From positions 1,116,001-1,180,000 of the forward strand of contig NZ_RKHG01000001.1 in NCBI RefSeq assembly GCF_003752415.1: 64,000 bases of DNA, read 5' to 3'. Positions 1 through 64,000 of the stretch are shown piece after piece. The notes beneath the pieces are model-generated. The model worked only from the letters and a program-made list of their open reading frames with translations, searched no databases and was not told the DNA's origin. Position 1 is the first letter of the stretch; each line of letters begins with the position of its first letter. Origin of the DNA: Luteococcus japonicus (GTDB lineage Bacteria > Actinomycetota > Actinomycetes > Propionibacteriales > Propionibacteriaceae). The translations under genes were made by a program, and so were the position numbers.

Positions 1-100
1 CTGCCGGAGTCACCCCGTACCGGGGATACCGCGAAAGACGACCGGACCAGGCAGCCCTGCGGGCAGCGGGACCGACCAACATTCAAGGGAAACAATTTTC

Positions 101-883
101 ATGAGCAACCTCACCAAGTCCCTGATGGCCGTCACGGCCTCTGCAGCCGTCGGTTTCGGCAGTTTCGCCGGCGCCACCGCCCCGGCCGAGGCGGCCGGTC
201 TGCGCTGCAGCACGACACGTTTGAGCACGCCCTGCTCGAAGCAGAACGCCCGTCAGATCACGACCTATGTCAAGTACGGCTCCAAGGGCAAGTCCGTGAA
301 GCACCTGCAGCGGGCGCTCAGCCAGGTTGGCTACCGTGTGAGCGACACCGGCTACTTCGGCCCTGCCACCCGCACCCAGCTGAAGAAGTACCAGGCCTCA
401 CGCAAGCTCTCGGCGGTTGGCTCCGTGAACAGCTCGACCTTGCACGCACTGCGCGTGGGTGCAGGCGCGAAGCGGGTCAGCGTGAAGAAGGCCAGCACGG
501 CTCGCTCCGCCGTCACCAGCAGCTACTCCAGCAGCTCCAGCAAGGGCACCCGCGCGGTCTCCTTCGCCTACTCGCAGATCGGCAAGCCCTACCGCTATGG
601 CGCCACCGGCCCCAGCTCCTATGACTGCTCCGGCCTGACCGGTGCCGCTTGGCGTTCCGCCGGCAAGAGCATTCCGCGCACGAGCCATGCACAGCTCGGC
701 GGCCTCAAGCGCGTCAGCAAGTCCAGCCTGAAGCCGGGCGACATCGTCGGCTTCTACGGCGGCGGCCACGTCGGCATCTACGTCGGCAATGGCTACATCA
801 TCCACGCGCCGCGCACCGGCCAGAACGTCAAGAAGGTTCCGATGAGCCAGATGCGCTTCTACAGTGCGGTGCGTCCCGCCTGA
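101..883 (+). CDS. Secreted NlpC/P60 peptidoglycan endopeptidase with peptidoglycan-binding domain
   Basis: Predicted cell-wall hydrolase that cleaves stem-peptide bonds of peptidoglycan outside the cell. The 260-residue product has a Sec signal peptide (residues 1-32, hydrophobic core then APAEAA before the likely cut), a PG_binding_1-type domain (about 55-118, with GSKGKSVKHLQ and the GYFGPAT turn), a Ser/Lys-rich linker (120-150) and a C-terminal NlpC/P60 domain (150-260). The catalytic triad is visible: Cys176 in YDCSGL, His223 in GHVGIYVG and His235 in IIHAPR. It is monocistronic, with its own terminator. The start follows AAGGGAAACAATTTTC. An upstream inverted repeat (CCCCG/CGGGG, 13-25) lies in the leader; its role is unknown. 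Confidence 0.93.
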   Translation: MSNLTKSLMAVTASAAVGFGSFAGATAPAEAAGLRCSTTRLSTPCSKQNARQITTYVKYGSKGKSVKHLQRALSQVGYRVSDTGYFGPATRTQLKKYQASRKLSAVGSVNSSTLHALRVGAGAKRVSVKKASTARSAVTSSYSSSSSKGTRAVSFAYSQIGKPYRYGATGPSSYDCSGLTGAAWRSAGKSIPRTSHAQLGGLKRVSKSSLKPGDIVGFYGGGHVGIYVGNGYIIHAPRTGQNVKKVPMSQMRFYSAVRPA

Positions 884-906
884 TCACAAGCTCGACGAGT
901 CGGCTG

Positions 907-946
907 AAGGCCCGGTCCCATCTCTCGGGGGGGGGGACCGGGCCTT
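907..946 (+). terminator. Rho-independent terminator of the NlpC/P60 gene
   Basis: A 13-bp perfect inverted repeat (AAGGCCCGGTCCC at 907-919, its complement at 934-946) starts 23 bases after the stop codon. The loop contains a run of ten G. There is no clear T-tract, as is usual in high-GC actinobacteria. Confidence 0.75.
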
Positions 947-985
947 CTCCCTGTTCAGGAGAGGCTTCACGGCACCAAGCAGAAC

Positions 986-1026
986 CGAACTGCTCCCCGC
1001 CGGCCAGGCCGACGGGGAGCAGTTCG
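986..1026 (-). terminator. Terminator of the rplK-rplA transcript
   Basis: A 13-bp perfect inverted repeat (CGAACTGCTCCCC at 986-998, complement at 1014-1026) lies just beyond the rplA stop. It faces the NlpC terminator, so the two convergent transcripts are separated by back-to-back hairpins. Confidence 0.75.
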
Positions 1027-1042
1027 TGTGGATCGCTGCGGA

Positions 1043-1747
1043 TCAGGCCTGCTCGGCAGGCTTCACCTTGGTGGGGTCGACCTGGACACCGGGGCCCATG
1101 GTTGACGACACGGTGATCTTCTGGATGTAACGGCCCTTCGACGCGTTCGGCTTGAGACGCAGGATCTCATCCAGGGCGGCGAAGTAGTTCTGGACGAGCT
1201 GCTGGGCATCGAAGGAAGCCTTGCCCACCAGCAGGTGCAGGTTGGCGTGGCGGTCGACGCGGAACTCGATCTTGCCACCCTTGATGTCGCTGACGGCCTT
1301 GGCAACGTCCATGGTGACCGTGCCGGTCTTCGGGTTCGGCATCAGGCCACGGGGGCCGAGCACGCGGCCGAGGCGGCCAACCTTGCCCATCAGGTCAGGG
1401 GTGGCGACGACGGCATCGAAGTCGAGGTAGCCGCCAGCCACCTTCTCGATGAGCTCGTCGGAGCCGACCTCGTCGGCACCCGCTGCACGAGCGGCCTCGG
1501 CATTCGCACCATTGGCGAAGACAAGGACCCTTGCCGTCTTGCCGGTGCCGTGCGGGAGGTTCACCGTGCCACGGACCATCTGGTCCGCCTTGCGGGGGTC
1601 GACACCGAGTCGCATGGCGACGTCGATCGTCTCGTCGAACTTGGCCGAGGCATTGCCCTTGACGATCTCCAACGCCTGCTCGGCGGAGTAGAGCTCGTTC
1701 TCGTCACGCTTCTCGGCTGCGGCCGTGTAGGCCTTGCTGCGCTTCAT
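1043..1747 (-). CDS. rplA: 50S ribosomal protein L1
   Basis: Large-subunit protein of the L1 stalk, which binds 23S rRNA and helps release deacylated tRNA. In many bacteria it also represses its own mRNA. The 234-residue length is normal for the family. Recognisable segments are the N-terminal [31 protein letters not shown], and the signature [12 protein letters not shown]. The start ATG is preceded by AAAGGAACC. It is the last gene of the tRNA-Trp/secE/nusG/rplK/rplA block and lies 119 bases after rplK; that spacer is rich in hairpins. Confidence 0.98.
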
Positions 1748-1798
1748 ATGACTGGTTCCTTTGGTTCTCGAATGCAGTCAGCCTCGCGGGCTGATCCA

Positions 1799-1856
1799 CC
1801 AGGTCTGGTACGGGCCGCGCCGGCCCTGCCAGGGGTTCATGCGGGAGGCTCCCGCA
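1799..1856 (-). promoter_or_regulatory. Hairpin-rich rplK-rplA intergenic leader
   Basis: Three short perfect inverted repeats lie side by side: ACCAG/CTGGT (1799-1810), GGGCCG/CGGCCC (1812-1826) and TGCGGGA/TCCCGCA (1840-1856). They sit in the 119-base gap upstream of rplA. Such structure fits mRNA folding or L1 feedback control, but no L1-binding consensus was verified. Confidence 0.4.
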
Positions 1857-1866
1857 CGAAGGGACG

Positions 1867-2295
1867 TCACTCGACGGTGACGCCCATCGAACGGGCGGTG
1901 CCGGCGACGATCTTCATCGCAGCCTCGACATCGTTCGCGTTCAGGTCGGGGAGCTTGGTCGTGGCGATCTCGCGCACCTGGTCGGCGGTGAGCTTACCCA
2001 CCTTGTCCTTGTGCGGAGCCGCGGAGCCCTTGCTCAGGCCGGCAGCCTTCTTGATCAGCTCAGCGGCCGGAGGGGTCTTCGTGATGAAGGTGAACGTGCG
2101 GTCCTCGTAGATGGTGATCTCAACGGGGATGATGTTGCCGCGCTGGGATTCCGTCTTGGCGTTGTACGCCTTGCAGAACTCCATGATGTTGACGCCGTGC
2201 GGGCCGAGGGCGGTACCGACCGGCGGGGCGGGAGTGGCTGCACCCGCCTGCAGCGCCACCTTGACGAGCGCCGCTACCTTCTTCTTGGGAGGCAT
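1867..2295 (-). CDS. rplK: 50S ribosomal protein L11
   Basis: Protein of the GTPase-associated centre of the large subunit, which binds the 23S rRNA thiostrepton loop. The 142-residue length is standard. Conserved features are the N-terminal Lys-rich start, the proline-rich stretch [20 protein letters not shown] and the C-terminal rRNA-binding region ending in [11 protein letters not shown]. The start ATG follows AAAAGGACC. It stands between nusG and rplA, the usual order. Confidence 0.98.
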
Positions 2296-2318
2296 GTGTT
2301 GGGTCCTTTTCTTGGCTT

Positions 2319-2339
2319 GGTCACACGGGATGTGTGACC
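2319..2339 (-). promoter_or_regulatory. Hairpin in the rplK leader
   Basis: An 8-bp perfect inverted repeat (GGTCACAC at 2319-2326, complement at 2332-2339, 5-base loop) lies about 24 bases upstream of the rplK start in the nusG-rplK spacer. It may be an mRNA structure for ribosomal-protein feedback or an attenuator. This is inference from position only. Confidence 0.35.
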
Positions 2340-2382
2340 CGGTTGTGCAGGGGTCCGCCTGGCGGCCGGGCCCCGACGTGAA

Positions 2383-3228
2383 CTAGATCTTGGCGATCTG
2401 CGGGAAAGTGAGGTCGACCGGGGTCTCACGACCCAGGATCTCGACCAGCGCCTTGAGCCGCTGGCTGTTCACGTTGATCTCGGTGATGGTGGCGTGGACG
2501 CCCGCGAAGGGACCATCGGTCACCTGGACGGAGTCGCCGACGGCGAAGTCCACGACCTCCACCTTCTTGCGCGTGCGCGGCGTGGGGGTGGTCTGCTCGG
2601 ACGCGACGCGGGCCATGACCGAAGGCGTCAGCATCCTCTCCACCTCGTCCAGGCTCAGCGGCACGGGATTCTGGGCCTGACCCACGAAGCCGGTGACCGA
2701 CGGGGTGTGGCGCACGGTGGACCAGGACTCATCGGTCAGGTCCATGCGCACCAGCACGTAGCCGGGCAGCACGGTGCGGGTCACGGTCTTGCGGGCACCA
2801 TTGCGGATCTCGACGGCCTGTTCGGTGGGCACGACGGTCTCGAAGATGAAGTCCTCCATGTTCAGCGTCTGGACGCGGGCGTCCAGATTCTGCTTCACAC
2901 GATTCTCCATGCCCGAGTAGGTGTGCACGACGTACCACTCGCCGAACTTGGTGCGCAGCTCCTGACGCAGCTCCTCGAGGGCAGCCTCCAGTGCGGCGTC
3001 GGCATCCTCATCGGGCTCCACGGAACCCTCCTCCGCAGAGGCCTCTTCCTCGTCGTCGCCGAAGTTCAGCTCGATCTTGTCCGCCTCATCGGCGATGTCG
3101 TCGCCGAAGTCCAGGTTGAGCTCCTGCTCCGGAGCCTCGGTGTCCTCGGCGTCGTCGAGCTGCCCGAGGTCGATCTCGATCTCCGGGGTCTCCTCGACGG
3201 GCTCGTCGAATTCAGGGTGATTGGTCAC
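2383..3228 (-). CDS. nusG: Transcription termination/antitermination factor NusG with acidic N-terminal extension
   Basis: Binds RNA polymerase through its NGN domain and couples transcription to Rho or the ribosome. The 281-residue product is about 100 residues longer than E. coli NusG. Residues 1-96 are almost entirely acidic with repeated short blocks such as LNLDFGDD and IELNFGDD. The NGN domain begins at [14 protein letters not shown] (about 97) and the C-terminal KOW domain is at [19 protein letters not shown]. The start is GTG at 3228, 7 bases after GGAG. It lies between secE and rplK. Acidic tails on NusG are known in actinobacteria; the function of this one is not evident. Confidence 0.97.
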
Positions 3229-3253
3229 GTGATTCTCCGATGGTTGGACTTTG

Positions 3254-3985
3254 TCACTTGCCGAGGAACTTCAGCAGGACCCAGCCGAAGGCGGGGTCCA
3301 GAAGACCGACATAGGCAACGATGAACAGGACGAACAGCAGGACCACCACGAAGTACTGACTCAGCTGGGAGCTGGTGGGCCAGATGACCTTGCGCAGCTC
3401 GGCGGCGGACTGGCCGACGAAGGCGGCGGGCGTCGTCCGCCTGTGCGCCACCTGACCGGAACTCGCGGAACGCTCGACGTTCTTCTCGCGACGCTTGGCC
3501 GGCGCGGAGACCCGCTCCTCGGACGACTGGTCGCGCTTGACCGGACGACGAACAGGGCGCGGCATGGACTGCCGAGGGGCCTCGACGGACTCGGATGCAA
3601 CCTGCGCCTCCGACTCCTCGGCGAGCCCCTGCTCCTCCTGCGTCTCCTCGACAGCCGAGCTGCGCTGGCGACGCACGGGGCGAGAGGAACGGGCACGAGC
3701 CGCGACAGCCTCCGCCTCGGCCAGCTGCTGCTGGTCGTCGATCACGACATCCTGAGGGTCGGCATGCCCGGGCGTCTGGTCCTCGACGGGCTCGGCCGCG
3801 AGTTCCTCGGCCTCATCGTCAAAGATGTCTGCGGGGATCTCGGCGGCCTCGGTGGAACCACCGTGCCGGGAGAGATTCTCACCCGAGGGGCCGTCGGCCT
3901 GGTCTTCAATGCCGTGGGATTCGAAGGTCTGGCCCGACTCATCCCCGGCGTCGTCAAATGACTTGCGCGTCTGGTCGTCGGCCAC
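3254..3985 (-). CDS. secE: Preprotein translocase subunit SecE with long charged N-terminal extension
   Basis: Essential SecYEG subunit that clamps the SecY channel. Only the last 60 or so of 243 residues form the SecE domain: the amphipathic helix [15 protein letters not shown] and one membrane segment ([20 protein letters not shown]). The first 180 residues are low-complexity, acidic at first and then Arg/Pro/Ser-rich. GTG at 3985, preceded by GAAGGAAGACC, is the best start. Reading further upstream runs toward the tRNA and has no ribosome site. tRNA-Trp lies upstream and nusG downstream, as in many actinobacteria. Confidence 0.93.
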
Positions 3986-4090
3986 GGTCTTCCTTCGTTC
4001 GCGCCTCTCGGCTTGTCTCGGTGACCCTCTCGGATCGACGTACTCGCCCTGATGGGGCCTGGACTGGTCAGCAGGTAGAAACCTGCTTCG

Positions 4091-4163
<73 letters not shown>

Positions 4164-4256
4164 TCGATGCCGGTCACCCGACATCCCCGGCGTCACCCGT
4201 AGGTGCCACCAAGATGAAAAGTGTAGGCGCTTTGCCCCACCGAGTCGAATCGAGAC

Positions 4257-5036
4257 TCAGCGGGAACGCTTGAGACGCCCGATCGCTGCACTCGACACCA
4301 GACGAAGAGCATACGGCACGTCATCAACCAGATAACGACGCGCGAGCCGTCGTGGTTCCTGGAAGAGGCGGTGCAGCCACTCGGCGCCGATGTCCTGCAG
4401 CACGGGGTGCGCCCGCGGAACCTCCCCGGCCGCCATGTCCAGCGCCCCGCCGCAACCCATGAACCAGGTCTTCGGCAGGTGCTCCAACAACTGCAGGGCC
4501 ACCCGCTCCTGCTTCGGGAAGCCCAGGGCGACGAAGACGAGGTCAGGCGCCGCAGCCTGCAGCCGGTCCAGGAGTCCGGTCATGTACTGCTCGTCGGACT
4601 CGAAGCCCTTGGGCGGGCAGTCGGTGCCGACGATCTGGAGCCCCGGGTTCTGGCGCACGAACTCGGCGCCCGCCCGCTCCGCCACACCGGGCCCTGCACC
4701 CAGCAGGAAGACCCGCCGCCCCTGCACGGCCGCCTCTTCGGAGAGGTGCCAGACCAGGTCCGCACCGGTGACCCGCTCGGGAAGCGGGGTGCCCTGCAGG
4801 TGCGAGGCCCAGACCAGAGGCATCCCGTCGGCGACCACCACGGTGGCCTTGTCCGCGAGGTCACCGCTCTCGGGCTGGCTGAGCTGGTACATGATGTCCA
4901 CATTGGCCGTGAGCAAGAGCCCACCGCGTCCCGCGTCCAGCTCTGTCATCACGTGGTCGACGGTCTGGCGCCAGGAGATCGGACTGATCCTGACGCCGTC
5001 GAGGACCACCGTGTGGCCCTGCCGCTGCTTGTCCAT
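4257..5036 (-). CDS. WecG/TagA/CpsF family glycosyltransferase
   Basis: Predicted GT26 enzyme adding a second sugar (ManNAc or a similar uronate/hexosamine) to an undecaprenyl-PP-GlcNAc carrier for a cell-surface glycopolymer. The 259-residue product shows the family pattern: TANVDIMYQ, VVADGMPLVWASHL, a nucleotide-sugar Rossmann segment VFLLGAGPGVAERA, GFPKQE, and the C-terminal GAEWLHRLFQEPRRLARRYL. ATG at 5036 follows GGGGGAG and is preferred over GTG at 5042. It is soluble or peripheral, with no membrane helix. It is a lone surface-polymer gene between murB and tRNA-Trp, so its acceptor cannot be inferred from context. Confidence 0.9.
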   Translation of the reverse strand: MDKQRQGHTVVLDGVRISPISWRQTVDHVMTELDAGRGGLLLTANVDIMYQLSQPESGDLADKATVVVADGMPLVWASHLQGTPLPERVTGADLVWHLSEEAAVQGRRVFLLGAGPGVAERAGAEFVRQNPGLQIVGTDCPPKGFESDEQYMTGLLDRLQAAAPDLVFVALGFPKQERVALQLLEHLPKTWFMGCGGALDMAAGEVPRAHPVLQDIGAEWLHRLFQEPRRLARRYLVDDVPYALRLVSSAAIGRLKRSR

Positions 5037-5239
5037 CTTCACTCCCCCGAGTCTGTTCCGACGGATTCGCGTCGGGGTGTCACCCTGCTCATGAAACCGC
5101 TTGGTCCACCAGCCTACGGGACGGGCGAGCTGGAAGAACCTCCTCAGGCGGCCACCCCACGGATCTGGATCAGGCCTTCTTCAGCCCCGCCCAGCAAGAA
5201 ATCCCAGTGGTTGAATGGCTTGTGGGAGGGTGGTTGGTC

Positions 5240-6373
5240 TCACTCGTCCAGGGAGCAACCCACCAGGACCGGCTCGGGCAGCAGGACCACGTGGAATCGC
5301 TGGGACACGCCGTCGCGAATGGTTCGGGCGAGCTCCACAACGTCCGCCGTACGGGCCTCGCCCCGGTTCGTGAGCGCCAGCGTGTGCTTGGTGGACAGGC
5401 TGGCTCGCGGACTCACCTGAAAGCCCTTCGGGAAGCCCGCGTGATCGATCAACCACGCCGCCGATGACTTGATCCGGCCGTCTGGCTGTGGGAAGCGCGG
5501 CGCCTCGGGAGGCAGGGCGGAAGCCTGTTCCGCATCGAGCAGCGGGTTGGTGAAGAAGCTGCCGGCACTCCACGTGTCATGGTCAGCCGGATCACTGACC
5601 ATGCCCTTGCCGCGACGAAGACCGAGCACTGCCTCGCGGACCGCACGGATGGGGGCCCGCTGCCCCACCTCGAGGCCCAACCGGGTGGCCAGCTCCTGGT
5701 AGCGGATCGGGGCGGACAGGCTGCCCAGCTCCAGTTGGAAGATCACCTCGAGGACGACATAGCGGCCCGTCGGGCCTCCCTCGGGCATTCGGGTCTGCTT
5801 GAAGACCGAATCCCGGTAGGCAAAGCCGCACTCCCCATTGGTGAAGGTGCGGTACTCCCCCGTGACGCGGTCCAGGGTGCGCACCCGGTACACGGTCTGC
5901 GAGACGTCGCTGCCATAGGCGCCGACATTCTGCACCGGAGTCGAGCCCACGAGCCCGGGGATCCCGGACAGCGTCTCGATGCCGAACCACTCCTGCTCGA
6001 CGGCGTGTTGCACGAAGTCATCCCACACCTCGCCTGCCGCCACGGTGACCACCGCCCCGCCGCACCCGGAGACGTCGGCGCTGATGCCCCTGGTGGCGAC
6101 CTTGACCACGGTGCCGTCGAAACCCGCGTCGCCGATCAGGAGATTGGAACCTCCGGACAGCACCAGGAGCGGCTCGCCGGCCCGGTCCGCTGCCCTGACC
6201 GCCTCGATGAGTTCCGCCTCGGTGGTGGCGACCACCAGCTTGCGTGCCGGACCGCCCAGCCGGAAGGTCGTGTGTTCCCGCAGCAGTGGTGAGGAAGTCC
6301 CTGCCTCCTGACCGGAGTCCAGCTCCACGTGCTCCGTGCTGCAGCTCTCCTGCGTCTCGAACGGTTCGATCAC
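5240..6373 (-). CDS. murB: UDP-N-acetylenolpyruvoylglucosamine reductase
   Basis: FAD enzyme that reduces UDP-GlcNAc-enolpyruvate to UDP-MurNAc with NADPH, in cytoplasmic peptidoglycan precursor synthesis. The 377-residue product has the FAD-binding segment VLSGGSNLLIGDAGFDG, the GSTPVQNVGAYG loop, the catalytic serine region SAGSFFTNP and the C-terminal IKSSAAWLIDHAGFPKG. The GTG start at 6373 overlaps the hadB-like stop (GTGA) and follows GGAGG at good spacing, so translation is coupled to the dehydratase genes. The first 30 residues are variable and not part of the catalytic fold. Confidence 0.97.
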   Translation of the reverse strand: MIEPFETQESCSTEHVELDSGQEAGTSSPLLREHTTFRLGGPARKLVVATTEAELIEAVRAADRAGEPLLVLSGGSNLLIGDAGFDGTVVKVATRGISADVSGCGGAVVTVAAGEVWDDFVQHAVEQEWFGIETLSGIPGLVGSTPVQNVGAYGSDVSQTVYRVRTLDRVTGEYRTFTNGECGFAYRDSVFKQTRMPEGGPTGRYVVLEVIFQLELGSLSAPIRYQELATRLGLEVGQRAPIRAVREAVLGLRRGKGMVSDPADHDTWSAGSFFTNPLLDAEQASALPPEAPRFPQPDGRIKSSAAWLIDHAGFPKGFQVSPRASLSTKHTLALTNRGEARTADVVELARTIRDGVSQRFHVVLLPEPVLVGCSLDE

Positions 6374-6786
6374 AGCCTGACCTCCACCTTCACGGCTCCC
6401 AAGACCTTGTCGTCGCCACAGATGGCCTCCAGGTTCACAAGTGCCGTGCCCTCGGCAACCTGCGCGACGGATCCACCGAAGCGCACCAGCAGGCCCTCGT
6501 CGTCATCGGGGACCTGGATGGGGCGAGTGAAGCGCACGAAGTAGGACTGCACGCGGGAGGGGTCCTCGCACCAGTCCGTCACGACGCGCAGCGCAGTGCC
6601 CATCGTCCACATGCCGTGCGCAACGACGCCGGGCAGTCCGATGGCCCGGGCGTGCCGGTCACTGAAGTGGATCGGGTTCAGGTCCGTCGAGGCGCCGGAA
6701 TAGCGCACGATGCGCTCGCGGGTGATGTGCACCTCGAGGGAGGGGAGCTGGTCCCCGACAGCAACGGTGGACGGGTCGAAGCTCAT
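6370..6786 (-). CDS. MaoC-type (R)-hydroxyacyl dehydratase subunit, HadB-like
   Basis: Hot-dog fold dehydratase subunit expected to pair with the upstream gene product to dehydrate 3-hydroxyacyl-CoA or -ACP. The 138-residue product contains the MaoC/hydratase-2 motif as YSGASTDLNPIHFSDRHARA followed by GLPGVVAHGMW, including the catalytic Asp/His pair. ATG at 6786 overlaps the previous stop (ATGA). In mycobacteria hadA-hadB sits at the same locus and serves mycolic-acid synthesis. This organism is unlikely to make mycolates, so the substrate is open. Confidence 0.9.
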   Translation of the reverse strand: MSFDPSTVAVGDQLPSLEVHITRERIVRYSGASTDLNPIHFSDRHARAIGLPGVVAHGMWTMGTALRVVTDWCEDPSRVQSYFVRFTRPIQVPDDDEGLLVRFGGSVAQVAEGTALVNLEAICGDDKVLGAVKVEVRL

Positions 6787-7232
6787 GCCTGCTCCTCCTG
6801 CTGCGGACGGGTGTGGATCAACTGGCTGCTCGCGGTGCACAGCGGCTCACCCTGGACGGTGCTCAGCGCCACACTGATCGAGACCATGTCCGTGTTGCCG
6901 CGGTTGCGGACCTTGTCGATGGTCAGCTGCGCGACGACATCGTCGCCCTCCCGCAGCGGACGGACCCAGTCGAAGCGCTGGTCCGCATGCATCGTGCGCA
7001 TCAGGGCCAGGCCGAGTTCCTCGTCGCCGAAGAGGGCATCCCAGGCCTGGGCGCCGATGACGATGGCGAAGGTGGGCGGCGCCATGGGGTTCTCACCGGC
7101 ATAGGCGGGATTGGTGTCGCCCCCCTCGCTGCCACCGAGCGCGGCCGCGAACTCGGCGATCTTGGCGCGACTGATGCGGTAGGGGGCAGTGGGCGGATAG
7201 CTGCGTCCGACGTGTTCCGGAGTGATCGGCAT
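6783..7232 (-). CDS. FAS1-like dehydratase domain protein, HadA-like
   Basis: Partner subunit of the hot-dog dehydratase, usually contributing substrate binding while the B subunit holds the catalytic pair. The 149-residue product begins MPITPEHVGRSYPPTAPYRI, typical of the UPF0336/HadA family, and contains MAPPTFAIVIGAQAW and MHADQRFDWVRPLREGD. It is first gene of a hadA-hadB-murB unit with 4-base overlaps. In related genomes rpmG lies directly upstream. Here a 10-kb block intervenes. Confidence 0.9.
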   Translation of the reverse strand: MPITPEHVGRSYPPTAPYRISRAKIAEFAAALGGSEGGDTNPAYAGENPMAPPTFAIVIGAQAWDALFGDEELGLALMRTMHADQRFDWVRPLREGDDVVAQLTIDKVRNRGNTDMVSISVALSTVQGEPLCTASSQLIHTRPQQEEQA

Positions 7233-7401
7233 GAGGGCAAGGCTACCGGTGCCTCCTCGCCGCGTCGTTCACCGTGCGAGCCCCTGTGCGTCGCCCGGGG
7301 TTCACCGGCCAGTGGTTGGCTGGCCGCCGGTTCCATGTGCCCGCCCCCATGCCGGGTACACCCCCACTGGGGCCGACCAGACCACACGCCCAGGAGTTCC
7401 T

Positions 7402-9329
7402 GTGTACCCCCACTCTTGCACCGCGGCCTCGGCATCGCCGCTGTGACCGCCCTGACCTGCGGCATGGTGGCCGCCCCCACGGGGAGCCTGATGGTCTTCG
7501 ACCTGACGAGCAGCAAGCTCCTTCGCGAGATCGACCTGGGCGGCCAGCCCGACTCCATCGACATCAGCCCCGACGGGGAATGGGCCGCCATCGCCGTCGA
7601 GAACCAGCGCGACGAGGAGTTCACCCCCGAGGGGCTCGACGAGGGTGCCCTCCCGCAGCTCCCCGCCCGCTTCCTGGCCTCGATCGACCTGCGTGGTGAG
7701 GTGGCCGACCGGCAGGTCAAGCGCACCGAGCTGACCGGGCTGCAGGGCATGATGGCCGCTGACGATCCCGAGCCCGAGTACGTCAAGTTCAGCCCCGACG
7801 GCAGCCGGGTGCCCCCACCCTGCAGGAGAACAACCACGTCGCCATCATCGACCCGCGCGGCCAGAAGGTGCTCAACCACTTCAGCGCTGGCACCGTCACC
7901 GTCGACGGCGTGGACACCAAGAAGGACGGCGTGATCGACCCGACGGGCAGCATCACTGCACCGCGCGAACCCGACAGCATCGGCTGGGTGGATGGCCGCC
8001 ACGTCGCGACTTCCAATGAGGGCGCCTGGTTGGGCGGCACTCGCGGCTGGACCATCTTCGACCCCCACGATGGCAAGGTCACCTGGGATGCCGGCAACAG
8101 CCTGGAACAGCAGGTGATCGCCAACGGCCACTGGCCCGAAGGGCGCGCCGCGAAGAAGGGTGTGGAGCCGGAAGGCCTCGCCGTGGCCACCTTCAACGGC
8201 CGGCGCTACGCCTTCGTCGGGTCCGAACGCGCCAATGTCGTCGCCGTCTACGACGTGACCCGGCCCAGCAAGCCCCGCTACCTGCAGATGCTGCGCTCCA
8301 CCAATGGCCCCGAGGGCCTGTTGCCGGTGCCCTCGCGCAACCTCCTGGTGGTCTCCAGCGAGGTGGACAAGGCCGAGAAGAACATTCGCGCCACCTTGCA
8401 GACCTACCAGTTCAGCCGCAAGGCCAAGACGGCCTACCCGCAGTTCACCGCCACCGATGGCATCGCCTGGGGTGCACTGGGCGCGCTGACCGCAGACCCG
8501 AAGAAGCCAGGCAGGCTGTGGAGTGCCACGGACGCCGCCTACAAGGACACCAGCATCCTGGGGATCGACGCCAAGGGCTCGCAGGGCAAGGGCAAGAAGG
8601 CCAAGCCTGCGCGGATCACCCGCGAACTGCCGGTCACCAAGGACGGCAAGCAGGCCTGCTACGACGTCGAGGGCATCTGGCTCAAGCGCGACCGCTCGGG
8701 CTTCTGGCTGGGCATCGAGGGTGCCAAGGCCCCCCGAGAAGATGCTCGTCGAGACCGATGCGAAGGGGGCCGTGCTGCGCGAGGTCAAGCTGCCCGAGGG
8801 CTATGCCGCCAAGCTCGGCAAGCAGGGCATCGAGGGCGTCACGGGGACCCGCGACGGCAAGGTGCTCTACGTCGCCATGCAGCGCGAGGCCAAGGGCGAG
8901 GATGTCACCCGGATTGGCTGTTACGACGTGACGACCGGCCAGTGGAGCTTCTACGGCTACCAGCCGCAGGCCACCGACGTGAGGGGCGACTGGACTGGCC
9001 TGAGCGAGATCCACCTCGTCGACGAGAAGACCCTGGCGGTCATCGAGAGCGACAAGCCCAACGGCCCCGACGCCCGCATCAAGCGGATCTACACGGTGAA
9101 GATCGACGGCGAGGGAGTCGCCGAGGGGCAGGAGCTGCCGCTGCTCACCAAGAAGCTTGCCGTCGACGTCCTCCCCCACCTGCAGGCAACCAAGGGCTGG
9201 ACGCAGGAGAAGCTGGAGGGCATGACCGTCGACGCCCGGGGTGACCTGCACGTCATCACCGACAATGACGGCGTGGACGACAACAACGGAGAGACCGTGT
9301 TCCTCAACCTGGGCCATGTCCTGGGCTGA
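7402..9329 (+). pseudogene. Decayed secreted phytase-like/esterase-like protein gene
   Basis: The conceptual product resembles the phytase-like esterase family (six-bladed propeller, secreted). It begins at GTG 7402 after CAGGAG, has a signal-peptide-like stretch (HRGLGIAAVTALTCGMVAAP) and then joins directly to TGSLMVFDLTSSKLL, so the first blade (about 100 residues in relatives, from memory) seems deleted. Three indels in C-runs break the frame: one base lost at 7407-7411, one lost at 7812-7816, one gained near 8730-8735. The last two compensate, so the final part (KMLVETDAKG to the stop at 9329) returns to the first frame. Family signatures such as GGQPDSI, NVVAVYDV and GLSEIHLVDE remain clear. 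Confidence 0.8.
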
Positions 9330-9356
9330 GTGCCCCCGGTTCTTCCATCAGACACA

Positions 9357-9395
9357 GAGAGGGGTTCCCGGCCCATTGGGCCGGGAACCCCTCTC
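9357..9395. terminator. Strong bidirectional terminator
   Basis: An 18-bp perfect inverted repeat with a 3-base loop (arms 9357-9374 and 9378-9395, GAGAGGGGTTCCCGGCCC and complement) lies between two convergent transcripts: the phytase-like pseudogene and the osmoprotectant transporter operon. Confidence 0.85.
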
Positions 9396-9452
9396 CCACG
9401 ATGTTGGACGAATCCCGCGGTGTTGATCACAGTGCAGCCGGGGCTGCACGGA

Positions 9453-11246
9453 TCACTTCTCCACGGCAGGAAGCACATCCGGATTCTTGGCCAGCCAGTC
9501 ATCGACGGCCTTGGGCTCCTGGCCCTCCGGGTACTTGTTCACCACGGTGTCCTCCAGGGAGTTGTACTCCTTGTCGTCCAGCTTGACCTGGCTGATGTAC
9601 TCAGCCGCCTCCGGGAACTCGTCGGCAAAGCCCTTCTTGCCCAGGAAGTGCAGTCCCTCGGCCTTGCCGAGAGCGCCCTTGGGATCCTCGAGGTCTCGCA
9701 TCTCGAACTTGCCATTGGCCCAGAAGGGACGCCACAGGGTCACCACGATGTCGCGCTTCGCGGCAGTGGCCTTCTGGACCTCCGTGAGCATGGCGGGCGT
9801 CGAGGAGGTGACCAACTTGTATTCGTCCAGCCCGTACTGGGGGATCACCTGGGTCTTGGTGGCCTTGGTCAGACCGGCCCCGGGTTCGATGCCCACAATC
9901 CGGCCACCGTACTGACTGGACTTGCCCTTCAGGTCCTCGATCGACTTGAGCTTTGAATAGCTGGGCACGGCCAGGGTCAGCTTGGCCCCGTCGTAGTAGG
10001 TGCCGATGTCATCGATGTTCGACGAGTACTTCTTCATGTAGTCCGCGTGGGTGACCTCGGGCCAGGCGGACGGGTAGAGGTCGACGTCGCCACGGTCAAG
10101 ACCTGCGTAGAGCACTGCCGCATCATTCATGCCCGTGAGCTCCACCTTGTAGCCCATCTCCTCGAGACGGTTCTTCAGCAGGAAGGCGGTGCTGCGACCG
10201 TCGCTCCACGAAGGGATGTAGCCAAAGCTGATCGTGCCCTTGGATCCGGGCTCGTCCGCGCCGTCCGCCGCATTGTCGTAGATGGAGAAGCCCGCGACCA
10301 ACGCGAGCGCGACCAGCGGTACCACGAGCTTGCCGAACCACCCCAGCCCGGTCTTGCCATGGGCAGCGCGACGGCTGCGCAGGTGGCCCAGCAGCGAGGA
10401 ACCGTAGTCCGCCGGCTGGCCCAGGGCATTCGTGATGCGATCCAGGTAGATGGCCAGGAAGACCACCGCCAGGCCGGCTTCCACACCGAGGGAGATGTTC
10501 AGGGTCGAGATTGCCGTGACCACCTGCTTTCCCAGACCATCCGCACCGACCATGCCGGCAATGACGGCCATGGACAGCGAGAGCATGATGACCTGGTTGA
10601 TGCCCGCCATGATGCTGGGCATTGCCAGTGGCAGCTGGATTCCCTGCAGGATCTGACGCGGGGTGGCTCCGAAGGACTCTCCCGCCTCCACGGTCTCCGC
10701 GTCGACATTGCGAATGCCGAGCTCGGTCATGCGCACGCCTGGCGGCAGGGCAAAGATCAGCGTCGAGATGACACCGGGTACCACGCCGATACCGAAGAAG
10801 GTGATGGCAGGAATCAGGTAGACGAAGGCTGGCATCGTCTGCATGAAGTCCAGGATTGGCCTGAGCACTGCGCTCACCGCCCGGTTGCGCGCAGCCCAGA
10901 TGCCGAGTGGCACGGAGATCAGCACGGCGAACAGTGTGGAGATCAGCACCAGGGAGAGGGTCTGCATGGACGTCGTCCACTGCCCCATCGACCAGATCAG
11001 ACCGAAGAAGGCGATGCTCCCCAGCCCGAGCTTCCAGCTGCGCACACACCACGCGATCAACGCGAGGGCGAGGATCATCACTGGCGTCGGGACTGCGACA
11101 AGTGCCCCGGCCAGCAGGTCGACCATCCATTGGACGACGTTGGTGATGACCCGGAACAGCCCTGCCCAGTTGTCAGTCATCCAGTCGATGCCGCCGGAGA
11201 CCCAGTCTCCGAGCTTGATACGCGGAACAGTGATCTCCTGGATCAT
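9453..11246 (-). CDS. Glycine betaine/proline-type ABC transporter, permease fused to substrate-binding domain
   Basis: Uptake of compatible solutes in osmotic stress. The 597-residue product fuses a ProW-like permease (residues 1-290, several membrane helices, with the coupling segment EAGESFGATPRQILQGIQLP) to an OpuAC-type extracytoplasmic binding domain (about 320-597). The binding part starts GTISFGYIPSWSDG and holds the tryptophans expected for an aromatic betaine cage (SWSDG, YPSAWPE, TLWRPFWAN). An anchor helix (LVVPLVALALVAGFSIYDN) joins the two, so no separate signal peptide is needed. The start overlaps the ATPase stop (ATGA). Such fusions are known in the OpuA family; the exact ligand is not provable from sequence. 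Confidence 0.93.
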   Translation of the reverse strand: MIQEITVPRIKLGDWVSGGIDWMTDNWAGLFRVITNVVQWMVDLLAGALVAVPTPVMILALALIAWCVRSWKLGLGSIAFFGLIWSMGQWTTSMQTLSLVLISTLFAVLISVPLGIWAARNRAVSAVLRPILDFMQTMPAFVYLIPAITFFGIGVVPGVISTLIFALPPGVRMTELGIRNVDAETVEAGESFGATPRQILQGIQLPLAMPSIMAGINQVIMLSLSMAVIAGMVGADGLGKQVVTAISTLNISLGVEAGLAVVFLAIYLDRITNALGQPADYGSSLLGHLRSRRAAHGKTGLGWFGKLVVPLVALALVAGFSIYDNAADGADEPGSKGTISFGYIPSWSDGRSTAFLLKNRLEEMGYKVELTGMNDAAVLYAGLDRGDVDLYPSAWPEVTHADYMKKYSSNIDDIGTYYDGAKLTLAVPSYSKLKSIEDLKGKSSQYGGRIVGIEPGAGLTKATKTQVIPQYGLDEYKLVTSSTPAMLTEVQKATAAKRDIVVTLWRPFWANGKFEMRDLEDPKGALGKAEGLHFLGKKGFADEFPEAAEYISQVKLDDKEYNSLEDTVVNKYPEGQEPKAVDDWLAKNPDVLPAVEK

Positions 11247-12457
11247 GCCTCGCTCCCTTCCTGGTCGTGCGATGCGGTGTCATCCGGGTGGCCGACTGCC
11301 GTCAGCAGGGTGACACGCGGGATCACGCCGACGAAACGCTTGTTCTCATCCACCACCACCAGCGGTGACAGATGCTGCGCGGACCGGGCAAAGAGGTCTG
11401 CGATGGGGGTGTCCGCGGACACCACAGGCATCTCGTGCCGCTGCGACCACGGCAGCTCGGAACGGTCGTCGCGAACCGCCCGGGCCACGTCCTCCTCCCA
11501 CAGCACACCCAGGGGTGTGCGATCGCGACGCAGCACCACCAGCCACGGCACCTGCGACTCGCGCATCAGTTTGTGCGCGGTCCTTGGGCCCTGCTCGCCG
11601 CCCAACACCGCAGGAGGCTGCTCGGCGATCGAACCGGCGGTGAGCACCTTGGCCCGATCCACGTCCTGAGTGAACTGGGCGACGTAGTCATTGGCGGGGT
11701 CGTTGAGGATCTGCTCCGAAGTTCCGATCTGCTCGATCCGCCCGTCGCGCATCATCGCGATCCGGTCGCCCAGCCGCATCGCCTCGTTCAGGTCATGGCT
11801 GATGAACAGGATCGTCTTGCCCAGGTTCTGCTGCAGTTCGAGCAGTTGGTCCTGCATGTCGCGCCGGATCAGCGGGTCGAGCGCGCTGAATGCCTCGTCC
11901 ATCAACAGGATGTCCGTGTCGGCGGCCAGCGCACGCGCCAGCCCGACACGCTGACGCATGCCACCGGAAAGCTGACTCGGCAACGAGCCGCCCCAACCGT
12001 CGAGACCCACTTGTTCGAGAGCCCAGGCGGCGCGTTCCTCACGTTCCGCACGCCCCACGCCCTGGATCTCCAGCGCATATGCCGCGTTCTCCCCCACCGT
12101 CCGGTGCGACAGCAGGGCAAAACTCTGGAAGACCATCGAGACCTTGTCACGACGGACGCGACGCAGCTGCTGCGCGGACATCCTGCTGATGTCCTCCCCC
12201 TGGACCTCCATCACCCCGGATGTGGTCTCCAGCAGGCCGTTGACCATGCGAATCAGGGTGGACTTGCCGGAACCAGACAGGCCCATCACGACGAAGATCT
12301 CACCTTCCTCCACTTCGAAGGAGGCGTCGATGACGGCAGGGGTGAGGCCCTCGTCTCGCAATTCCTCCCGTGAGGTGCCCGAGCGCAGTCGCTCCACCCC
12401 TCGCTCCGGATTACGCCCGAAGACCTTGTACACGTTCTCGGCCCTGATCGCAGTCAC
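11243..12457 (-). CDS. Glycine betaine/proline ABC transporter ATP-binding protein with CBS domains
   Basis: ATPase of the transporter. The 404-residue product has Walker A GLSGSGKSTL, the signature LSGGMRQRVGLARAL, Walker B ILLMDEAFSALDP and the switch histidine in LFISHDLNEA. The C-terminal 110 residues form a tandem CBS pair (LMRESQVPWLVV, and VVSADTPIADLFARSAQHLSPLVVVDENKRFVGV), the ionic-strength or nucleotide sensor in OpuA. GTG at 12457 follows AGGGAGG with 6-base spacing; ATG at 12478 lacks such a site. It is first gene of the two-gene operon. Confidence 0.94.
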   Translation of the reverse strand: MTAIRAENVYKVFGRNPERGVERLRSGTSREELRDEGLTPAVIDASFEVEEGEIFVVMGLSGSGKSTLIRMVNGLLETTSGVMEVQGEDISRMSAQQLRRVRRDKVSMVFQSFALLSHRTVGENAAYALEIQGVGRAEREERAAWALEQVGLDGWGGSLPSQLSGGMRQRVGLARALAADTDILLMDEAFSALDPLIRRDMQDQLLELQQNLGKTILFISHDLNEAMRLGDRIAMMRDGRIEQIGTSEQILNDPANDYVAQFTQDVDRAKVLTAGSIAEQPPAVLGGEQGPRTAHKLMRESQVPWLVVLRRDRTPLGVLWEEDVARAVRDDRSELPWSQRHEMPVVSADTPIADLFARSAQHLSPLVVVDENKRFVGVIPRVTLLTAVGHPDDTASHDQEGSEA

Positions 12458-12499
12458 TCCCGACCTCCCTGTGGCCATCCGGCCGTTGTCGTCGAGGTT

Positions 12500-12538
12500 G
12501 CACCCTGCCCGGTGCAGCCAGGACATCGGGCAGGGTGC
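12500..12538 (-). promoter_or_regulatory. Hairpin upstream of the osmoprotectant transporter operon
   Basis: A 12-bp perfect inverted repeat (GCACCCTGCCCG at 12500-12511, complement at 12527-12538, 15-base loop) lies about 43 bases upstream of the ATPase start in the divergent spacer with the response regulator gene. It could be a leader attenuator or an operator for a dimer. No family is assigned. Confidence 0.4.
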
Positions 12539-12719
12539 GCCCCATGGGATTCCTCGCAGCTGTGCCAACCACCACGGCGCGCCGTTGGACCGTGGCCACC
12601 ACGAGACGATTCCAGCTTCGCATCCGTACCTTGCGGACAGCTTGCGATGCCCTTCCTGCTCCGTGACAACCACCACTGCACTTCGCCCGTCAGGTGCGAC
12701 GAGTGAGATGATCCGGAGC

Positions 12720-13421
12720 ATGGCACGAATCTTGGTGGTGGAGGATGATGATGGGATCCGCACCATGCTGGGCATGGCCCTGACCGACGAGGGGCACGAT
12801 GTCACGGAGGCACCCAGTGCCGAGATGGCACTGGTGAGACTGGGCGCCAACACGCCGGAGCTGATGCTGGTGGACCTCATGCTGGGCGGAATGAGTGGGC
12901 TCGACTTCATCCGCCAGGCCCGCAAGGTGACCACTGCCCCCATCCTGGTTGTCAGCGCGCTGGGAGATCCGAGCACCACGGTGGAGGCCTTCGAGCGCGG
13001 CGCCGATGACTACGTGACCAAGCCCTTCGACCTCGAAGTGCTCTCGGCTCGATGCCGGGCGGCGCTACGCCGCGCCAGCCGTTCTGAAGATCCACAGGAG
13101 GCAGCGCAGCACCAGGTCCTGGACGCCGATCGTTGCGTCGTGCTCGACGTTCCGGCCGGACGTCTGACCATGGGTGATGAGGAGGTACACCTCACCGACA
13201 CCGAGTTCCGGCTGCTCGCCCACCTCGGTACACACCCCGGGCGAATCGTCTCGCGTGAATGGCTCCTGCGTGAGGTGTGGGGTCATCGCCTGGTGGTCGA
13301 CGACGGTCGGCTGGTCGACGCCCACATGAGCCGGCTGCGCAACAAGGTGGAACGCGATCCCACCCGCCCCACGCTGATCACCACCGTGCGCGGCCAGGGC
13401 TATCGCCTGGATCCCCAGTGA
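12720..13421 (+). CDS. OmpR/PhoB-family response regulator
   Basis: DNA-binding half of a two-component system. The 233-residue protein has a receiver domain (1-115) with acidic pocket EDDDG, phosphoacceptor Asp52 (LMLVDLMLGG) and Lys101 (VTKPFD), and a winged-helix domain (about 135-233) with LTDTEFRLLAHLGTHPGRIVS and the terminal VRGQGYRL. The start could also be ATG at 12708, since ribosome sites are weak for both. It is divergent from the osmoprotectant transporter and overlaps the sensor kinase gene, so osmotic or ionic control is plausible but unproven. Confidence 0.94.
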   Translation: MARILVVEDDDGIRTMLGMALTDEGHDVTEAPSAEMALVRLGANTPELMLVDLMLGGMSGLDFIRQARKVTTAPILVVSALGDPSTTVEAFERGADDYVTKPFDLEVLSARCRAALRRASRSEDPQEAAQHQVLDADRCVVLDVPAGRLTMGDEEVHLTDTEFRLLAHLGTHPGRIVSREWLLREVWGHRLVVDDGRLVDAHMSRLRNKVERDPTRPTLITTVRGQGYRLDPQ

Positions 13422-14734
13422 CGCGTCTTGGCCTGAGAGGGCGACTGGCCCTCGCCTTCTCCGTCGGCGCCCTGGCACTGGCCTCCCTCCTGTCCGTGGG
13501 TGCCTGGACCGTGACCTCGCAGATCATGTTCGACCAGCGCATGCAACTGGCGCAGCAGCAGGGGCAGGTGATGTCCTTCCGCATCCCGGATGATCTGGCA
13601 CAGGCCGACACCGCCTTCGACTTCCAGGAACCACTGGGCACGGACTGGTGGGTCAAGACCAACCAGCACACCTGGTCATCGTCCACCACCGACTTCCGCG
13701 AGCCACCCCAGCCATCGGTTCGGGAACAGCAGTCGCAGTGGACAAGTGTTGGGGGCGAACGCGCCGCCGCAGTGTGGACACCCGCCGACGAGCCCGGTGT
13801 CTGGCTGCTGGAGGTCACCGTCACGCGAGAGCTCAACACCACTCTGGAGACCTTGCGCAAGGTGCTCATCGGATGCGCCGTGCTGGTCACCGCCGTCGGG
13901 GGGCTGTACGGCCACGTCTCGGCGCGGCGTGTCCTGCGCCCACTGGAACAGATCGGCGCCACGGCCACGGCGATCGCCACCGGCCGGCAGCACGAACCTC
14001 TGAGCAACAATGACCCCGAGCTTGCCGAGATCATCGGCGCCTTCAACGACATGGTGGCCTCCCTGCAACGCCGCATCGAACGCGATGGCCGCTTCGCCGC
14101 CGATGCCGCGCACGAGCTCAAGTCACCGCTCACCACGCTGGTCGGGTGCACGGAGTTGCTGGTACGCCGGCGCGACCAGTTCGACGCCCGGACGGCCGTC
14201 ACCGTGGACCTGCTGCAACAGGAACTCGTGCGATTCCGCGCGGTCCTGGAGGACCTGTTGGAACTGGGGCGGTACGAGAGTGAGGACTCCACCACCCTTG
14301 AGTGCGTGCGACTGGCACCTCTGGTCGCCGCGCACCTGGCCGGACGCGACGTGAGGGTCGAGATCCCCGCGGACCTGGAGGTGCTCGGCAACCCGCGCCT
14401 GCTGTCGCGAGCCATCAGCAACCTGATCAAGAATGCCGATCTCCATGGCCGCGGGCTGGTGGGCATCAGCGCTCGGCACAGCGGTGGCCACGTCGCGCTC
14501 AATGTCGATGACGCCGGGCCCGGCGTACCCCTGGCTGAGAGAGAGCTCGTCTTCGAGAGGTTCAGGCGGGGTGGGGCCCGGGGAAACCTTCCCGGGAGCG
14601 GGCTCGGGCTCAGTCTGGTGGCCCAGGCTGCGGCCAGCTCGGGCGGCTCCGTGCGATGCACTTCCTCACCCCAGGGCGGAGCACGCTTCGTGATGACCCT
14701 GCCAGCGCCCCCGGCGAGCGAATCCCTCAACTGA
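13418..14734 (+). CDS. Sensor histidine kinase
   Basis: Membrane sensor partner of the preceding regulator. The 438-residue product has two membrane segments (about 10-33 and 148-168) flanking a 115-residue extracytoplasmic sensor with no recognisable fold, a HAMP region, the HisKA box FAADAAHELKSPLTTL with phospho-His232, and an ATPase domain with N-box NLIKNAD, DDAGPGVP and GSGLGLSLV. The GTG start at 13418 overlaps the regulator stop (GTGA). The signal is unknown; the flanking betaine transporter and Na+/H+ antiporter suggest salt, pH or osmotic cues. Confidence 0.94.
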   Translation: MTRLGLRGRLALAFSVGALALASLLSVGAWTVTSQIMFDQRMQLAQQQGQVMSFRIPDDLAQADTAFDFQEPLGTDWWVKTNQHTWSSSTTDFREPPQPSVREQQSQWTSVGGERAAAVWTPADEPGVWLLEVTVTRELNTTLETLRKVLIGCAVLVTAVGGLYGHVSARRVLRPLEQIGATATAIATGRQHEPLSNNDPELAEIIGAFNDMVASLQRRIERDGRFAADAAHELKSPLTTLVGCTELLVRRRDQFDARTAVTVDLLQQELVRFRAVLEDLLELGRYESEDSTTLECVRLAPLVAAHLAGRDVRVEIPADLEVLGNPRLLSRAISNLIKNADLHGRGLVGISARHSGGHVALNVDDAGPGVPLAERELVFERFRRGGARGNLPGSGLGLSLVAQAAASSGGSVRCTSSPQGGARFVMTLPAPPASESLN

Positions 14735-14778
14735 TTCCCGCCACCACCGAGTGCGGTCGTGACGGAGTCGCAACACAA

Positions 14779-14796
14779 CGTCACAAATCGTCACAA
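14779..14796 (+). promoter_or_regulatory. Tandem direct repeat, candidate response-regulator site
   Basis: Two copies of CGTCACAA start exactly 10 bases apart (14779-14786 and 14789-14796) in the 268-base gap between the kinase gene and the nhaC-like gene. OmpR-family regulators bind tandem direct repeats with about one helical turn spacing. A control site for the antiporter, bound by the adjacent regulator, is inferred. Confidence 0.4.
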
Positions 14797-15002
14797 TCGC
14801 CTCTGACCAGTGGCCATCACCGGCGGCCACCACCACGGGAGCACGCTTTGCGGGGCGTCGGGAGAAGGCTCCCACAAGCCCAGATACCCTGATTGCCCGG
14901 TGGAAGGAACTGCCAGTGTGTCGCGGCACCACGCTCGACGCATCCCAACGGCCCCGTCCCCGGAGCTGCCCCGGGCGTGACGACCACGAGCCGAAAGGCA
15001 TC

Positions 15003-16505
15003 ATGACCACGAATGACGACGAACTGACCACGCAGCATGAAAGACTCCCTAGCCTGGGAATGGCGATCCTGCCGATCGTCCTCACACTGGGCGTGCTGGG
15101 TCTGCAGATCTTCTACTACCAGGACTTCTCCCCACACATCCCGCTGCTGATCGGGATCGCCCTGACGGGTCTGCTGGGAGCCCATCTGGGCATGAAGTGG
15201 CTGGACGTGAGGGCCGGCATCTTCCACGTCATCCACGTCTCGATGCCCTCTCTGGCCATCCTGATCATCGTGGGCCTGCTGATCGGTGTGTGGATCGCGT
15301 CCGGTACCGTTCCGACGTTGATCTACTACGGGCTGACCATCCTGTCACCCAAGATCTTCCTGCCGGCCGCCATGCTCGTGTGCGCCCTGGTCTCCATCTC
15401 GCTGGGCACCAGCTGGGGCACCGTCGGCACTGTGGGGCTGGCGCTGATGGGCATCGGCGCTGGTTTCGAGGTGCCGATGGTGTGGACTGCCGGGGCTGTC
15501 GTCTCCGGCGCCTTCTTCGGCGACAAGATGAGCCCGCTGAGTGACACCACCAACCTCGCTCCCGCAGTCACGGGCATCACGGTCTTCGAGCACATCCGCA
15601 ACATGATGCCCACCGCCATCCCGTCGATGTTGATTGCCCTGGTGATCTACTCCATCGCCGGCTGGAACATGGTCGGGGATGGCGATGCCTCCTTCGAGAC
15701 CATCACGGTGCTCACCTCCACCTTGCAGGAGAACTTCGTCATCTCACCGATCACCCTGCTTCCCGTCGTCGTGGTGTTGGGCCTCGCCTTGGCCAAGAAG
15801 CCACCGCTCCCCTCCCTCTTCCTGGGCGGTGTGATCGGCGGCATCATCGCGATGGCCATGCAGGGTGCTGGGCTGCACGACGTCTTCGTCTATGCCCAGG
15901 ATGGCTACACGATCGCCTCCGGCAATGACGACATCGACACCCTGCTGAACCGTGGTGGCATCCAGAGCATGATGCGGACCATCTCGCTGATGTTGCTGGC
16001 CCTGGGCTTCGGCGGCGCGCTGGAGAGCACGGGAGTGCTCGAGCGCATCCTCACCGCGGTGATCTCACCCATGAAGCGATTCGGTTCCCTGCAAGCCACC
16101 GCAATCGGCACGGCCTTCGCCACCAATGTCGTTGCTGGCGACCCGTACATCAGCATCGCGCTGCCCGGCCGGATGTATGCACCGGTCTATCGCGGCCTGG
16201 GCTACTCGACCAAGAACCTCGCACGTGCCGTCGAGGAGGGTGGCACCATGATGAGCCCGCTGATTCCCTGGAATGCGGGTGGCGCCTTCGTCATCACCGC
16301 GTTGGGGCTGGGGATCATGGACGGGCATCTGGAGAACCTGATGTACATCCCACTCTCCTTCGTGTGTTGGCTCTCCCCGGTGATCGGCATGTTCTACGGC
16401 TTCACCGGCCTGTTCAGCCCCAGGGCGACCGATGAGGAGAAGGCGGGATGGGCCGAGAACGACGAGAGCGTCAAGGACGTCGAGCTGGAGCTCGAGACCG
16501 CCTGA
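15003..16505 (+). CDS. NhaC-family Na+/H+ antiporter
   Basis: Secondary transporter expected to expel Na+ in exchange for H+ across the cytoplasmic membrane. The 500-residue product has about 11-12 hydrophobic segments and the family blocks GTSWGTVGTVGLALMGIG, FFGDKMSPLSDTTNLAP (charged core of the ion path), ALGFGGALESTGVLERIL and AVEEGGTMMSPLIPWN. A GAAAGG site precedes ATG at 15003. The acidic C-terminal tail is cytoplasmic. Relatives include antiporters with malate/lactate specificity (MleN), so substrate is probable rather than certain. Confidence 0.88.
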   Translation: MTTNDDELTTQHERLPSLGMAILPIVLTLGVLGLQIFYYQDFSPHIPLLIGIALTGLLGAHLGMKWLDVRAGIFHVIHVSMPSLAILIIVGLLIGVWIASGTVPTLIYYGLTILSPKIFLPAAMLVCALVSISLGTSWGTVGTVGLALMGIGAGFEVPMVWTAGAVVSGAFFGDKMSPLSDTTNLAPAVTGITVFEHIRNMMPTAIPSMLIALVIYSIAGWNMVGDGDASFETITVLTSTLQENFVISPITLLPVVVVLGLALAKKPPLPSLFLGGVIGGIIAMAMQGAGLHDVFVYAQDGYTIASGNDDIDTLLNRGGIQSMMRTISLMLLALGFGGALESTGVLERILTAVISPMKRFGSLQATAIGTAFATNVVAGDPYISIALPGRMYAPVYRGLGYSTKNLARAVEEGGTMMSPLIPWNAGGAFVITALGLGIMDGHLENLMYIPLSFVCWLSPVIGMFYGFTGLFSPRATDEEKAGWAENDESVKDVELELETA

Positions 16506-16509
16506 GTGC

Positions 16510-17763
16510 TCACTGGCCGGGCCACTGCCCCCGCACCACCTGCTGCTGTCGCTCGACGGTGGCTCGGTGCGGGGGCAGCGCCGTGCGACGCACGTCGGCC
16601 AACAGTTCATCGAGGCGACGACGCAACCGGGGGTCCTCACGGCCGTAGTGGGCAATTTCCTCGGTGGCAAGCGTCAGCATCCCCGCCAGCGTCGGCTGGG
16701 GCCGATGGACGCGCACCACGCCGTCCACGTCCGCCAGATGGCAGGCCGGGTCCCGCCGCGCCGCAACCGCCTTCAGGATTCGCTCCAGCTCGTTGACCAC
16801 CTGGACGGCAGTGGTCGGGTCGTTGACGCCCGAGGAGAGGGCACGGTCGGCGATGTCAACCAGTTGTCGAATGCCGAAGTCCGGATCCTGGCGAAGACTG
16901 CGATCAGCGCCCAGACGCACCGCGGCATTGATCTGTGAGCAGAGGTCCTCACCGTCTCCCCAGACCAGGGCAAGAGGCTGCCCCTGCGTCAGGAACTCCC
17001 CAGGACTGACCGCGAGCTCAATCCGCAAGTCGTGCTCGTGGGCCAAGGAGACCAGGGCCTGTTCGTCCACCTCGACGACGTGACCGTGACGCCCGTCCAG
17101 TCCGACCTCCTGCGGATCACCCGACACCCGCCAGTCGCCCCTGCGCACCTCGGAATCGGCCTCAGTGAAGATCTTCTCCACCAGAGCCGTGGTGCGATCG
17201 CCCAGACGACTCACCACCTCGGAAACCTGGATCATCGAGGTCACCCGGTGGATGAAGACCAGGAACTGCCCCATCGACGCCAGCACCAGGACGTAGGCCA
17301 GCGAGACTGACATCGGGGGCACGAAGGCAGTTTGGCCGTCGAAACCGCCCCGCACCTCGCGCAGGACCGTGAGGGCGTACACGAAGGATCCGATGAAGAT
17401 GCCCAGGGTGTACTGCGCAGCGCGGTCCGACAGGAATTCCTTCAGCACGCGCGGAGTGAACTGGCTGCTCGCCAGCTGCAACACCACCATCGTGATCGAG
17501 AAGACCAGCCCCGTCACCGAGATCATGGCCCCCGCGATGGTCGACAACACGCTGCGTGCACCGTCCGGGCCACCGGGGAAGATGAAACGCCATTGCGTCG
17601 GGAACAGGGCGTCGAGGCGCGGCAGCCCCAGACCCACTGCGAAGGAGATCAGTGTGACCATCGCGGGCAGGGCCCAGAAGTGGGATGTCAGGCGTTGCCA
17701 GGCTGTGGTCTGGGGGATGCTGTGGTGCTCGTCGCGCAGCGGCACGTCAGGGCTGGTCGACAT
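16510..17763 (-). CDS. DUF2254 family membrane protein
   Basis: Function unknown. The 417-residue product has four N-terminal membrane helices (about 28-48, 75-98, 120-140 and 152-172) followed by a large soluble domain. The family-typical segment ISVTGLVFSITMVVLQLASSQFTPRVLKEF follows the second helix. It is convergent with nhaC, the stops 4 bases apart. It could be an accessory membrane factor of the salt-stress group, but nothing in the sequence proves that. Confidence 0.88.
   Translation of the reverse strand: MSTSPDVPLRDEHHSIPQTTAWQRLTSHFWALPAMVTLISFAVGLGLPRLDALFPTQWRFIFPGGPDGARSVLSTIAGAMISVTGLVFSITMVVLQLASSQFTPRVLKEFLSDRAAQYTLGIFIGSFVYALTVLREVRGGFDGQTAFVPPMSVSLAYVLVLASMGQFLVFIHRVTSMIQVSEVVSRLGDRTTALVEKIFTEADSEVRRGDWRVSGDPQEVGLDGRHGHVVEVDEQALVSLAHEHDLRIELAVSPGEFLTQGQPLALVWGDGEDLCSQINAAVRLGADRSLRQDPDFGIRQLVDIADRALSSGVNDPTTAVQVVNELERILKAVAARRDPACHLADVDGVVRVHRPQPTLAGMLTLATEEIAHYGREDPRLRRRLDELLADVRRTALPPHRATVERQQQVVRGQWPGQ
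16525..16578. terminator. Inverted repeat embedded in the DUF2254 3' coding end
   Basis: A 13-bp perfect inverted repeat (CTGCCCCCGCACC at 16525-16537, complement at 16566-16578, 28-base loop) lies 20 bases after the nhaC stop, inside the end of the convergent DUF2254 gene. It may end the nhaC transcript. Confidence 0.5.
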
Positions 17764-17818
17764 CTGCCCATTGCATCACAGACACCATGGCCGTCCGTCC
17801 CACGCGGGCACAAAGAGC

Positions 17819-17852
17819 GACCGGCCGCCATCCCGAGGGATGACGGCCGGTC
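17819..17852 (-). terminator. Terminator downstream of rpmG
   Basis: A 15-16-bp stem (GACCGGCCGCCATCCC with a single G-T type mismatch to its partner, 4-base loop) lies 18 bases after the rpmG stop. It separates rpmG from the DUF2254 gene and marks the edge of the inserted block. Confidence 0.75.
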
Positions 17853-17870
17853 CAGAAGAACAGTTGCTGT

Positions 17871-18041
17871 TCAGCGAGTCTCGCGGTGAGCTGTGTGGCT
17901 GCTGCACTTGGGGCAGAACTTCTTCAGCTCGAGACGATCGGGCGAGTTGCGACGGTTCTTCTTGGTGATGTAGTTGCGCTCCTTGCACTCGGTGCAGGCA
18001 AGCGTGATCTTGGGACGAATGTCCCCGCCCTTCTTGGCCAT
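17871..18041 (-). CDS. rpmG: 50S ribosomal protein L33
   Basis: Small large-subunit protein near the E site. The 56-residue product starts [20 protein letters not shown]. It keeps both zinc-binding pairs (Cys16/Cys19 in CTEC and Cys43/Cys46 in CPKC), so it is the zinc-dependent form. ATG at 18041 is preceded by GAAGGAAAGACC. It follows tRNA-Thr and tRNA-Met on the same strand, as in mycobacteria. There hadA-hadB come next, but here they lie 10 kb away. Confidence 0.96.
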
Positions 18042-18098
18042 GGTCTTTCCTTCGTGTGCTTGGAGCGTCCCTGTCGGTCAACAGGTCGGTGGTCTGTT

Positions 18099-18173
18099 TG
18101 GTAGCGGAGGCGGGAATCGAACCCGCGACACAGCGATTATGAGCCGCTTGCTCTACCCCTGAGCTACCCCGCC
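18099..18173 (-). tRNA. tRNA-Met (CAT anticodon)
   Basis: The complement folds with acceptor GGCGGGG/CTCCGCT, D-arm start AGCTC, anticodon loop CTCATAA and T-loop TTCGATT; CCA is encoded at 18099-18101. CAT could also be tRNA-Ile2, but the position between tRNA-Thr and rpmG favours elongator Met. Confidence 0.94.
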
Positions 18174-18238
18174 AAGTTGCCCTCGAACCTTCGGTTTCCC
18201 GATCACCGCTGGGTCAACGGTAGTTCTCGAACAATCAG

Positions 18239-18311
18239 AGCCCCCAAGCAGATTCGAACTGCTGACCTTCTCCTTACCATGGAGACGCTCTACCTACTGA
18301 GCTATAGGGGC
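18239..18311 (-). tRNA. tRNA-Thr (GGT anticodon)
   Basis: The complement folds with acceptor GCCCCTA/TGGGGGC, D-arm start AGCTC, anticodon stem TCTCC/GGAGA around loop ATGGTAA and T-loop TTCGAAT. CCA is not encoded. Confidence 0.95.
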
Positions 18312-18547
18312 TTGCCGACAACCAAATTTACAGGAACATTCGATTCCACACAAATCCGATTTCCGACGTGCCATCCGCTCCAGTCGGGCTGGCGCGGGCG
18401 ACCCGGAAGACTCTAGAGGACACTCCGACGGGAACACAAATCGACCATGAGCCGTCGGGAGGGGGCCACGAGCCCGCCGAGAGGGCATCGAATGGTGCCC
18501 CGCACCACAGGATGGTCCGGGCTCTGGTCTGGGCTGCCGGACTCCCC

Positions 18548-18553
18548 TAGCGT
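18548..18553 (+). promoter_or_regulatory. -10 element of a leaderless promoter (acetyltransferase gene)
   Basis: TAGCGT fits TANNNT and ends 6 bases before ATG 18560. No ribosome site precedes that ATG. Transcription starting at the ATG is inferred. Confidence 0.45.
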
Positions 18554-18559
18554 GTGCAC

Positions 18560-21223
18560 ATGAACAGGCCCACCAGCTCACCTGGTGGTCCCGCCCAGTG
18601 GGAGGCCGATGTCGTCCTCGCCGACGGTGGGATCGCCCAGCTGCGACCGATCACCGCCGACGACCGCGCGAACATGATCGCCTTCTACTCGCGGGTCTCC
18701 GACCAGTCCAAGTACCTGCGCTTCTTCGCCACCCACCCAACACTGTCCGACCAGGAGCTGGACGAGTACACCAATCCGGACAACCACGACCGGGTGGCCC
18801 TCCTGCTTGCCGTCGACGGGGACGTGGTCGCCTTCGCTCACTACGAGATTCTCCCGGACCTGCTGCCGGACCGGGTGGCCAATGTCGCCTTCCTCGTGCA
18901 GGACGACCAGCAGGGCCGAGGCGTCGGCAACATCCTGCTCGAACACCTCGCCGAGGTGGGCCGCGAGTGTGGCGTCGAGCGCTTCACTGCGGAGATGCTC
19001 ACCCAGAACCGTCGCATGGTGCAGGTCTTCACCCGGGCCGGGTACAGCGTTCGGCCGGAACTGGCCGACGGGTGCATCCTGGTCGACTTCCCCCTGGCCG
19101 CCACCCCGAAATCGCGCCAGGTGATGGAACAGCGCGAGCACAAGGCCGAGAGCAATGCCATCCGCGGGTTGCTCACCCCACGTCGGGTGGCGGTGGTGGG
19201 TGAGGTCTCCCAGACGGGTCCGATCCTCGCGTCGATTGCCGCGGCTGGCCTGCGTGGAGAGCTCCTGGCCGTCACCAGCACGGACACGTCGGCCGGGAGC
19301 CACGGCCTGCGACGGATCACCGGCGACGTGGACCTCGTGGTGGTGAGATCAGGAACCGATGACCTGGAGAGTCTCATCGTGGAGGCCTCGCGGAAGAATG
19401 CCCGCGGCATCCTCGTGCTTGCCGGGACGAGCCCCTCACCACTCGGGCAGGACGAGGCACGCCAGCTCGTCTCCTGGGCACGCACCCACGGGCTCAGGGC
19501 CCTGGGGCCCACAGCGCTCGGCATGATCAACACGGACCCGGACGTGCGCCTCAATGCGTCCCCGGCCCGCACCCCACGCCGCGGCGTCGTGGGGCTCTTC
19601 GCCCAGTCTGCAGGCGTCGCCACCATCGTGCTGGCACGCGCCCAGGATCTGGGGATCGGCCTGTCCTCCTTCATCGCCACCGGCGCCTTCGCCGACGTCA
19701 CGGGCAACGACGTGATGCAGTACTGGACCGACGACGAGGCCACCCGGGTCTGCCTGCTGTCACTGGACTCTGTGGGCAACCCCCGCAAGTTCTTCCGCGT
19801 CCTGCGGCGGCTTGCACTGACCAAGCCAGTGGTCATCTTCACTCCGTCGCGGGCGCTGAACTCTGCACGGCACGACGAGCTGGATCTGCCCTCCGCCCCC
19901 GCCACCGCCCTGGACCAGGTGATCGCGCAGAGCGGGGCCATCGTGGTGGATCGCCGAGACATCATGTACGACATCGCACAGCTGATCGCCCGCCAACCGA
20001 TGCCAGGCGGCCGCAGGGTCCGGGTGATCTCCAACTCTGCAGGCCTGACCCACCAGATGGCCCAGGCCGCCCTGCGCTTTGGTCTGGAACCAGGAGACGG
20101 GGTCGTGGTCCATGCCGAGCCCGCTGCCGAGGAGCTGGTGTCAGCCGCCGCGGCAGCCGTCGACTCCGGCGAGGTGGATGCCGTGGTCTGCGCGGTGGTC
20201 GAGGTGGTCGACCCTCTGCTCGAACAGGTGCATGCGGGGCTCGCGGAGATCGCCGCTCGCACCCGTACGGTGCCCGTCGTGGGCGTCTTCGTCAGCTTCC
20301 GCGGTGCACCTGCCGCTGGGCAGGAAGAGGACGACGGGATGGGCAGGCTGCCCACCTTCACCCACTACGCGGATGCACTGCAGGCCCTGTCCCTCGTGGC
20401 GGCCAACAGGGAGGACCGGGAGCGCCGGGCCCCCGACCCGGAGGCAGAACCGCTGCCGGTCGGCAGGGCCGAGGTGGCTCGCGAGATCATCGACCAGGTG
20501 CTCGCCGACAGCCCCGAGGGCCGCTGGGCCACCGACGACGAGTGTGCTTGCATCCTCGAGGCCTACGGCATCACGCTGGTCCCGTGGCGGGCCACCAACA
20601 GTCTGGACGAGGCCGTCGCGGCCGGCTCCGACCTCGGGTGGGACGTGGTGCTCAAGGCCACGGCCCGGCTGGTGCGGGGGCGCTCTGAACTGGCCACCAG
20701 CTTCTTCCACCTGGCCGACGCCGATGAGATGCGTCGCGCGTGGGAGTCGCTGGGGCGCACCGCCCGCGACCTCGGCCTCACGCAGGGGAATGACCCCACC
20801 CCGCTCGTCCCCGTGGTGCAGACCACAATGCAGCCGGGTACTCCACTGACGGTACGCGGCATCGAGGACGCGGTGCTGGGCCCGATGATCTGCGTCGGGG
20901 TGGCCGGCCCACCCTCCGACCTGCTCGGTGACCTGGCCTGGGGTGTGCCCCCGCTGGACCGGGGGGCGGCCCGGGCGATGCTCGACCAGCTGCAGGCAGC
21001 ACCGCTGTTGCACGGCTACCGCGGTTCCCGACCCGTGGACATGACGGGGATCCAGGACATCCTGGTCCGGTTGGCACGGCTCAAGGACGACCAGGCGGCC
21101 GTCGCCGAGGTGGAACTGTCCCCCGCCCTTGCCTCTCCGCAAGGAACCGCCATCGTCGGTGGAAGGATCCGGATCGTGCCGATGCCCGCGGAGCGAGATC
21201 CACTCGCACGGAGGGCGACATGA
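18560..21223 (+). CDS. Protein lysine acetyltransferase: GNAT domain fused to NDP-forming acyl-CoA synthetase-like domains
   Basis: Pat/PatZ-type enzyme expected to acetylate lysines, for example on acyl-CoA synthetases, and so switch acetate or propionate activation. The 887-residue product has an N-terminal GNAT domain (about 15-170; acetyl-CoA loop QGRGVGN), then a CoA-binding Rossmann domain (from about 195, GLLTPRRVAVVGEV), succinyl-CoA-ligase-like domains (about 320-620) and a C-terminal ATP-grasp-like domain (about 655-870). GNAT at the N terminus matches the actinobacterial arrangement rather than E. coli PatZ. No cyclic-nucleotide domain is present. ATG at 18560 suits leaderless start; GTG at 18554 is the alternative. 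It overlaps acuC by ATGA. Confidence 0.9.
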   Translation: MNRPTSSPGGPAQWEADVVLADGGIAQLRPITADDRANMIAFYSRVSDQSKYLRFFATHPTLSDQELDEYTNPDNHDRVALLLAVDGDVVAFAHYEILPDLLPDRVANVAFLVQDDQQGRGVGNILLEHLAEVGRECGVERFTAEMLTQNRRMVQVFTRAGYSVRPELADGCILVDFPLAATPKSRQVMEQREHKAESNAIRGLLTPRRVAVVGEVSQTGPILASIAAAGLRGELLAVTSTDTSAGSHGLRRITGDVDLVVVRSGTDDLESLIVEASRKNARGILVLAGTSPSPLGQDEARQLVSWARTHGLRALGPTALGMINTDPDVRLNASPARTPRRGVVGLFAQSAGVATIVLARAQDLGIGLSSFIATGAFADVTGNDVMQYWTDDEATRVCLLSLDSVGNPRKFFRVLRRLALTKPVVIFTPSRALNSARHDELDLPSAPATALDQVIAQSGAIVVDRRDIMYDIAQLIARQPMPGGRRVRVISNSAGLTHQMAQAALRFGLEPGDGVVVHAEPAAEELVSAAAAAVDSGEVDAVVCAVVEVVDPLLEQVHAGLAEIAARTRTVPVVGVFVSFRGAPAAGQEEDDGMGRLPTFTHYADALQALSLVAANREDRERRAPDPEAEPLPVGRAEVAREIIDQVLADSPEGRWATDDECACILEAYGITLVPWRATNSLDEAVAAGSDLGWDVVLKATARLVRGRSELATSFFHLADADEMRRAWESLGRTARDLGLTQGNDPTPLVPVVQTTMQPGTPLTVRGIEDAVLGPMICVGVAGPPSDLLGDLAWGVPPLDRGAARAMLDQLQAAPLLHGYRGSRPVDMTGIQDILVRLARLKDDQAAVAEVELSPALASPQGTAIVGGRIRIVPMPAERDPLARRAT

Positions 21224-22389
21224 GCACGCCACTGGCCCACCCGACGGCTCGCCCGGTGCTGGTCCACTCCGAGGAACTGACCCGCTACAGCTTCGGACCT
21301 GACCACCCCATGGGTCCCGGCAGGGTTCGCCTGGCCATGGAACTTGCCCAGCACGTCGGCGTCCTCGAGGCCTACGACGTCATCGAGCCCCGCCCTGCCA
21401 TTGACGAGCTGTTGCGCATGGTGCATTCCCCGGCATACCTGGCCGCTTTGGCGGATGGTCGCGAGCATCCCGAGTACGGCATCGGCGGCGAGGACAATCC
21501 TGTCGTGACCGGTCTTCCCGCAGTCGCCTCGCGAATCGCCGCAGCCTCGGCGACGGCGGCAGAGATGGTCTGGACCGGGCGGGCGCGCCGAGCCGTCAAC
21601 ATTTCGGGCGGACTCCACCATGCCATGCCGTCCGCCGCCAATGGCTTCTGCCTGTACAACGACGCGGCCATCGCCATCGCCTGGCTGCTGGACCATGGCG
21701 CCAGCCGGGTGGCCTATGTGGACCTCGACGCACACCATGGCGACGGCGTGGAGCTGGCCTTCTGGAATGAGCCGAGGGTGCTGACCATCTCCGTTCACGA
21801 GACGGGTCTGAACCTGTTCCCCGGAACGGGCTATGCACACGAGATCGGCGGCCCCGACGCACTGGGCACCGCGGTCAATGTGCCCCTGCCCCCGCATGCC
21901 TGCGACCTGCAGTGGCTTCGCGCCGCCAAGGCGGTGATCCCGCCCCTGCTGGGAGCCTTCCGCCCGGAGATCCTGGTCAGCCAGCACGGAACCGACCCCC
22001 ATGCGAGCGATCCCCTGACCCACCTCGACATCTCGATGGACGCAATGGCCGTGGCCCAGCGCCAGATGGGTGCCTGGGCGGACCGGCACTGTCAGGGGCG
22101 CTGGGTGGCCGTCGGAGGTGGGGGCTACCGCCGCGACGCCGCCGCGCGCGGCTGGACCCACCTCCTCGCCGAGGTCGCCGGGACAGGTCTGGACGCGTCC
22201 ACGCCAACGCCCCAGGACTGGTCCGAGCGGCTCGGCGAGGAGGGTTCACCCACGATGGGAGACCCCCATGCAACGATCGGGGACCATGCGTTGGCAGGCG
22301 ACCAGGTCTATCCGGACGAGCCGGACCCAGCACTGGTGGCCACCAGCCGAGCGGTCTTCCCGTGGTGGGGCCTTCAGCCCTATCACTAA
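21220..22389 (+). CDS. acuC: AcuC-type acetoin utilisation/histone-deacetylase-like protein
   Basis: Zinc-dependent deacylase of the class I HDAC fold, expected to remove acetyl groups from lysines, probably on acyl-CoA synthetases. The 389-residue product shows the active-site pair His133/His134 in SGGLHHAM, zinc ligands Asp170 and His172 in YVDLDAHHGDG, and QHGTDPHASDPLTHLDIS later. It is translationally coupled to the acetyltransferase gene (ATGA overlap), so writer and eraser are made together. In Bacillus acuABC has the same logic. The stop overlaps the convergent SDR gene. Confidence 0.93.
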   Translation: MSTPLAHPTARPVLVHSEELTRYSFGPDHPMGPGRVRLAMELAQHVGVLEAYDVIEPRPAIDELLRMVHSPAYLAALADGREHPEYGIGGEDNPVVTGLPAVASRIAAASATAAEMVWTGRARRAVNISGGLHHAMPSAANGFCLYNDAAIAIAWLLDHGASRVAYVDLDAHHGDGVELAFWNEPRVLTISVHETGLNLFPGTGYAHEIGGPDALGTAVNVPLPPHACDLQWLRAAKAVIPPLLGAFRPEILVSQHGTDPHASDPLTHLDISMDAMAVAQRQMGAWADRHCQGRWVAVGGGGYRRDAAARGWTHLLAEVAGTGLDASTPTPQDWSERLGEEGSPTMGDPHATIGDHALAGDQVYPDEPDPALVATSRAVFPWWGLQPYH

Positions 22390-23165
22390 CGCGGCGGCAT
22401 CCTCAGAGCCCCGTCAAGGCGGATCGTCTCGCCATTGATGTAGTCGTTCTCGACGATCGCGCCGACCAGCCGTGCATACTCCTCGGGACGGGCAAACCTG
22501 CCCGGGAAGGGGACGCGTGCCTCGAGCTCGGTCCGGAAGTCCTCGTTGATCGATTCCATCATGGGAGTCCAGACGACGCCGGGCGCGATGCTGTTCACCC
22601 GGATGCCCAGGCTCGACAGGTCACGGGCGGCGGCGATCGTCAACGAGTGGACCCCACCCTTCGAGGCAGCGTAGGCCACCTGCCCGACCTGCCCCTCGAA
22701 GGCCGCCACGGAGGCGGTGTTGACCACCACACCTCGCTGACCGTCATCGTCCAGGGGCTCGTTGGCCGCCATCGCCGCGACGGCATGGGTCAGTACGTGG
22801 AAGGTCCCGACGAGGTTCACCTGGATCGTGGTGGCGAAGAGCTGCGCATCATGGGTCCCCTTGCGCCCTACGATCCGCGCCGAGGGGCAGATGCCGGCAC
22901 AGTTGACCGCCACCCTCAGCGGAGCGCCCTGCGCCGCACCGGCCACCGCGTCCGCGACGGCAGCGTCGTCCGTGACGTCCACCGCCACGTAGTTGATGTC
23001 CTCCCGGGTGGCGCCAGCGGCCCGGGCCTTCTCGAGCCCGGCGGCAAGGTCGAAGGCCGTGACCACCAGCCCCCGGTCTGCCAGATGAGCCGCCGTGGCG
23101 GCGCCCAGGCCGGATGCGCCACCCGTGACGATGGCGCCAGCTCCCGTGATTGTCTGCAGATCCAT
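22386..23165 (-). CDS. Short-chain dehydrogenase, 3-hydroxyacyl-CoA dehydrogenase type II-like
   Basis: NAD-dependent oxidation of a 3-hydroxyacyl-CoA, probably 2-methyl-3-hydroxybutyryl-CoA in isoleucine breakdown or a straight-chain analogue. The 259-residue product has the dinucleotide loop VTGGASGLGAATA, NCAGICPSARIV, the catalytic Tyr/Lys in YAASKGG and the HSD10-like VPFPGRFARPEEYARLV. It follows the acyl-CoA dehydrogenase gene by 28 bases on the same strand, so the two form an operon behind a TetR-type operator. Confidence 0.9.
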   Translation of the reverse strand: MDLQTITGAGAIVTGGASGLGAATAAHLADRGLVVTAFDLAAGLEKARAAGATREDINYVAVDVTDDAAVADAVAGAAQGAPLRVAVNCAGICPSARIVGRKGTHDAQLFATTIQVNLVGTFHVLTHAVAAMAANEPLDDDGQRGVVVNTASVAAFEGQVGQVAYAASKGGVHSLTIAAARDLSSLGIRVNSIAPGVVWTPMMESINEDFRTELEARVPFPGRFARPEEYARLVGAIVENDYINGETIRLDGALRMPPR

Positions 23166-23193
23166 CCCAGTTCCCTCTCGTCGGTCGTACCGG

Positions 23194-24390
23194 TCAGCAG
23201 AAGGCCGAGACGCCGGTGATGGCGCGTCCGACGATCAGCGAGTTGATCTCGTAGGTGCCCTCATAGGTGTAGAGGATCTCCACGTCGTTGAAGAGCTTGG
23301 ACATCTCGTGCTCGGTGATGATGCCGTTGCCACCCAACAGACCCCGCCCTGCGGCGGCAGATTCGCGGGCCAGTCGGGTGGTGGTGGCCTTCGCGAGCGC
23401 GGCGTGGGGCATCTCGAAATCGCCCGATTCCTGCAGGTGGGCTATCTGGCCCATCATCGCCAGACAACAGGCGGCATTGCCCGCGATGCGGCCGAGCTGC
23501 TCCTGCACCAGCTGGAAACGGGCCAGCTTCTTGCCGAACTGCTCCCGGGTGAGGACGTACTCCCGAGCCCTGTCCAGAATGGCCAGCTGCACGCCGGCAC
23601 CCTGCCAACCAACCCACGCCCGCGAATTCCTCAGCATCTCGTTCGTCGCGGCGAAGGAGTCACAGCCGGGAATCAGGTTCTCGTGGGGTACCAGGACATC
23701 GTCCAGGACGATGTCCGCGTTCTGCATGATGCGAAGACCCATCTTGTTCTCGATCTTCTTCGCACGGAACCCATCCCGGTCGCTCTCCACGATGAACCCC
23801 TTGACCGTGGCATCAGCGGTGTCACGGGCGAAGACGATGGCAAAGTCACAGAAGGTCCCACCGCCGATCCACCGCTTCTCCCCCGTGATGACCCAGCCCT
23901 CGTCGGTCCTCGTGGCGCTCGTGGCGAGCCCACCAGCGATGTCCGAGCCGTGCTCCGGCTCCGTGAGCGCAAAGCAGCCCACCTTCTCGAAGCGGCGAAG
24001 GCCCGGCAGCCATGTCTCCTTCTGCTCCTGGGAGCCCAACTGGTTGAGCAGGTCAAGCACGAGTTCGTTGTGGATGCCCACCAGGGCGGACAGCGACACG
24101 TCAGCCCGGGTGACCTCCGCATAGGCCAGCCCCTTGAACAGACGGCTGGCGCCGGAGAACTCCAGCTCACCCAGACCGTGTTCCGCCAGCCGAGGCAGCA
24201 GATGGAATGGGAACTCCTCACGGTCCCAGTACTCGACCACCTCGGGACGAATCTCGGTCTGGAGGAAGTCATGCAGCACCTCCAGACGCTCCCGCTCTGC
24301 GGGCTCCAGACGGTTCGCGAGCATGAGCAGGTCTGCTTCGGGGAAGCCGACGCCGGACAGGTGTGCGGCGGAGCTGGCAACGGGTGACAT
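23194..24390 (-). CDS. Acyl-CoA dehydrogenase (glutaryl-CoA dehydrogenase-like clade)
   Basis: FAD enzyme introducing a 2,3-double bond into an acyl-CoA. The 398-residue protein has the FAD/substrate motifs CFALTEPEHGSDIAGG and WITGEKRWIGGG (as VITGEKRWIGGG) and the C-terminal catalytic-base region YTYEGTYEIN, with Glu near residue 377 as in glutaryl-CoA dehydrogenase. ATG at 24390 follows GAGGAAAGACC. It is divergent from tetR and shares that control region. The chain specificity is uncertain; the cluster suggests branched or short acyl-CoAs. Confidence 0.9.
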   Translation of the reverse strand: MSPVASSAAHLSGVGFPEADLLMLANRLEPAERERLEVLHDFLQTEIRPEVVEYWDREEFPFHLLPRLAEHGLGELEFSGASRLFKGLAYAEVTRADVSLSALVGIHNELVLDLLNQLGSQEQKETWLPGLRRFEKVGCFALTEPEHGSDIAGGLATSATRTDEGWVITGEKRWIGGGTFCDFAIVFARDTADATVKGFIVESDRDGFRAKKIENKMGLRIMQNADIVLDDVLVPHENLIPGCDSFAATNEMLRNSRAWVGWQGAGVQLAILDRAREYVLTREQFGKKLARFQLVQEQLGRIAGNAACCLAMMGQIAHLQESGDFEMPHAALAKATTTRLARESAAAGRGLLGGNGIITEHEMSKLFNDVEILYTYEGTYEINSLIVGRAITGVSAFC

Positions 24391-24464
24391 GGTCTTTCCT
24401 CTCGTCAGCCGGGGAGCGCCGATGCACCCCGAGGAATTGCGTGCGCCGGGGCACACCGCAAATG

Positions 24465-24492
24465 CAGTACGATTACAGATCCAACCGTACTG
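24465..24492. promoter_or_regulatory. 28-bp dyad, candidate TetR operator (copy 1)
   Basis: Arms CAGTACG (24465-24471) and CGTACTG (24486-24492) are perfect complements 14 bases apart, between the divergent acyl-CoA dehydrogenase and tetR genes. A second copy at 34320-34347 has the same length and 19 of 28 identical positions when read on the opposite strand. Confidence 0.65.
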
Positions 24493-24520
24493 TCCATTGC
24501 GACAGACCGGAAGTACCCAA

Positions 24521-24536
24521 AGTGATATTCCTCACA
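24521..24536. promoter_or_regulatory. CRP/GlxR-like site upstream of tetR
   Basis: AGTGATATTCCTCACA matches TGTGA-N6-TCACA at 9 of 10 fixed positions. It lies 24 bases before the tetR start and beside the TetR dyad. A cAMP-receptor-type activator is inferred from the consensus. Confidence 0.5.
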
Positions 24537-24559
24537 TCAATTCCTGGACAGGAGCTGCG

Positions 24560-25150
24560 ATGACCGACGACGCCAACGACACGCCACAACCCCTGGCGAC
24601 ACCCCGCCAGCGCGAGATCTTCGAGGCCCTGCTGGAGGACTTCCTGGCGCATGGTTTCGCCCACTTCACCATGGACGGAGCTGCCCACAGGCTGCACTGC
24701 TCCAAGTCCACGCTCTACTCCCTCGGCCACACCGGCGACGACGTGATCCGGCGTGTCCTGGTGAGCTTCTTCCGTGAAGTCACCCGCCGCACCGACCACG
24801 CCCTAACCAGCCAGCGTTCGCCAAGTGCCGCACTGCAGGCATATTTCGAGGCGATGGCCACCGCCATGGAACCCGCCACCCCCGTATTCATGCGGGACGT
24901 CATCTCCACACCGGTCGGTCGTCGCACCCATGAGACCAACACGCGTGCAGCAACGCAGAAGATCACCGCCCTGATGGAGGCCGGCATCATGGCTGGCGAG
25001 TTCCGCCCCCTCGACGTCACCGTGACCGCGCACCTGGTCGAGGTGATGCTCGAGCACATCCAGCAGGGTGGAGTGACCTCGACCACCCCGAGCGATGCCT
25101 ACACCGAGCTCGGCCGACTGGTCCTCGGTGGGATCACCGTCGGACGCTGA
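24560..25150 (+). CDS. TetR/AcrR-family transcriptional regulator
   Basis: Likely acyl-CoA-responsive repressor of the surrounding catabolic genes. The 196-residue product has an N-terminal helix-turn-helix (about 20-65; FTMDGAAHRLHCSKSTLYSLG) and a helical ligand domain with the C-terminal TetR_C-like segment FMRDVISTPVGRRTHETN. ATG at 24560 follows ACAGGAG with 6-base spacing. It is divergent from the acyl-CoA dehydrogenase gene and followed by the acyl-CoA synthetase gene. The dyad in the divergent region is the natural autoregulatory target. Confidence 0.9.
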   Translation: MTDDANDTPQPLATPRQREIFEALLEDFLAHGFAHFTMDGAAHRLHCSKSTLYSLGHTGDDVIRRVLVSFFREVTRRTDHALTSQRSPSAALQAYFEAMATAMEPATPVFMRDVISTPVGRRTHETNTRAATQKITALMEAGIMAGEFRPLDVTVTAHLVEVMLEHIQQGGVTSTTPSDAYTELGRLVLGGITVGR

Positions 25151-25211
25151 CGAGCCCGACCCCGCGGGCGTGAGATTTTTGGCACAGGGCTTCACAATTG
25201 CTTTGATGCTC

Positions 25212-25238
25212 AAGTACGGTCTTGTGACATAGCTCACA
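25212..25238 (+). promoter_or_regulatory. TetR half-site plus perfect CRP/GlxR-like site before the acyl-CoA synthetase gene
   Basis: AAGTACGGTC (25212-25221) repeats one arm of the TetR dyad. TGTGACATAGCTCACA (25223-25238) is a perfect TGTGA-N6-TCACA palindrome and also has the central TA of the corynebacterial GlxR consensus. The pair ends 41 bases before the synthetase start. Confidence 0.6.
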
Positions 25239-25279
25239 GTGGCAGCGCCGCCACGCCTCTCCGACCGGACAGGAGCATC

Positions 25280-27019
25280 ATGACCACCACGAACAACGCC
25301 ACCGAGACCTTCAGGGCCGCACGTGACCAGCTCGTCGGCTTCCAGCACGACTACGCAGGCGCACGCGCAAACTTCGAATGGCCCCGCTTCGAAGAATTCA
25401 ACTTCGCCCTCGACTGGTTCGACCACTTGGCCACCGCCCCGGAGTCCAGGGATCGCAACGCCCTTGTCATCGTCGACCAGGATGGCCCGGAGACGCGCAG
25501 GACCTTCGCCGAGATGGCCGAACGCAGCAACCAGGTGGCCAATTGGCTGCGCTCGCTGGGCGTGAAGCGCCAGGACCGCGTGATGGTCATGCTGAACAAC
25601 CAGGTGGAGCTGTGGGAGAGCATGCTGGCCTGCATCAAGCTCGGCGCCGTCATCGCCCCTACGACGGTCATGCTGGGCGCCGCGGACCTCGATGACCGCA
25701 CCGAGCGCGCCGAGGTGAGCTGGGTGATTGCCAACACCGACGACGCCACCAAGTTCGGCGACGTCCCGCGGGAGCTCACCGTCATCCAGGTGGGAGAGGG
25801 CCCGGTTGCACAGGAGACCCATCCCACCCACTTCTGGGCGGACTCCTTCGAGGCTCCCACCACATTCACCCCGGACGCCCCCACCAGGGCGGACGAGACA
25901 CTGCTGCTCTACTTCACTTCTGGCACATCCTCGAAGGCGAAGCTCGTGGAGCACACCCACACCAGCTATCCGGTCGGACACCTCACCACGATGTACTGGA
26001 TCGGCCTCGAACCCGGTGACGTGCATCTCAACGTCGCCGCCCCCGGCTGGGCAAAGCACGCCTGGAGCAATTTCTTCGCGCCGTGGATCGCCGGTGCGAC
26101 CGTCTTCCTCTACAACTACGGCCGTTTCGATGCCAAGGCGCTGATGCACCAGATGGGCAAGGAAGGCGTCACGAGCTTCTGCGCCCCGCCCACCGTGTGG
26201 CGCATGCTCATCCAGGCCGATCTCTCGCAGATGACCCACCCGCCGAAGAAGCTCGTCGCGGCCGGCGAACCGCTCAACCCGGAGGTGATCAGCCAGGTGG
26301 AGACGGCGTGGGGGACGCAGATCCGTGATGGCTTCGGGCAGACCGAGAGCTCCGTCCAGGTGGGCAACTCCCCCGGTCAGCCCGTCAAGGCCGGATCGAT
26401 GGGCCGTCCGTTGCCCGGCATGGACGTCGTGCTGATCGACCCAGCCACCGACGAGATCGGTGACGTCGGCGAGATGTGTCTCGCACTGGACCCCCGTCCA
26501 GTGGGATTGACCCCCGGCTACTACGGGGACCCGGAGCGCAATGCCGATGCCTTCCGAGACGGCTACTACCACACCGGTGACATCGCCGAACGAGATGCCG
26601 ATGGCTACCTGACCTATGTGGGACGCAGCGATGACGTCTTCAAGGCCAGCGACTACCGCCTGTCACCCTTCGAACTGGAGAGTGCCGTCATCGAGCACCC
26701 CGCCGTGGCAGAGGTCGCCGTGGTGCCCTCCCCTGACCCGATTCGTCTTGCCGTGCCGAAGGCCTATGTGGTGCTCGCCGGTGGCTGGGATCCCTCGGCC
26801 GAGACCGCAGAGTCGATCCTGAAGCACTGCCGCGAGACGCTCGCCCCCTACAAGCGCATCCGTCGCCTAGAATTCCACGACCTGCCCAAGACCGTGTCTG
26901 GCAAGATTCGACGCGTCGACCTGCGCAAACGAGAGAATGAGATCCACGCCGCCGACGGGGGTGCCAGCAACGCCAGCACCGAGTTCGCGGACACGGACTT
27001 CCCCTCCTTGCGCGGCTGA
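25280..27019 (+). CDS. AMP-forming acyl-CoA synthetase
   Basis: Activates a carboxylic acid with ATP and CoA. The 579-residue product has the ANL superfamily motifs: P-loop YFTSGTSSKAKLVEH (about 212-226), APGWAKHAW, DGFGQTESS, YYHTGDIAERDADGY, the hinge YVGRSDDVFKASDYR and the catalytic Lys542 in TVSGKIRR. Overall it looks like the medium/short-chain (ACSM-like) group, so isobutyrate, 2-methylbutyrate or benzoate-like acids are possible. Lys542 is the kind of residue that Pat-type enzymes acetylate, and such a pair is encoded 4 kb upstream. AGGAG precedes the start. Confidence 0.9.
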   Translation: MTTTNNATETFRAARDQLVGFQHDYAGARANFEWPRFEEFNFALDWFDHLATAPESRDRNALVIVDQDGPETRRTFAEMAERSNQVANWLRSLGVKRQDRVMVMLNNQVELWESMLACIKLGAVIAPTTVMLGAADLDDRTERAEVSWVIANTDDATKFGDVPRELTVIQVGEGPVAQETHPTHFWADSFEAPTTFTPDAPTRADETLLLYFTSGTSSKAKLVEHTHTSYPVGHLTTMYWIGLEPGDVHLNVAAPGWAKHAWSNFFAPWIAGATVFLYNYGRFDAKALMHQMGKEGVTSFCAPPTVWRMLIQADLSQMTHPPKKLVAAGEPLNPEVISQVETAWGTQIRDGFGQTESSVQVGNSPGQPVKAGSMGRPLPGMDVVLIDPATDEIGDVGEMCLALDPRPVGLTPGYYGDPERNADAFRDGYYHTGDIAERDADGYLTYVGRSDDVFKASDYRLSPFELESAVIEHPAVAEVAVVPSPDPIRLAVPKAYVVLAGGWDPSAETAESILKHCRETLAPYKRIRRLEFHDLPKTVSGKIRRVDLRKRENEIHAADGGASNASTEFADTDFPSLRG

Positions 27020-27042
27020 CGCCTGCCCGCGAGCACCACGAT

Positions 27043-27085
27043 GCCGCGCCCGGCCCCACGAAGTGATCCGGAGGCCGGGCGCGGC
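27043..27085 (+). terminator. Hairpin after the acyl-CoA synthetase gene
   Basis: A 13-bp perfect inverted repeat (GCCGCGCCCGGCC at 27043-27055, complement at 27073-27085, 17-base loop) lies 24 bases after the stop. Only 19 bases separate it from the marR start, so it may work as an attenuator for marR. Confidence 0.65.
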
Positions 27086-27104
27086 CCATTCACAGGAGGA
27101 GAGC

Positions 27105-27608
27105 ATGCCCCAGGCGCGCAAGAACAGTGACCCGATTGCCGAGGCCGGCCGCCAGTGGGCCGCGCACGGCTGGGCCGAGGCCGCCACCGGGATGACCGCC
27201 GTCGTCTCCGTCGTGCGCGTCCACCAGCTGCTGATGGCGCGCATCGAGACGGCCCTCAAACCCTTCGGGATCACCTTCTCCCGCTTCGAGCTGCTCGCGC
27301 TGCTCACCTTCAGTCGCTCCCGGGCGCTGCCGATGAACAAGGTCTCCGCGCGGCTCCAGGTGCACCCGGCGTCGGTCACCAACACCGTCGACCGACTGGT
27401 GGCCGACGGCCTGGTGGAGCGTCGCCCCAATCCGGACGATGGCCGCGGAACCCTGGTGTCCGTCACGGACCAGGGCATCACGCTGGTGCACGAGGCCGCC
27501 AAGGCCCTCAACGAGGTCTTCACCGATCTGGGTCTGGACACGCCCCAGCAGGAGCAATTGCTGGACCTGTGCAGTGCCTATCGCCGCAGTGCGGGTGACC
27601 TGAACTGA
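27105..27608 (+). CDS. MarR-family transcriptional regulator
   Basis: Dimeric winged-helix regulator, 167 residues. The DNA-binding domain spans about 45-120: [60 protein letters not shown] (recognition helix and wing). AGGAGGAGAGC precedes ATG at 27105. The gene sits right behind a terminator-like hairpin without room for its own promoter. Expression by readthrough from the synthetase operon is likely. A MarR-type palindrome upstream of mmsA (32963-32980) is a candidate target. Confidence 0.9.
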
Positions 27609-27690
27609 AGCCTGTCCGGGCCAAGTGTCACAAAAGTCTCAGCTCCTTTCGCCGCCCGCTGGCTTAACGTGGTGGAAAGGAGGCAGGACA

Positions 27691-28578
27691 ATGAACACCA
27701 AGCAGGCACAACGCATGTCCACCGGCCAGGGCTTCGTCGCGGCTCTCGACCAGAGCGGTGGTTCGACCCCCAAGGCCCTCAGGCTCTACGGCGTCGACGA
27801 GGACAAGTACTCCAGCGAACAGGAGATGTTCGACCTCGTCCACGAGATGCGCACCCGGATCATGACCTCCCCGTCCTTCACGGGGGACAAGATCCTGGCG
27901 GCGATCTTGTTCGAGAAGACGATGGACCGGCAGGTCGACGGCATGGACACCGCCAGTTACCTGTGGGAGAAGAAAGGCATCGTGCCCATCCTCAAGGTGG
28001 ACAAGGGCCTGGCGGAGCAGGCCGACGGCGTGAAGCTGATGAAACCGATGCCGGACCTTGACACCCTGCTGGACAGGGCCGTCGCCAAGGGCATCTTCGG
28101 CACCAAGATGCGTTCCCTCATCGCCGAGGCTGACCCCGTCGGCATCGCGGCCATCGTGGACCAGCAGTTCCAGATGGGGGCGCTGATCGGCCACAAGGGG
28201 CTGGTCCCCATCATCGAACCGGAAGTGGACATCAACGCCGCCGACAAGGCGGAGGCGGAGCAGATCCTGCACGCCGAGCTGGTGCGTCACCTGGACTCGT
28301 TGCCCGACGAGTGCCCCGTGATGCTCAAGCTGACCATCCCCGACGTGGACGACCTGTACGCCGATGTCATCGCACACCCGAACGTGATGCGGGTGGTTGC
28401 CCTGTCCGGTGGCTATTCCCGGGAGGAGGCCAACGAGCGGCTGGCGAGGAACCACGGCCTGATCGCGTCCTTCTCCCGGGCGCTGACCGAGGGACTGTCG
28501 GCGCAGCAGAGCGATGAGGAGTTCGACCAGATGCTGGCCGGCTCGATCGACTCGATCTACCGGGCATCCATCACCTGA
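27691..28578 (+). CDS. fda: Class I fructose-bisphosphate aldolase
   Basis: Schiff-base aldolase that splits fructose 1,6-bisphosphate into dihydroxyacetone phosphate and glyceraldehyde 3-phosphate. The 295-residue length and start ([30 protein letters not shown] region) match the bacterial class I family of about 296 residues. [11 protein letters not shown] and [11 protein letters not shown] are the barrel strands; the Schiff-base Lys is expected in [18 protein letters not shown] gives a strong ribosome site. It is a glycolytic gene among acyl-CoA genes, possibly placed there by chance. Confidence 0.93.
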
Positions 28579-28591
28579 TCGTCCCGACATG

Positions 28592-28626
28592 ACGATGCCC
28601 GAGCCCTCCCCGGGCCCGGGCATCGT
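28592..28626. terminator. Bidirectional terminator between fda and the enoyl-CoA hydratase gene
   Basis: A 15-bp stem with one mismatch (arms 28592-28606 and 28612-28626, ACGATGCCCG at the left edge, 5-base loop) lies between convergent genes. Confidence 0.8.
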
Positions 28627-28632
28627 GCTGTT

Positions 28633-29409
28633 TCAGCGGTGCTGGAAGTTCGGCTCGCGCTTCTCGACGAAGGCGGCCATCCCTTCCTTCTGGTCCTCGG
28701 AGGCGAAGGCCGAGTGGAAGACCCGACGCTCGTACAACACGCCCTGCTGCAGGTTGGTCTCGTAGGCCGCGTTCACCACCTCCTTGACCATGGTGGCCGC
28801 CACCTTGGACTTGGAGGCGATCAGCTCGGCGGTGCTGATCGCCTCGTCCAGCAGCTCGGCGGCGGGCACGATCCGGGCCACCAGGCCCGAGCGCTCGGCC
28901 TCCTCGGCGTCGATCATCCGGCCGGTGAGGCACATCTCCATCGCCTTGGCCTTGCCGACCGCGCGGGTCAGGCGCTGCGAGCCGCCCATGCCGGGGATGA
29001 TGCCCAGGTTGATCTCGGGCTGGCCGAACTTGGCCTTGTCACCGGCCAGGATGAAGTCGCACATCATCGCCAGCTCACAGCCACCACCGAGGGCGTAGCC
29101 GTTCACCGCGGCAATCACCGGGGTGCGACGGCTGGTGAACTGGTCCCAGCCGGCAAACCAGTCAAGCGTGTACATCTGGGTCGCCGACTTCTCCGACATC
29201 TCCTTGATGTCGGCGCCGGCAGCGAAGGCCTTCTCGGAGCCGGTCAGCACGAAGCAGCCGATCTCCGGGTTGGCGTCCAGCTCGGCGGTGGCTGCCACCA
29301 CCTCACGCATGGTCAGGTCGTTCAGGGCATTCAGCGCCTTGGGCCGGTTGAGGGTGATGATGGCGACCCGTCCGCGGGTCTCCACCAGGATGTTCTCGTA
29401 GCTGCTCAT
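28633..29409 (-). CDS. Enoyl-CoA hydratase
   Basis: Crotonase-fold hydratase adding water across the 2,3-double bond of enoyl-CoA, here probably methacrylyl- or tiglyl-CoA. The 258-residue product has the oxyanion-hole segment [24 protein letters not shown] (first catalytic Glu) and [17 protein letters not shown] (second catalytic Glu), so both acids of the hydratase pair are present. It is last gene of mmsA-hibch-mmsB-ech, starting one base after the mmsB stop. Confidence 0.93.
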
Positions 29410-30315
29410 TCACGCGTCCTTCGATGTATTGGCACGGATCTCGTTGATGATGGCCGAGAAGTCCTTGGTCGACCCGTCGCCCTCGTTGAAGTGACGGTAG
29501 ACCTCGACGGCCAGCGAACCCATCTTGGCATCCGTCCCCGTCAGCTCGATCGCGGAGGCGGCCAGGCCCAGGTCCTTGGTCATCAGCGCGGTCATGAAAC
29601 CGGGGGCGTAGTCCCGGTTGGCGGGACTGGTCGACACCGGACCGGGCACCGGGCAGTTGGTGTTCAGTGCCCAACAGGAGGCGGTGGCATTGGAAGCGAC
29701 GTCGAAGAAGGCCTGGTGATCCACGCCCAGCGACTCGGCCAGCACGAAGGCCTCGCTGACGGCGATCATGTTGACCGCCAGCACCATGTTGTTGCACAGC
29801 TTCACCGCCTGGCCGGCCCCGGAACCGCCGCAGAGCACGATCTTCTTGCCCATCGCCTCCAGCACGGGGCGGGCCGACTCCAGATCCTGCGGCTCGGCGC
29901 CCACCATGAAGGTCAGGGTGCCGGCCTCGGCGCCGGTGGTGCCACCGGACATCGGCGACTCGATGGCGCGGTGACCCGCCGCCAGGGCCATCTCGCGGGC
30001 CTGGCGGGCATCCACCACGTCGACGGTGGAGCAGTCGATGAACAGGGTGTCCGCCGGGGCATTGCCCAGCAGACCCTCCGGGCCGTCGTAGGCGGCCTTC
30101 AGGATCTTGCCATTGGGCAGGCTGGTGACCACGAACTGCGCGCCTCGGACGGCCTCGGCCTGGGACTCACAAGGGCTCACCCCCGCGGCGGCGGCACGCT
30201 CGCGCGCCTCGGGCACCGGGTCGTAGCCGCGGACGGTGAAGCCGGCCTTGGCGAGGTTGGCGGCCATGTGGGCACCCATGTTGCCCAGGCCGATGAAGGC
30301 GACGGTGGAAGTCAT
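29410..30315 (-). CDS. mmsB: 3-hydroxyisobutyrate dehydrogenase
   Basis: NAD-dependent oxidation of 3-hydroxyisobutyrate to methylmalonate semialdehyde in valine breakdown. The 301-residue product has the N-terminal Rossmann motif VAFIGLGNMGAHMA, the substrate loop ESPMSGGTTGAEAGTL and the catalytic Lys in GSGAGQAVKLCNNM. The operon position between the hydrolase and hydratase genes supports this over other beta-hydroxyacid dehydrogenases. Confidence 0.93.
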   Translation of the reverse strand: MTSTVAFIGLGNMGAHMAANLAKAGFTVRGYDPVPEARERAAAAGVSPCESQAEAVRGAQFVVTSLPNGKILKAAYDGPEGLLGNAPADTLFIDCSTVDVVDARQAREMALAAGHRAIESPMSGGTTGAEAGTLTFMVGAEPQDLESARPVLEAMGKKIVLCGGSGAGQAVKLCNNMVLAVNMIAVSEAFVLAESLGVDHQAFFDVASNATASCWALNTNCPVPGPVSTSPANRDYAPGFMTALMTKDLGLAASAIELTGTDAKMGSLAVEVYRHFNEGDGSTKDFSAIINEIRANTSKDA

Positions 30316-30341
30316 GTCCTCATCCTTTTCGTGTCAGGTGG

Positions 30342-31397
30342 TCAGGCTCGGGCGGCCAGGTTGGGTTCGATGATCCGATCGTCGGCGATGGGAGCGAAGA
30401 CAGCCTCCACTGTCGCCTCGTCCACCTCGGCGAGGGTGGCTGGCTGCCACTGCGGATTGCGGTCCTTGTCGACCAGTTGGGCACGGATGCCCTCGACGAA
30501 GTCATGGCCGCGCTGCATTTTCACCGAGACCCGGAATTCCGTGTCGAGGGCCTCGGCCAGGCTCTGACCCCGCGCCCGGCGCAGTGACTCGAGGGTCACC
30601 TTGAGCGCCAATGGGCTGTTGCGGCGAATGCGCTTCGCGGCATCTCGGGCCCAGTCGGCGTCCACCTCGTCCAGTCCCGACAGGATCTCCTCGACGCTCT
30701 GGCGGTCATAGACCTGCTCGACGAGGTCGTGCTGTGCGGTGAATCCGGCCGGGGCTGGCCGGGCGTGGACACCCACCGCCGCATCAGCGTCGCCGCTCTC
30801 GCAGAGTTCGTCCACCAGGGCCTCGAGCTGCTCGGCAGGGACGTACACGTCGGCCAGGCCGCACTCGATGGCCTCACCCGCTCCCACATGCGCGCCGGTG
30901 AGCGCCAGATGGGTTCCCAGGTGGCCGGGCACGTGCGTCAGCAGGTGCGACCCGCCGACGTCGGGGACGAAGCCAATGCCGGTCTCGGGCATGCCCACCC
31001 GGGTGTCGTCGGTGACGATCCGGTGCGAACCGTGGGCGGATACGCCGATGCCGCCGCCGAGCACGATGCCGTTCATGATGGCGACATAGGGCTTGGGGTA
31101 CTGCGAGATGGTGAGGTTCAGGGCGTACTCGTCGGCCCAGAACTTCGCTCCGTCGGTGCCATGGGCCAACGCGTCGTGGTAGAGACTCACCACGTCGCCG
31201 CCGGCGCACAAGCCACGCTCGCCCGCCCCACGGAGCAGGACGACGGCAACCCGGCCATCCCCCCGCCATTGCTCGAGCACCTCGACCATGGCGTCGACCA
31301 TGGTCTGGTTGAGCGCATTCATGGCCTTGGGACGGTTGAGGGTGATGATGCCGGCCCGGCCGCGGATCTCGGTGAGAACCTCGTCGGTACCGGTCAC
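30342..31397 (-). CDS. 3-hydroxyisobutyryl-CoA hydrolase (crotonase fold)
   Basis: Releases 3-hydroxyisobutyrate from its CoA ester, the unusual thioester hydrolysis step of valine catabolism. The 351-residue product is longer than a plain hydratase. It has GERGLCAGGDVVSLY, MNGIVLGGGIGVSAHG and the HIBCH-type MPETGIGFVPDVGGSHLL, plus the C-terminal segment MQRGHDFVEGIRAQLVDKDRNPQW. The GTG start overlaps the mmsA stop (GTGA). Confidence 0.92.
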   Translation of the reverse strand: MTGTDEVLTEIRGRAGIITLNRPKAMNALNQTMVDAMVEVLEQWRGDGRVAVVLLRGAGERGLCAGGDVVSLYHDALAHGTDGAKFWADEYALNLTISQYPKPYVAIMNGIVLGGGIGVSAHGSHRIVTDDTRVGMPETGIGFVPDVGGSHLLTHVPGHLGTHLALTGAHVGAGEAIECGLADVYVPAEQLEALVDELCESGDADAAVGVHARPAPAGFTAQHDLVEQVYDRQSVEEILSGLDEVDADWARDAAKRIRRNSPLALKVTLESLRRARGQSLAEALDTEFRVSVKMQRGHDFVEGIRAQLVDKDRNPQWQPATLAEVDEATVEAVFAPIADDRIIEPNLAARA

Positions 31398-32899
31398 GAC
31401 TGGTCACCCCGCGGCATCACGAATGCCGAGCCGTCCTTGGCGCCGGCTGCCCAGCGCGATGTGACGGTCTTGGTCTTGGTGTAGAAGCGGAAGGCGTCGG
31501 GGCCGTGCTGGTTCAGGTCACCGAAGCCGGAGGCCTTCCAGCCACCGAAGGTGTAGAAGCCGATAGGCACGGGGATCGGGACGTTGATGCCCACCATGCC
31601 GGTGTCGACGCGGGTGGCGAAGTCACGGGCGGCGTCTCCGTTGCGGGTCATGATCGAGGTGCCGTTGCCGTATTCGTGGTCGCTGACCAGGGCGAGGGCT
31701 TCCTCGTAGTCCTTGGCGCGTACGATGCACAGCACCGGGCCGAAGATCTCGTCGGTGTAGACCGACATGTCCTTGGTGACCTTGTCGAACAGGGTGGGGC
31801 CGATGAAGTAGCCCTTCTCGTGGCCCTCGAGGGTGAAGCCACGGCCGTCGACGACCAGCTCGGCCCCGGCGGCCTCGCCCTGGCCGATGTAGTCGACGAC
31901 GCGGTCCAGTGCGGACTGGGCCACCAGCGGTCCGTAGTCGGCCTTGGGATCCTCGGACGAGCCGACGGTGAGCTTCTCCGCACGCTCCTTCATCTTCTGC
32001 ACCAGGGCGTCGGCGGTCTCGTCCCCCACCGGGACGGCCACCGAGATGGCCATGCAGCGCTCACCGGCCGAACCGTAGGCGGCGCCCACCAAGGCGTCGG
32101 CCACCTGGTCGAGGTCTGCGTCGGGCATGATCACCATGTGGTTCTTGGCACCGCCGAAGCACTGGGCGCGCTTGCCAAGCTCTGCGGCGCGGGTGTAGAT
32201 GCTCTGGGCGATCGGGGTGGAGCCGACGAAGCCGTAGGCCTTGACGCGCGGGTCCTCGAGCAGCGCGTCGACGGATTCCTTGTCGCCGTTGACGACCTGG
32301 AAGATGCCGGCCGGCAGCCCGGCCTCGATCCACAGCTCGGCCAGCCGCATCGGGACGCCGGGATCGCGCTCGGAGGGCTTGAGGATGAAGGCGTTCCCGG
32401 CGGCCAGCGCAGGGCCGCACTTCCACAGCGGGATCATCGCGGGGAAGTTGAAGGGCGTGATACCGGCCACCACGCCGAGCGGCTGGCGCATGGAGTAGGT
32501 GTCGATGCCCCTGCCGACGGTGTCGGAGTACTCACCCTTGAGCAGGTGCGGGGCGGCCATCGCGAACTCCACGACGTCCAGGCCACGCTCGATGTCCCCC
32601 ATCGAGTCGGCGATCACCTTGCCGTGCTCACTGGAGAGCAGGGCGGCCAGCTCGTCGAGGTTCTCTCGCACCAGTTCGACAAAGCGGCCCAGGATGCGGG
32701 CTCGCTTCTGGGGGCTGGTGGCCGCCCAGGCGGGCTGGGCGGCGGCGGCCACGTCGACCGCCCGGGTCACCTCGTCGCGCGTGGCCAGGGCCACGCGGCC
32801 CTGCACCTCTCCCTTCGAGGGGTTGTAGATGTCCGCGAACCGGCCGGACGCGCCCTGCACGATCTCGCCGCCGATGTGGTGGTGCACTTCACGAGTCAT
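31394..32899 (-). CDS. mmsA: CoA-acylating methylmalonate-semialdehyde dehydrogenase
   Basis: Converts methylmalonate semialdehyde, NAD and CoA to propionyl-CoA and CO2, the last step of valine catabolism. The 501-residue product has VAGITPFNFPAMIPLWK, the NAD site FVGSTPIAQ, and the catalytic Cys282 in SAGERCMAIS. The C-terminal IPVPIGFYTFGGWKASGFGD is typical of MMSDH. ATG at 32899 follows GGAGGAGCC. It is first gene of the four-gene operon, preceded by a CRP-like site and a palindrome. Propionyl-CoA can feed a methylmalonyl-CoA/propionate route. Confidence 0.95.
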   Translation of the reverse strand: MTREVHHHIGGEIVQGASGRFADIYNPSKGEVQGRVALATRDEVTRAVDVAAAAQPAWAATSPQKRARILGRFVELVRENLDELAALLSSEHGKVIADSMGDIERGLDVVEFAMAAPHLLKGEYSDTVGRGIDTYSMRQPLGVVAGITPFNFPAMIPLWKCGPALAAGNAFILKPSERDPGVPMRLAELWIEAGLPAGIFQVVNGDKESVDALLEDPRVKAYGFVGSTPIAQSIYTRAAELGKRAQCFGGAKNHMVIMPDADLDQVADALVGAAYGSAGERCMAISVAVPVGDETADALVQKMKERAEKLTVGSSEDPKADYGPLVAQSALDRVVDYIGQGEAAGAELVVDGRGFTLEGHEKGYFIGPTLFDKVTKDMSVYTDEIFGPVLCIVRAKDYEEALALVSDHEYGNGTSIMTRNGDAARDFATRVDTGMVGINVPIPVPIGFYTFGGWKASGFGDLNQHGPDAFRFYTKTKTVTSRWAAGAKDGSAFVMPRGDQS

Positions 32900-32939
32900 T
32901 GTTGGCTCCTCCGCCGATTGTCTTCGTTGACCGCGTTGG

Positions 32940-32955
32940 TGTGGCATTAATCACA
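32940..32955. promoter_or_regulatory. CRP/GlxR-like site upstream of mmsA
   Basis: TGTGGCATTAATCACA matches TGTGA-N6-TCACA at 9 of 10 fixed positions. It lies 40 bases upstream of the mmsA start. Confidence 0.5.
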
Positions 32956-32962
32956 CCCTAGA

Positions 32963-32980
32963 TAGTTGGACATCCAAATA
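32963..32980. promoter_or_regulatory. Palindrome upstream of mmsA, candidate MarR operator
   Basis: TAGTTGGACATCCAAATA holds the near-perfect palindrome TTGGA-CA-TCCAA (32966-32977), a size and symmetry typical of MarR-family operators. It lies just beyond the CRP-like site. The MarR encoded at 27105 is the obvious candidate ligand. Confidence 0.5.
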
Positions 32981-33022
32981 CAAGCGTCCGGTTCCAGTCC
33001 GTGGAATCCAGGCCTCCGGCAG

Positions 33023-33090
33023 CCCTACGCTTCCAACAGCCCTACGCTTCCAACAGCCCTACGCTTCCAACAGCCCTACGCTTCCAACAG
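33023..33090. repeat. Tandem array, four perfect 17-bp units, at the thiolase 3' end
   Basis: The unit CCCTACGCTTCCAACAG is repeated four times without change (33023, 33040, 33057, 33074). On the minus strand each unit contains the last thiolase codons (TTG GAA GCG) and its stop codon TAG. The fourth unit is the real gene end; three extra copies extend downstream. Confidence 0.95.
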
Positions 33091-34299
33091 CAAGGCTTCA
33101 CCCTGGCCTCCTCCCCCACACAGGCCGATCGCACCCCGCCGGGCCCGCCCATTGGCGATCTGGTGGGCCAGGTGGACGGCCAGCCGGCCACCCGACGCGC
33201 CGATCGGGTGCCCGATGGAGATGCCGCCACCACATTTGTTGACCTTCTCCAGGCCGACGCCCAGCTCCCGGGCGGAGTGGATGACGACGGCGGCGAAGGC
33301 CTCGTTGATCTCGACCAGGTCCAGGTCGTCGACGACCCACCCCTGGCGCTCCAGCGCCTGGGCGATGGCCCGGGCCGGCTGCGCCTGCAGGGAGGCATCG
33401 GGCCCGGCCACCTGGCCGCAGGCACGCACGGTGGCCATCACCGGCCACCACTCGCGCTCGGCACGCTCCCGCGTAGTGAGGACCACGGCGGCGGCGCCAT
33501 CGCAGATGGCCGAGGCATTGGCTGCCGTGATGCCGCCGTCGGGCGTGAAGGCCGGCCGCAGCCTGGCCAAGTCCTCGACCCTCGATTCGGGGCGCAGACC
33601 CTCGTCCCGCTCGACCACGACGTCACCCTTGCGGCCCCTGACGACCACCGGGACCACCTCGCGGGCAAGGATTCCCTGCTCCCACGCCTGATGCGCACGA
33701 CGATGGCTGTCCACGGCGAACTCGTCCTGCTCCCGACGAGTGACCGGGTAGCGGCCCGCATACTGCTCACTGAGTTCACCCATCGGGATGCCGAGGTCCG
33801 CGGCCGTGAGGCCATCGAAGGCCATGTGGTCCACCACACCACTGGCGCCATAGGACTTGCCCGCACGCAGGTCCGGGAGGAGATGAGGCGCGCGCGACAT
33901 GGATTCCATGCCACCGGCCACCACCACCTCGGCCTCCCCACAGCGAAGCAACCTGGCGGCGTCGATGATGGCGGTCAGCCCGGACAGGCAGACCTTGTTC
34001 ACGGTCACGGTGTGGGCACCGGCAGGGACACCTGCCCCCAGAGCCGCCTGCTTGGCGGGATTCTGGCCGGCTCCGGCCTGGAGCACCTGGCCGAGCACGA
34101 CGGACTCAACCACGCCCGGATCGATGCCGCCGGCATCGAGGGCCCCCTTGATCGCCATCGCCCCCAGGTCCGTCGCGGAAATGCTCGACATCTGCCCCAG
34201 CAGGCGCCCCGACGGCGTCCTCCTGGCGCCGACCACCACCACGTCATCCGGCCGATCCTCGGCGCGGGCTGTGCGGGCCGCAGTGCTCGATCCAGACAT
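33076..34299 (-). CDS. Thiolase (acetyl-CoA acetyl/acyltransferase)
   Basis: Cleaves 3-ketoacyl-CoA with CoA, or condenses two acetyl-CoA. The 407-residue product has nucleophile Cys104 in VNKVCLSGL, NVNGGAI-type context replaced by NKCGGGISIGHPIGASGG (catalytic His) and the terminal CGGGGQGEALLLEA with the second Cys. It starts with ATG after AGAGG. It is divergent from deoD behind a TetR dyad and a CRP-like site, linking it to the acyl-CoA dehydrogenase operon. It could cleave 2-methylacetoacetyl-CoA from isoleucine. Its last codons lie in a minisatellite. Confidence 0.92.
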   Translation of the reverse strand: MSGSSTAARTARAEDRPDDVVVVGARRTPSGRLLGQMSSISATDLGAMAIKGALDAGGIDPGVVESVVLGQVLQAGAGQNPAKQAALGAGVPAGAHTVTVNKVCLSGLTAIIDAARLLRCGEAEVVVAGGMESMSRAPHLLPDLRAGKSYGASGVVDHMAFDGLTAADLGIPMGELSEQYAGRYPVTRREQDEFAVDSHRRAHQAWEQGILAREVVPVVVRGRKGDVVVERDEGLRPESRVEDLARLRPAFTPDGGITAANASAICDGAAAVVLTTRERAEREWWPVMATVRACGQVAGPDASLQAQPARAIAQALERQGWVVDDLDLVEINEAFAAVVIHSARELGVGLEKVNKCGGGISIGHPIGASGGRLAVHLAHQIANGRARRGAIGLCGGGGQGEALLLEA

Positions 34300-34319
34300 G
34301 GGAACCTCTTCTCCTCATT

Positions 34320-34347
34320 GAGTACGGTTTTTCCTTGTATCGTACAG
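34320..34347. promoter_or_regulatory. 28-bp dyad, candidate TetR operator (copy 2)
   Basis: GAGTACGGTT at the left edge (34320-34329) and ATCGTACAG at the right edge (34339-34347) match copy 1 at 24465-24492 with identical overall length. It lies 20 bases upstream of the thiolase start. Confidence 0.65.
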
Positions 34348-34353
34348 TCGATG

Positions 34354-34369
34354 TGTGACATAAGCCACA
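34354..34369. promoter_or_regulatory. CRP/GlxR-like site between thiolase and deoD
   Basis: TGTGACATAAGCCACA matches TGTGA-N6-TCACA at 9 of 10 fixed positions and shares TGTGACATA with the site at 25223. It could serve the thiolase gene, deoD or both. Confidence 0.55.
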
Positions 34370-34457
34370 GATTGATGTGGCTGGGCACAGGCAGGGAGGG
34401 CAAACTAGGCTTGCGCTGCGGCCCCTCGCCGCCCACCAAGGACAGAACGGATTCACC

Positions 34458-35180
34458 ATGGCCACACCCCACATCACCGCCGAACCGGGCGACATTGCCG
34501 AACTCGTGCTCATGCCCGGAGATCCCAAGCGTGCCCAGCGCATCGCCGAGACCTTCCTCGAGGACGCCCGACTGGTCAGCGATGTGCGCGGCATCGGCTG
34601 CTGGACCGGCACCTACCAGGGAACCCCGATGAGCGTGATGGCCTCCGGGATGGGTATCGCGTCGTTGAGCATCTACGCCACCGAGCTCTTCCGCTTCTAC
34701 GGCGTCAAGCGGATCTGCCGCGTGGGCACCTGTGGCGGCATCTCGTCGTCGGTCAAGGTCCGCGATGTCATCATCGGCAATGCCGCCCACACCAATTCCA
34801 ATGTCTCCACCCTCTACACCCCCGGCGTCACGATGAGCCTCGCCGCCAGCTTCGACATGTTGCGCGGCGCCGTGGACGAGGCCCGCTCCATGGATCTTGG
34901 GGGGGAAGCGAGGGTGCACGTCGGAGCTGTCTACTCGTCGGACTTCTTCTACCTGGGCCGCGCCGACGTGACGGAGGGCCTCGACCACGTCGGGACGCTC
35001 GGTGTGGAGATGGAGGCCGCGGGCCTCTACGCCTGTGCGGCTCTGGAGGGGGCCGAGGCACTGGCAGTGCTGACGGTCAGCGATCACCTCAAGGATGGAT
35101 CCGGAGACATGTCGGCCGAGGAGCGCGAGACCACCTTCGGCACTGCCTTGCGGATCGCCGCAGCCGGCCTTCTCGCCTGA
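34458..35180 (+). CDS. deoD: Purine-nucleoside phosphorylase, DeoD type
   Basis: Phosphorolysis of purine (deoxy)nucleosides to base and (deoxy)ribose-1-phosphate in the cytoplasm. The 240-residue length and sequence follow E. coli DeoD closely: MATPHITAEPGDIAE, VLMPGDPKRAQRIAETFLED, GMGIASLSIYATEL, RVGTCGGI, VEMEAAGLYACAA and the catalytic Asp in VSDHLKDG. ATG at 34458 follows AAGGA at longer spacing. A TAGGCT -10-like hexamer lies at 34406-34411. It stands alone with a strong terminator. Confidence 0.96.
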   Translation: MATPHITAEPGDIAELVLMPGDPKRAQRIAETFLEDARLVSDVRGIGCWTGTYQGTPMSVMASGMGIASLSIYATELFRFYGVKRICRVGTCGGISSSVKVRDVIIGNAAHTNSNVSTLYTPGVTMSLAASFDMLRGAVDEARSMDLGGEARVHVGAVYSSDFFYLGRADVTEGLDHVGTLGVEMEAAGLYACAALEGAEALAVLTVSDHLKDGSGDMSAEERETTFGTALRIAAAGLLA

Positions 35181-35200
35181 GGCAAGCACCCCAGCACACG

Positions 35201-35245
35201 GACAGCCCCGGCTCCCACTGAGAGGGAGCCGGGGCTGTCGGGTTT
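35201..35245 (+). terminator. Terminator of deoD
   Basis: A 16-bp perfect inverted repeat (GACAGCCCCGGCTCCC at 35201-35216, complement at 35224-35239, 7-base loop) is followed by GGGTTTT. It is a textbook intrinsic terminator, 20 bases after the stop. Confidence 0.9.
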
Positions 35246-35253
35246 TGCGGACC

Positions 35254-35378
35254 TCAGGCCTCGGTCACTCCGCGAGGCTCAGGCCTCGGTCACACCGCGA
35301 GGCTCAGGCCTAGGTCACACCGCGAGGCTCAGACCTCGGTCACACCGCGAGGCTCAGGCCTCGGTCACACCGCGAGGC
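35254..35378. repeat. Tandem array, five 25-bp units, abutting the ahpF stop codon
   Basis: Five units begin at 35254, 35279, 35304, 35329 and 35354; copies differ by one base each at most (for example CACTCCG for CACACCG in the first). Read on the minus strand each unit begins TGAGCCTCGCGG. A ninth-base partial copy of the pattern continues into the ahpF stop and last codons (35379-35387), so the array was seeded from the gene end. Confidence 0.95.
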
Positions 35379-36959
35379 TCAGGCCTCGACGGCCTGCTTG
35401 GTGCGAATCAGGTAGTCAAAGGCGCTGAGGGCTGCGCTGGCACCGGAACCCTGGGCGACGACGATCTGCTTGTACGGAATAGTGGAGCAGTCACCGGCGG
35501 CGAAGACGCCGGGAACATTGGTCTCACCCCGGCCATTGACCGCGATCTCGCCCCGGGCGGCCAGCTCGACACCGGAGTCCCTCAGCCAGTCCGTGGTGGG
35601 CAGCAGGCCGATCTGCACGAAGATGCCGGACAGGGGCAGCTCCTTCAGCTCGCCGGTGGCGCGCACCTTGTACTTCAGGCCGGTCACCTGCGTGCCGTCG
35701 CCGACGACCTCGGTGGTCTGGGCGCCCAGGATCACGTCGACATTGGACATGGAGCGCAGCTTGTCCTGCAGGACACCGTCGGCACGCATCTCGTCCATGA
35801 ACTCGATCACCGTGACGTGGTCGACGATGCCGGCCAGGTCAATGGCGGCCTCGACGCCGGAATTGCCGCCGCCGATCACCGCGATCCGCTTGCCCTTGAA
35901 CAACGGACCGTCGCAGTGCGGGCAGAAGGTGACGCCCTTGTTGCGGTACTCCTCCTCGCCCGGCACCCCCATCAGGCGCCACTTGGCGCCGGTGGCGATG
36001 ATGACGCTACGGGCCTTGAGGGCGGCATCCTCACCGAACGTGACGGTGTGCAGCCCACCTTCGGTCGTGGCAGGCACCAGGGCGGTGGCGCCCTGGTTCT
36101 TGATCACGTCGATCTCGTACTCCCCGACATGCTGCTCCAGGGCGGCAGCGAACTTGGGACCCTCGGTATGGGGCACCGAGATGAAGTTCTCGATGGCCAT
36201 GGTGTCGAGCACCTGACCACCGAAGCGCTCCCCCACCAGACCGGTCCGGAAGCCCTTGCGGGCGGTGTAGATGCTGGCCGCGGCACCGGCGGGGCCCTGG
36301 CCGATGACCAGCACCTCGTAGGGTTCGCGCTCGTTGAGCTTGGCGGCAGCCTTGGCGCCGGCGCCGGCGTCCAGCTTGGCGGCGAAGTCCGCCATGTCCA
36401 TCCGGCCAGTGGCGAAGGGCTCCCCGTTGAGGTAGACCTGCGGCACGGTGAGGATGTTCTTGGCCTTCACCTCGTCCTGGAAGAGCGAGCCCTCCACGGC
36501 GGTGTGCCTGATCCGCGGATTGAGCACGGACATCGCATTCAGGGCCTGGACGACCGTCGGGCAGTTCTGGCAGGTCAGCGACATGTAGGTGGTGAACTCG
36601 TAGTCACCGTCGATGTCCTTGACCTGCTGCATCAGGTCGGCGTCCTCCTTGACGGGATTGCCGCCCACCTGGACGAGCGCGAGCACCAGCGAGCTGAACT
36701 CGTGGCCGAGCGGGATGCCAGCGAAACGCACACCGACGTCGGTGCCGGTGCGGATGATCTCGAAGGAGGGCCTGCGCTCGTTAGTTCCGTCGGTTCGAAC
36801 GGTGATCTTGTCCGAGAGCGCGGCGATCTCCTGGAGCAGGCCGAGCATCTCGGTGGACTTGGGACGCTCGTCGAGGCTGGCGACAAGCTCGATGGGCTCG
36901 ACGACCTTGGTCAGCAACTGCGAGAGCTGCTCGGTGAGTGCGGAATCTAGAACGGCCAT
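35379..36959 (-). CDS. ahpF: Alkyl hydroperoxide reductase subunit F
   Basis: NADH-dependent flavoprotein that reduces the disulfide of AhpC. The 526-residue product has two N-terminal thioredoxin-like folds with the redox pair Cys130/Cys133 (SLTCQNCPT), an FAD domain ([14 protein letters not shown], about 217), the catalytic pair Cys346/Cys349 (FCPHCDG) and an NAD domain ([14 protein letters not shown]). Length fits full AhpF of about 520 residues. It lies 138 bases after ahpC with an intervening hairpin. Its stop codon touches a minisatellite. Confidence 0.96.
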
Positions 36960-37008
36960 GGCTCCTACCAGGTAATGCTCGGTGTGGATGGATGTGTTGG
37001 ATTTGGCG

Positions 37009-37041
37009 GAGGGCCGCCGGGAGCTGTCCCCGACGGCCCTC
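37009..37041 (-). terminator. Hairpin between ahpC and ahpF
   Basis: A 14-bp stem with one mismatch (arms near GAGGGCCGCCGGG, 37009-37021, and 37028-37041; 6-base loop) lies between the two genes. It could act as a partial terminator giving more AhpC than AhpF, as is common for this pair. Confidence 0.6.
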
Positions 37042-37097
37042 TCGATGGCGTCGCCTCGACTGACTCGGCCGACCCCGTGGGATGTGGTCCCCAGTGA

Positions 37098-37661
37098 TCA
37101 GATCTTGCCCACGAGGTCAATGCCGGGCTTGAGGGTCTGCTCGCCCTCTTCCCACTTGGCGGGGCAGACCTCACCCGGGTGGTTGCGCACGTACTGGGCG
37201 GCCTTGATCTTGCGGATCAGCTGGCCGGCCTCGCGGCCGATGCCCTCGGCGGTGGTCTCGATGTACTGGATCACGCCGTCGGGGTCGACGAGGAAGGTGG
37301 CGCGGTCCGCGCGGCCCTCGTCCTCACGCAGGTTGTCGAAGTTCTTGGTGATCTGCCAGGTGGTGTCACCCAGCATGTAGTACTTGATCTGGCCGACCTC
37401 CTCGGAGGCCTCGGTCCAGGCCTTGTGGACGAAGTGGGAGTCGGTGCTGACCGCGTAGACCTCGACGTCGAGAGCCTTCAGCTCCTCGTAGTGGTCAGCC
37501 ATGTCACCCAGCTCCGTGGGGCAGACAAAGGTGAAGTCGGCCGGGTAGAAGAAGAAGACGCCCCACTTGCCCAGAACGTCGGCCTCGGAGACCTCGAGGA
37601 ACTGGCCATCCTTGTAGGCGTCGGTCTTGAAGGGGAGGATCTTGGTGTTCATGAGCGACAT
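37098..37661 (-). CDS. ahpC: Alkyl hydroperoxide reductase subunit C (2-Cys peroxiredoxin)
   Basis: Reduces hydrogen peroxide, organic peroxides and peroxynitrite. The 187-residue length is exact for the AhpC family. Peroxidatic Cys47 is in DFTFVCPTE and resolving Cys166 in GEVCPAKW; the catalytic Thr and the C-terminal tail of typical 2-Cys enzymes are present. ATG at 37661 is preceded by AAAGG. Its partner ahpF lies downstream and a Fur-family gene lies upstream on the same strand, separated by a 185-base promoter region. Confidence 0.97.
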
Positions 37662-37693
37662 GCGGAGTCGACCTTTCGCTAGATCTTGGATGA

Positions 37694-37710
37694 GTTCCAA
37701 AAACTGGAAC
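37694..37710. promoter_or_regulatory. Inverted repeat in the ahpC promoter region
   Basis: GTTCCA (37694-37699) and TGGAAC (37705-37710) are separated by 5 bases, about 33 bases upstream of ahpC. It is a candidate operator for the adjacent Fur-family regulator. It does not match the Bacillus PerR box closely. Confidence 0.4.
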
Positions 37711-37846
37711 CTTTCAAGTTTGAGTCTAGGGGGCGGGGCTCGGCATTGCAACCGCCCCCATCGAAGGATCTACTCAGCGGAAGCGTGCAGGCACAGGGCA
37801 GTGACCGGATGGTGAAACATCAGACAGAACAGGGGTTCGCGGGCGC

Positions 37847-38266
37847 TCAGGCGCGCTGGCAAGCCTCGCAGAGGCCCCAGTAGATGACCTCCGCCTCGTC
37901 CAGCACGAAGCCGTGCTTCTCAGAGGGAGTCAGGCAGGGCATCTCCCCCACTATACAGGGCACGTCCTTCACCAGCCCACACTGCCGGCAGGCCATGTGG
38001 TGGTGGTTGTCATGCGCGTGGATCTCAAAGCGTGAGGGGTGGCCCGCCAGCTCGAAACGGCGCAGCACGCCGGCCTCCCGGAGGGCATGGAGGGCGTCGT
38101 AGACCGACTGGACGGAGACGGAGCCCAGGCGCTCGACCACCAGGGCACGCACCTCGTCGGCATCGGCATGCGGCCGCTCGGCCACGGCGTCGATCACGGC
38201 AGTGCGGATCGCGGTGACGCGCATGCCGGCCTGCTTGAGCAGTTCGGACGACCTCGTGGCTTCCAT
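37847..38266 (-). CDS. Fur-family transcriptional regulator (PerR/FurA-like)
   Basis: Metal-dependent repressor, probably peroxide-sensing given the ahpCF neighbours. The 139-residue product has a winged helix (about 10-75; MRVTAIRTAVIDAVAERPHADADEV, SVSVQSVYDALHALREAGVLRR), the His-rich regulatory stretch EIHAHDNHHHMACRQC and four structural-zinc Cys (93, 96, 133, 136). ATG at 38266 follows AGGAGGGGG. Mycobacterial FurA precedes katG; here the equivalent position precedes ahpC. Iron regulation cannot be excluded. Confidence 0.9.
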   Translation of the reverse strand: MEATRSSELLKQAGMRVTAIRTAVIDAVAERPHADADEVRALVVERLGSVSVQSVYDALHALREAGVLRRFELAGHPSRFEIHAHDNHHHMACRQCGLVKDVPCIVGEMPCLTPSEKHGFVLDEAEVIYWGLCEACQRA

Positions 38267-38308
38267 GCAGACCCCCTCCTGAGTGTCCCGCCATGATTCC
38301 AGATGCAC

Positions 38309-38338
38309 GAAAGCCCCGGACGTGAATCCGGGGCTTTC
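38309..38338 (-). terminator. Terminator of tRNA-Tyr
   Basis: A 12-bp perfect inverted repeat (GAAAGCCCCGGA at 38309-38320, complement at 38327-38338, 6-base loop) starts 4 bases beyond the tRNA 3' end. Confidence 0.85.
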
Positions 38339-38341
38339 GAG

Positions 38342-38424
<83 letters not shown>

Positions 38425-38567
38425 ATGCCGGGCAACCCGGCGAGGAGAAACACTAGCAGCCCATCTAGGCCGACGCCAATCCAGGGCACACCACTGGCAG
38501 AATGGGCGGCGACATCCGGCGTGCGAGGTGTGCACACACACCCAGACCCACAGACCCAAGGAGAGAG

Positions 38568-39062
38568 ATGGCCGCGGACAGCTCGTTCGACATCGTCAGC
38601 AAGGTCGACCGCCAGGAGGTGGACAATGCCCTGGGCCAGGCGGCCCGCGAGGTGAGCCAGCGCTTCGACTTCAAGAACACCGAGTCGACCATCAAGTGGT
38701 CAGGCGAGGAGACCATCGAGATCGAGAGCAGCGGCGAGGAGCGCGCCAAGGCGGTGCTCGACGTCTTCCAGTCCAAGCTGGTCAAGCGCGGTGTCAGCCT
38801 CAAGGCGCTGGAGACCGGCGAGCCACGGATCAGCGGCAAGATGTGGAAGATCACCTGCTCCACCAAGCAGGGCATCAGCCAGGAGAATGCGAAGAAGATC
38901 AGCAAGCTGATCCGCGACGAGGGCCCCAAGGGCGTCAAGGCGCAGATCCAGGGCGACGAATTGCGCATCAGCTCCAAGAAGCGCGATGACCTGCAGGCGG
39001 TCCAGCACCTGGTCAAGGAGCAGGACTACGACTTCGCGGTCCAGTTCACCAACTACCGCTGA
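38568..39062 (+). CDS. YajQ-family nucleotide-binding protein
   Basis: Small cytoplasmic protein of 164 residues with two ferredoxin-like domains; Xanthomonas relatives bind cyclic-di-GMP. The family start [35 protein letters not shown] and the C-terminal [19 protein letters not shown] are clear. ATG at 38568 follows AAGGAGAG. A direct role in c-di-GMP signalling in this organism is not shown; no GGDEF or EAL gene lies in the window. Confidence 0.93.
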
Positions 39063-39289
39063 GGCCGGACCACGAGAAGTGTGGATGATGGCCACCACTG
39101 GCGATGGCTCCCGTCCACACTTCCGGCTCGCGGGAATAGAACACTGCGCGACGCGGTTGAGCGGTCACCCCAGCGGCTCGCCACCCGGACCCAAGGTGCC
39201 TCAGCACCTTCGGGGCCTCATCCGCATGGCCGACCATGCGGATGAGGCTCCCAAGGCGGGGATCGTATTCCAGAGGGCCCCGCTGTTTA

Positions 39290-39313
39290 TCAACGGAATT
39301 ATCCGGTTATATT
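39290..39313 (+). promoter_or_regulatory. Leaderless promoter with overlapping inverted repeat (DUF2249 gene)
   Basis: TATATT (39308-39313) ends 6 bases before ATG 39320. The imperfect inverted repeat TCAACGGA-ATTA-TCCGGTTA (39290-39309, 6 of 8 pairs) overlaps it. A repressor that blocks the -10, for example an Rrf2-type regulator, is conceivable. Confidence 0.45.
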
Positions 39314-39319
39314 TGCTCC

Positions 39320-39610
39320 ATGACCACTGAACTGCCCCTTGCCAACCAGTCCGGAGGCTGCGGTTGCGGCCACGAGCACGAGATCGAGGTCCCCACGCTG
39401 GTGGCCGGCCAGATCCCGCACGCGGTGCGCCACGGCGCGATCATCGGGGCCCTGGGCCAGCTGCCCAGTGGCGGACGGATGGACCTCGTCGCACCGCACG
39501 TGCCCACTCCACTGCTGGACCAGATCGAACAGCTCTTCCCGGGCGTCTACTCCACCCAGGTGATCGATCCCACCCCGCAGGCCTACCGGATCCGCTTCAC
39601 CAAGGCCTGA
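39320..39610 (+). CDS. DUF2249 domain protein with N-terminal Cys/His motif
   Basis: The 96-residue product has a metal-binding-like CGCGHEHE (Cys14, Cys16, His18, His20) followed by a DUF2249 domain (about 30-96; PHAVRHGAIIGALGQLPSGGRMDLVAPHVPTPLLDQ). DUF2249 proteins are often found with nitric-oxide, nitrate or hemerythrin-type genes, but no such neighbour is seen. There is no ribosome site, and ATG lies 6 bases after a -10-like TATATT, so the mRNA is probably leaderless. Enzymatic role unknown. Confidence 0.85.
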   Translation: MTTELPLANQSGGCGCGHEHEIEVPTLVAGQIPHAVRHGAIIGALGQLPSGGRMDLVAPHVPTPLLDQIEQLFPGVYSTQVIDPTPQAYRIRFTKA

Positions 39611-39620
39611 TCCCCCGCTC

Positions 39621-39655
39621 CAGTGCCCGCCGGCCAGCCACACCGGCGGGCACTG
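39621..39655 (+). terminator. Terminator of the DUF2249 gene
   Basis: A 13-bp perfect inverted repeat (CAGTGCCCGCCGG at 39621-39633, complement at 39643-39655, 9-base loop) lies 11 bases after the stop. Confidence 0.85.
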
Positions 39656-39669
39656 TCATGCCCGGCGGC

Positions 39670-39675
39670 TAGGCT
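39670..39675 (+). promoter_or_regulatory. -10 element of a leaderless promoter (exonuclease III gene)
   Basis: TAGGCT ends 7 bases before ATG 39683, directly after the preceding terminator. No Shine-Dalgarno sequence fits between. Confidence 0.5.
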
Positions 39676-39682
39676 GGCCGCC

Positions 39683-40606
39683 ATGCTGCGCGTTGCCACC
39701 TTCAATGTCAATGGAATCCGGGCCACCCAGAAGCGGGGCTTCACCGATTGGCTCGACGAGCGCGACTGTGACGTCGTCGCCCTGCAGGAGGTCCGCTGCC
39801 CCGTACCGATGCTCCCCGACGGCGTCTTCGGGCAGTACCACCTGTCCTACGACGCGGGGCAACTGGCCGGGCGCAATGGTGTGGCCATCCTGACCCGGGA
39901 GCAGCCCCTCGATGTACGTAGTTGGGGAGCCGGCGCCCTGGTCCGCGCACCCGGAGACGCCCACGTCGAGCTGCGCGAAGAGGGCGAACGCGATGCGCTG
40001 GCCCGCGAGCTCAAGGCCTTCACCACCGAGGGCCGCTACCTGGAGGTGGACCTCGCGGACAAGCCGCTGACTGTCGCCAGCCTCTACCTGCCCAAGGGCG
40101 GGCTGCCCGCCGAGCTGCAGGCCGATGGGAAGAATGGCCGGGACAAGCCCGATGGCGGCGCAAAGTACCAGCGCAAGATGCGATTCCTCAAGGGTTTCGC
40201 CCGGCACCTCACCAAGGCCCGCCGCACCGCCGCCGCCCAGGGCCGCGAATTCCTGGTGATGGGTGACTTCAACATCGCCCACACCGAGCACGACATCAAG
40301 AACTGGAAGGGCAACCTGAAGAGCGAGGGCTTCCTCCCGGAGGAACGCGCCTGGCTCGACGAGATCCTCTCCCCGCGCACGCTGGTGGACGTCGTGCGCC
40401 GCCTCCACCCCGACGAGGACGGCCCCTACTCCTGGTGGAGCTGGATGGGCCAGGCCTTCGTCAAGGACTCCGGCTGGCGGATCGACTACCACTTCGCGAC
40501 GCCGAAGCTCGCCAAGCTCGCCACCAGCGGCGGCACGGACCGCGCCGAGACCTACGAGGCGCGGATGAGCGACCACGCGCCGGTGGTCGTCGACTACGAC
40601 TTCTGA
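39683..40606 (+). CDS. xth: Exodeoxyribonuclease III
   Basis: AP endonuclease and 3'-5' exonuclease of base-excision repair. The 307-residue product starts MLRVATFNVNGIRATQKRG and has the metal-binding Glu in VVALQEVRC, the active-site GDFNIAHTEHDIKNWKGN and the terminal SDHAPVVVDYDF. It contains an extra segment around residues 105-175 compared with the minimal fold. It is convergent with and overlaps the end of the hydrolase-like gene by 13 bases. Confidence 0.93.
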   Translation: MLRVATFNVNGIRATQKRGFTDWLDERDCDVVALQEVRCPVPMLPDGVFGQYHLSYDAGQLAGRNGVAILTREQPLDVRSWGAGALVRAPGDAHVELREEGERDALARELKAFTTEGRYLEVDLADKPLTVASLYLPKGGLPAELQADGKNGRDKPDGGAKYQRKMRFLKGFARHLTKARRTAAAQGREFLVMGDFNIAHTEHDIKNWKGNLKSEGFLPEERAWLDEILSPRTLVDVVRRLHPDEDGPYSWWSWMGQAFVKDSGWRIDYHFATPKLAKLATSGGTDRAETYEARMSDHAPVVVDYDF

Positions 40607-41532
40607 GCGAACATCGCCAGCACCAGCTCGCGCGGGACGTCCTCGACCCGGCCATGCCGCCAGCGCGGGTTGCGGTCCTTGTCGACGAGTTGGGCGCGCA
40701 CGCCCTCGACGAAGTCGGAATCCTCCACGAAATGCGTGGCCAGGATCAGGTCCTGCGCCAGCACCTCGGAGACGCCGGACATCTCCTCGGCCCGTCGCAC
40801 GGCCTCCAGCGCCACACAGACGCTCCACGGCGACTTGGTGCGAATCACCGTGGCGCAGTCGCGGGCCCGCTGGTCAGAGTGACTCTCCAACCGGCCAAGG
40901 ATCTGGGCCGGGTCGTTGCCGTCGAAGCACTCGTCGATCCAGGTCCCCTCGACAGGCTCGGGGACCGTGGTGGACGCCCCGGGGACCAGGCCCATGTACC
41001 GGGCGGTCGCGAGGTCGATCGTCGTGCCCGTCATGGCCAGCCAGATGCCCGTCTGCCCGGGGGCGTGGGCGAGCTGCCAGGTGATGCCCACGTCGGGGAA
41101 CAGCCCGATGCCCACCTCCGGCATCGCCAGTTGCAGGTTGTCAGCGGCCTCGATGCGCTGGCAGTGCAGGGCCAGGCCCAGACCGCCGCCCATCGAGATT
41201 CCGTGCAGGTAGGACGTGATCGGCTTGGGGCTCGTGGCGATCTTCTCGTTGACGCCGTACTCCTCGCGGAAGAAGCCGACGGCAGCCTGGGGCTCGTCCA
41301 GCACGAGCTGCCGGATGGCGCGCACATCGGCGCCGGCGCAGAAGCCCCGCTCCCCCTCGCCGTGGATCTCGATGGCCTGCACCGCCCCGTCAGCCAACCA
41401 GGAATCAAGGGCCACCGAGATGGTGTGCATCATCTCCGGACTCAGCGCGTTGATGGCACGTGGCCGGCTCAGCACCAGCCGGGCGATGCCATCGGCCAGT
41501 TCGGTGCGGACCTCGGGGGCGGGCATCTCCAT
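40594..41532 (-). CDS. 3-hydroxyisobutyryl-CoA hydrolase-like crotonase (second copy)
   Basis: The 312-residue product has HIBCH-type features: GERGFCAGADVRAIR, HGISMGGGLGLALHC, MPEVGIGLFPDVGITWQL and the C-terminal DFVEGVRAQLVDKDRNPRWRHG, which closely matches the copy at 30342. It is shorter than that copy, and has an insertion VPEPVEGTW (about 189-197) encoded by a repeat-like palindrome. ATG at 41532 follows AGGAGGTCCCC. It is last gene of the NuoBCI-like/mannosyltransferase operon, 23 bases after the mannosyltransferase. Its substrate is uncertain. Confidence 0.88.
   Translation of the reverse strand: MEMPAPEVRTELADGIARLVLSRPRAINALSPEMMHTISVALDSWLADGAVQAIEIHGEGERGFCAGADVRAIRQLVLDEPQAAVGFFREEYGVNEKIATSPKPITSYLHGISMGGGLGLALHCQRIEAADNLQLAMPEVGIGLFPDVGITWQLAHAPGQTGIWLAMTGTTIDLATARYMGLVPGASTTVPEPVEGTWIDECFDGNDPAQILGRLESHSDQRARDCATVIRTKSPWSVCVALEAVRRAEEMSGVSEVLAQDLILATHFVEDSDFVEGVRAQLVDKDRNPRWRHGRVEDVPRELVLAMFAQKS
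40942..40966. repeat. Short interspersed palindrome inside a coding region
   Basis: GGTCCCC (40942-40948) and GGGGACC (40960-40966) are perfect arms around the core TCGACAGGCT. The layout resembles a short palindromic repeat that I recall as common between genes in many actinobacteria. Here it is in frame and adds VPEPVEG to the hydrolase-like protein. Confidence 0.6.
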
Positions 41533-41555
41533 GGGGACCTCCTGTGGATCGTCGT

Positions 41556-43085
41556 TCATGACCTGTGCCGGGAGCGCAGCCGGCGACGGGCATCGGTGGA
41601 ACGTTCGTGCAGGTGCAGCTGCCAGCCAAACACGGCGACGGCGGTCACGCCAAGGGCCACGGCCGGGTTGAAGGCGTCGACCGCGCTGACGGAATTGCGA
41701 TAGGCAAGGTTGATGGCGGCATAGCTGAGCAGCACGACCGTGGCCCAGACGGCGGATCTCACCATCCGCTGGGACGGGCGGGTCAGGGGCAGGAGCACGC
41801 CTCCCCACAGCACATACCAGGAGTGCAGGGCCGGGGAGCACAGTGCCACGGCCAGGAAGCTCCAGGCCAGGAAGGTGATCGGACGACGCCGGGCGATGGT
41901 CAGCGCGAAGGTAGCGATCAGCAGCACGGCGATCACCATGCCTGAGGTGCGGGCATAGCGGATCACGGTGTGTCCGCTGGGGTCCAGTCCCAGCATGTTG
42001 ACCAGCAGCTGGCCGCTCTGCCCGATGATCGTGGACGGGGAGACCGTCACCACCATGCCGGGCACGTCGACGGCGTCGAGCCAGCCCCAGCCCAGCCCGG
42101 TCAGCCGGGTGATGCCGGCGAAGGTGGCGATGGAGATGGCGAAGCTGACCAGCACCCGCAGCACCGTCACCAGCAGTTCCCGCCACCGCCAACTGGCCCA
42201 CGCACGCGGGATCAGCGGCAGCGCGTAGGCGGCGAGGATGGCCGGCTGCTTGATCGCAGCAGCCGCACCGATCAACACCGCAGACAGCAGCCAGGTCCAG
42301 CTGGCGCGGAAGGCCAGCCACAGGCCGGCCACCAGCAGCCCCACCATCAGGGCGTCGTTGTGGGCGCCACCGATGAAGTCGATCACCAGCACCGGGTTGA
42401 GGGTGGCCATCCAGGCTGCCTCGGCCGGATCGGTGCGCAGCAGGACGGCGATTCGCGGCACCAGCAGGCCGATCAGCACGACACCTATCAGGGCGGGGAT
42501 CCGCATGGCCAACGCGGAGACATAGGGGTCGAAGCGGCAGGCGTCGACGATCAGGTGCTGCATCTGCAGGCTGAGCGGGCCGTAGGGCGCCGGGGTACGT
42601 CGCCAGACCCAGGCCACCTGGTCCGCGAAGGCACCGGGCAGCAGCATCACGTTGCCGTGGTAGGGGTTGATGCCGTTGTGGATCAGCCAGCCCTGCGCGG
42701 CATAGGAGTAGGCGTCATGGCTGAAGATGGGTGGGGCGAGCAGGAAGGGCGCACCCCAGATGGCCAGCACGGCCCAGTGCTTGAGGTTGACGTAGGCGAC
42801 GGCCTCACCGTCGGGCTGGGCCCCCGGACGCATCCGGAACCAGGCATCCACCAGCAGCATCAGGCCGGCCATCACCAGCAGGGTGCCGACGATGCGCGCC
42901 GGGGTGCCGGTGAAGTGCAGGACACGAAGCATCCGCCACCAGGGCGAGTTCTGCGGCAGGTAGGCGGGGGTCAGGGATCCCAGGGTGATCAGGCCCGTGC
43001 CGTAGGCACCGCGCCGCACATGGCGCACCCGCCAGGCCCTGCGCAGACTGCTCCAGTGGAGCTCCAGGTCCTGCAGCGTGCTCAC
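41556..43085 (-). CDS. MptB-like polyprenol-phosphate-mannose-dependent alpha-1,6-mannosyltransferase
   Basis: GT-C membrane glycosyltransferase expected to extend a lipomannan-type alpha-1,6-mannan using polyprenyl-phosphate-mannose outside the membrane. The 509-residue product has about 12-13 membrane helices and a first-loop motif FSHDAYSYAAQGWLIHNGINPYH with the acidic catalytic residue expected for GT-C enzymes. It also has PYGPLSLQ and FIGGAHNDALMVG. The GTG start at 43085 overlaps the ferredoxin gene stop (GTGA), so it is coupled to a redox gene, which is odd for a cell-envelope enzyme. Confidence 0.85.
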   Translation of the reverse strand: MSTLQDLELHWSSLRRAWRVRHVRRGAYGTGLITLGSLTPAYLPQNSPWWRMLRVLHFTGTPARIVGTLLVMAGLMLLVDAWFRMRPGAQPDGEAVAYVNLKHWAVLAIWGAPFLLAPPIFSHDAYSYAAQGWLIHNGINPYHGNVMLLPGAFADQVAWVWRRTPAPYGPLSLQMQHLIVDACRFDPYVSALAMRIPALIGVVLIGLLVPRIAVLLRTDPAEAAWMATLNPVLVIDFIGGAHNDALMVGLLVAGLWLAFRASWTWLLSAVLIGAAAAIKQPAILAAYALPLIPRAWASWRWRELLVTVLRVLVSFAISIATFAGITRLTGLGWGWLDAVDVPGMVVTVSPSTIIGQSGQLLVNMLGLDPSGHTVIRYARTSGMVIAVLLIATFALTIARRRPITFLAWSFLAVALCSPALHSWYVLWGGVLLPLTRPSQRMVRSAVWATVVLLSYAAINLAYRNSVSAVDAFNPAVALGVTAVAVFGWQLHLHERSTDARRRLRSRHRS

Positions 43086-43477
43086 CGCAGCTGCTCGCGT
43101 CCCTGGACCAGGCCGTCGAGGCTCGGTGCACTGGACACGTGCGGGCCGGCCCACTCCAGGGCGTCGAAGGGACACTGCTCCACGCAGATGCCGCAGTACA
43201 TGCACAGGGACCAGTCGATCTCGAATCGGTCCAGCACGTTGACCGAACGCTGCCGGGCCCGCGCATATCCCGACGTCGACGATGCCGCGGCGCCACCGAT
43301 CGGGGCTCCGCCCTCGCCGGTGACCTGTTCGGTGTGCGAGTCGATCTGGATGCACCAGGCCGGGCACTCGCGGGCGCAGATCATGCAGGAGGTGCAGTTC
43401 TCCTCGACCAGGCGGATGGAACCGTGTGCCTCGACAGGCTCGGCCGACGAAATGGGCTGCTGGCTCTGATCGCTCAT
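43082..43477 (-). CDS. NuoI-like ferredoxin, two [4Fe-4S] clusters
   Basis: The 131-residue electron-transfer protein has two complete cluster motifs: Cys28/31/34/38 (CTSCMICARECP) and Cys92/95/98/102 (CMYCGICVEQCP). The insertion between them and the order resemble complex I subunit NuoI, but it is shorter than the true nuoI at 57888. The N-terminal residues SSAEPVEAHGS include a repeat-like codon string. It is third of a nuoB-like/nuoC-like/nuoI-like set with 4-base overlaps, divergent from korAB. It may pass electrons from reduced ferredoxin to the NuoB-like subunit. Confidence 0.88.
   Translation of the reverse strand: MSDQSQQPISSAEPVEAHGSIRLVEENCTSCMICARECPAWCIQIDSHTEQVTGEGGAPIGGAAASSTSGYARARQRSVNVLDRFEIDWSLCMYCGICVEQCPFDALEWAGPHVSSAPSLDGLVQGREQLR
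43426..43448. repeat. Partial copy of the short palindromic repeat in coding sequence
   Basis: CCTCGACAGGCTCGG is shared exactly with the palindrome at 40942-40966. The outer arms are degraded here. It encodes SSAEPVEAHG in the ferredoxin-like protein. Confidence 0.45.
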
Positions 43478-44070
43478 CGACGCCTCCTCACACGGCCACC
43501 CGCGACGGCGGCGGCGATCTCGGCGGGATCGGCCGGTCCGCAGGACGGGTCACGATCCCCCCAGACGACGGCATCGGGAACACCGGGCGGGGCCATCTTG
43601 CGACGGCTGGGGGCTGCGGCCCCCTCACCGGCTTCCTTGGCGCCGGGCCACGGCTGGGCGGCGCGCGCCCCCAGGACCACGTCCTTGCGGAGGATGCGCA
43701 CCGGCGAGGCACCCTGCGGTGCATGGTTCAGCAGGGGCGCCTGGTCTCCCCCGTCGAAGACGACACCGAAGAAGTCATGCACCTCCCGCTCGTGCCAGGC
43801 GGCGCCTGCAAAGAGCCCGGTGCAGGTGGGCAGCCGCGCATCCTCACGCGGCACCCTGCAGTGCAGCTGCACGCCGTGCATCGGCTGGGCGTCGAAATCC
43901 ACCAGCCGGGCGATGACACGCAGTTCGTCGGATCGGCCGACCTCGTCGACGCAGCCGATCCAGTCGAAGAAGCCGTGGCCCTCGTCACGGGCAACGGCAA
44001 GCGCGTCGAGCCACTGCTCGGGCGAGGCCTGACGGACCTCGTCATCAAGACCATGGGCATGCTGCGTCAT
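43474..44070 (-). CDS. NuoC-like 30-kDa subunit protein
   Basis: The 198-residue protein carries the complex I 30-kDa subunit signature WHEREVHDFFGVVFDGG and the preceding QLHCRVPREDARLPTCTGLFAGAAWHE segment. True NuoC contacts NuoB and NuoD in the peripheral arm. The last 60 residues are Pro/Ala/Arg-rich and poorly conserved. It overlaps the NuoB-like stop and the NuoI-like start (ATGA both sides). The window does not include the main nuoC, so direct comparison is not possible here. Confidence 0.85.
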   Translation of the reverse strand: MTQHAHGLDDEVRQASPEQWLDALAVARDEGHGFFDWIGCVDEVGRSDELRVIARLVDFDAQPMHGVQLHCRVPREDARLPTCTGLFAGAAWHEREVHDFFGVVFDGGDQAPLLNHAPQGASPVRILRKDVVLGARAAQPWPGAKEAGEGAAAPSRRKMAPPGVPDAVVWGDRDPSCGPADPAEIAAAVAGGRVRRRR

Positions 44071-44462
44071 CCGCGCACCTCCTCCAGGACGGCGTTCAGG
44101 GCCGACGGCGGCGGCGGGCAGCCGGCGATGTAGCGGTCCACGGCCACCAGCTGGTCCACGCCCTTGGTGACGCTGGGTGCATCCCAGTACGGACCACCGG
44201 CGCAGGCACAGGCACCGAAGCTCACCACAAAAGAGGCCTCGAGATTGTCAATTTCCTCCTTGACAATTCCGGACAAGGCGTCAGTCAGTGTCCCGGAGAC
44301 CACAGCCACCAGACGGGCTCCCTGCGGTGGAGTGAGCAATCGTCGGGCCTGCTCGGGGACCGCGAACTCGGTCTCGACGGCGCAACAGGCCAGCGCGAGG
44401 TCCACAACGGCCACGCTGCCGTCGCCGAACCAGTCGATGAATTGCCGCTGCCCTGTCCCCAT
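44067..44462 (-). CDS. NuoB-like 20-kDa subunit protein
   Basis: The 131-residue protein resembles complex I subunit NuoB, which holds cluster N2. It has adjacent Cys26/Cys27 (ALACCAVETEF), Cys85/Cys87 in GACACAGGPYWDAPSVTKGVD and Cys115 in GCPPPP, so the four ligands are available. It is shorter than typical NuoB (160-180 residues). ATG at 44462 or GTG at 44465; a TAGGCT -10 hexamer 7 bases upstream suggests a leaderless mRNA. It is first gene of the operon divergent from korA. Confidence 0.87.
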   Translation of the reverse strand: MGTGQRQFIDWFGDGSVAVVDLALACCAVETEFAVPEQARRLLTPPQGARLVAVVSGTLTDALSGIVKEEIDNLEASFVVSFGACACAGGPYWDAPSVTKGVDQLVAVDRYIAGCPPPPSALNAVLEEVRG

Positions 44463-44472
44463 CACGCCCGCC

Positions 44473-44519
44473 AGCCTAACGTGACCGGGCCCACACGCCG
44501 TCGGGCAAGGGGTTAGGCT
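44473..44519. promoter_or_regulatory. Symmetric divergent promoter of the nuoB-like operon and korAB
   Basis: AGCCTAAC (44473-44480) and GTTAGGCT (44512-44519) are perfect inverted copies. Each gives a TAGGCT -10-like hexamer facing its own gene. The hexamer at 44474-44479 sits about 7 bases from the NuoB-like start. Shared control of both operons is inferred. Confidence 0.45.
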
Positions 44520-44556
44520 TGCCAATTGAGTGTTGTCTTCTGGTGAAAGAGGCCCC

Positions 44557-46491
44557 GTGGTGTCTGGTGTGCATGTGCTCGACCGAGTCGTGATCAGGTT
44601 TGCAGGCGATTCCGGTGACGGAATGCAGCTGACCGGCGACCGCTTCACCCATGACTCGGCCACGATGGGCAACGACATCTCCACCCTGCCCAACTTCCCG
44701 GCCGAGATCCGGGCGCCCCAGGGAACCCTGCCGGGTGTCTCCAGCTTCCAACTGCACTTCGCGAACTTCGACATCGTCACCCCGGGCGATCGGCCCGACG
44801 TGCTCGTCGCGATGAACCCCGCCGCCCTCAAGGCCAACCTGAAGGACGTCCCGCGCGGCGGTCTGCTGCTCGTGGACAGCGCCGAGTTCACCAAGCGCAA
44901 CCTGACCAAGGTCGGCTACGAGGCCAACCCGCTCGAGGACGGCTCGCTGACCGACTACCACCTGGTGGCGCTGGACCTGACCGGCCTGGCTGTGGCATCG
45001 GTGAAGGACTTCGGCCTGGGCCGCAAGGACTCGGCCCGCAGCAAGAACATGTTCGCGCTGGGCCTGCTCAACTGGCTCTACAGCCGCCCGACGGAGGGCA
45101 CCGAGGAATTCCTGGCGGAGAAGTTCGCGAAGAAGCCCGGGATCCGTGACGCCAACATCGCTGCCTTCAAGGCCGGCTATGCCTATGGCGAGACCACCGA
45201 GGACTTCGCGGTGCGCTACGAGGTGGCCAAGGCGCCGATGGCCGAGGGCAAGTACCGCCAGATCTCGGGCAACCTGGCCACCAGCTATGGCCTGATCGTC
45301 GGGGCCGACAAGGCCGGGCTGCAGCTCTTCCTGGGCTCCTACCCGATCACCCCGGCCTCCGACATCCTGCATGAGCTCAGCCGCCACAAGGCCGAGGGCG
45401 TGGTCACCTTCCAGGCCGAGGACGAGATCGCCGGCGTCGGTGCCGCCCTGGGCGCCTCCTTCGCCGGAGCGCTGGGCGTGACCTCCACCTCGGGCCCCGG
45501 CATCGCCCTGAAGGCCGAGACGATCGGCCTTGGCGTGATGACCGAGCTCCCCCTGGTAGTCGTCGACGTGCAGCGGGCCGGCCCCTCGACGGGCATGCCC
45601 ACCAAGACCGAGCAGGCCGACCTCCTGCAGGTGATGTACGGGCGCAATGGCGAGGCCCCGGTGCCGGTGCTGGCCCCGGCCACCCCCGCGGACTGCTTCG
45701 ACATGGCCGTGGAGGCCGTGCGGATCGCCGTGACCTACCGCACCCCGGTGGTCCTGCTCAGCGACGGCTACCTGGCCAATGGCGCCGAGCCGTGGAAGGT
45801 CCCCGTCCTCGACGAGATCCCCGCGATCGACCCCAACTTCGCCACCGGACCCAATGAGGGCGACGACTTCCTGCCCTACAAGCGTGATCCCGAGACCCTG
45901 GCCCGAGCCTGGGCCAAGCCCGGCACCCCGGGTCTGGAGCACCGCATCGGCGGCATCGAGAAGGCCGACGGCACCGGCAACATCTCCTATGACCCCGCCA
46001 ACCACAACAAGATGGTGCGCCTGCGCCAGGCCAAGGTCGACGGGATCGTGCGCGACATCCCCGATGTCGTCGTCGAGGACCCCTCGGGCCAGGCCAAGGT
46101 GCTGGTGCTGGGCTGGGGATCCACCTACGGACCCATCACCGCCGCCGTGCGCCGGGTCCGCAAGACTGGCCGAAACGTCGCGCAGGCCCACGTGCGGCAC
46201 CTGAACCCGTTGCCCGCCAACCTCGGCGAGGTGCTGAAGGCCTATGACCGCGTCGTGGTGCCGGAGATGAATCTCGGCCAGTTCGCCATGTTGCTTCGCG
46301 CCAAGTACCTCGTCGACGTGCACAGCTATTCCAAGGTCTTCGGCCTGCCGATCTCGCTCAGCGAGCTCGCCGCGGACCTGGAGATCGAGATCGACGCCAT
46401 CGACCCGAACCATCCCGACGCGCCCATCGACCACGACATCGAGGAAAGCGCGGACGCGGTCGAGGCCACCACCTTGGAGGAGAACAAGTGA
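44557..46491 (+). CDS. korA: 2-oxoacid:ferredoxin oxidoreductase, fused gamma-alpha subunit
   Basis: Part of the KOR complex that decarboxylates 2-oxoglutarate (or another 2-oxoacid) to the acyl-CoA and reduces ferredoxin. The 644-residue product fuses a gamma domain (1-190; IRFAGDSGDGMQLTGDRF) to an alpha domain (from about 230; GLQLFLGSYPITPASDILH). It is close to the mycobacterial, CoA-dependent KorA layout. GTG at 44557 follows AGAGG; GTG at 44530 is an alternative leaderless start. It overlaps korB by GTGA. In mycobacteria KorAB allows a TCA cycle that works without 2-oxoglutarate dehydrogenase. Confidence 0.95.
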   Translation: MVSGVHVLDRVVIRFAGDSGDGMQLTGDRFTHDSATMGNDISTLPNFPAEIRAPQGTLPGVSSFQLHFANFDIVTPGDRPDVLVAMNPAALKANLKDVPRGGLLLVDSAEFTKRNLTKVGYEANPLEDGSLTDYHLVALDLTGLAVASVKDFGLGRKDSARSKNMFALGLLNWLYSRPTEGTEEFLAEKFAKKPGIRDANIAAFKAGYAYGETTEDFAVRYEVAKAPMAEGKYRQISGNLATSYGLIVGADKAGLQLFLGSYPITPASDILHELSRHKAEGVVTFQAEDEIAGVGAALGASFAGALGVTSTSGPGIALKAETIGLGVMTELPLVVVDVQRAGPSTGMPTKTEQADLLQVMYGRNGEAPVPVLAPATPADCFDMAVEAVRIAVTYRTPVVLLSDGYLANGAEPWKVPVLDEIPAIDPNFATGPNEGDDFLPYKRDPETLARAWAKPGTPGLEHRIGGIEKADGTGNISYDPANHNKMVRLRQAKVDGIVRDIPDVVVEDPSGQAKVLVLGWGSTYGPITAAVRRVRKTGRNVAQAHVRHLNPLPANLGEVLKAYDRVVVPEMNLGQFAMLLRAKYLVDVHSYSKVFGLPISLSELAADLEIEIDAIDPNHPDAPIDHDIEESADAVEATTLEENK

Positions 46492-47555
46492 CCGCCACCC
46501 AGAACCCCACCGAGTACCGCGGCCTGGCCGGCGTCCCGCTGAGCATCGAGCCGCTGAACCGCAAGGACTTCACCAGCGACCAGGAGGTGCGCTGGTGCCC
46601 CGGCTGCGGCGACTACGCCGTCCTGGCCGCCTTCCAGGGCATGATGCCCGAGCTCGGCATCAAGCGGGAGAACACCGTCATCGTCTCCGGCATCGGGTGC
46701 AGCTCGCGCTTCCCGTACTACGTGGACAGCTACGGCATGCACTCGATCCATGGCCGCGCCACGGCGATCGCCACCGGCGTCGCCGTGACCCGTCCGGATC
46801 TTGGCGTGTGGGTGGTCACCGGTGACGGCGATGCCCTGTCCATCGGTGGCAACCACCTGATCCACGCGCTGCGCCGCAATGTGAACATGACCATCATGCT
46901 GTTCAACAACCGGATCTACGGCCTCACCAAGGGCCAGTACTCCCCCACCTCGGAGGCTGGCAAGGTGACCAAGTCCAGCCCGCTGGGTTCGCTGGACACT
47001 CCCTTCAACCCGGTCTCGCTGGCACTGGGTGCGGAGGCCGGCTTCGTGGCCCGCACGGTCGACTCGGACCGCAAGCACCTGTCCGAGGTGCTGAAGGCCG
47101 CCGCCGACTACCGCGGTGCGGCCCTGGTGGAGATCTACCAGAACTGCCCGATCTTCAATGACGGCGCCTTCGACGCGATCAAGGGTCCGGAGTCCGAGGA
47201 GGCGATCATCCCACTGCGCCACGGCGAGCCGATCGTCTTCGGCGCGGACAACCACCTGGGCGTGGTGCAGAAGCGCGACGGCTCCGTGGAGGTCGTGGAG
47301 GTCTCCGAGGTGGGCCTGGACAGTATCCTGGTGCACGACGAGCACCACGCGGACCCGTCGCTGGCCTTCGCGCTGAGTCGGCTGACCGACGGTGGCGTGA
47401 TGCACCGCTCCCCGATCGGCATCTTCCGCAATGTGGAACGCCCCGCCTACGACGACCTGGCCCGCGAGCAGGTGGCCCTGGCCCGTGGCAACAGCAGCGC
47501 GGCCGGACTGCAGGCGATGGTCGACGGCAAGGACACCTGGACCATCCAGCACTGA
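46488..47555 (+). CDS. korB: 2-oxoacid:ferredoxin oxidoreductase beta subunit
   Basis: Thiamine-diphosphate subunit of KOR. The 355-residue product has [4Fe-4S] ligands Cys37/Cys40 in RWCPGCGDYAVL, Cys in IGCSSRFPYY and NCPIFND, and the TPP motif TGDGDALSIGGNHLIHALRRN with LFNNRIYGLTKGQ. It is translationally coupled to korA. No ferredoxin gene follows; the divergent NuoI-like protein is the nearest possible electron acceptor. Confidence 0.95.
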   Translation: MTATQNPTEYRGLAGVPLSIEPLNRKDFTSDQEVRWCPGCGDYAVLAAFQGMMPELGIKRENTVIVSGIGCSSRFPYYVDSYGMHSIHGRATAIATGVAVTRPDLGVWVVTGDGDALSIGGNHLIHALRRNVNMTIMLFNNRIYGLTKGQYSPTSEAGKVTKSSPLGSLDTPFNPVSLALGAEAGFVARTVDSDRKHLSEVLKAAADYRGAALVEIYQNCPIFNDGAFDAIKGPESEEAIIPLRHGEPIVFGADNHLGVVQKRDGSVEVVEVSEVGLDSILVHDEHHADPSLAFALSRLTDGGVMHRSPIGIFRNVERPAYDDLAREQVALARGNSSAAGLQAMVDGKDTWTIQH

Positions 47556-47577
47556 GGTCCACTGCCTGAACTGTGAA

Positions 47578-47619
47578 CACTGGTCCCGTCCCTCGTAGAG
47601 GGACGGGACCAGTGATTTT
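47578..47619 (+). terminator. Terminator of korAB
   Basis: A 17-bp perfect inverted repeat (left arm 47578-47594, right arm 47598-47614, CACTGGTCCCG at the left edge, 3-base loop GTA) is followed by ATTTT. Confidence 0.92.
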
Positions 47620-47634
47620 GACGGAGCCGCTGGC

Positions 47635-47640
47635 TAGATT
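47635..47640 (+). promoter_or_regulatory. -10 element of a leaderless promoter (M13 peptidase gene)
   Basis: TAGATT ends 6 bases before the GTG start at 47647. No ribosome site is present. Confidence 0.5.
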
Positions 47641-47646
47641 GGCCGG

Positions 47647-49581
47647 GTGACCGAGAACAACGCACCCCGCGCCGCCGTGCGCCCCCAGGACGATCTCTTC
47701 CGCCATGTCAACGGACACTGGCTGACCAGCACCACCATCGACGACGACAAGGCCTCAGCGGGCAGCTTCGTCACTCTGCGGGAGGAGGCGGAGAAGGCGG
47801 TCCGCAGCATCGTCGAGGAACTCGACCCGCAGCAGGAGGGCGAGCGCGGAAAGGTCGCCGCCCTGTATGCCGCCTTCATGGACGAGGCACGCATCGAGGA
47901 GCTGGGCGCGGCCCCGCTGCGTCCCCTGCTGACCCGCATCGACGCCATCGACGGGCCCGACGCGCTCGCCCGCCACTGGGGGTGGTGCCTGCGCCACGGC
48001 ATCTCGGCGCTCTATGACGTCGGTGCGGATGCCGACGCGGACAATCCCACCCACCACACCCTGATGGTGGCCCAGGACGGGCTGGGCCTGCCCGACCGGG
48101 ACTACTACGTCAGCGAGGAGAATGCCGAGTTGCGCCAGGCCTACCTGGCCCATGTGGAACGCAGCCTGGCCCTGGCGGGGATCGTGGACGCCCCTGCGCA
48201 GGCGGCGATGGTGCTGGACCTGGAGACGGCCATCGCCGAACAGCACTGGACCCGCGTGCAGACGCGTGACATCAAGGCCCGGCACAATCCGATGACCTGG
48301 CAGGAATTCAGCGCGCTGGCGCCGGCGCTGCGCGCCGACCTGGTGCTGGAGGGCGCCGAGACCAGCGAAGAGGCCATCGGCCGGTTGCAGGTCTTCCAGC
48401 CCAGCTTCCACACCGGTGTCGCACCTCTGGTCAACGAGGAGCGGATGGAGCAGTGGCGCGCCTGGGCTCGGTGGAGCCTGGTGCGCAGCCTGGCCCCCTA
48501 CCTGTCCAGCAGCTTCGTGGACGAACGCTTCGCCTTCTACGGCCGGACCCTGCAGGGAACCCAGCAAATCACCGAGCGCTGGAAGCGGGGCGTCGGCCTG
48601 GCCGAAGGCTGTCTGGGTGAGGCCATCGGCAAGATCTACGTAGAACGTCACTTCCCGGCCGCCTCGAAGGAACGGATGGACGAGCTGGTGACCAACCTGC
48701 TGGCCGCCTACGGCGAGTCCATCGCAGACCTGGACTGGATGGGCGAACAGACCCGCGCCGAGGCGCTGCGCAAGCTGGAGAAGTTCCGTCCCAAGATCGG
48801 CTTCCCGGCCCACTGGCGGGACTACACGACGTTGGAGGTGCTTCCGGGCGACCTGGTGGGCAGTGTGCTGGCCGCGGGCCGTTTCTCCTTCGCCGAGCAG
48901 CTTGACAAGTTGCAGCGCCCCGTCGACCCCGACGAGTGGATGATGCTGCCGCAGACCGTCAACGCCTACTACCACGCGCTGCGCAACGAGATCGTCTTTC
49001 CCGCCGCCATCCTGCAGCCTCCCTTCTTCGACGCCGAGGCGAGCGATCCCGTCAACTACGGCGGCATCGGCTCGGTGATCGGGCACGAGATCGGCCACGG
49101 CTTCGATGACCAGGGTTCCAACTGCGACGGCGACGGAAGGCTTCGCAACTGGTGGACCGACCAGGACCACGAGGCCTTCACTGCCCGCACGTCGGCGCTG
49201 GTGGCACAGTACGAGGCCCTGACCCCGCAGGACCTGATGGATGACAACCCACGGCCCCACGTCAATGGCGAACTGACCATCGGGGAGAACATCGGGGACC
49301 TGGGCGGAGTCGGGATTGCGCTCAGGGCCCTGCGCATTGCGCATGACGGAGAGCTCACCGACGAGCAGGTGCGTGACTTCTTCACCGGCTACGCAACCAT
49401 CTGGTGCTCCAAGGCGCGGCCCGAACGAGCCCGCCAGTTGCTGGTGATCGACCCACACTCCCCCGCGGAATTCCGCTGCAACCAGATCGCCCGCAATGTC
49501 GATGCCTTCCACGAGGCCTTCGGCACGGCGCCCGGGGACGGGATGTGGCTGGACCCCCAGCAGCGGGTCACCATCTGGTGA
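47647..49581 (+). CDS. M13-family zinc metallopeptidase (PepO/neprilysin-like)
   Basis: Zinc endopeptidase, 644 residues, close to full M13 length. It lacks a signal peptide or membrane anchor, so it is cytosolic like PepO. The zinc site HEIGH is at residues 480-484 (VIGHEIGHGFDDQG). The third ligand region is GENIGDLGG (about 545), with the family blocks NAYYHALRNEIVFPAAILQPPFF and the terminal CNQIARNVDAFHEAFG. Start is GTG with leaderless context after the korB terminator. Confidence 0.95.
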   Translation: MTENNAPRAAVRPQDDLFRHVNGHWLTSTTIDDDKASAGSFVTLREEAEKAVRSIVEELDPQQEGERGKVAALYAAFMDEARIEELGAAPLRPLLTRIDAIDGPDALARHWGWCLRHGISALYDVGADADADNPTHHTLMVAQDGLGLPDRDYYVSEENAELRQAYLAHVERSLALAGIVDAPAQAAMVLDLETAIAEQHWTRVQTRDIKARHNPMTWQEFSALAPALRADLVLEGAETSEEAIGRLQVFQPSFHTGVAPLVNEERMEQWRAWARWSLVRSLAPYLSSSFVDERFAFYGRTLQGTQQITERWKRGVGLAEGCLGEAIGKIYVERHFPAASKERMDELVTNLLAAYGESIADLDWMGEQTRAEALRKLEKFRPKIGFPAHWRDYTTLEVLPGDLVGSVLAAGRFSFAEQLDKLQRPVDPDEWMMLPQTVNAYYHALRNEIVFPAAILQPPFFDAEASDPVNYGGIGSVIGHEIGHGFDDQGSNCDGDGRLRNWWTDQDHEAFTARTSALVAQYEALTPQDLMDDNPRPHVNGELTIGENIGDLGGVGIALRALRIAHDGELTDEQVRDFFTGYATIWCSKARPERARQLLVIDPHSPAEFRCNQIARNVDAFHEAFGTAPGDGMWLDPQQRVTIW

Positions 49582-49595
49582 TACCGCCAATACAC

Positions 49596-49635
49596 GCACA
49601 GGGCGCCGCTTCCGTGAGGAGGCGGCGCCCTGTGC
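49596..49635. terminator. Bidirectional terminator between the M13 peptidase and polyprenyl synthase genes
   Basis: A 14-bp perfect inverted repeat (GCACAGGGCGCCGC at 49596-49609, complement at 49622-49635, 12-base loop) lies between convergent genes. Confidence 0.9.
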
Positions 49636-49649
49636 ATATGGGCGGTGGT

Positions 49650-50624
49650 TCAGACCGAACGACTCACCAAGTCATTGCAGATCTTGGCCAGGGCCGTCTT
49701 GGCATGTCCCTCGGGCAGCGGAGCCAAGTGGCTCAGGGCAAGGTCGGCGTGCCGCTGGACCTCCCTGCGGGCCTGGTCGATCACCCGGTGGGCACGAAGC
49801 GCCGCCAGGGTCTCGGACAGCTTGTCGTCGTCCGACAGGTCGGAGGCGATCAGCTGCTTCAACGGCTCGTCGGCCGGATCCATCGAGGCCTGCAGCATCA
49901 GGGTGGGCAGTGTGGGCACACCCTCGCGGAGGTCGGTGCCGGGCGTCTTCCCGGTGACGGTGCTGGTGATGTCGATGATGTCGTCGCTGAGCTGGAAGAC
50001 GACGCCGATCTCCTCGCCGAAGGCGTCCAGGGCCGTGAGCACCTCGTCGGAGGCGCCGGCGACCATACCCCCGAAGACGGCGGACGTGGCAATCAGGGAA
50101 CCCGTCTTGTCGGCCACCACCTGCAGGTAGTGGTCCAGCGGGTCGTCGCCCTCCTGCGGGCCGCGCGTCTCCGCGATCTGTCCCTGCACGAGGCGCGCGA
50201 AGGTCTCGGCCTGGAGCCGCACGTAGTCGGTTCCCAGATCCGCGACGGTGGTCGAAGCCCGCGCGAACAGGTAGTCACCCACCAGGATGGCGATGGAATT
50301 GTCCCAGCGACGATTCGCGCTGGGCGCCCCGCGGCGCATGTCCGCATCGTCCATGACGTCGTCGTGGTACAGGCTGGCCACGTGGGTCAGCTCGACGACC
50401 AGGGCCGCACGCACCAGGTCCTTCTCGTCGACCTCTGCACCGAAATGGGATCCGAGGATCACCAGCAGCGGACGGAAGCGCTTGCCGCCGGCATCGATGA
50501 TGTGACGGGCCGCCTCGGTGACGAAGGGGCTGTCGGCCACTGCCGCCTTGACCAGTTCTTCCTCGATGATGGCCAGACGATCGGTGACCGAGGCATCGAA
50601 GGCCTCGTCCACGACGTGGGTCAC
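49650..50624 (-). CDS. trans-polyprenyl diphosphate synthase
   Basis: Chain-elongating prenyltransferase that builds a polyprenyl diphosphate, probably the menaquinone side chain. The product (324 residues from GTG 50624) has both aspartate-rich motifs, LYHDDVMDDADMRRG (about 86-100) and QLSDDIIDITSTVTGKTPG (about 215-233), and GGKRFRPLLV. GTG at 50624 follows GAGGAGAACC, whereas ATG at 50636 has AGGA directly against it. Its place beside the nuo operon fits a quinone function. Chain length cannot be predicted with confidence. Confidence 0.9.
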   Translation of the reverse strand: MTHVVDEAFDASVTDRLAIIEEELVKAAVADSPFVTEAARHIIDAGGKRFRPLLVILGSHFGAEVDEKDLVRAALVVELTHVASLYHDDVMDDADMRRGAPSANRRWDNSIAILVGDYLFARASTTVADLGTDYVRLQAETFARLVQGQIAETRGPQEGDDPLDHYLQVVADKTGSLIATSAVFGGMVAGASDEVLTALDAFGEEIGVVFQLSDDIIDITSTVTGKTPGTDLREGVPTLPTLMLQASMDPADEPLKQLIASDLSDDDKLSETLAALRAHRVIDQARREVQRHADLALSHLAPLPEGHAKTALAKICNDLVSRSV

Positions 50625-50725
50625 GGTTCTCCTCATTTCCTGCCGACAGGGCCTGTGCAGACCGCTCCCCAGCCTAGTGCGTGGCCGCGCCGCCGCCCAA
50701 CTCCGGCTGAACCGTGGGCGGCGTG

Positions 50726-51664
50726 TCAGAAGTCGAAGAGGTCGAACAGGTCGAAGCCGTCGAAGAAGTCGCCCAGCCCGTCGAAGGCGTCGCCGATGCC
50801 TCCCAGACCAGCCCCCAGATCCAGCAGGCCGCCCATGTCCCCCAGCATGCCGGCAAGTTCGACACCGGCCGCCCCCAGTTCGGCCATGTCCACCAGTCCG
50901 TCGAGCAGGTACCAGGCCATCGGATCACTCGCGAACTCGGCGGCGACCGAGGCGGAGTCCACCAGCTGCTGACGACGCACCACCTCGCCGATCACGCCGG
51001 CCCAGCGGTCGGCGATGCCGAAGACCATGGCATAGGGCAGGTAGCGGCTGAACTGGTCGGCGGCCTCCTCGAAGCGGATCTGGCTGGCCTCAGCGGTCTC
51101 CAGATACCTGCGAAAACCGAGCGTCTGGATCCGCACGGCACTTCCGCGCGCCGTGCGGGGCACCCGTCCCTTGACCAGCCGCGCCAGGCGTCCTCGTCGG
51201 GGGTCACGGCGGTACCAGCCCTGCTGCACCACCTCGCGGTAGAGCTCGTCACGGCAGGCCCGCAGCGGCTGCGCCAGCCCCGGCTTCACCTGGCTGAGCA
51301 GGACCGTCTCTGCCTGGCCGGGGAAGAGCCCCTGGAGCAGGACCACCTCGGCGGGGCTCAGCTCGGAGGCGATGATGGCCCGCTGGAGTTCCAGCTGCCA
51401 GTCGTCGTCCTGCTTCCTGAGGCTGAACCAGCCCCGCAGGCTGAGGTCGATCATCATGGCCGCCAGGTCCCGCGGGTCGACCACACCGTCGAGCACCGTC
51501 CCGGACAGGGCTGGCGCCACCCCACGCGGCGGGTGGAACTGCACAGCGGCCTCGCCCTTCCACTCCCGGCCCCGGACCCGAGTGGTCGGGGCATCCCCCT
51601 CGGTCGGGACCAGCCCCGGTGTCACGTCCAAGTAGAGCTCGTCGCGCCCGCGTCGTGGAATCAT
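50726..51664 (-). CDS. DUF2207-like C-terminal region protein, membrane part absent
   Basis: The 312-residue protein resembles the cytoplasmic C-terminal half of DUF2207 (YciQ-type) membrane proteins: VVDPRDLAAMMIDLSLRGWF at about 60, and FRRYLETAEASQIRFEEAADQFSRYLPYAMVFGIADRWA near 185-225. The usual N-terminal signal, extracellular domain and helices are missing. The tail is Gly-rich and then acidic-aromatic (GDFFDGFDLFDLFDF). ATG at 51664 follows GAGGGC. Function unknown. It starts just beyond the nuo operon terminator and could be a truncated or a genuinely soluble form. Confidence 0.75.
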   Translation of the reverse strand: MIPRRGRDELYLDVTPGLVPTEGDAPTTRVRGREWKGEAAVQFHPPRGVAPALSGTVLDGVVDPRDLAAMMIDLSLRGWFSLRKQDDDWQLELQRAIIASELSPAEVVLLQGLFPGQAETVLLSQVKPGLAQPLRACRDELYREVVQQGWYRRDPRRGRLARLVKGRVPRTARGSAVRIQTLGFRRYLETAEASQIRFEEAADQFSRYLPYAMVFGIADRWAGVIGEVVRRQQLVDSASVAAEFASDPMAWYLLDGLVDMAELGAAGVELAGMLGDMGGLLDLGAGLGGIGDAFDGLGDFFDGFDLFDLFDF

Positions 51665-51701
51665 GCCCTCGGTTCTACACCATCACCGGTTCCGGGCACG
51701 G

Positions 51702-51734
51702 CAATGGCCCGCCCCCGGTGGGGACGGGCCATTG
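51702..51734 (-). terminator. Terminator of the nuo operon
   Basis: CAATGGCCCG (51702-51711) and its complement (51725-51734) form a 10-bp stem that extends through CCCC/GGGG with one bulge. It lies 19 bases after the nuoN stop. Confidence 0.8.
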
Positions 51735-51752
51735 ACCGTTGGTGTGAACGGC

Positions 51753-53348
51753 TCAACGCAGGAAGACGCCGGCCTGCCCAGCCAGGTCCAGCAGCGGCTG
51801 GGCGTAGATGCCGAAGACCAGGGTGCCGACGGCACCGAGGATGACGACCAGCCAGGTCATCCACGACGGGCTGACGACCTCGACCTCGTCATCAACCGGG
51901 TTGCGGAAGAACATCACGACGATCATCCGGATGTAGATGAAGGCCGCAACCAGGCTCATCAGGATCGCGATGCCCACCAACCACGGGTAGCCGCCCTTCC
52001 ATGCGGCGGTGAAGGCGAGCAGCTTGCCGATGAAGCCGGCCGTCGGCGGGACACCGGCGAAGCTCAGCAGGAAGAGCGCCATCAGGGCACCCAGTGCCGG
52101 GCTCTTGCGGCCGACGCCCTGCCATGCGGCGAGACTCGTGGCCTCACCACCGGCCTTGCGCACCATGGTCACCAGCCCGAAGGCACCCAGCGTTGCCAGG
52201 CCATAGGCGGCCAGGTAGACCAGTACGGCGCTGGTGGAGCCGATGCCGCCGGGCAGCAGGCCGTTGGCCGCGGTGTTGGCACCGACGATGGCCACCAGGA
52301 TGAAACCTGCGTGGGCGATTGAGGAGTAGGCCAGCATGCGCTTGACGTCGGTCTGGGTCAGGGCAATCAGGGCACCCACGCACATGGTGAGCACGGCGAT
52401 GACCGCCAGCAGCGGCTGCCAGTCCCAGCGGGCGGCACCGAGGCCCACGTAGAAGACGCGCATCAGCGCGACCACTGCGGCGAACTTGGTGCAGATGGCC
52501 ATGAAGGCCGTGACGGGAGTCGGCGAGCCGGTGTACACGTCCGGGGTCCACGAGTGGAAGGGCACGGCACCGATCTTGAACAGCAGACCGACCGCCACCA
52601 GCCCCATGCCCGCCAGCAGCAGGCCCCGGCCCTGGCCACCCGCCGAGATGGCCTGGTCGATGGCGCGCAGCTGGAAGGAGCCCGCGTAGCCGTAGAGCAG
52701 TGCGGTGCCGTAGAGGAACATCGCGCTGGACAGGGCGCCCAGCAGGAAGTACTTCAGCGCGGCCTCCTGGCTCAGCATCCGGCGGCGACGCGCCAGACCG
52801 GCGAGCAGGTAGAGCGGCAGGGAGAAGATCTCCAGGGCCACGAACATGACCAGCAGGTCATTGGCACTGGCGAACAGCATCATGCCGAACAGGCTGAACA
52901 GCAGGAGCGGGAAGACCTCGGTGTGCTCGGCGCGGGCGGCGATGGCCTCCCGCTCCAGCGGCGAACCGGGAACCGACGAGCCCATCGCCGTGAACTGCGA
53001 CTGGCCACCGGAGACCCGTCGCTCCGCGAACAGCAGCGCGGTCATCAGGCCGAAGACCAACAGGGCACCCCAGGCGAACCAGGTGGGGCCGTCGACGGCG
53101 ATCGATCCGAGCATTGCGATCTGGGCGTTGCCGATGATCCAGTTGCGCACCAGCAGGGCCAGCGCCGCACCCAGGGTGACGATGCTGACGATCAGCTGCG
53201 CGCCGTAGCGGGGACCGCGCTTGCTGGTGGTCTCCACCAGGATTGACAGACAGGCACCCAGCAGCACCAGGATCAACGGGGCGAGCAGGCGGAACTCGGG
53301 CTTCGGGGCCGTGATCTCGAGGGGAATCATGACGTCGAGCAAGCTCAT
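51753..53348 (-). CDS. nuoN: NADH-quinone oxidoreductase subunit N
   Basis: Antiporter-like proton-pumping subunit of complex I, 531 residues and about 14 membrane helices. Family blocks are visible: ASANDLLVMFVALEIFSLPLYLLAGL, SQEAALKYFLLGALSSAMFLYG, and FHSWTPDVYTGSPTPVTAFMA. ATG at 53348 follows AAGGGAG at 7 bases and overlaps the nuoM stop (TGATG). It is last gene of the operon. Confidence 0.97.
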   Translation of the reverse strand: MSLLDVMIPLEITAPKPEFRLLAPLILVLLGACLSILVETTSKRGPRYGAQLIVSIVTLGAALALLVRNWIIGNAQIAMLGSIAVDGPTWFAWGALLVFGLMTALLFAERRVSGGQSQFTAMGSSVPGSPLEREAIAARAEHTEVFPLLLFSLFGMMLFASANDLLVMFVALEIFSLPLYLLAGLARRRRMLSQEAALKYFLLGALSSAMFLYGTALLYGYAGSFQLRAIDQAISAGGQGRGLLLAGMGLVAVGLLFKIGAVPFHSWTPDVYTGSPTPVTAFMAICTKFAAVVALMRVFYVGLGAARWDWQPLLAVIAVLTMCVGALIALTQTDVKRMLAYSSIAHAGFILVAIVGANTAANGLLPGGIGSTSAVLVYLAAYGLATLGAFGLVTMVRKAGGEATSLAAWQGVGRKSPALGALMALFLLSFAGVPPTAGFIGKLLAFTAAWKGGYPWLVGIAILMSLVAAFIYIRMIVVMFFRNPVDDEVEVVSPSWMTWLVVILGAVGTLVFGIYAQPLLDLAGQAGVFLR

Positions 53349-54850
53349 CACTTGACTCCCTTCGCGGCAGGTTCCGGATCAGTCATGCCAATTTGGGACA
53401 TGGTGTCCTTCGCGGTGTTCTCGGTGACGTGCAGCATCGGCATCGGCAGGAAACCGAGCACCAGCAGCAGCGCGACGAGGGGGGCCATGACGGCCTTCTC
53501 GCGCACGTCGAGGTCATTGTTGGTGAAGTGTCTGTCCGCCTGCTCGGTGACCGGACCGGTCATCGTGCGCTGGTAGGCAAGCAGGATGTAGAGCGCGGCG
53601 AGCACCGTGCCCAGCGTGGAGATGGCGGTGACCACGGGGTGGCGCTGCCATGCCCCGGCCATCACCATGAACTCGCTGATGAAGCTGGACATGCCGGGCA
53701 GTGCCATCGCGGACAGGCCGGAGACCAGGAAGAGGCCGGCGGCCACCGGGGCCAGCTTCTGCACGCCGCCGAAGGCGTCGATGCTGGCGCTGCCGCGGCG
53801 TCGGATCAGGAATCCGACGACGAGGAAGAGCGCGGCTGTCGAGAAGCCGTGGTTGAGCATGTAGAAGATCGTGCCGTTCATCGACTGGCTGGTGAAGGCG
53901 AAGATGCCCAGCACCATGAAGCCGAAGTGGCTGACCGAGGTGTAGCTGACCAGCCGCAGCAGGTCCTTCGAGCCGATGGCCATCAGGGCGCCGTACAGGA
54001 TGGACAGCACCGCCAGGCCCAGCACCACCGGAGTGGCCCACTTGCTGGCCTCCGGGAAGAGGGTCAGGCAGAAGCGGATCATGCCGAAGGTGCCGATCTT
54101 GTCCAGGATGCCGACCAGCAGCGTCGAGGCGCCCGGAGTGGCCTGCTCGGCCGTGTCCGGAAGCCAGGTGTGCACCGGGACCATGGGGGCCTTGATCGCG
54201 AAGGCGATGAAGAAGGCGGCCCACAGCCAACGGCCGATGCTGCCGTCGATGTGCAGGGCGGCCAGGTCGCTGATCAGGAAGCTCGGCTTGCCGCTGCCGG
54301 CGCTGTGTGCGCCCAGCCCGATGATGCCGAAGAGCAGCACCAGACCGCCGGCCAGCGAGTAGAGCAGGAACTTCAGGGCCGCCTGCCCACGCTTCGGGCC
54401 GCCCCAGCCACCGACGAGGAAGTACATCGGGATCAGGGTGGCCTCGAAGAAGAGGTAGAAAAGCAGCGCATCGGTGGCCATGAAGACGTACAGCGCGAGG
54501 CCCTCGAGAATGAGCGCCAGGGCGAAGAAGGTACTGGTGGACCAGGTGCCTTCCTGCTCCCCCACCTTCCACTCGGCGAGCAGGACGATGGGGACCAGGA
54601 TGACGGTCAGCAGGACCATGGCCTTGGCCATGCCGTCCAGGCCCAGCGCATAGTGCGCGCCGATCGAGGAGATCCAGGTGTGCTGCTCGGCCAGGTCACC
54701 CGAGGCGAAGAAGGCCACAAGGCCCAGCGCCAGGGTAGCCAGGCTGATGCCGAGGCCGAGGAGCCGGCCAGCACCTCCCTTCACGAAGAACAGGAGAAGG
54801 CCACCGACCAGTGGCACGAGGGCCAGCGCGGTGAGCAAGGGGAAAGTCAT
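53348..54850 (-). CDS. nuoM: NADH-quinone oxidoreductase subunit M
   Basis: Second antiporter-like membrane subunit, 500 residues and about 14 helices. It has LFYLFFEATLIPMYFLVGGWGG (the conserved Glu of helix 5), VPVHTWLPDTAEQATPGASTLLVGI and SVSHFGFMVLGIFAFT. It starts 14 bases after nuoL. Confidence 0.97.
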   Translation of the reverse strand: MTFPLLTALALVPLVGGLLLFFVKGGAGRLLGLGISLATLALGLVAFFASGDLAEQHTWISSIGAHYALGLDGMAKAMVLLTVILVPIVLLAEWKVGEQEGTWSTSTFFALALILEGLALYVFMATDALLFYLFFEATLIPMYFLVGGWGGPKRGQAALKFLLYSLAGGLVLLFGIIGLGAHSAGSGKPSFLISDLAALHIDGSIGRWLWAAFFIAFAIKAPMVPVHTWLPDTAEQATPGASTLLVGILDKIGTFGMIRFCLTLFPEASKWATPVVLGLAVLSILYGALMAIGSKDLLRLVSYTSVSHFGFMVLGIFAFTSQSMNGTIFYMLNHGFSTAALFLVVGFLIRRRGSASIDAFGGVQKLAPVAAGLFLVSGLSAMALPGMSSFISEFMVMAGAWQRHPVVTAISTLGTVLAALYILLAYQRTMTGPVTEQADRHFTNNDLDVREKAVMAPLVALLLVLGFLPMPMLHVTENTAKDTMSQIGMTDPEPAAKGVK

Positions 54851-54864
54851 TGTTTCTCCTCCCC

Positions 54865-56772
54865 TCAGGCCAGCTGGCCGAGGATCAGTGCCAACCCGAC
54901 CAGGATCGCGCCAGCGACCATGGTGAGGGCGTAGCTGCGAACGTAACCGTTCTGCAGCTTGCGGACGACGGTGGACAGGCCACCCAGTGCAGTGGCGGTA
55001 CCCATCACGGCACCGTCGACGACCCCGCGGTCGGTGTGGTCGAGAACCTCGACCAGCTTCTGGCCGGGACGCATGAAGACGGCCTCGTTGAAGTGGTCAC
55101 CGTAGAGGTCATTGCGGCCTGCGATGGCGAACACATTGTTGGTGGCGGGCTGGAAGGACGGGATCTCCTTGCGGAAGAAGAACCAGCCGCAGAAGACGCC
55201 CAAGGCCACGACACCCATGGTCAGCATGCCGATCGGCGTGATGTGCGTGAGCGCGGTGTGGTGCACCTCGGCGCCCGTCGCCGGTTCCAGCCACTCCCCG
55301 ATCCAGTTGTTCATCAGCGCACCGGCGACGATGGACAGCACCGCCAGCACCATCAGCGGGATGGTCATGGTCAGCGGGGACTCGTGCGGGTGCACGCCCT
55401 TCAGCCAACGCTTCTCGCCGAAGAAGGTCATCATCATCAGGCGAGTCATGTAGAAGGCGGTGACCAGGGCACCCAGCAGGGCCAGCGACCCGAAGACCGG
55501 GGACTTCTCGAAGGCGGCCTCAATGATGTGGTCCTTGGAGAAGTAGCCCGAGGTGAAGGGGAAGCCGATGATGGCCAGGTAGCCCATCGCGAAGGTCAGG
55601 AAGGTGATCGGCATCGCCTTGCGCAGGGCGCCGAAGTGGCGCATGTCCACGTCGTCGCTCATCCCGTGCATCACCGAACCGGCACCCAGGAACATGTTGG
55701 CCTTGAAGAAGCCGTGCGTGATCAAGTGGAAGATCGCGAAGGCGGCACCGATCGGGCCGAGGCCCGCGGCGAGCATCATGTAGCCGATCTGGCTCATGGT
55801 GGATCCGGCCAGCACCTTCTTGATGTCGTCCTTGCTGGTGCCGATCCACGCGCCGTAGAGCAGGGTGATCGTGCCGATCACCGCGACGGCGATCTGCGCG
55901 GTCTCGGTCTGCGCGTAGACGTGGTGGCTGCGCACGACGAGGTAGACGCCGGCGGTGACCATCGTCGCCGCGTGGATCAGGGCGGAGACCGGGGTCGGGC
56001 CCTCCATGGCGTCCAGCAGCCAGGCCTGCAGCGGGAACTGGGCGGACTTGCCGCAGGCGGCCACCAGGAGCAGCAGGCCGATCACGGTCGCCCAGAAGGG
56101 CGACAGCTTCGTGGCGTGCTCGTTGACGTCGACGAAGGCCGAACTGCCCAGCTGGGAGAGCATGGTGAAGATCGCCATGGTCAGGCCCAGGTCACCGACG
56201 CGGTTCATCACGAAGGCCTTCTTGCCGGCCAGGGCCGCGGAGGTCTTGTGCTGCCAGAAGGAGATCAGCAGGAAGGAGGCCAGACCGACGCCCTCCCAGC
56301 CGAAGAAGGTGATCAGGTAGTTGTCGCCCAGCACCAGGGTCAGCATCGCCGCCACGAACAGGTTCAGGTAGGCGAAGAAGCGACGACGGCGCTCGTCGTG
56401 GGCCATGTAGCCGATCGAGTAGATGTGGATCAGCGAACCCACACCGGTGATCAGCAGCACGAACAGGATCGACAGCTGGTCGACCAGCAGGCTGACGTCG
56501 ACCTTCCACGAACCGGCCTCGAAGAGGGTCCACAGCTGGTTGGTGACGGCGCGCTGGCCGGGCTCGCGCCCGAGCATCTCACCGAACAGGCAGGCGCCGA
56601 TGGAGAAGGAGTAGAGGGAGGCGAGGGTTGCCAGCAGGTGGCCCCACTTGTCCGTGACCCGGCCGGCCAGCAGCAGGAAGGCTGCAACCACGCCGGGGAC
56701 GGCGATCATCGTCCACGCATAGCGGAACATACCGCTCGCGGCGATGGGAGTGACTGTCTCGAGAAGATTCAC
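54865..56772 (-). CDS. nuoL: NADH-quinone oxidoreductase subunit L
   Basis: Distal proton-pumping subunit with the long lateral helix, 635 residues and about 16 membrane helices. Recognisable blocks are NYLITFFGWEGVGLASFLLI, FPLQAWLLDAMEGPTPVSALIHAATMVTAGVYLVVR and MSQIGYMMLAAG. The GTG start at 56772 follows a GAGGGGG site, 10 bases after nuoK. Confidence 0.97.
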   Translation of the reverse strand: MNLLETVTPIAASGMFRYAWTMIAVPGVVAAFLLLAGRVTDKWGHLLATLASLYSFSIGACLFGEMLGREPGQRAVTNQLWTLFEAGSWKVDVSLLVDQLSILFVLLITGVGSLIHIYSIGYMAHDERRRRFFAYLNLFVAAMLTLVLGDNYLITFFGWEGVGLASFLLISFWQHKTSAALAGKKAFVMNRVGDLGLTMAIFTMLSQLGSSAFVDVNEHATKLSPFWATVIGLLLLVAACGKSAQFPLQAWLLDAMEGPTPVSALIHAATMVTAGVYLVVRSHHVYAQTETAQIAVAVIGTITLLYGAWIGTSKDDIKKVLAGSTMSQIGYMMLAAGLGPIGAAFAIFHLITHGFFKANMFLGAGSVMHGMSDDVDMRHFGALRKAMPITFLTFAMGYLAIIGFPFTSGYFSKDHIIEAAFEKSPVFGSLALLGALVTAFYMTRLMMMTFFGEKRWLKGVHPHESPLTMTIPLMVLAVLSIVAGALMNNWIGEWLEPATGAEVHHTALTHITPIGMLTMGVVALGVFCGWFFFRKEIPSFQPATNNVFAIAGRNDLYGDHFNEAVFMRPGQKLVEVLDHTDRGVVDGAVMGTATALGGLSTVVRKLQNGYVRSYALTMVAGAILVGLALILGQLA

Positions 56773-56782
56773 CGATGCCCCC

Positions 56783-57082
56783 TCAGAACTTCAGCAGGTT
56801 TGCGTCGTCGACCGAGGCCGAGCGTCGGGTACGGAACAGGGTCACGATGATGGCCAGGCCCACCACGACCTCGGCTGCCGCGACCACCATCACGAAGAAG
56901 GTGGCCACCTGCCCGTCGAGGTTGCCGTGCACGTGGGAGAAGTTCACCATCGCGAGATTTGCCGAGTTGAGCATCAGCTCGATCGACATGAAGGCCACCA
57001 GCGCATTGCGGCGCAGCAGGAAGCCCAGGACGCCGAGGCTGAACAGGATGGCACTCAGCACCAAGTAGTAGTTCGGGTTCAT
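56783..57082 (-). CDS. nuoK: NADH-quinone oxidoreductase subunit K
   Basis: Small membrane subunit, 99 residues and three helices, with the membrane glutamates in [16 protein letters not shown]-type context (here [20 protein letters not shown]) and [16 protein letters not shown]. The start overlaps the nuoJ stop (ATGA). Confidence 0.97.
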
Positions 57083-57891
57083 TCCCGGCCCTCCTCGGCC
57101 TTGACGGACTCGATGGCCTCGAAGGCGCGCTTCGTGGGGGCCCCGAGCTCTTCGGGATTGGTCACCACGCCGCGCTCGTACATGGCGTCGACCACCGAGT
57201 TGCGGGCGATGCTGCCGTCGGGCAGCAGGGCGGGCGACTGGATGGCATTGCTGCGTGCGTAGACACCGGGGTTCGGCAGGGCGCCGGGGTGGGCGCCCTC
57301 GGTGGCGTACTTGCGCATGCGGGCCTGCACCTGGCCGGCCTGGCGCACCTTCGGGCGCAGTTGCTCGCCGTGCGCCAGCACCATCGCGGCCAGCGCGGCG
57401 GTGATCAGCAGGGCGGCGGTGGCCTCGAAGATGAAGACGTACTTGGTGAAGACCAGTTCGGCCAGCCCGGGGACATTGCCGTCCTGGGCCTGGTTGGCGG
57501 CATCGAGCCCGACCGGGCTGCCGACCACCGCGTTGCCGATGGCCGTGATCAGCAGGGCACCGAAGCCGAGGGCCGCCAGGACCGAGGCGACGCGGTGACC
57601 CTTGATGGTCTCCATCAGGCTGTCGGTCGTGTTGACGCCGACCAGCATCATCACGAACAGGAAGAGCATCAGGATGGCGCCCATGTAGACGATGATCTGC
57701 ACCACGAACAGGAAGGGTGCATCAAGCGAGGCGTAGAGCCCGGCGAGCGCGATCATCATGGCCGCGAGCCAGACCGCGGAATGCACGGGCTTGCGGCTCA
57801 GCACCATGCCCAGGGCACCCAGCACCGCAAGCGGCGCGAGCACCCAGAAGGCGACCGCCTGGGCGGTCACGAGCGGGACGAGGCTGATCAT
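57079..57891 (-). CDS. nuoJ: NADH-quinone oxidoreductase subunit J
   Basis: Membrane subunit, 270 residues. The first 170 form five helices with [25 protein letters not shown] (the pi-bulge region). The C-terminal 100 residues are a hydrophilic extension ([29 protein letters not shown] region), longer than in E. coli NuoJ (184 residues) but typical of actinobacteria. It overlaps nuoI by 4 bases. Confidence 0.96.
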
Positions 57892-58448
57892 TTGGTGGCT
57901 CCCTGGGTCTTCGTGGAGGCGCTGCGCACGTCGGGTTGACCGGTGGCCGGCAGTCCGAGGAAGTAGTCCTTCTCGTCATCGCCGAGGCGACGCGGGTGCG
58001 GTGGCTGCTCCATGCCGGTCAGCAGCGGGGCCAACAGGCGGTCCTTCTCGTAGATCAGCACCTCGCGCGAGCGGTCCGCGAGCTTGAACTCGTTGGTCAT
58101 GGTCAGGGCGCGCGTCGGGCACGCCTCGATGCACATGCCGCAGAAGATGCAGCGCAGGTAGTTGATCTGGTAGACGCGGCCGTAGCGCTCACCGGGGCTG
58201 TATCGCTGGTCCTCGGTGTTGTCACCGGCCTCGACGTAGATGGCGTCGGCCGGGCAGGCCCACGCGCAGAGCTCGCAGCCCACACACTTCTCCAGGCCGT
58301 CGGGCCAGCGGTTGAGCTGGTGACGCCCGTGGAAGCGGGGGGCGAAGACCTTCTCCTTGCCCTTCTGGGGGTAGCCCTGGGTGAAGGTCTTGCGGAACAT
58401 GGTGCGGAAAGTGATGCCGAAGCCGGCCCACTGGTCGAAGAGGCCCAT
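57888..58448 (-). CDS. nuoI: NADH-quinone oxidoreductase subunit I
   Basis: Peripheral-arm ferredoxin with clusters N6a and N6b, 186 residues. Both motifs are complete: [18 protein letters not shown] and [19 protein letters not shown]. The C-terminal extension ends in KTQGATK. It gives a reference for the shorter NuoI-like protein at 43082. The start overlaps the nuoH stop by one base (TGATG). Confidence 0.97.
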
Positions 58449-59785
58449 CAGGCGTCAACTCCGTTCTTGTCAGCAAGGTCGTCGTCGAGGCGAGCACGCT
58501 GGGCGCTCACGACGGGGGTTGCGGTGGGCAGTGCCTGACCGGGCATCGGGGGCACCGGGTATCCACCGGCGAAGGCGTCGAAGTCGCCCTCGTCGTCGAT
58601 CTCGGTGGTGCGCTCCGGCTCACCGCCGAGCAGCAGCCAGGCCAGCAGCAGCAGGCACAGGACGCCCATGATGCCGGCGAGCACCACGCGGGCATTGCCC
58701 TCGGCGCCCATGGTGGCCTTCATCAGGGTGACCATCACGATCCACGCCAGGCTGAAGGGGATCAGCCGCTTCCAGCCGATGCCCATGAACTGGTCGTAGC
58801 GGAAGCGCGGCAGCGCACCACGGCACCAGATCAGGCAGAAGATCATGACCTGCGTCTTGAGGAAGAACCACAGCAGGCCCCACCAGCCCTGGTCGATGGA
58901 CTCGATCATGTTGAAGGGGAAGGGGGCGCGGTAGCCGCCGAAGAAGAGCGTGACCGCGAGCGCCGACAGGGTGGCCATGTGGATGAACTCGGCGAGGTAG
59001 TAGGTGCCGTAGCGGAAGCCCGTGTACTCGGTGGAGTAACCACTGACCAGCTCCTGCTCGCACTCCGACAGGTCGAAGGGCGGGGTGTTGGACTCGGCCA
59101 GGATCGAGATGAAGTAGACACAGAAGCTCGGGAAGAGCACCAGCGCGTACCAGCTGGGCAGCGGGACGCTCATCCCGAAGAAGTTCAGGTGAGCCGCCTG
59201 CGCCTCGACGATCTGCGAGGTGGACATGGTGCCGGACATCAGGAAGACCGCCACCAGGGACAAGCCCATCGCGACCTCGTATGAGATCATCTGCGCGCTG
59301 GCTCGCAGGCCACCGAGCAGCGAGTAGGAGTTGTCCGAGCTCCAGCCGGCCAGCACCAGGCCGTAGACGGCCATCGAGCCGGTGGCCAGCGTGAACAGCA
59401 CCGCGACGGGCAGGTCGGTGACCTGCAGGTGGGTGGTCTGGCCGAACATCCTGACCTCACCGGCGAGCGGGATGACCGCCCACGGGGTGAAGGCGCAGAC
59501 GCCGGCGATGACCGGGGCCAGCTTGAAGATCAGCTTGTCCGTGCCGTTCGGGACGAAGGTCTCCTTGAAGAGGAGCTTCATGCCGTCGCCGATGGCCTGC
59601 AGCAGGCCGCCGGGCGAGTTCATGATGGGGCCCTTGCGGTTCTGCATCTTGCCCAGAACGCGGCGCATGAACCACACATTGAACAGGCACCACAGGAGCT
59701 GCAGCATGAACACGCCCAGCACCTTGATCAGCGTGATCCACCACACGTCATTCGGGTGGATCGACGATGCGTTGAGTGGCGTCAT
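58448..59785 (-). CDS. nuoH: NADH-quinone oxidoreductase subunit H
   Basis: Membrane subunit forming the quinone cavity and the junction with the peripheral arm, 445 residues. It has [54 protein letters not shown] (quinone-site acidic loop) and about eight helices. The C-terminal 55 residues are a soluble acidic/Pro-rich tail not needed in E. coli. ATG at 59785 overlaps the nuoG stop. Confidence 0.97.
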
Positions 59786-62199
59786 GCCACACCTCCTGCG
59801 ATGTCGGAGTTGTTGGAGACGGCCGTGAGGCCGACCGGGCTGCCGACGGCCGCGCCGATCGAGCGACGGCTGGCCGAGGACGAGTTGGTGGGGATCCACA
59901 CGACGCCGTCGACCATCGTCTCCTCGACGACGACCGGCAGCGCCAGGCTGCCCGTGGGTCCCTGCACGATGACGGATCCGCCCGGGACCAAACCGGCCTG
60001 GGCTGCGGTGGCCGGCGAGACGCGGGCCACGCCGGCCGGGGCGACGGCCTTGAGGTGGTCGGCTCCGTCGAGGCCGGCGGCCTCGTCGTTCATCAGGCGC
60101 CAGCTGTCCAGCAGCACACCGTCGGCGGGCTGCTGCGGCTGGGCGGGCACCAGGTTGGCGCGCTGGCCTTCCCATGCGCCGAGCTCGGCGATCTCGGCGG
60201 CGGCCTGCTTGCCGCCACGCACGCCGAGGTCACTGCCCATGGCGTCGGCCAGCGCGGCCAGCACGCGGATCTCGGTCATCGGGGCATTGTTCTGGCGGTT
60301 CACGACGTTCACGACGCGCTTGCGGTGCTCCCAGTTGGTGAAGCTGCCCGCCTGCTCCTCGACCAGGGAGACCGGGAAGACGACGTCGGCCCGCTCGCTG
60401 ACCTGGGACAGGCGGTTCTCCAGGGAGACCACGAAGCCCGCGGACTCGACGGCGGCCCGTGCCGCGGCCGGATCGGCGAAGTCGGCCAGCTGCACACCCG
60501 AGACGACCAGCGCCTTGAGCTGCCCGGCCGCCGTGGCGGCGAGCATCTCGTCGGCGGACAGGCCGATCTGGCTGGGGAGCCGGTCGACGCCCCAGGCAGC
60601 CTGCAGGTCCACGCGAGCGGTGGCATCCTCCACGGGACGTCCACCCGGGAGCAGGTTCGGCAGGCAACCAGCCTCGATGGCGCCCAGGTCACCGGCTCGA
60701 CGCGGGATCCAGGCCAGACGTGCGCCGGTGCTGTCGGCCAGCTCGGCGACGGCGGACAGGGTGCCGGCCGACTGCGCGGCCCGCTCCCCCACCAGGATGA
60801 TCGTGTCGGCGCCCAGCTCGGTCTGCTGCGGCAGCGCCTGCACGGTGAGGGCCTCGTGGCCGGGCAGGGCGGGCACCAGACGGGCACCCATCTTGCGCGA
60901 ACCATTCGACAGGTGGCTGGCGACGCTGAGCACCTCGAGCTTGTTCTTGCGGACGGCCTTGCGCAACCGCAGGAAGACGATCGGGCTCTCCTCCTCCGGC
61001 TCGAAGTTCACCAGGATGACCCGCTTGGCCTTCTCCAGTTCGGTGTAGGTCACCGATTCGGCCAGTGTGCGGCCAGCGACCCGGGCGGCCAGGAAGCTGG
61101 CCTCCTCGGCGCTGTGCGGGCGCGAGCGGAAGTCGATGTTGTTGGTGCCGAGCACCGCGCGCGCGAAGCGGCCGTAAGCATATGAGGTCTCGTCGAGCAG
61201 GCGGCCACCGGTGAGCACGCCCACCTGCTGGCCGGCGGCCTTCAGGCCAACCACCGCCGCGTCGATCGCCTCGTGCCAGCTGGCCGGGACCAGCTTGCCG
61301 TCGCGACGCACCAGCGGTGTGGTCAGGCGGTCGGTGCCGCGAGCGGACAGGAAGCCGAAGCGGCCCTTGTCACAGCTCCACTCCTCGTTGACCTCCGGGT
61401 CGAGCCCGGCCAGACGACGCTTGACCTGGTAGTGACGGTGGTCCGTGCGCAGGGCGCAACCGGCGGCGCAGTGCTCGCAGCTGGTCTCCGTGCTGACCAG
61501 GTCGAAGGGGCGGCTCTGGAAGCGGTAGTCGGAGCTGGTCAGGGCACCCACCGGGCAGATCTGGATGACATTGCCGCTGAAGTTCGACTCGAAGGGACGC
61601 TCGGCGAACTCGCCGACCTGCTGCAGCGCACCGCGCTCCACCAGGGCGATGAAGGGGTCACCGGCGATCTGCTCCGCGAACCGGGTGCACCGCGCACACA
61701 GCACACAGCGCTCACGGTCCAGCAGCACCAGCTGGGAGACGTTGACCGGCTTCGGGAAGGTCCGCTTCAGGTCGTGGAAGCGGGACTCCCCCTGGCCGTG
61801 GCTCATCGCCTGGTTCTGCAGGGGGCACTCGCCGCCCTTGTCGCAGATCGGGCAGTCCAGCGGGTGGTTGACGAGCAGGAACTCGATGTTGCCCCGCTGC
61901 GCCTTGGCGGCAACCTCATTGGTGGCCGCCGTCTCGACGCGCATGCCGGGCATCACCTCGGTGGTGCAGGCGGCCTGGGGCTTGGGCATCCCGCGGCCAT
62001 TGCCCATGTCCGGGATCTCCACCAGGCACTGTCGGCAGGATCCGGCGGGCTCGAGCAGCGGGTGGTCGCAGAAGCGCGGGATCTCGATGCCGACGCTCTC
62101 GGCGGCGCGGATCAGCAGCGAACCCTTGGGCACGCTGACCTGGACGCCATCGATGGTGAGGGTGACTTCCTCGGGCTTGGGAGCGATGTCGGTGCTCAT
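59782..62199 (-). CDS. nuoG: NADH-quinone oxidoreductase subunit G
   Basis: Largest peripheral subunit, 805 residues, with a chain of iron-sulfur clusters. The N-terminal [2Fe-2S] motifs are FCDHPLLEPAGSCRQC and CTTEV, the His-ligated N5 region is HPLDCPICDKGGECPLQ, and N4 is RCVLCARCTRFAEQIAG. A further set, SCEHCAAGCALR, matches cluster N7 ligands. The C-terminal molybdopterin-fold domain carries no cofactor. It lies between nuoF and nuoH with 4-base overlaps. Confidence 0.97.
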   Translation of the reverse strand: MSTDIAPKPEEVTLTIDGVQVSVPKGSLLIRAAESVGIEIPRFCDHPLLEPAGSCRQCLVEIPDMGNGRGMPKPQAACTTEVMPGMRVETAATNEVAAKAQRGNIEFLLVNHPLDCPICDKGGECPLQNQAMSHGQGESRFHDLKRTFPKPVNVSQLVLLDRERCVLCARCTRFAEQIAGDPFIALVERGALQQVGEFAERPFESNFSGNVIQICPVGALTSSDYRFQSRPFDLVSTETSCEHCAAGCALRTDHRHYQVKRRLAGLDPEVNEEWSCDKGRFGFLSARGTDRLTTPLVRRDGKLVPASWHEAIDAAVVGLKAAGQQVGVLTGGRLLDETSYAYGRFARAVLGTNNIDFRSRPHSAEEASFLAARVAGRTLAESVTYTELEKAKRVILVNFEPEEESPIVFLRLRKAVRKNKLEVLSVASHLSNGSRKMGARLVPALPGHEALTVQALPQQTELGADTIILVGERAAQSAGTLSAVAELADSTGARLAWIPRRAGDLGAIEAGCLPNLLPGGRPVEDATARVDLQAAWGVDRLPSQIGLSADEMLAATAAGQLKALVVSGVQLADFADPAAARAAVESAGFVVSLENRLSQVSERADVVFPVSLVEEQAGSFTNWEHRKRVVNVVNRQNNAPMTEIRVLAALADAMGSDLGVRGGKQAAAEIAELGAWEGQRANLVPAQPQQPADGVLLDSWRLMNDEAAGLDGADHLKAVAPAGVARVSPATAAQAGLVPGGSVIVQGPTGSLALPVVVEETMVDGVVWIPTNSSSASRRSIGAAVGSPVGLTAVSNNSDIAGGVA

Positions 62200-63533
62200 G
62201 CGTGGGCTCCTTCGGACGTGCCGTGGCTGGATGCAACGGGGAAGATGGCCGACTTCTCGTACGGGAACAGCTCCCAGGCCGGCGTGCCATTGCAGCCGGC
62301 CTCGAACTCGTCGCGGAAATGCTTGATGTAGCCGTTGAGCATCATGCAGAAGGAGTCGCCCAGCAGGCAGAAGCTGCGGCCGGCCACATTGCTGGTGATG
62401 TCGATCAGCTTGTCGACGTCGCCGGGCTCACCCTCGCCGCGCTCGATGCGCTGCATGATCTGGGTGGTCCACCACGAGCCCTCACGGCACGGGGAGCACT
62501 TGCCGCACGACTCGTGCTTGAAGAACTCCATGTAGCGCAGTGCGGCGCGCACGGCGGAGGTGGTCTCGTCGAAGATCTGGATGGCCTTGGAACCCAGCAT
62601 GGTGCCCTTGGCCGCCAGCCCCTCGTAGTCCATCGTGACGTCGACGTCGGCCGGCGTCAGGATGGGTGCGGAGGCGCCGCCGGGGCAGAAGAACTTGAGT
62701 TCGTGGCCCTCGCGGATGCCGCCGGCCAGGTCGATCAGCTGGCGCATCGTGATCCCCATCGGGGCCTCGAAGCAGCCGGGATTCTTCACGTGGCCGGAGA
62801 CGTTGTAGAGCGTGAAGCCCTTGCTCTTCTCCGTACCCATCGCGTTGAACCAGGCCGGGCCGTTGTTGATGATCGACGGGACGCTGGCGATGGTCTCGAC
62901 ATTGTTGACGATCGTCGGGCAGGCGTAGAGGCCCGCGACGGCCGGGAAGGGGGGCTTGAGGCGCGGTTGGCCGCGGGTGCCCTCCAGGGCGCTGAGCAGT
63001 GCCGTCTCCTCACCGCAGATGTAGGCACCCGCGCCGGCGTGGACGGTGATGTCCAGGTCGAAGCCGGTGCCCAGCACGTTCTTGCCCGCATAGCCGGCCG
63101 AGTAGGCCTCGCGGACGGCCTGCTGCAGGCGACGGATGGGCTGGAGCACCTCACCGCGGCAGTAGATGAAGGCGTGATTGCTGTTGAAGGCGTAGCACGC
63201 GATGATGATGCCCTCAATGAGGGTGTGCGGGCTGGCCATCATCAGCGGGATGTCCTTGCAGGTACCCGGCTCGGACTCGTCGGCGTTCACGACGAGGTAA
63301 CGAGGATTCGGGTTGTCCTTGGGCAGGAAGCCCCACTTGACGCCCGTCGGGAAGCCGGCGCCTCCACGGCCCCGCAGGTTGGCGTCCTTGACGGTGGCGA
63401 TCACGGCGTCGGGCTCCATGGCCATCGCCTTGCGCAGCGCCTGGTAGCCGCCCTGCGACTCGTAGACGTTGATCTTCCAGGACCGGTCCTGACCCCAGTT
63501 GGCGGTCAGGACGGGGGCGAGCAGGTCACTCAC
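62196..63533 (-). CDS. nuoF: NADH-quinone oxidoreductase subunit F
   Basis: NADH- and FMN-binding subunit, 445 residues. It has the NADH site GRGGAGFPTGVKWGFLP, the FMN loop AYICGEETALLSALEGTRGQPRLKPPFPA in part, and N3 cluster ligands ESCGKCSPCREG. Start is GTG at 63533, overlapping the nuoE stop. Confidence 0.97.
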   Translation of the reverse strand: MSDLLAPVLTANWGQDRSWKINVYESQGGYQALRKAMAMEPDAVIATVKDANLRGRGGAGFPTGVKWGFLPKDNPNPRYLVVNADESEPGTCKDIPLMMASPHTLIEGIIIACYAFNSNHAFIYCRGEVLQPIRRLQQAVREAYSAGYAGKNVLGTGFDLDITVHAGAGAYICGEETALLSALEGTRGQPRLKPPFPAVAGLYACPTIVNNVETIASVPSIINNGPAWFNAMGTEKSKGFTLYNVSGHVKNPGCFEAPMGITMRQLIDLAGGIREGHELKFFCPGGASAPILTPADVDVTMDYEGLAAKGTMLGSKAIQIFDETTSAVRAALRYMEFFKHESCGKCSPCREGSWWTTQIMQRIERGEGEPGDVDKLIDITSNVAGRSFCLLGDSFCMMLNGYIKHFRDEFEAGCNGTPAWELFPYEKSAIFPVASSHGTSEGAHA

Positions 63534-64000
63534 TTCTGCTCCTCCTGCTTCGGCTCGGGCGCCGGGAGGTTGGCCGGGTCGGGAGCCGACCAGCCCTTCT
63601 CCGCCGCAATGTTGAGGCCGGTCAGTGACGCGTGGCCCGCGGTGGGCCCCTCGTCGGCGCGGCCGTCGGAGAAGCCGGCGAGAACTCGCTCGGCCTCCTT
63701 CCAGCTGGTGATGGTGGCACCGCGGGTGGACTGGACGGGCTCGTCGGCGCGCAGCTTGTCGATCAGCTCGACGGCCGTGTCAGGGGTCATGTTGTCCATG
63801 AACTCCCAGTTGACCATCATCACCGGCGCGAAGTCGCAGGCCGCATTGCACTCGACGGCCTCCAGGGAGACCGAACCGTCGGGCGTGGTCTCGCCGGCCT
63901 TGATGCCCAGGTGCTTCTCACAGGCATCGAGGATGTAGTCGCCGCCCATGATGGCGCACAGGCTGGTGACGCAGACGCCGACGTGCTGCTTGCCGGCGGG
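63530..64000 (-). CDS. nuoE: NADH-quinone oxidoreductase subunit E (5' end beyond the window)
   Basis: Thioredoxin-fold [2Fe-2S] subunit paired with NuoF. The frame stays open from the stop at 63530 to the window edge, so the true start lies outside. Visible ligands are the Cys pair in VGVCVTSLCAIMGG and the pair in ECNAACDFAPVMMVN (C-x4-C and C-x3-C), all four present. The C-terminal tail is Pro/Glu/Gln-rich. The genes nuoA-D expected upstream are not in the window. Confidence 0.96.
   Translation of the reverse strand, partial: PAGKQHVGVCVTSLCAIMGGDYILDACEKHLGIKAGETTPDGSVSLEAVECNAACDFAPVMMVNWEFMDNMTPDTAVELIDKLRADEPVQSTRGATITSWKEAERVLAGFSDGRADEGPTAGHASLTGLNIAAEKGWSAPDPANLPAPEPKQEEQK

Follow-up and report, generated by a model that had tools for sequence, protein, structure and literature searches.

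The thiolase gene of Luteococcus japonicus ends in a perfect tandem array of a 17-bp unit, and this array is an ordinary bacterial minisatellite, ordinary in the density at which such arrays occur in the genome as well as in its position. The reading favored here, with a probability of roughly 0.88, is that of a neutral, VNTR-like minisatellite that was born locally by slippage and has been tolerated as its first copy ends translation.

Structure of the array

The stretch of DNA that was analyzed (hereafter the window) comprises 64,000 nucleotides, within which positions 33023-33090 are made up of exactly four identical copies of CCCTACGCTTCCAACAG, each unit reading CTGTTGGAAGCGTAGGG on the minus strand. 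In the window, Tandem Repeats Finder reported the full array (Table 1) with a period of 17, 4.2 copies, 100% matches and a score of 144, corresponding to a layout of 4 x 17 + 4 bp in which a partial fifth copy contributes the additional 4 bp, CAGC, identical to the word that opens the array. The maximum score obtained in 60 first-order Markov random sequences of 64 kb each was 69, compared with 144 for the array, which is far beyond chance. The perfect fourfold repetition described in the initial annotation thus holds to the letter. Minisatellites are sequences in which a unit of about 10-100 bp stands head to tail in two or more copies, beyond chance, and the thiolase-end array is one of them.

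Exact matches to the unit in the 3.45-Mb chromosome are confined to the four tandem copies, and the next best site has two mismatches, so that a dispersed repeat family was rejected for this unit. An assembly or sequencing artifact, with the true chromosome carrying a different copy number, is very unlikely. Perfect short repeats can indeed be miscounted in assemblies, but the 72 bp of the array are below the usual read length, so that even short reads should cover them from end to end, and the genome was recovered as one contig.

Table 1 Features of the thiolase gene end and the neighboring downstream gene (window positions).
Feature	Position	Strand	Basis or remark
Acetyl-CoA C-acyltransferase (thiolase)	33076..34299	-	NCBIfam TIGR01930, 402 bits vs cut-off 240.55
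Perfect 17-bp tandem array, 4.2 copies	33020..33091	-	CAGC at either boundary
Copy 1, original thiolase gene end	33074..33090	-	TAG stop at 33076-33078; homologous C-termini
Copies 2-4, added 3′ of stop	33023..33073	-	51 bp = 17 codons; original frame back in copy 4
mmsA-like CoA-acylating methylmalonate-semialdehyde dehydrogenase	31394..32899	-	TIGR01722, 651.6 bits vs cut-off 448.5; likely start 32899

The thiolase gene end and its homologs

The C-terminus of the thiolase is intact (GGGGQGEALLLEA, then TAG), and its last codons, L-L-E-A-TAG, are encoded by copy 1 of the array. It had been proposed that translation ends in the first unit and that three copies follow, and this arrangement was confirmed, as the stop codon lies inside copy 1 and copies 2-4 are found downstream, in the gap between the thiolase stop and the mmsA-like gene.

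Thiolase 3′ ends were inspected at 110 loci (L002-L111), one being the window's own and three lacking a stop inside the fetched DNA. The thiolases of the nearest relatives finish in near-identical terminal residues (LLLEG, LLLEL and LLLEA), examples of homologous C-termini being GGTGQGDALLLEA and GGGGQGEALLLEG. As homologous thiolases share these end residues, copy 1 is the gene end as it was before the expansion, and copies 2-4 have been added to it. An array of at least four copies over the stop was seen at none of the 106 other thiolase gene ends, which are not all independent of each other, some loci having identical tails (e.g., L007 and L075). Weak repeats over the stop were present at two of the 106, namely at L025 (18 bp x 2.9, 79%) and L111 (8 bp x 2.0). 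In the one congener genome compared (G001, 79% complete), no clear ortholog of thiolase, mmsA or ahpF was found, the best matches reaching E-values of 1.3e-25 for thiolase and 1.0e-26 for mmsA.

The extra TAG codons could alternatively act as back-up stops for ribosomes that read through the first one. Three units amount to 51 bp, so that any such ribosome would reach a TAG in the original frame in copy 4, having added 16 residues and ending again in LLEA. However, such a return to the original frame is inherent to any three 17-bp units, and a back-up role is extremely unlikely.

Frequency and placement of tandem arrays

Tandem arrays (period ≥8, ≥2.5 copies, ≥85% matches) were collected from 864 kb of the 3.45-Mb genome (25%; the window and 40 stretches) and from 400 kb of each of three relatives (G004, G006 and G022), with genes called by a simple script using codon statistics from long ORFs. 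The own-genome sample contained 33 arrays, 16 inside called genes and 17 touching non-coding DNA, although a few coding arrays were possibly scored as intergenic owing to the gene caller (positions 2349-2472 of stretch L112 may be one). Arrays touching non-coding DNA occurred at 19.7 per Mb in this genome and at 20.0 per Mb in both G004 and G006, and on these figures the idea that this species has an excess of arrays across its genome was rejected. Perfect arrays with at least four copies made up 3 of the 17 in the non-coding-touching set, the thiolase-end array among them.

When arrays of matching lengths were placed at random, conditioned on not lying wholly inside a gene, 5.0 of the 17 were expected to cover a stop codon. 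This was the case for five (P of at least five = 0.58), which led to the rejection of any special placement at stop codons and means that an array at a gene end needs no special cause. Start codons, which were only roughly placed by the gene caller, were covered by none of the 17 arrays, while random placement expects 5.3 (P = 0.0015). Stops covered as often as by chance and starts not at all would fit a tolerance of arrays at gene ends and selection against them at gene starts. That the place or make-up of the array is remarkable is not supported, given the random level of stop overlap and a density equal to that in two of the three relatives.

In the own genome, the period was divisible by three in 14 of the 16 arrays within genes versus 4 of the 17 touching non-coding DNA. 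In G006, however, seven of eight non-coding arrays had a period divisible by three, which suggests coding stretches overlooked by the gene caller in that genome.

Two further observations concern repeats in these genomes. G022 (L192-L211), a relative from the same family, reaches a density of about 135 per Mb for arrays touching non-coding DNA, approximately seven times that of the others sampled, and many of its arrays have periods of 14-24 bp. In the L. japonicus genome, a sequence of the form CGCTCGGGTT...AACCCGAGCGG recurs intergenically, at times as 19-bp tandem arrays (L128:905-1009, L128:13714-13800 and L136:10636-10690), apparently a small family of palindromic repeats.

Downstream region and possible regulatory roles

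The mmsA-like gene is the next one downstream of the thiolase on the same strand. The region 28633-32899 is likely a valine-breakdown operon, with genes for methylmalonate-semialdehyde dehydrogenase, 3-hydroxyisobutyryl-CoA hydrolase, 3-hydroxyisobutyrate dehydrogenase and enoyl-CoA hydratase.

Located between two same-strand genes and roughly 120 bp upstream of the start of mmsA, the array could be a regulatory 3′ element that acts on the thiolase mRNA, through its 3′ end or its stability, or on the distance to the mmsA promoter region, with copy number tuning expression. A 12-bp inverted repeat, TTGGACATCCAA, found at 32966-32977 between the array and mmsA, would be in line with such a role. 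However, the 161 bases around the array fold with average energy (z -0.25; 79 of 200 shuffles folded at least as well), and no terminator-like or sigma-70-like site was detected on the minus strand between 32700 and 33300 by a scan that covers actinobacterial promoters poorly. A terminator or structured RNA at the array is therefore unsupported by folding energy and site scan, and the effects on the mRNA 3′ end considered in the initial annotation left no sign in either. The palindrome itself has one other genomic copy, located within a gene. A regulatory function of the array is accordingly regarded as improbable. Perhaps the inverted repeat is an operator of the valine-breakdown operon; a genome-wide operator role was discarded, as no regulon was seen and the sole other site is inside a gene. 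It is also highly doubtful that the thiolase mRNA 3′ end or the mms operon behind it is tuned by the number of units, which would make slippage a switch for the breakdown of branched-chain amino acids.

Proposed origin of the array

In the neutral, slippage-born minisatellite favored here, the one-copy ancestor would have carried the word CAGC twice, at a spacing of 17 bp and with 13 bp in between, on either side of the thiolase stop. Such a pair would be a usual seed for slippage duplication, and a replication slip or an unequal exchange between the CAGC words could have generated a 17-bp duplication. An array that both begins and ends with CAGC is what would be expected if the duplication started between such words. 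More slips between identical copies may then have led to four copies and kept them alike, and their identity, as seen in one assembly, fits recent expansion or homogenization. Copy 1 still provides the normal C-terminus and stop, with the added copies landing in untranslated DNA, and the array was probably tolerated because copy 1 already ends translation normally. We infer from these features that slippage was the cause, that the expansion is recent and that the array has no function.

With regard to DNA repair, a match to MutS was found in none of four genomes (this chromosome and three relatives), while all four gave a match to NucS. NucS-type repair would leave small loops uncorrected, and loops of 17 bases exceed the reach of most mismatch repair. 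The presence of NucS without MutS is thus at most permissive for array formation.

A second gene-end minisatellite (35253-35388; 25 bp x 5.4, 95%) lies 2.2 kb away, over the stop codon of ahpF (TIGR03140), and is absent at the gene ends of the ahpF orthologs of four relatives (60-68% identity). The neutral reading leaves this proximity unexplained and has to accept it as a coincidence, which counts against it.

Comparison with known repeat systems

By itself the array matters little, with a possible use as a marker for strain typing. A literature search covering titles and abstract openings returned nothing that points to the array locus. Bacterial VNTR or minisatellite loci serve in MLVA typing and are usually explained by replication slippage. 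The thiolase-end array resembles them in its head-to-tail copies, its unit of more than 10 bp and its intergenic or gene-end location, but while VNTR loci differ in copy number between strains, the present array is known from one genome only. MIRU elements of mycobacteria consist of tandem units at gene junctions and form dispersed families. The array shares with them the tandem units at a gene junction; a MIRU-like unit, however, occurs at several genomic places, whereas the 17-bp unit is found at a single one.

A further parallel is offered by Borgs, archaeal elements whose tandem arrays keep the reading frame inside genes and mostly do not do so intergenically, with slippage discussed as their origin (PMC9879509). 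The arrays of this genome behave likewise, in that those within genes keep the frame and intergenic ones mostly do not, but unlike the Borgs, which carry pervasive arrays (PMC9879509), the sampled part of this genome has a density of about 20 per Mb for arrays that touch non-coding DNA.
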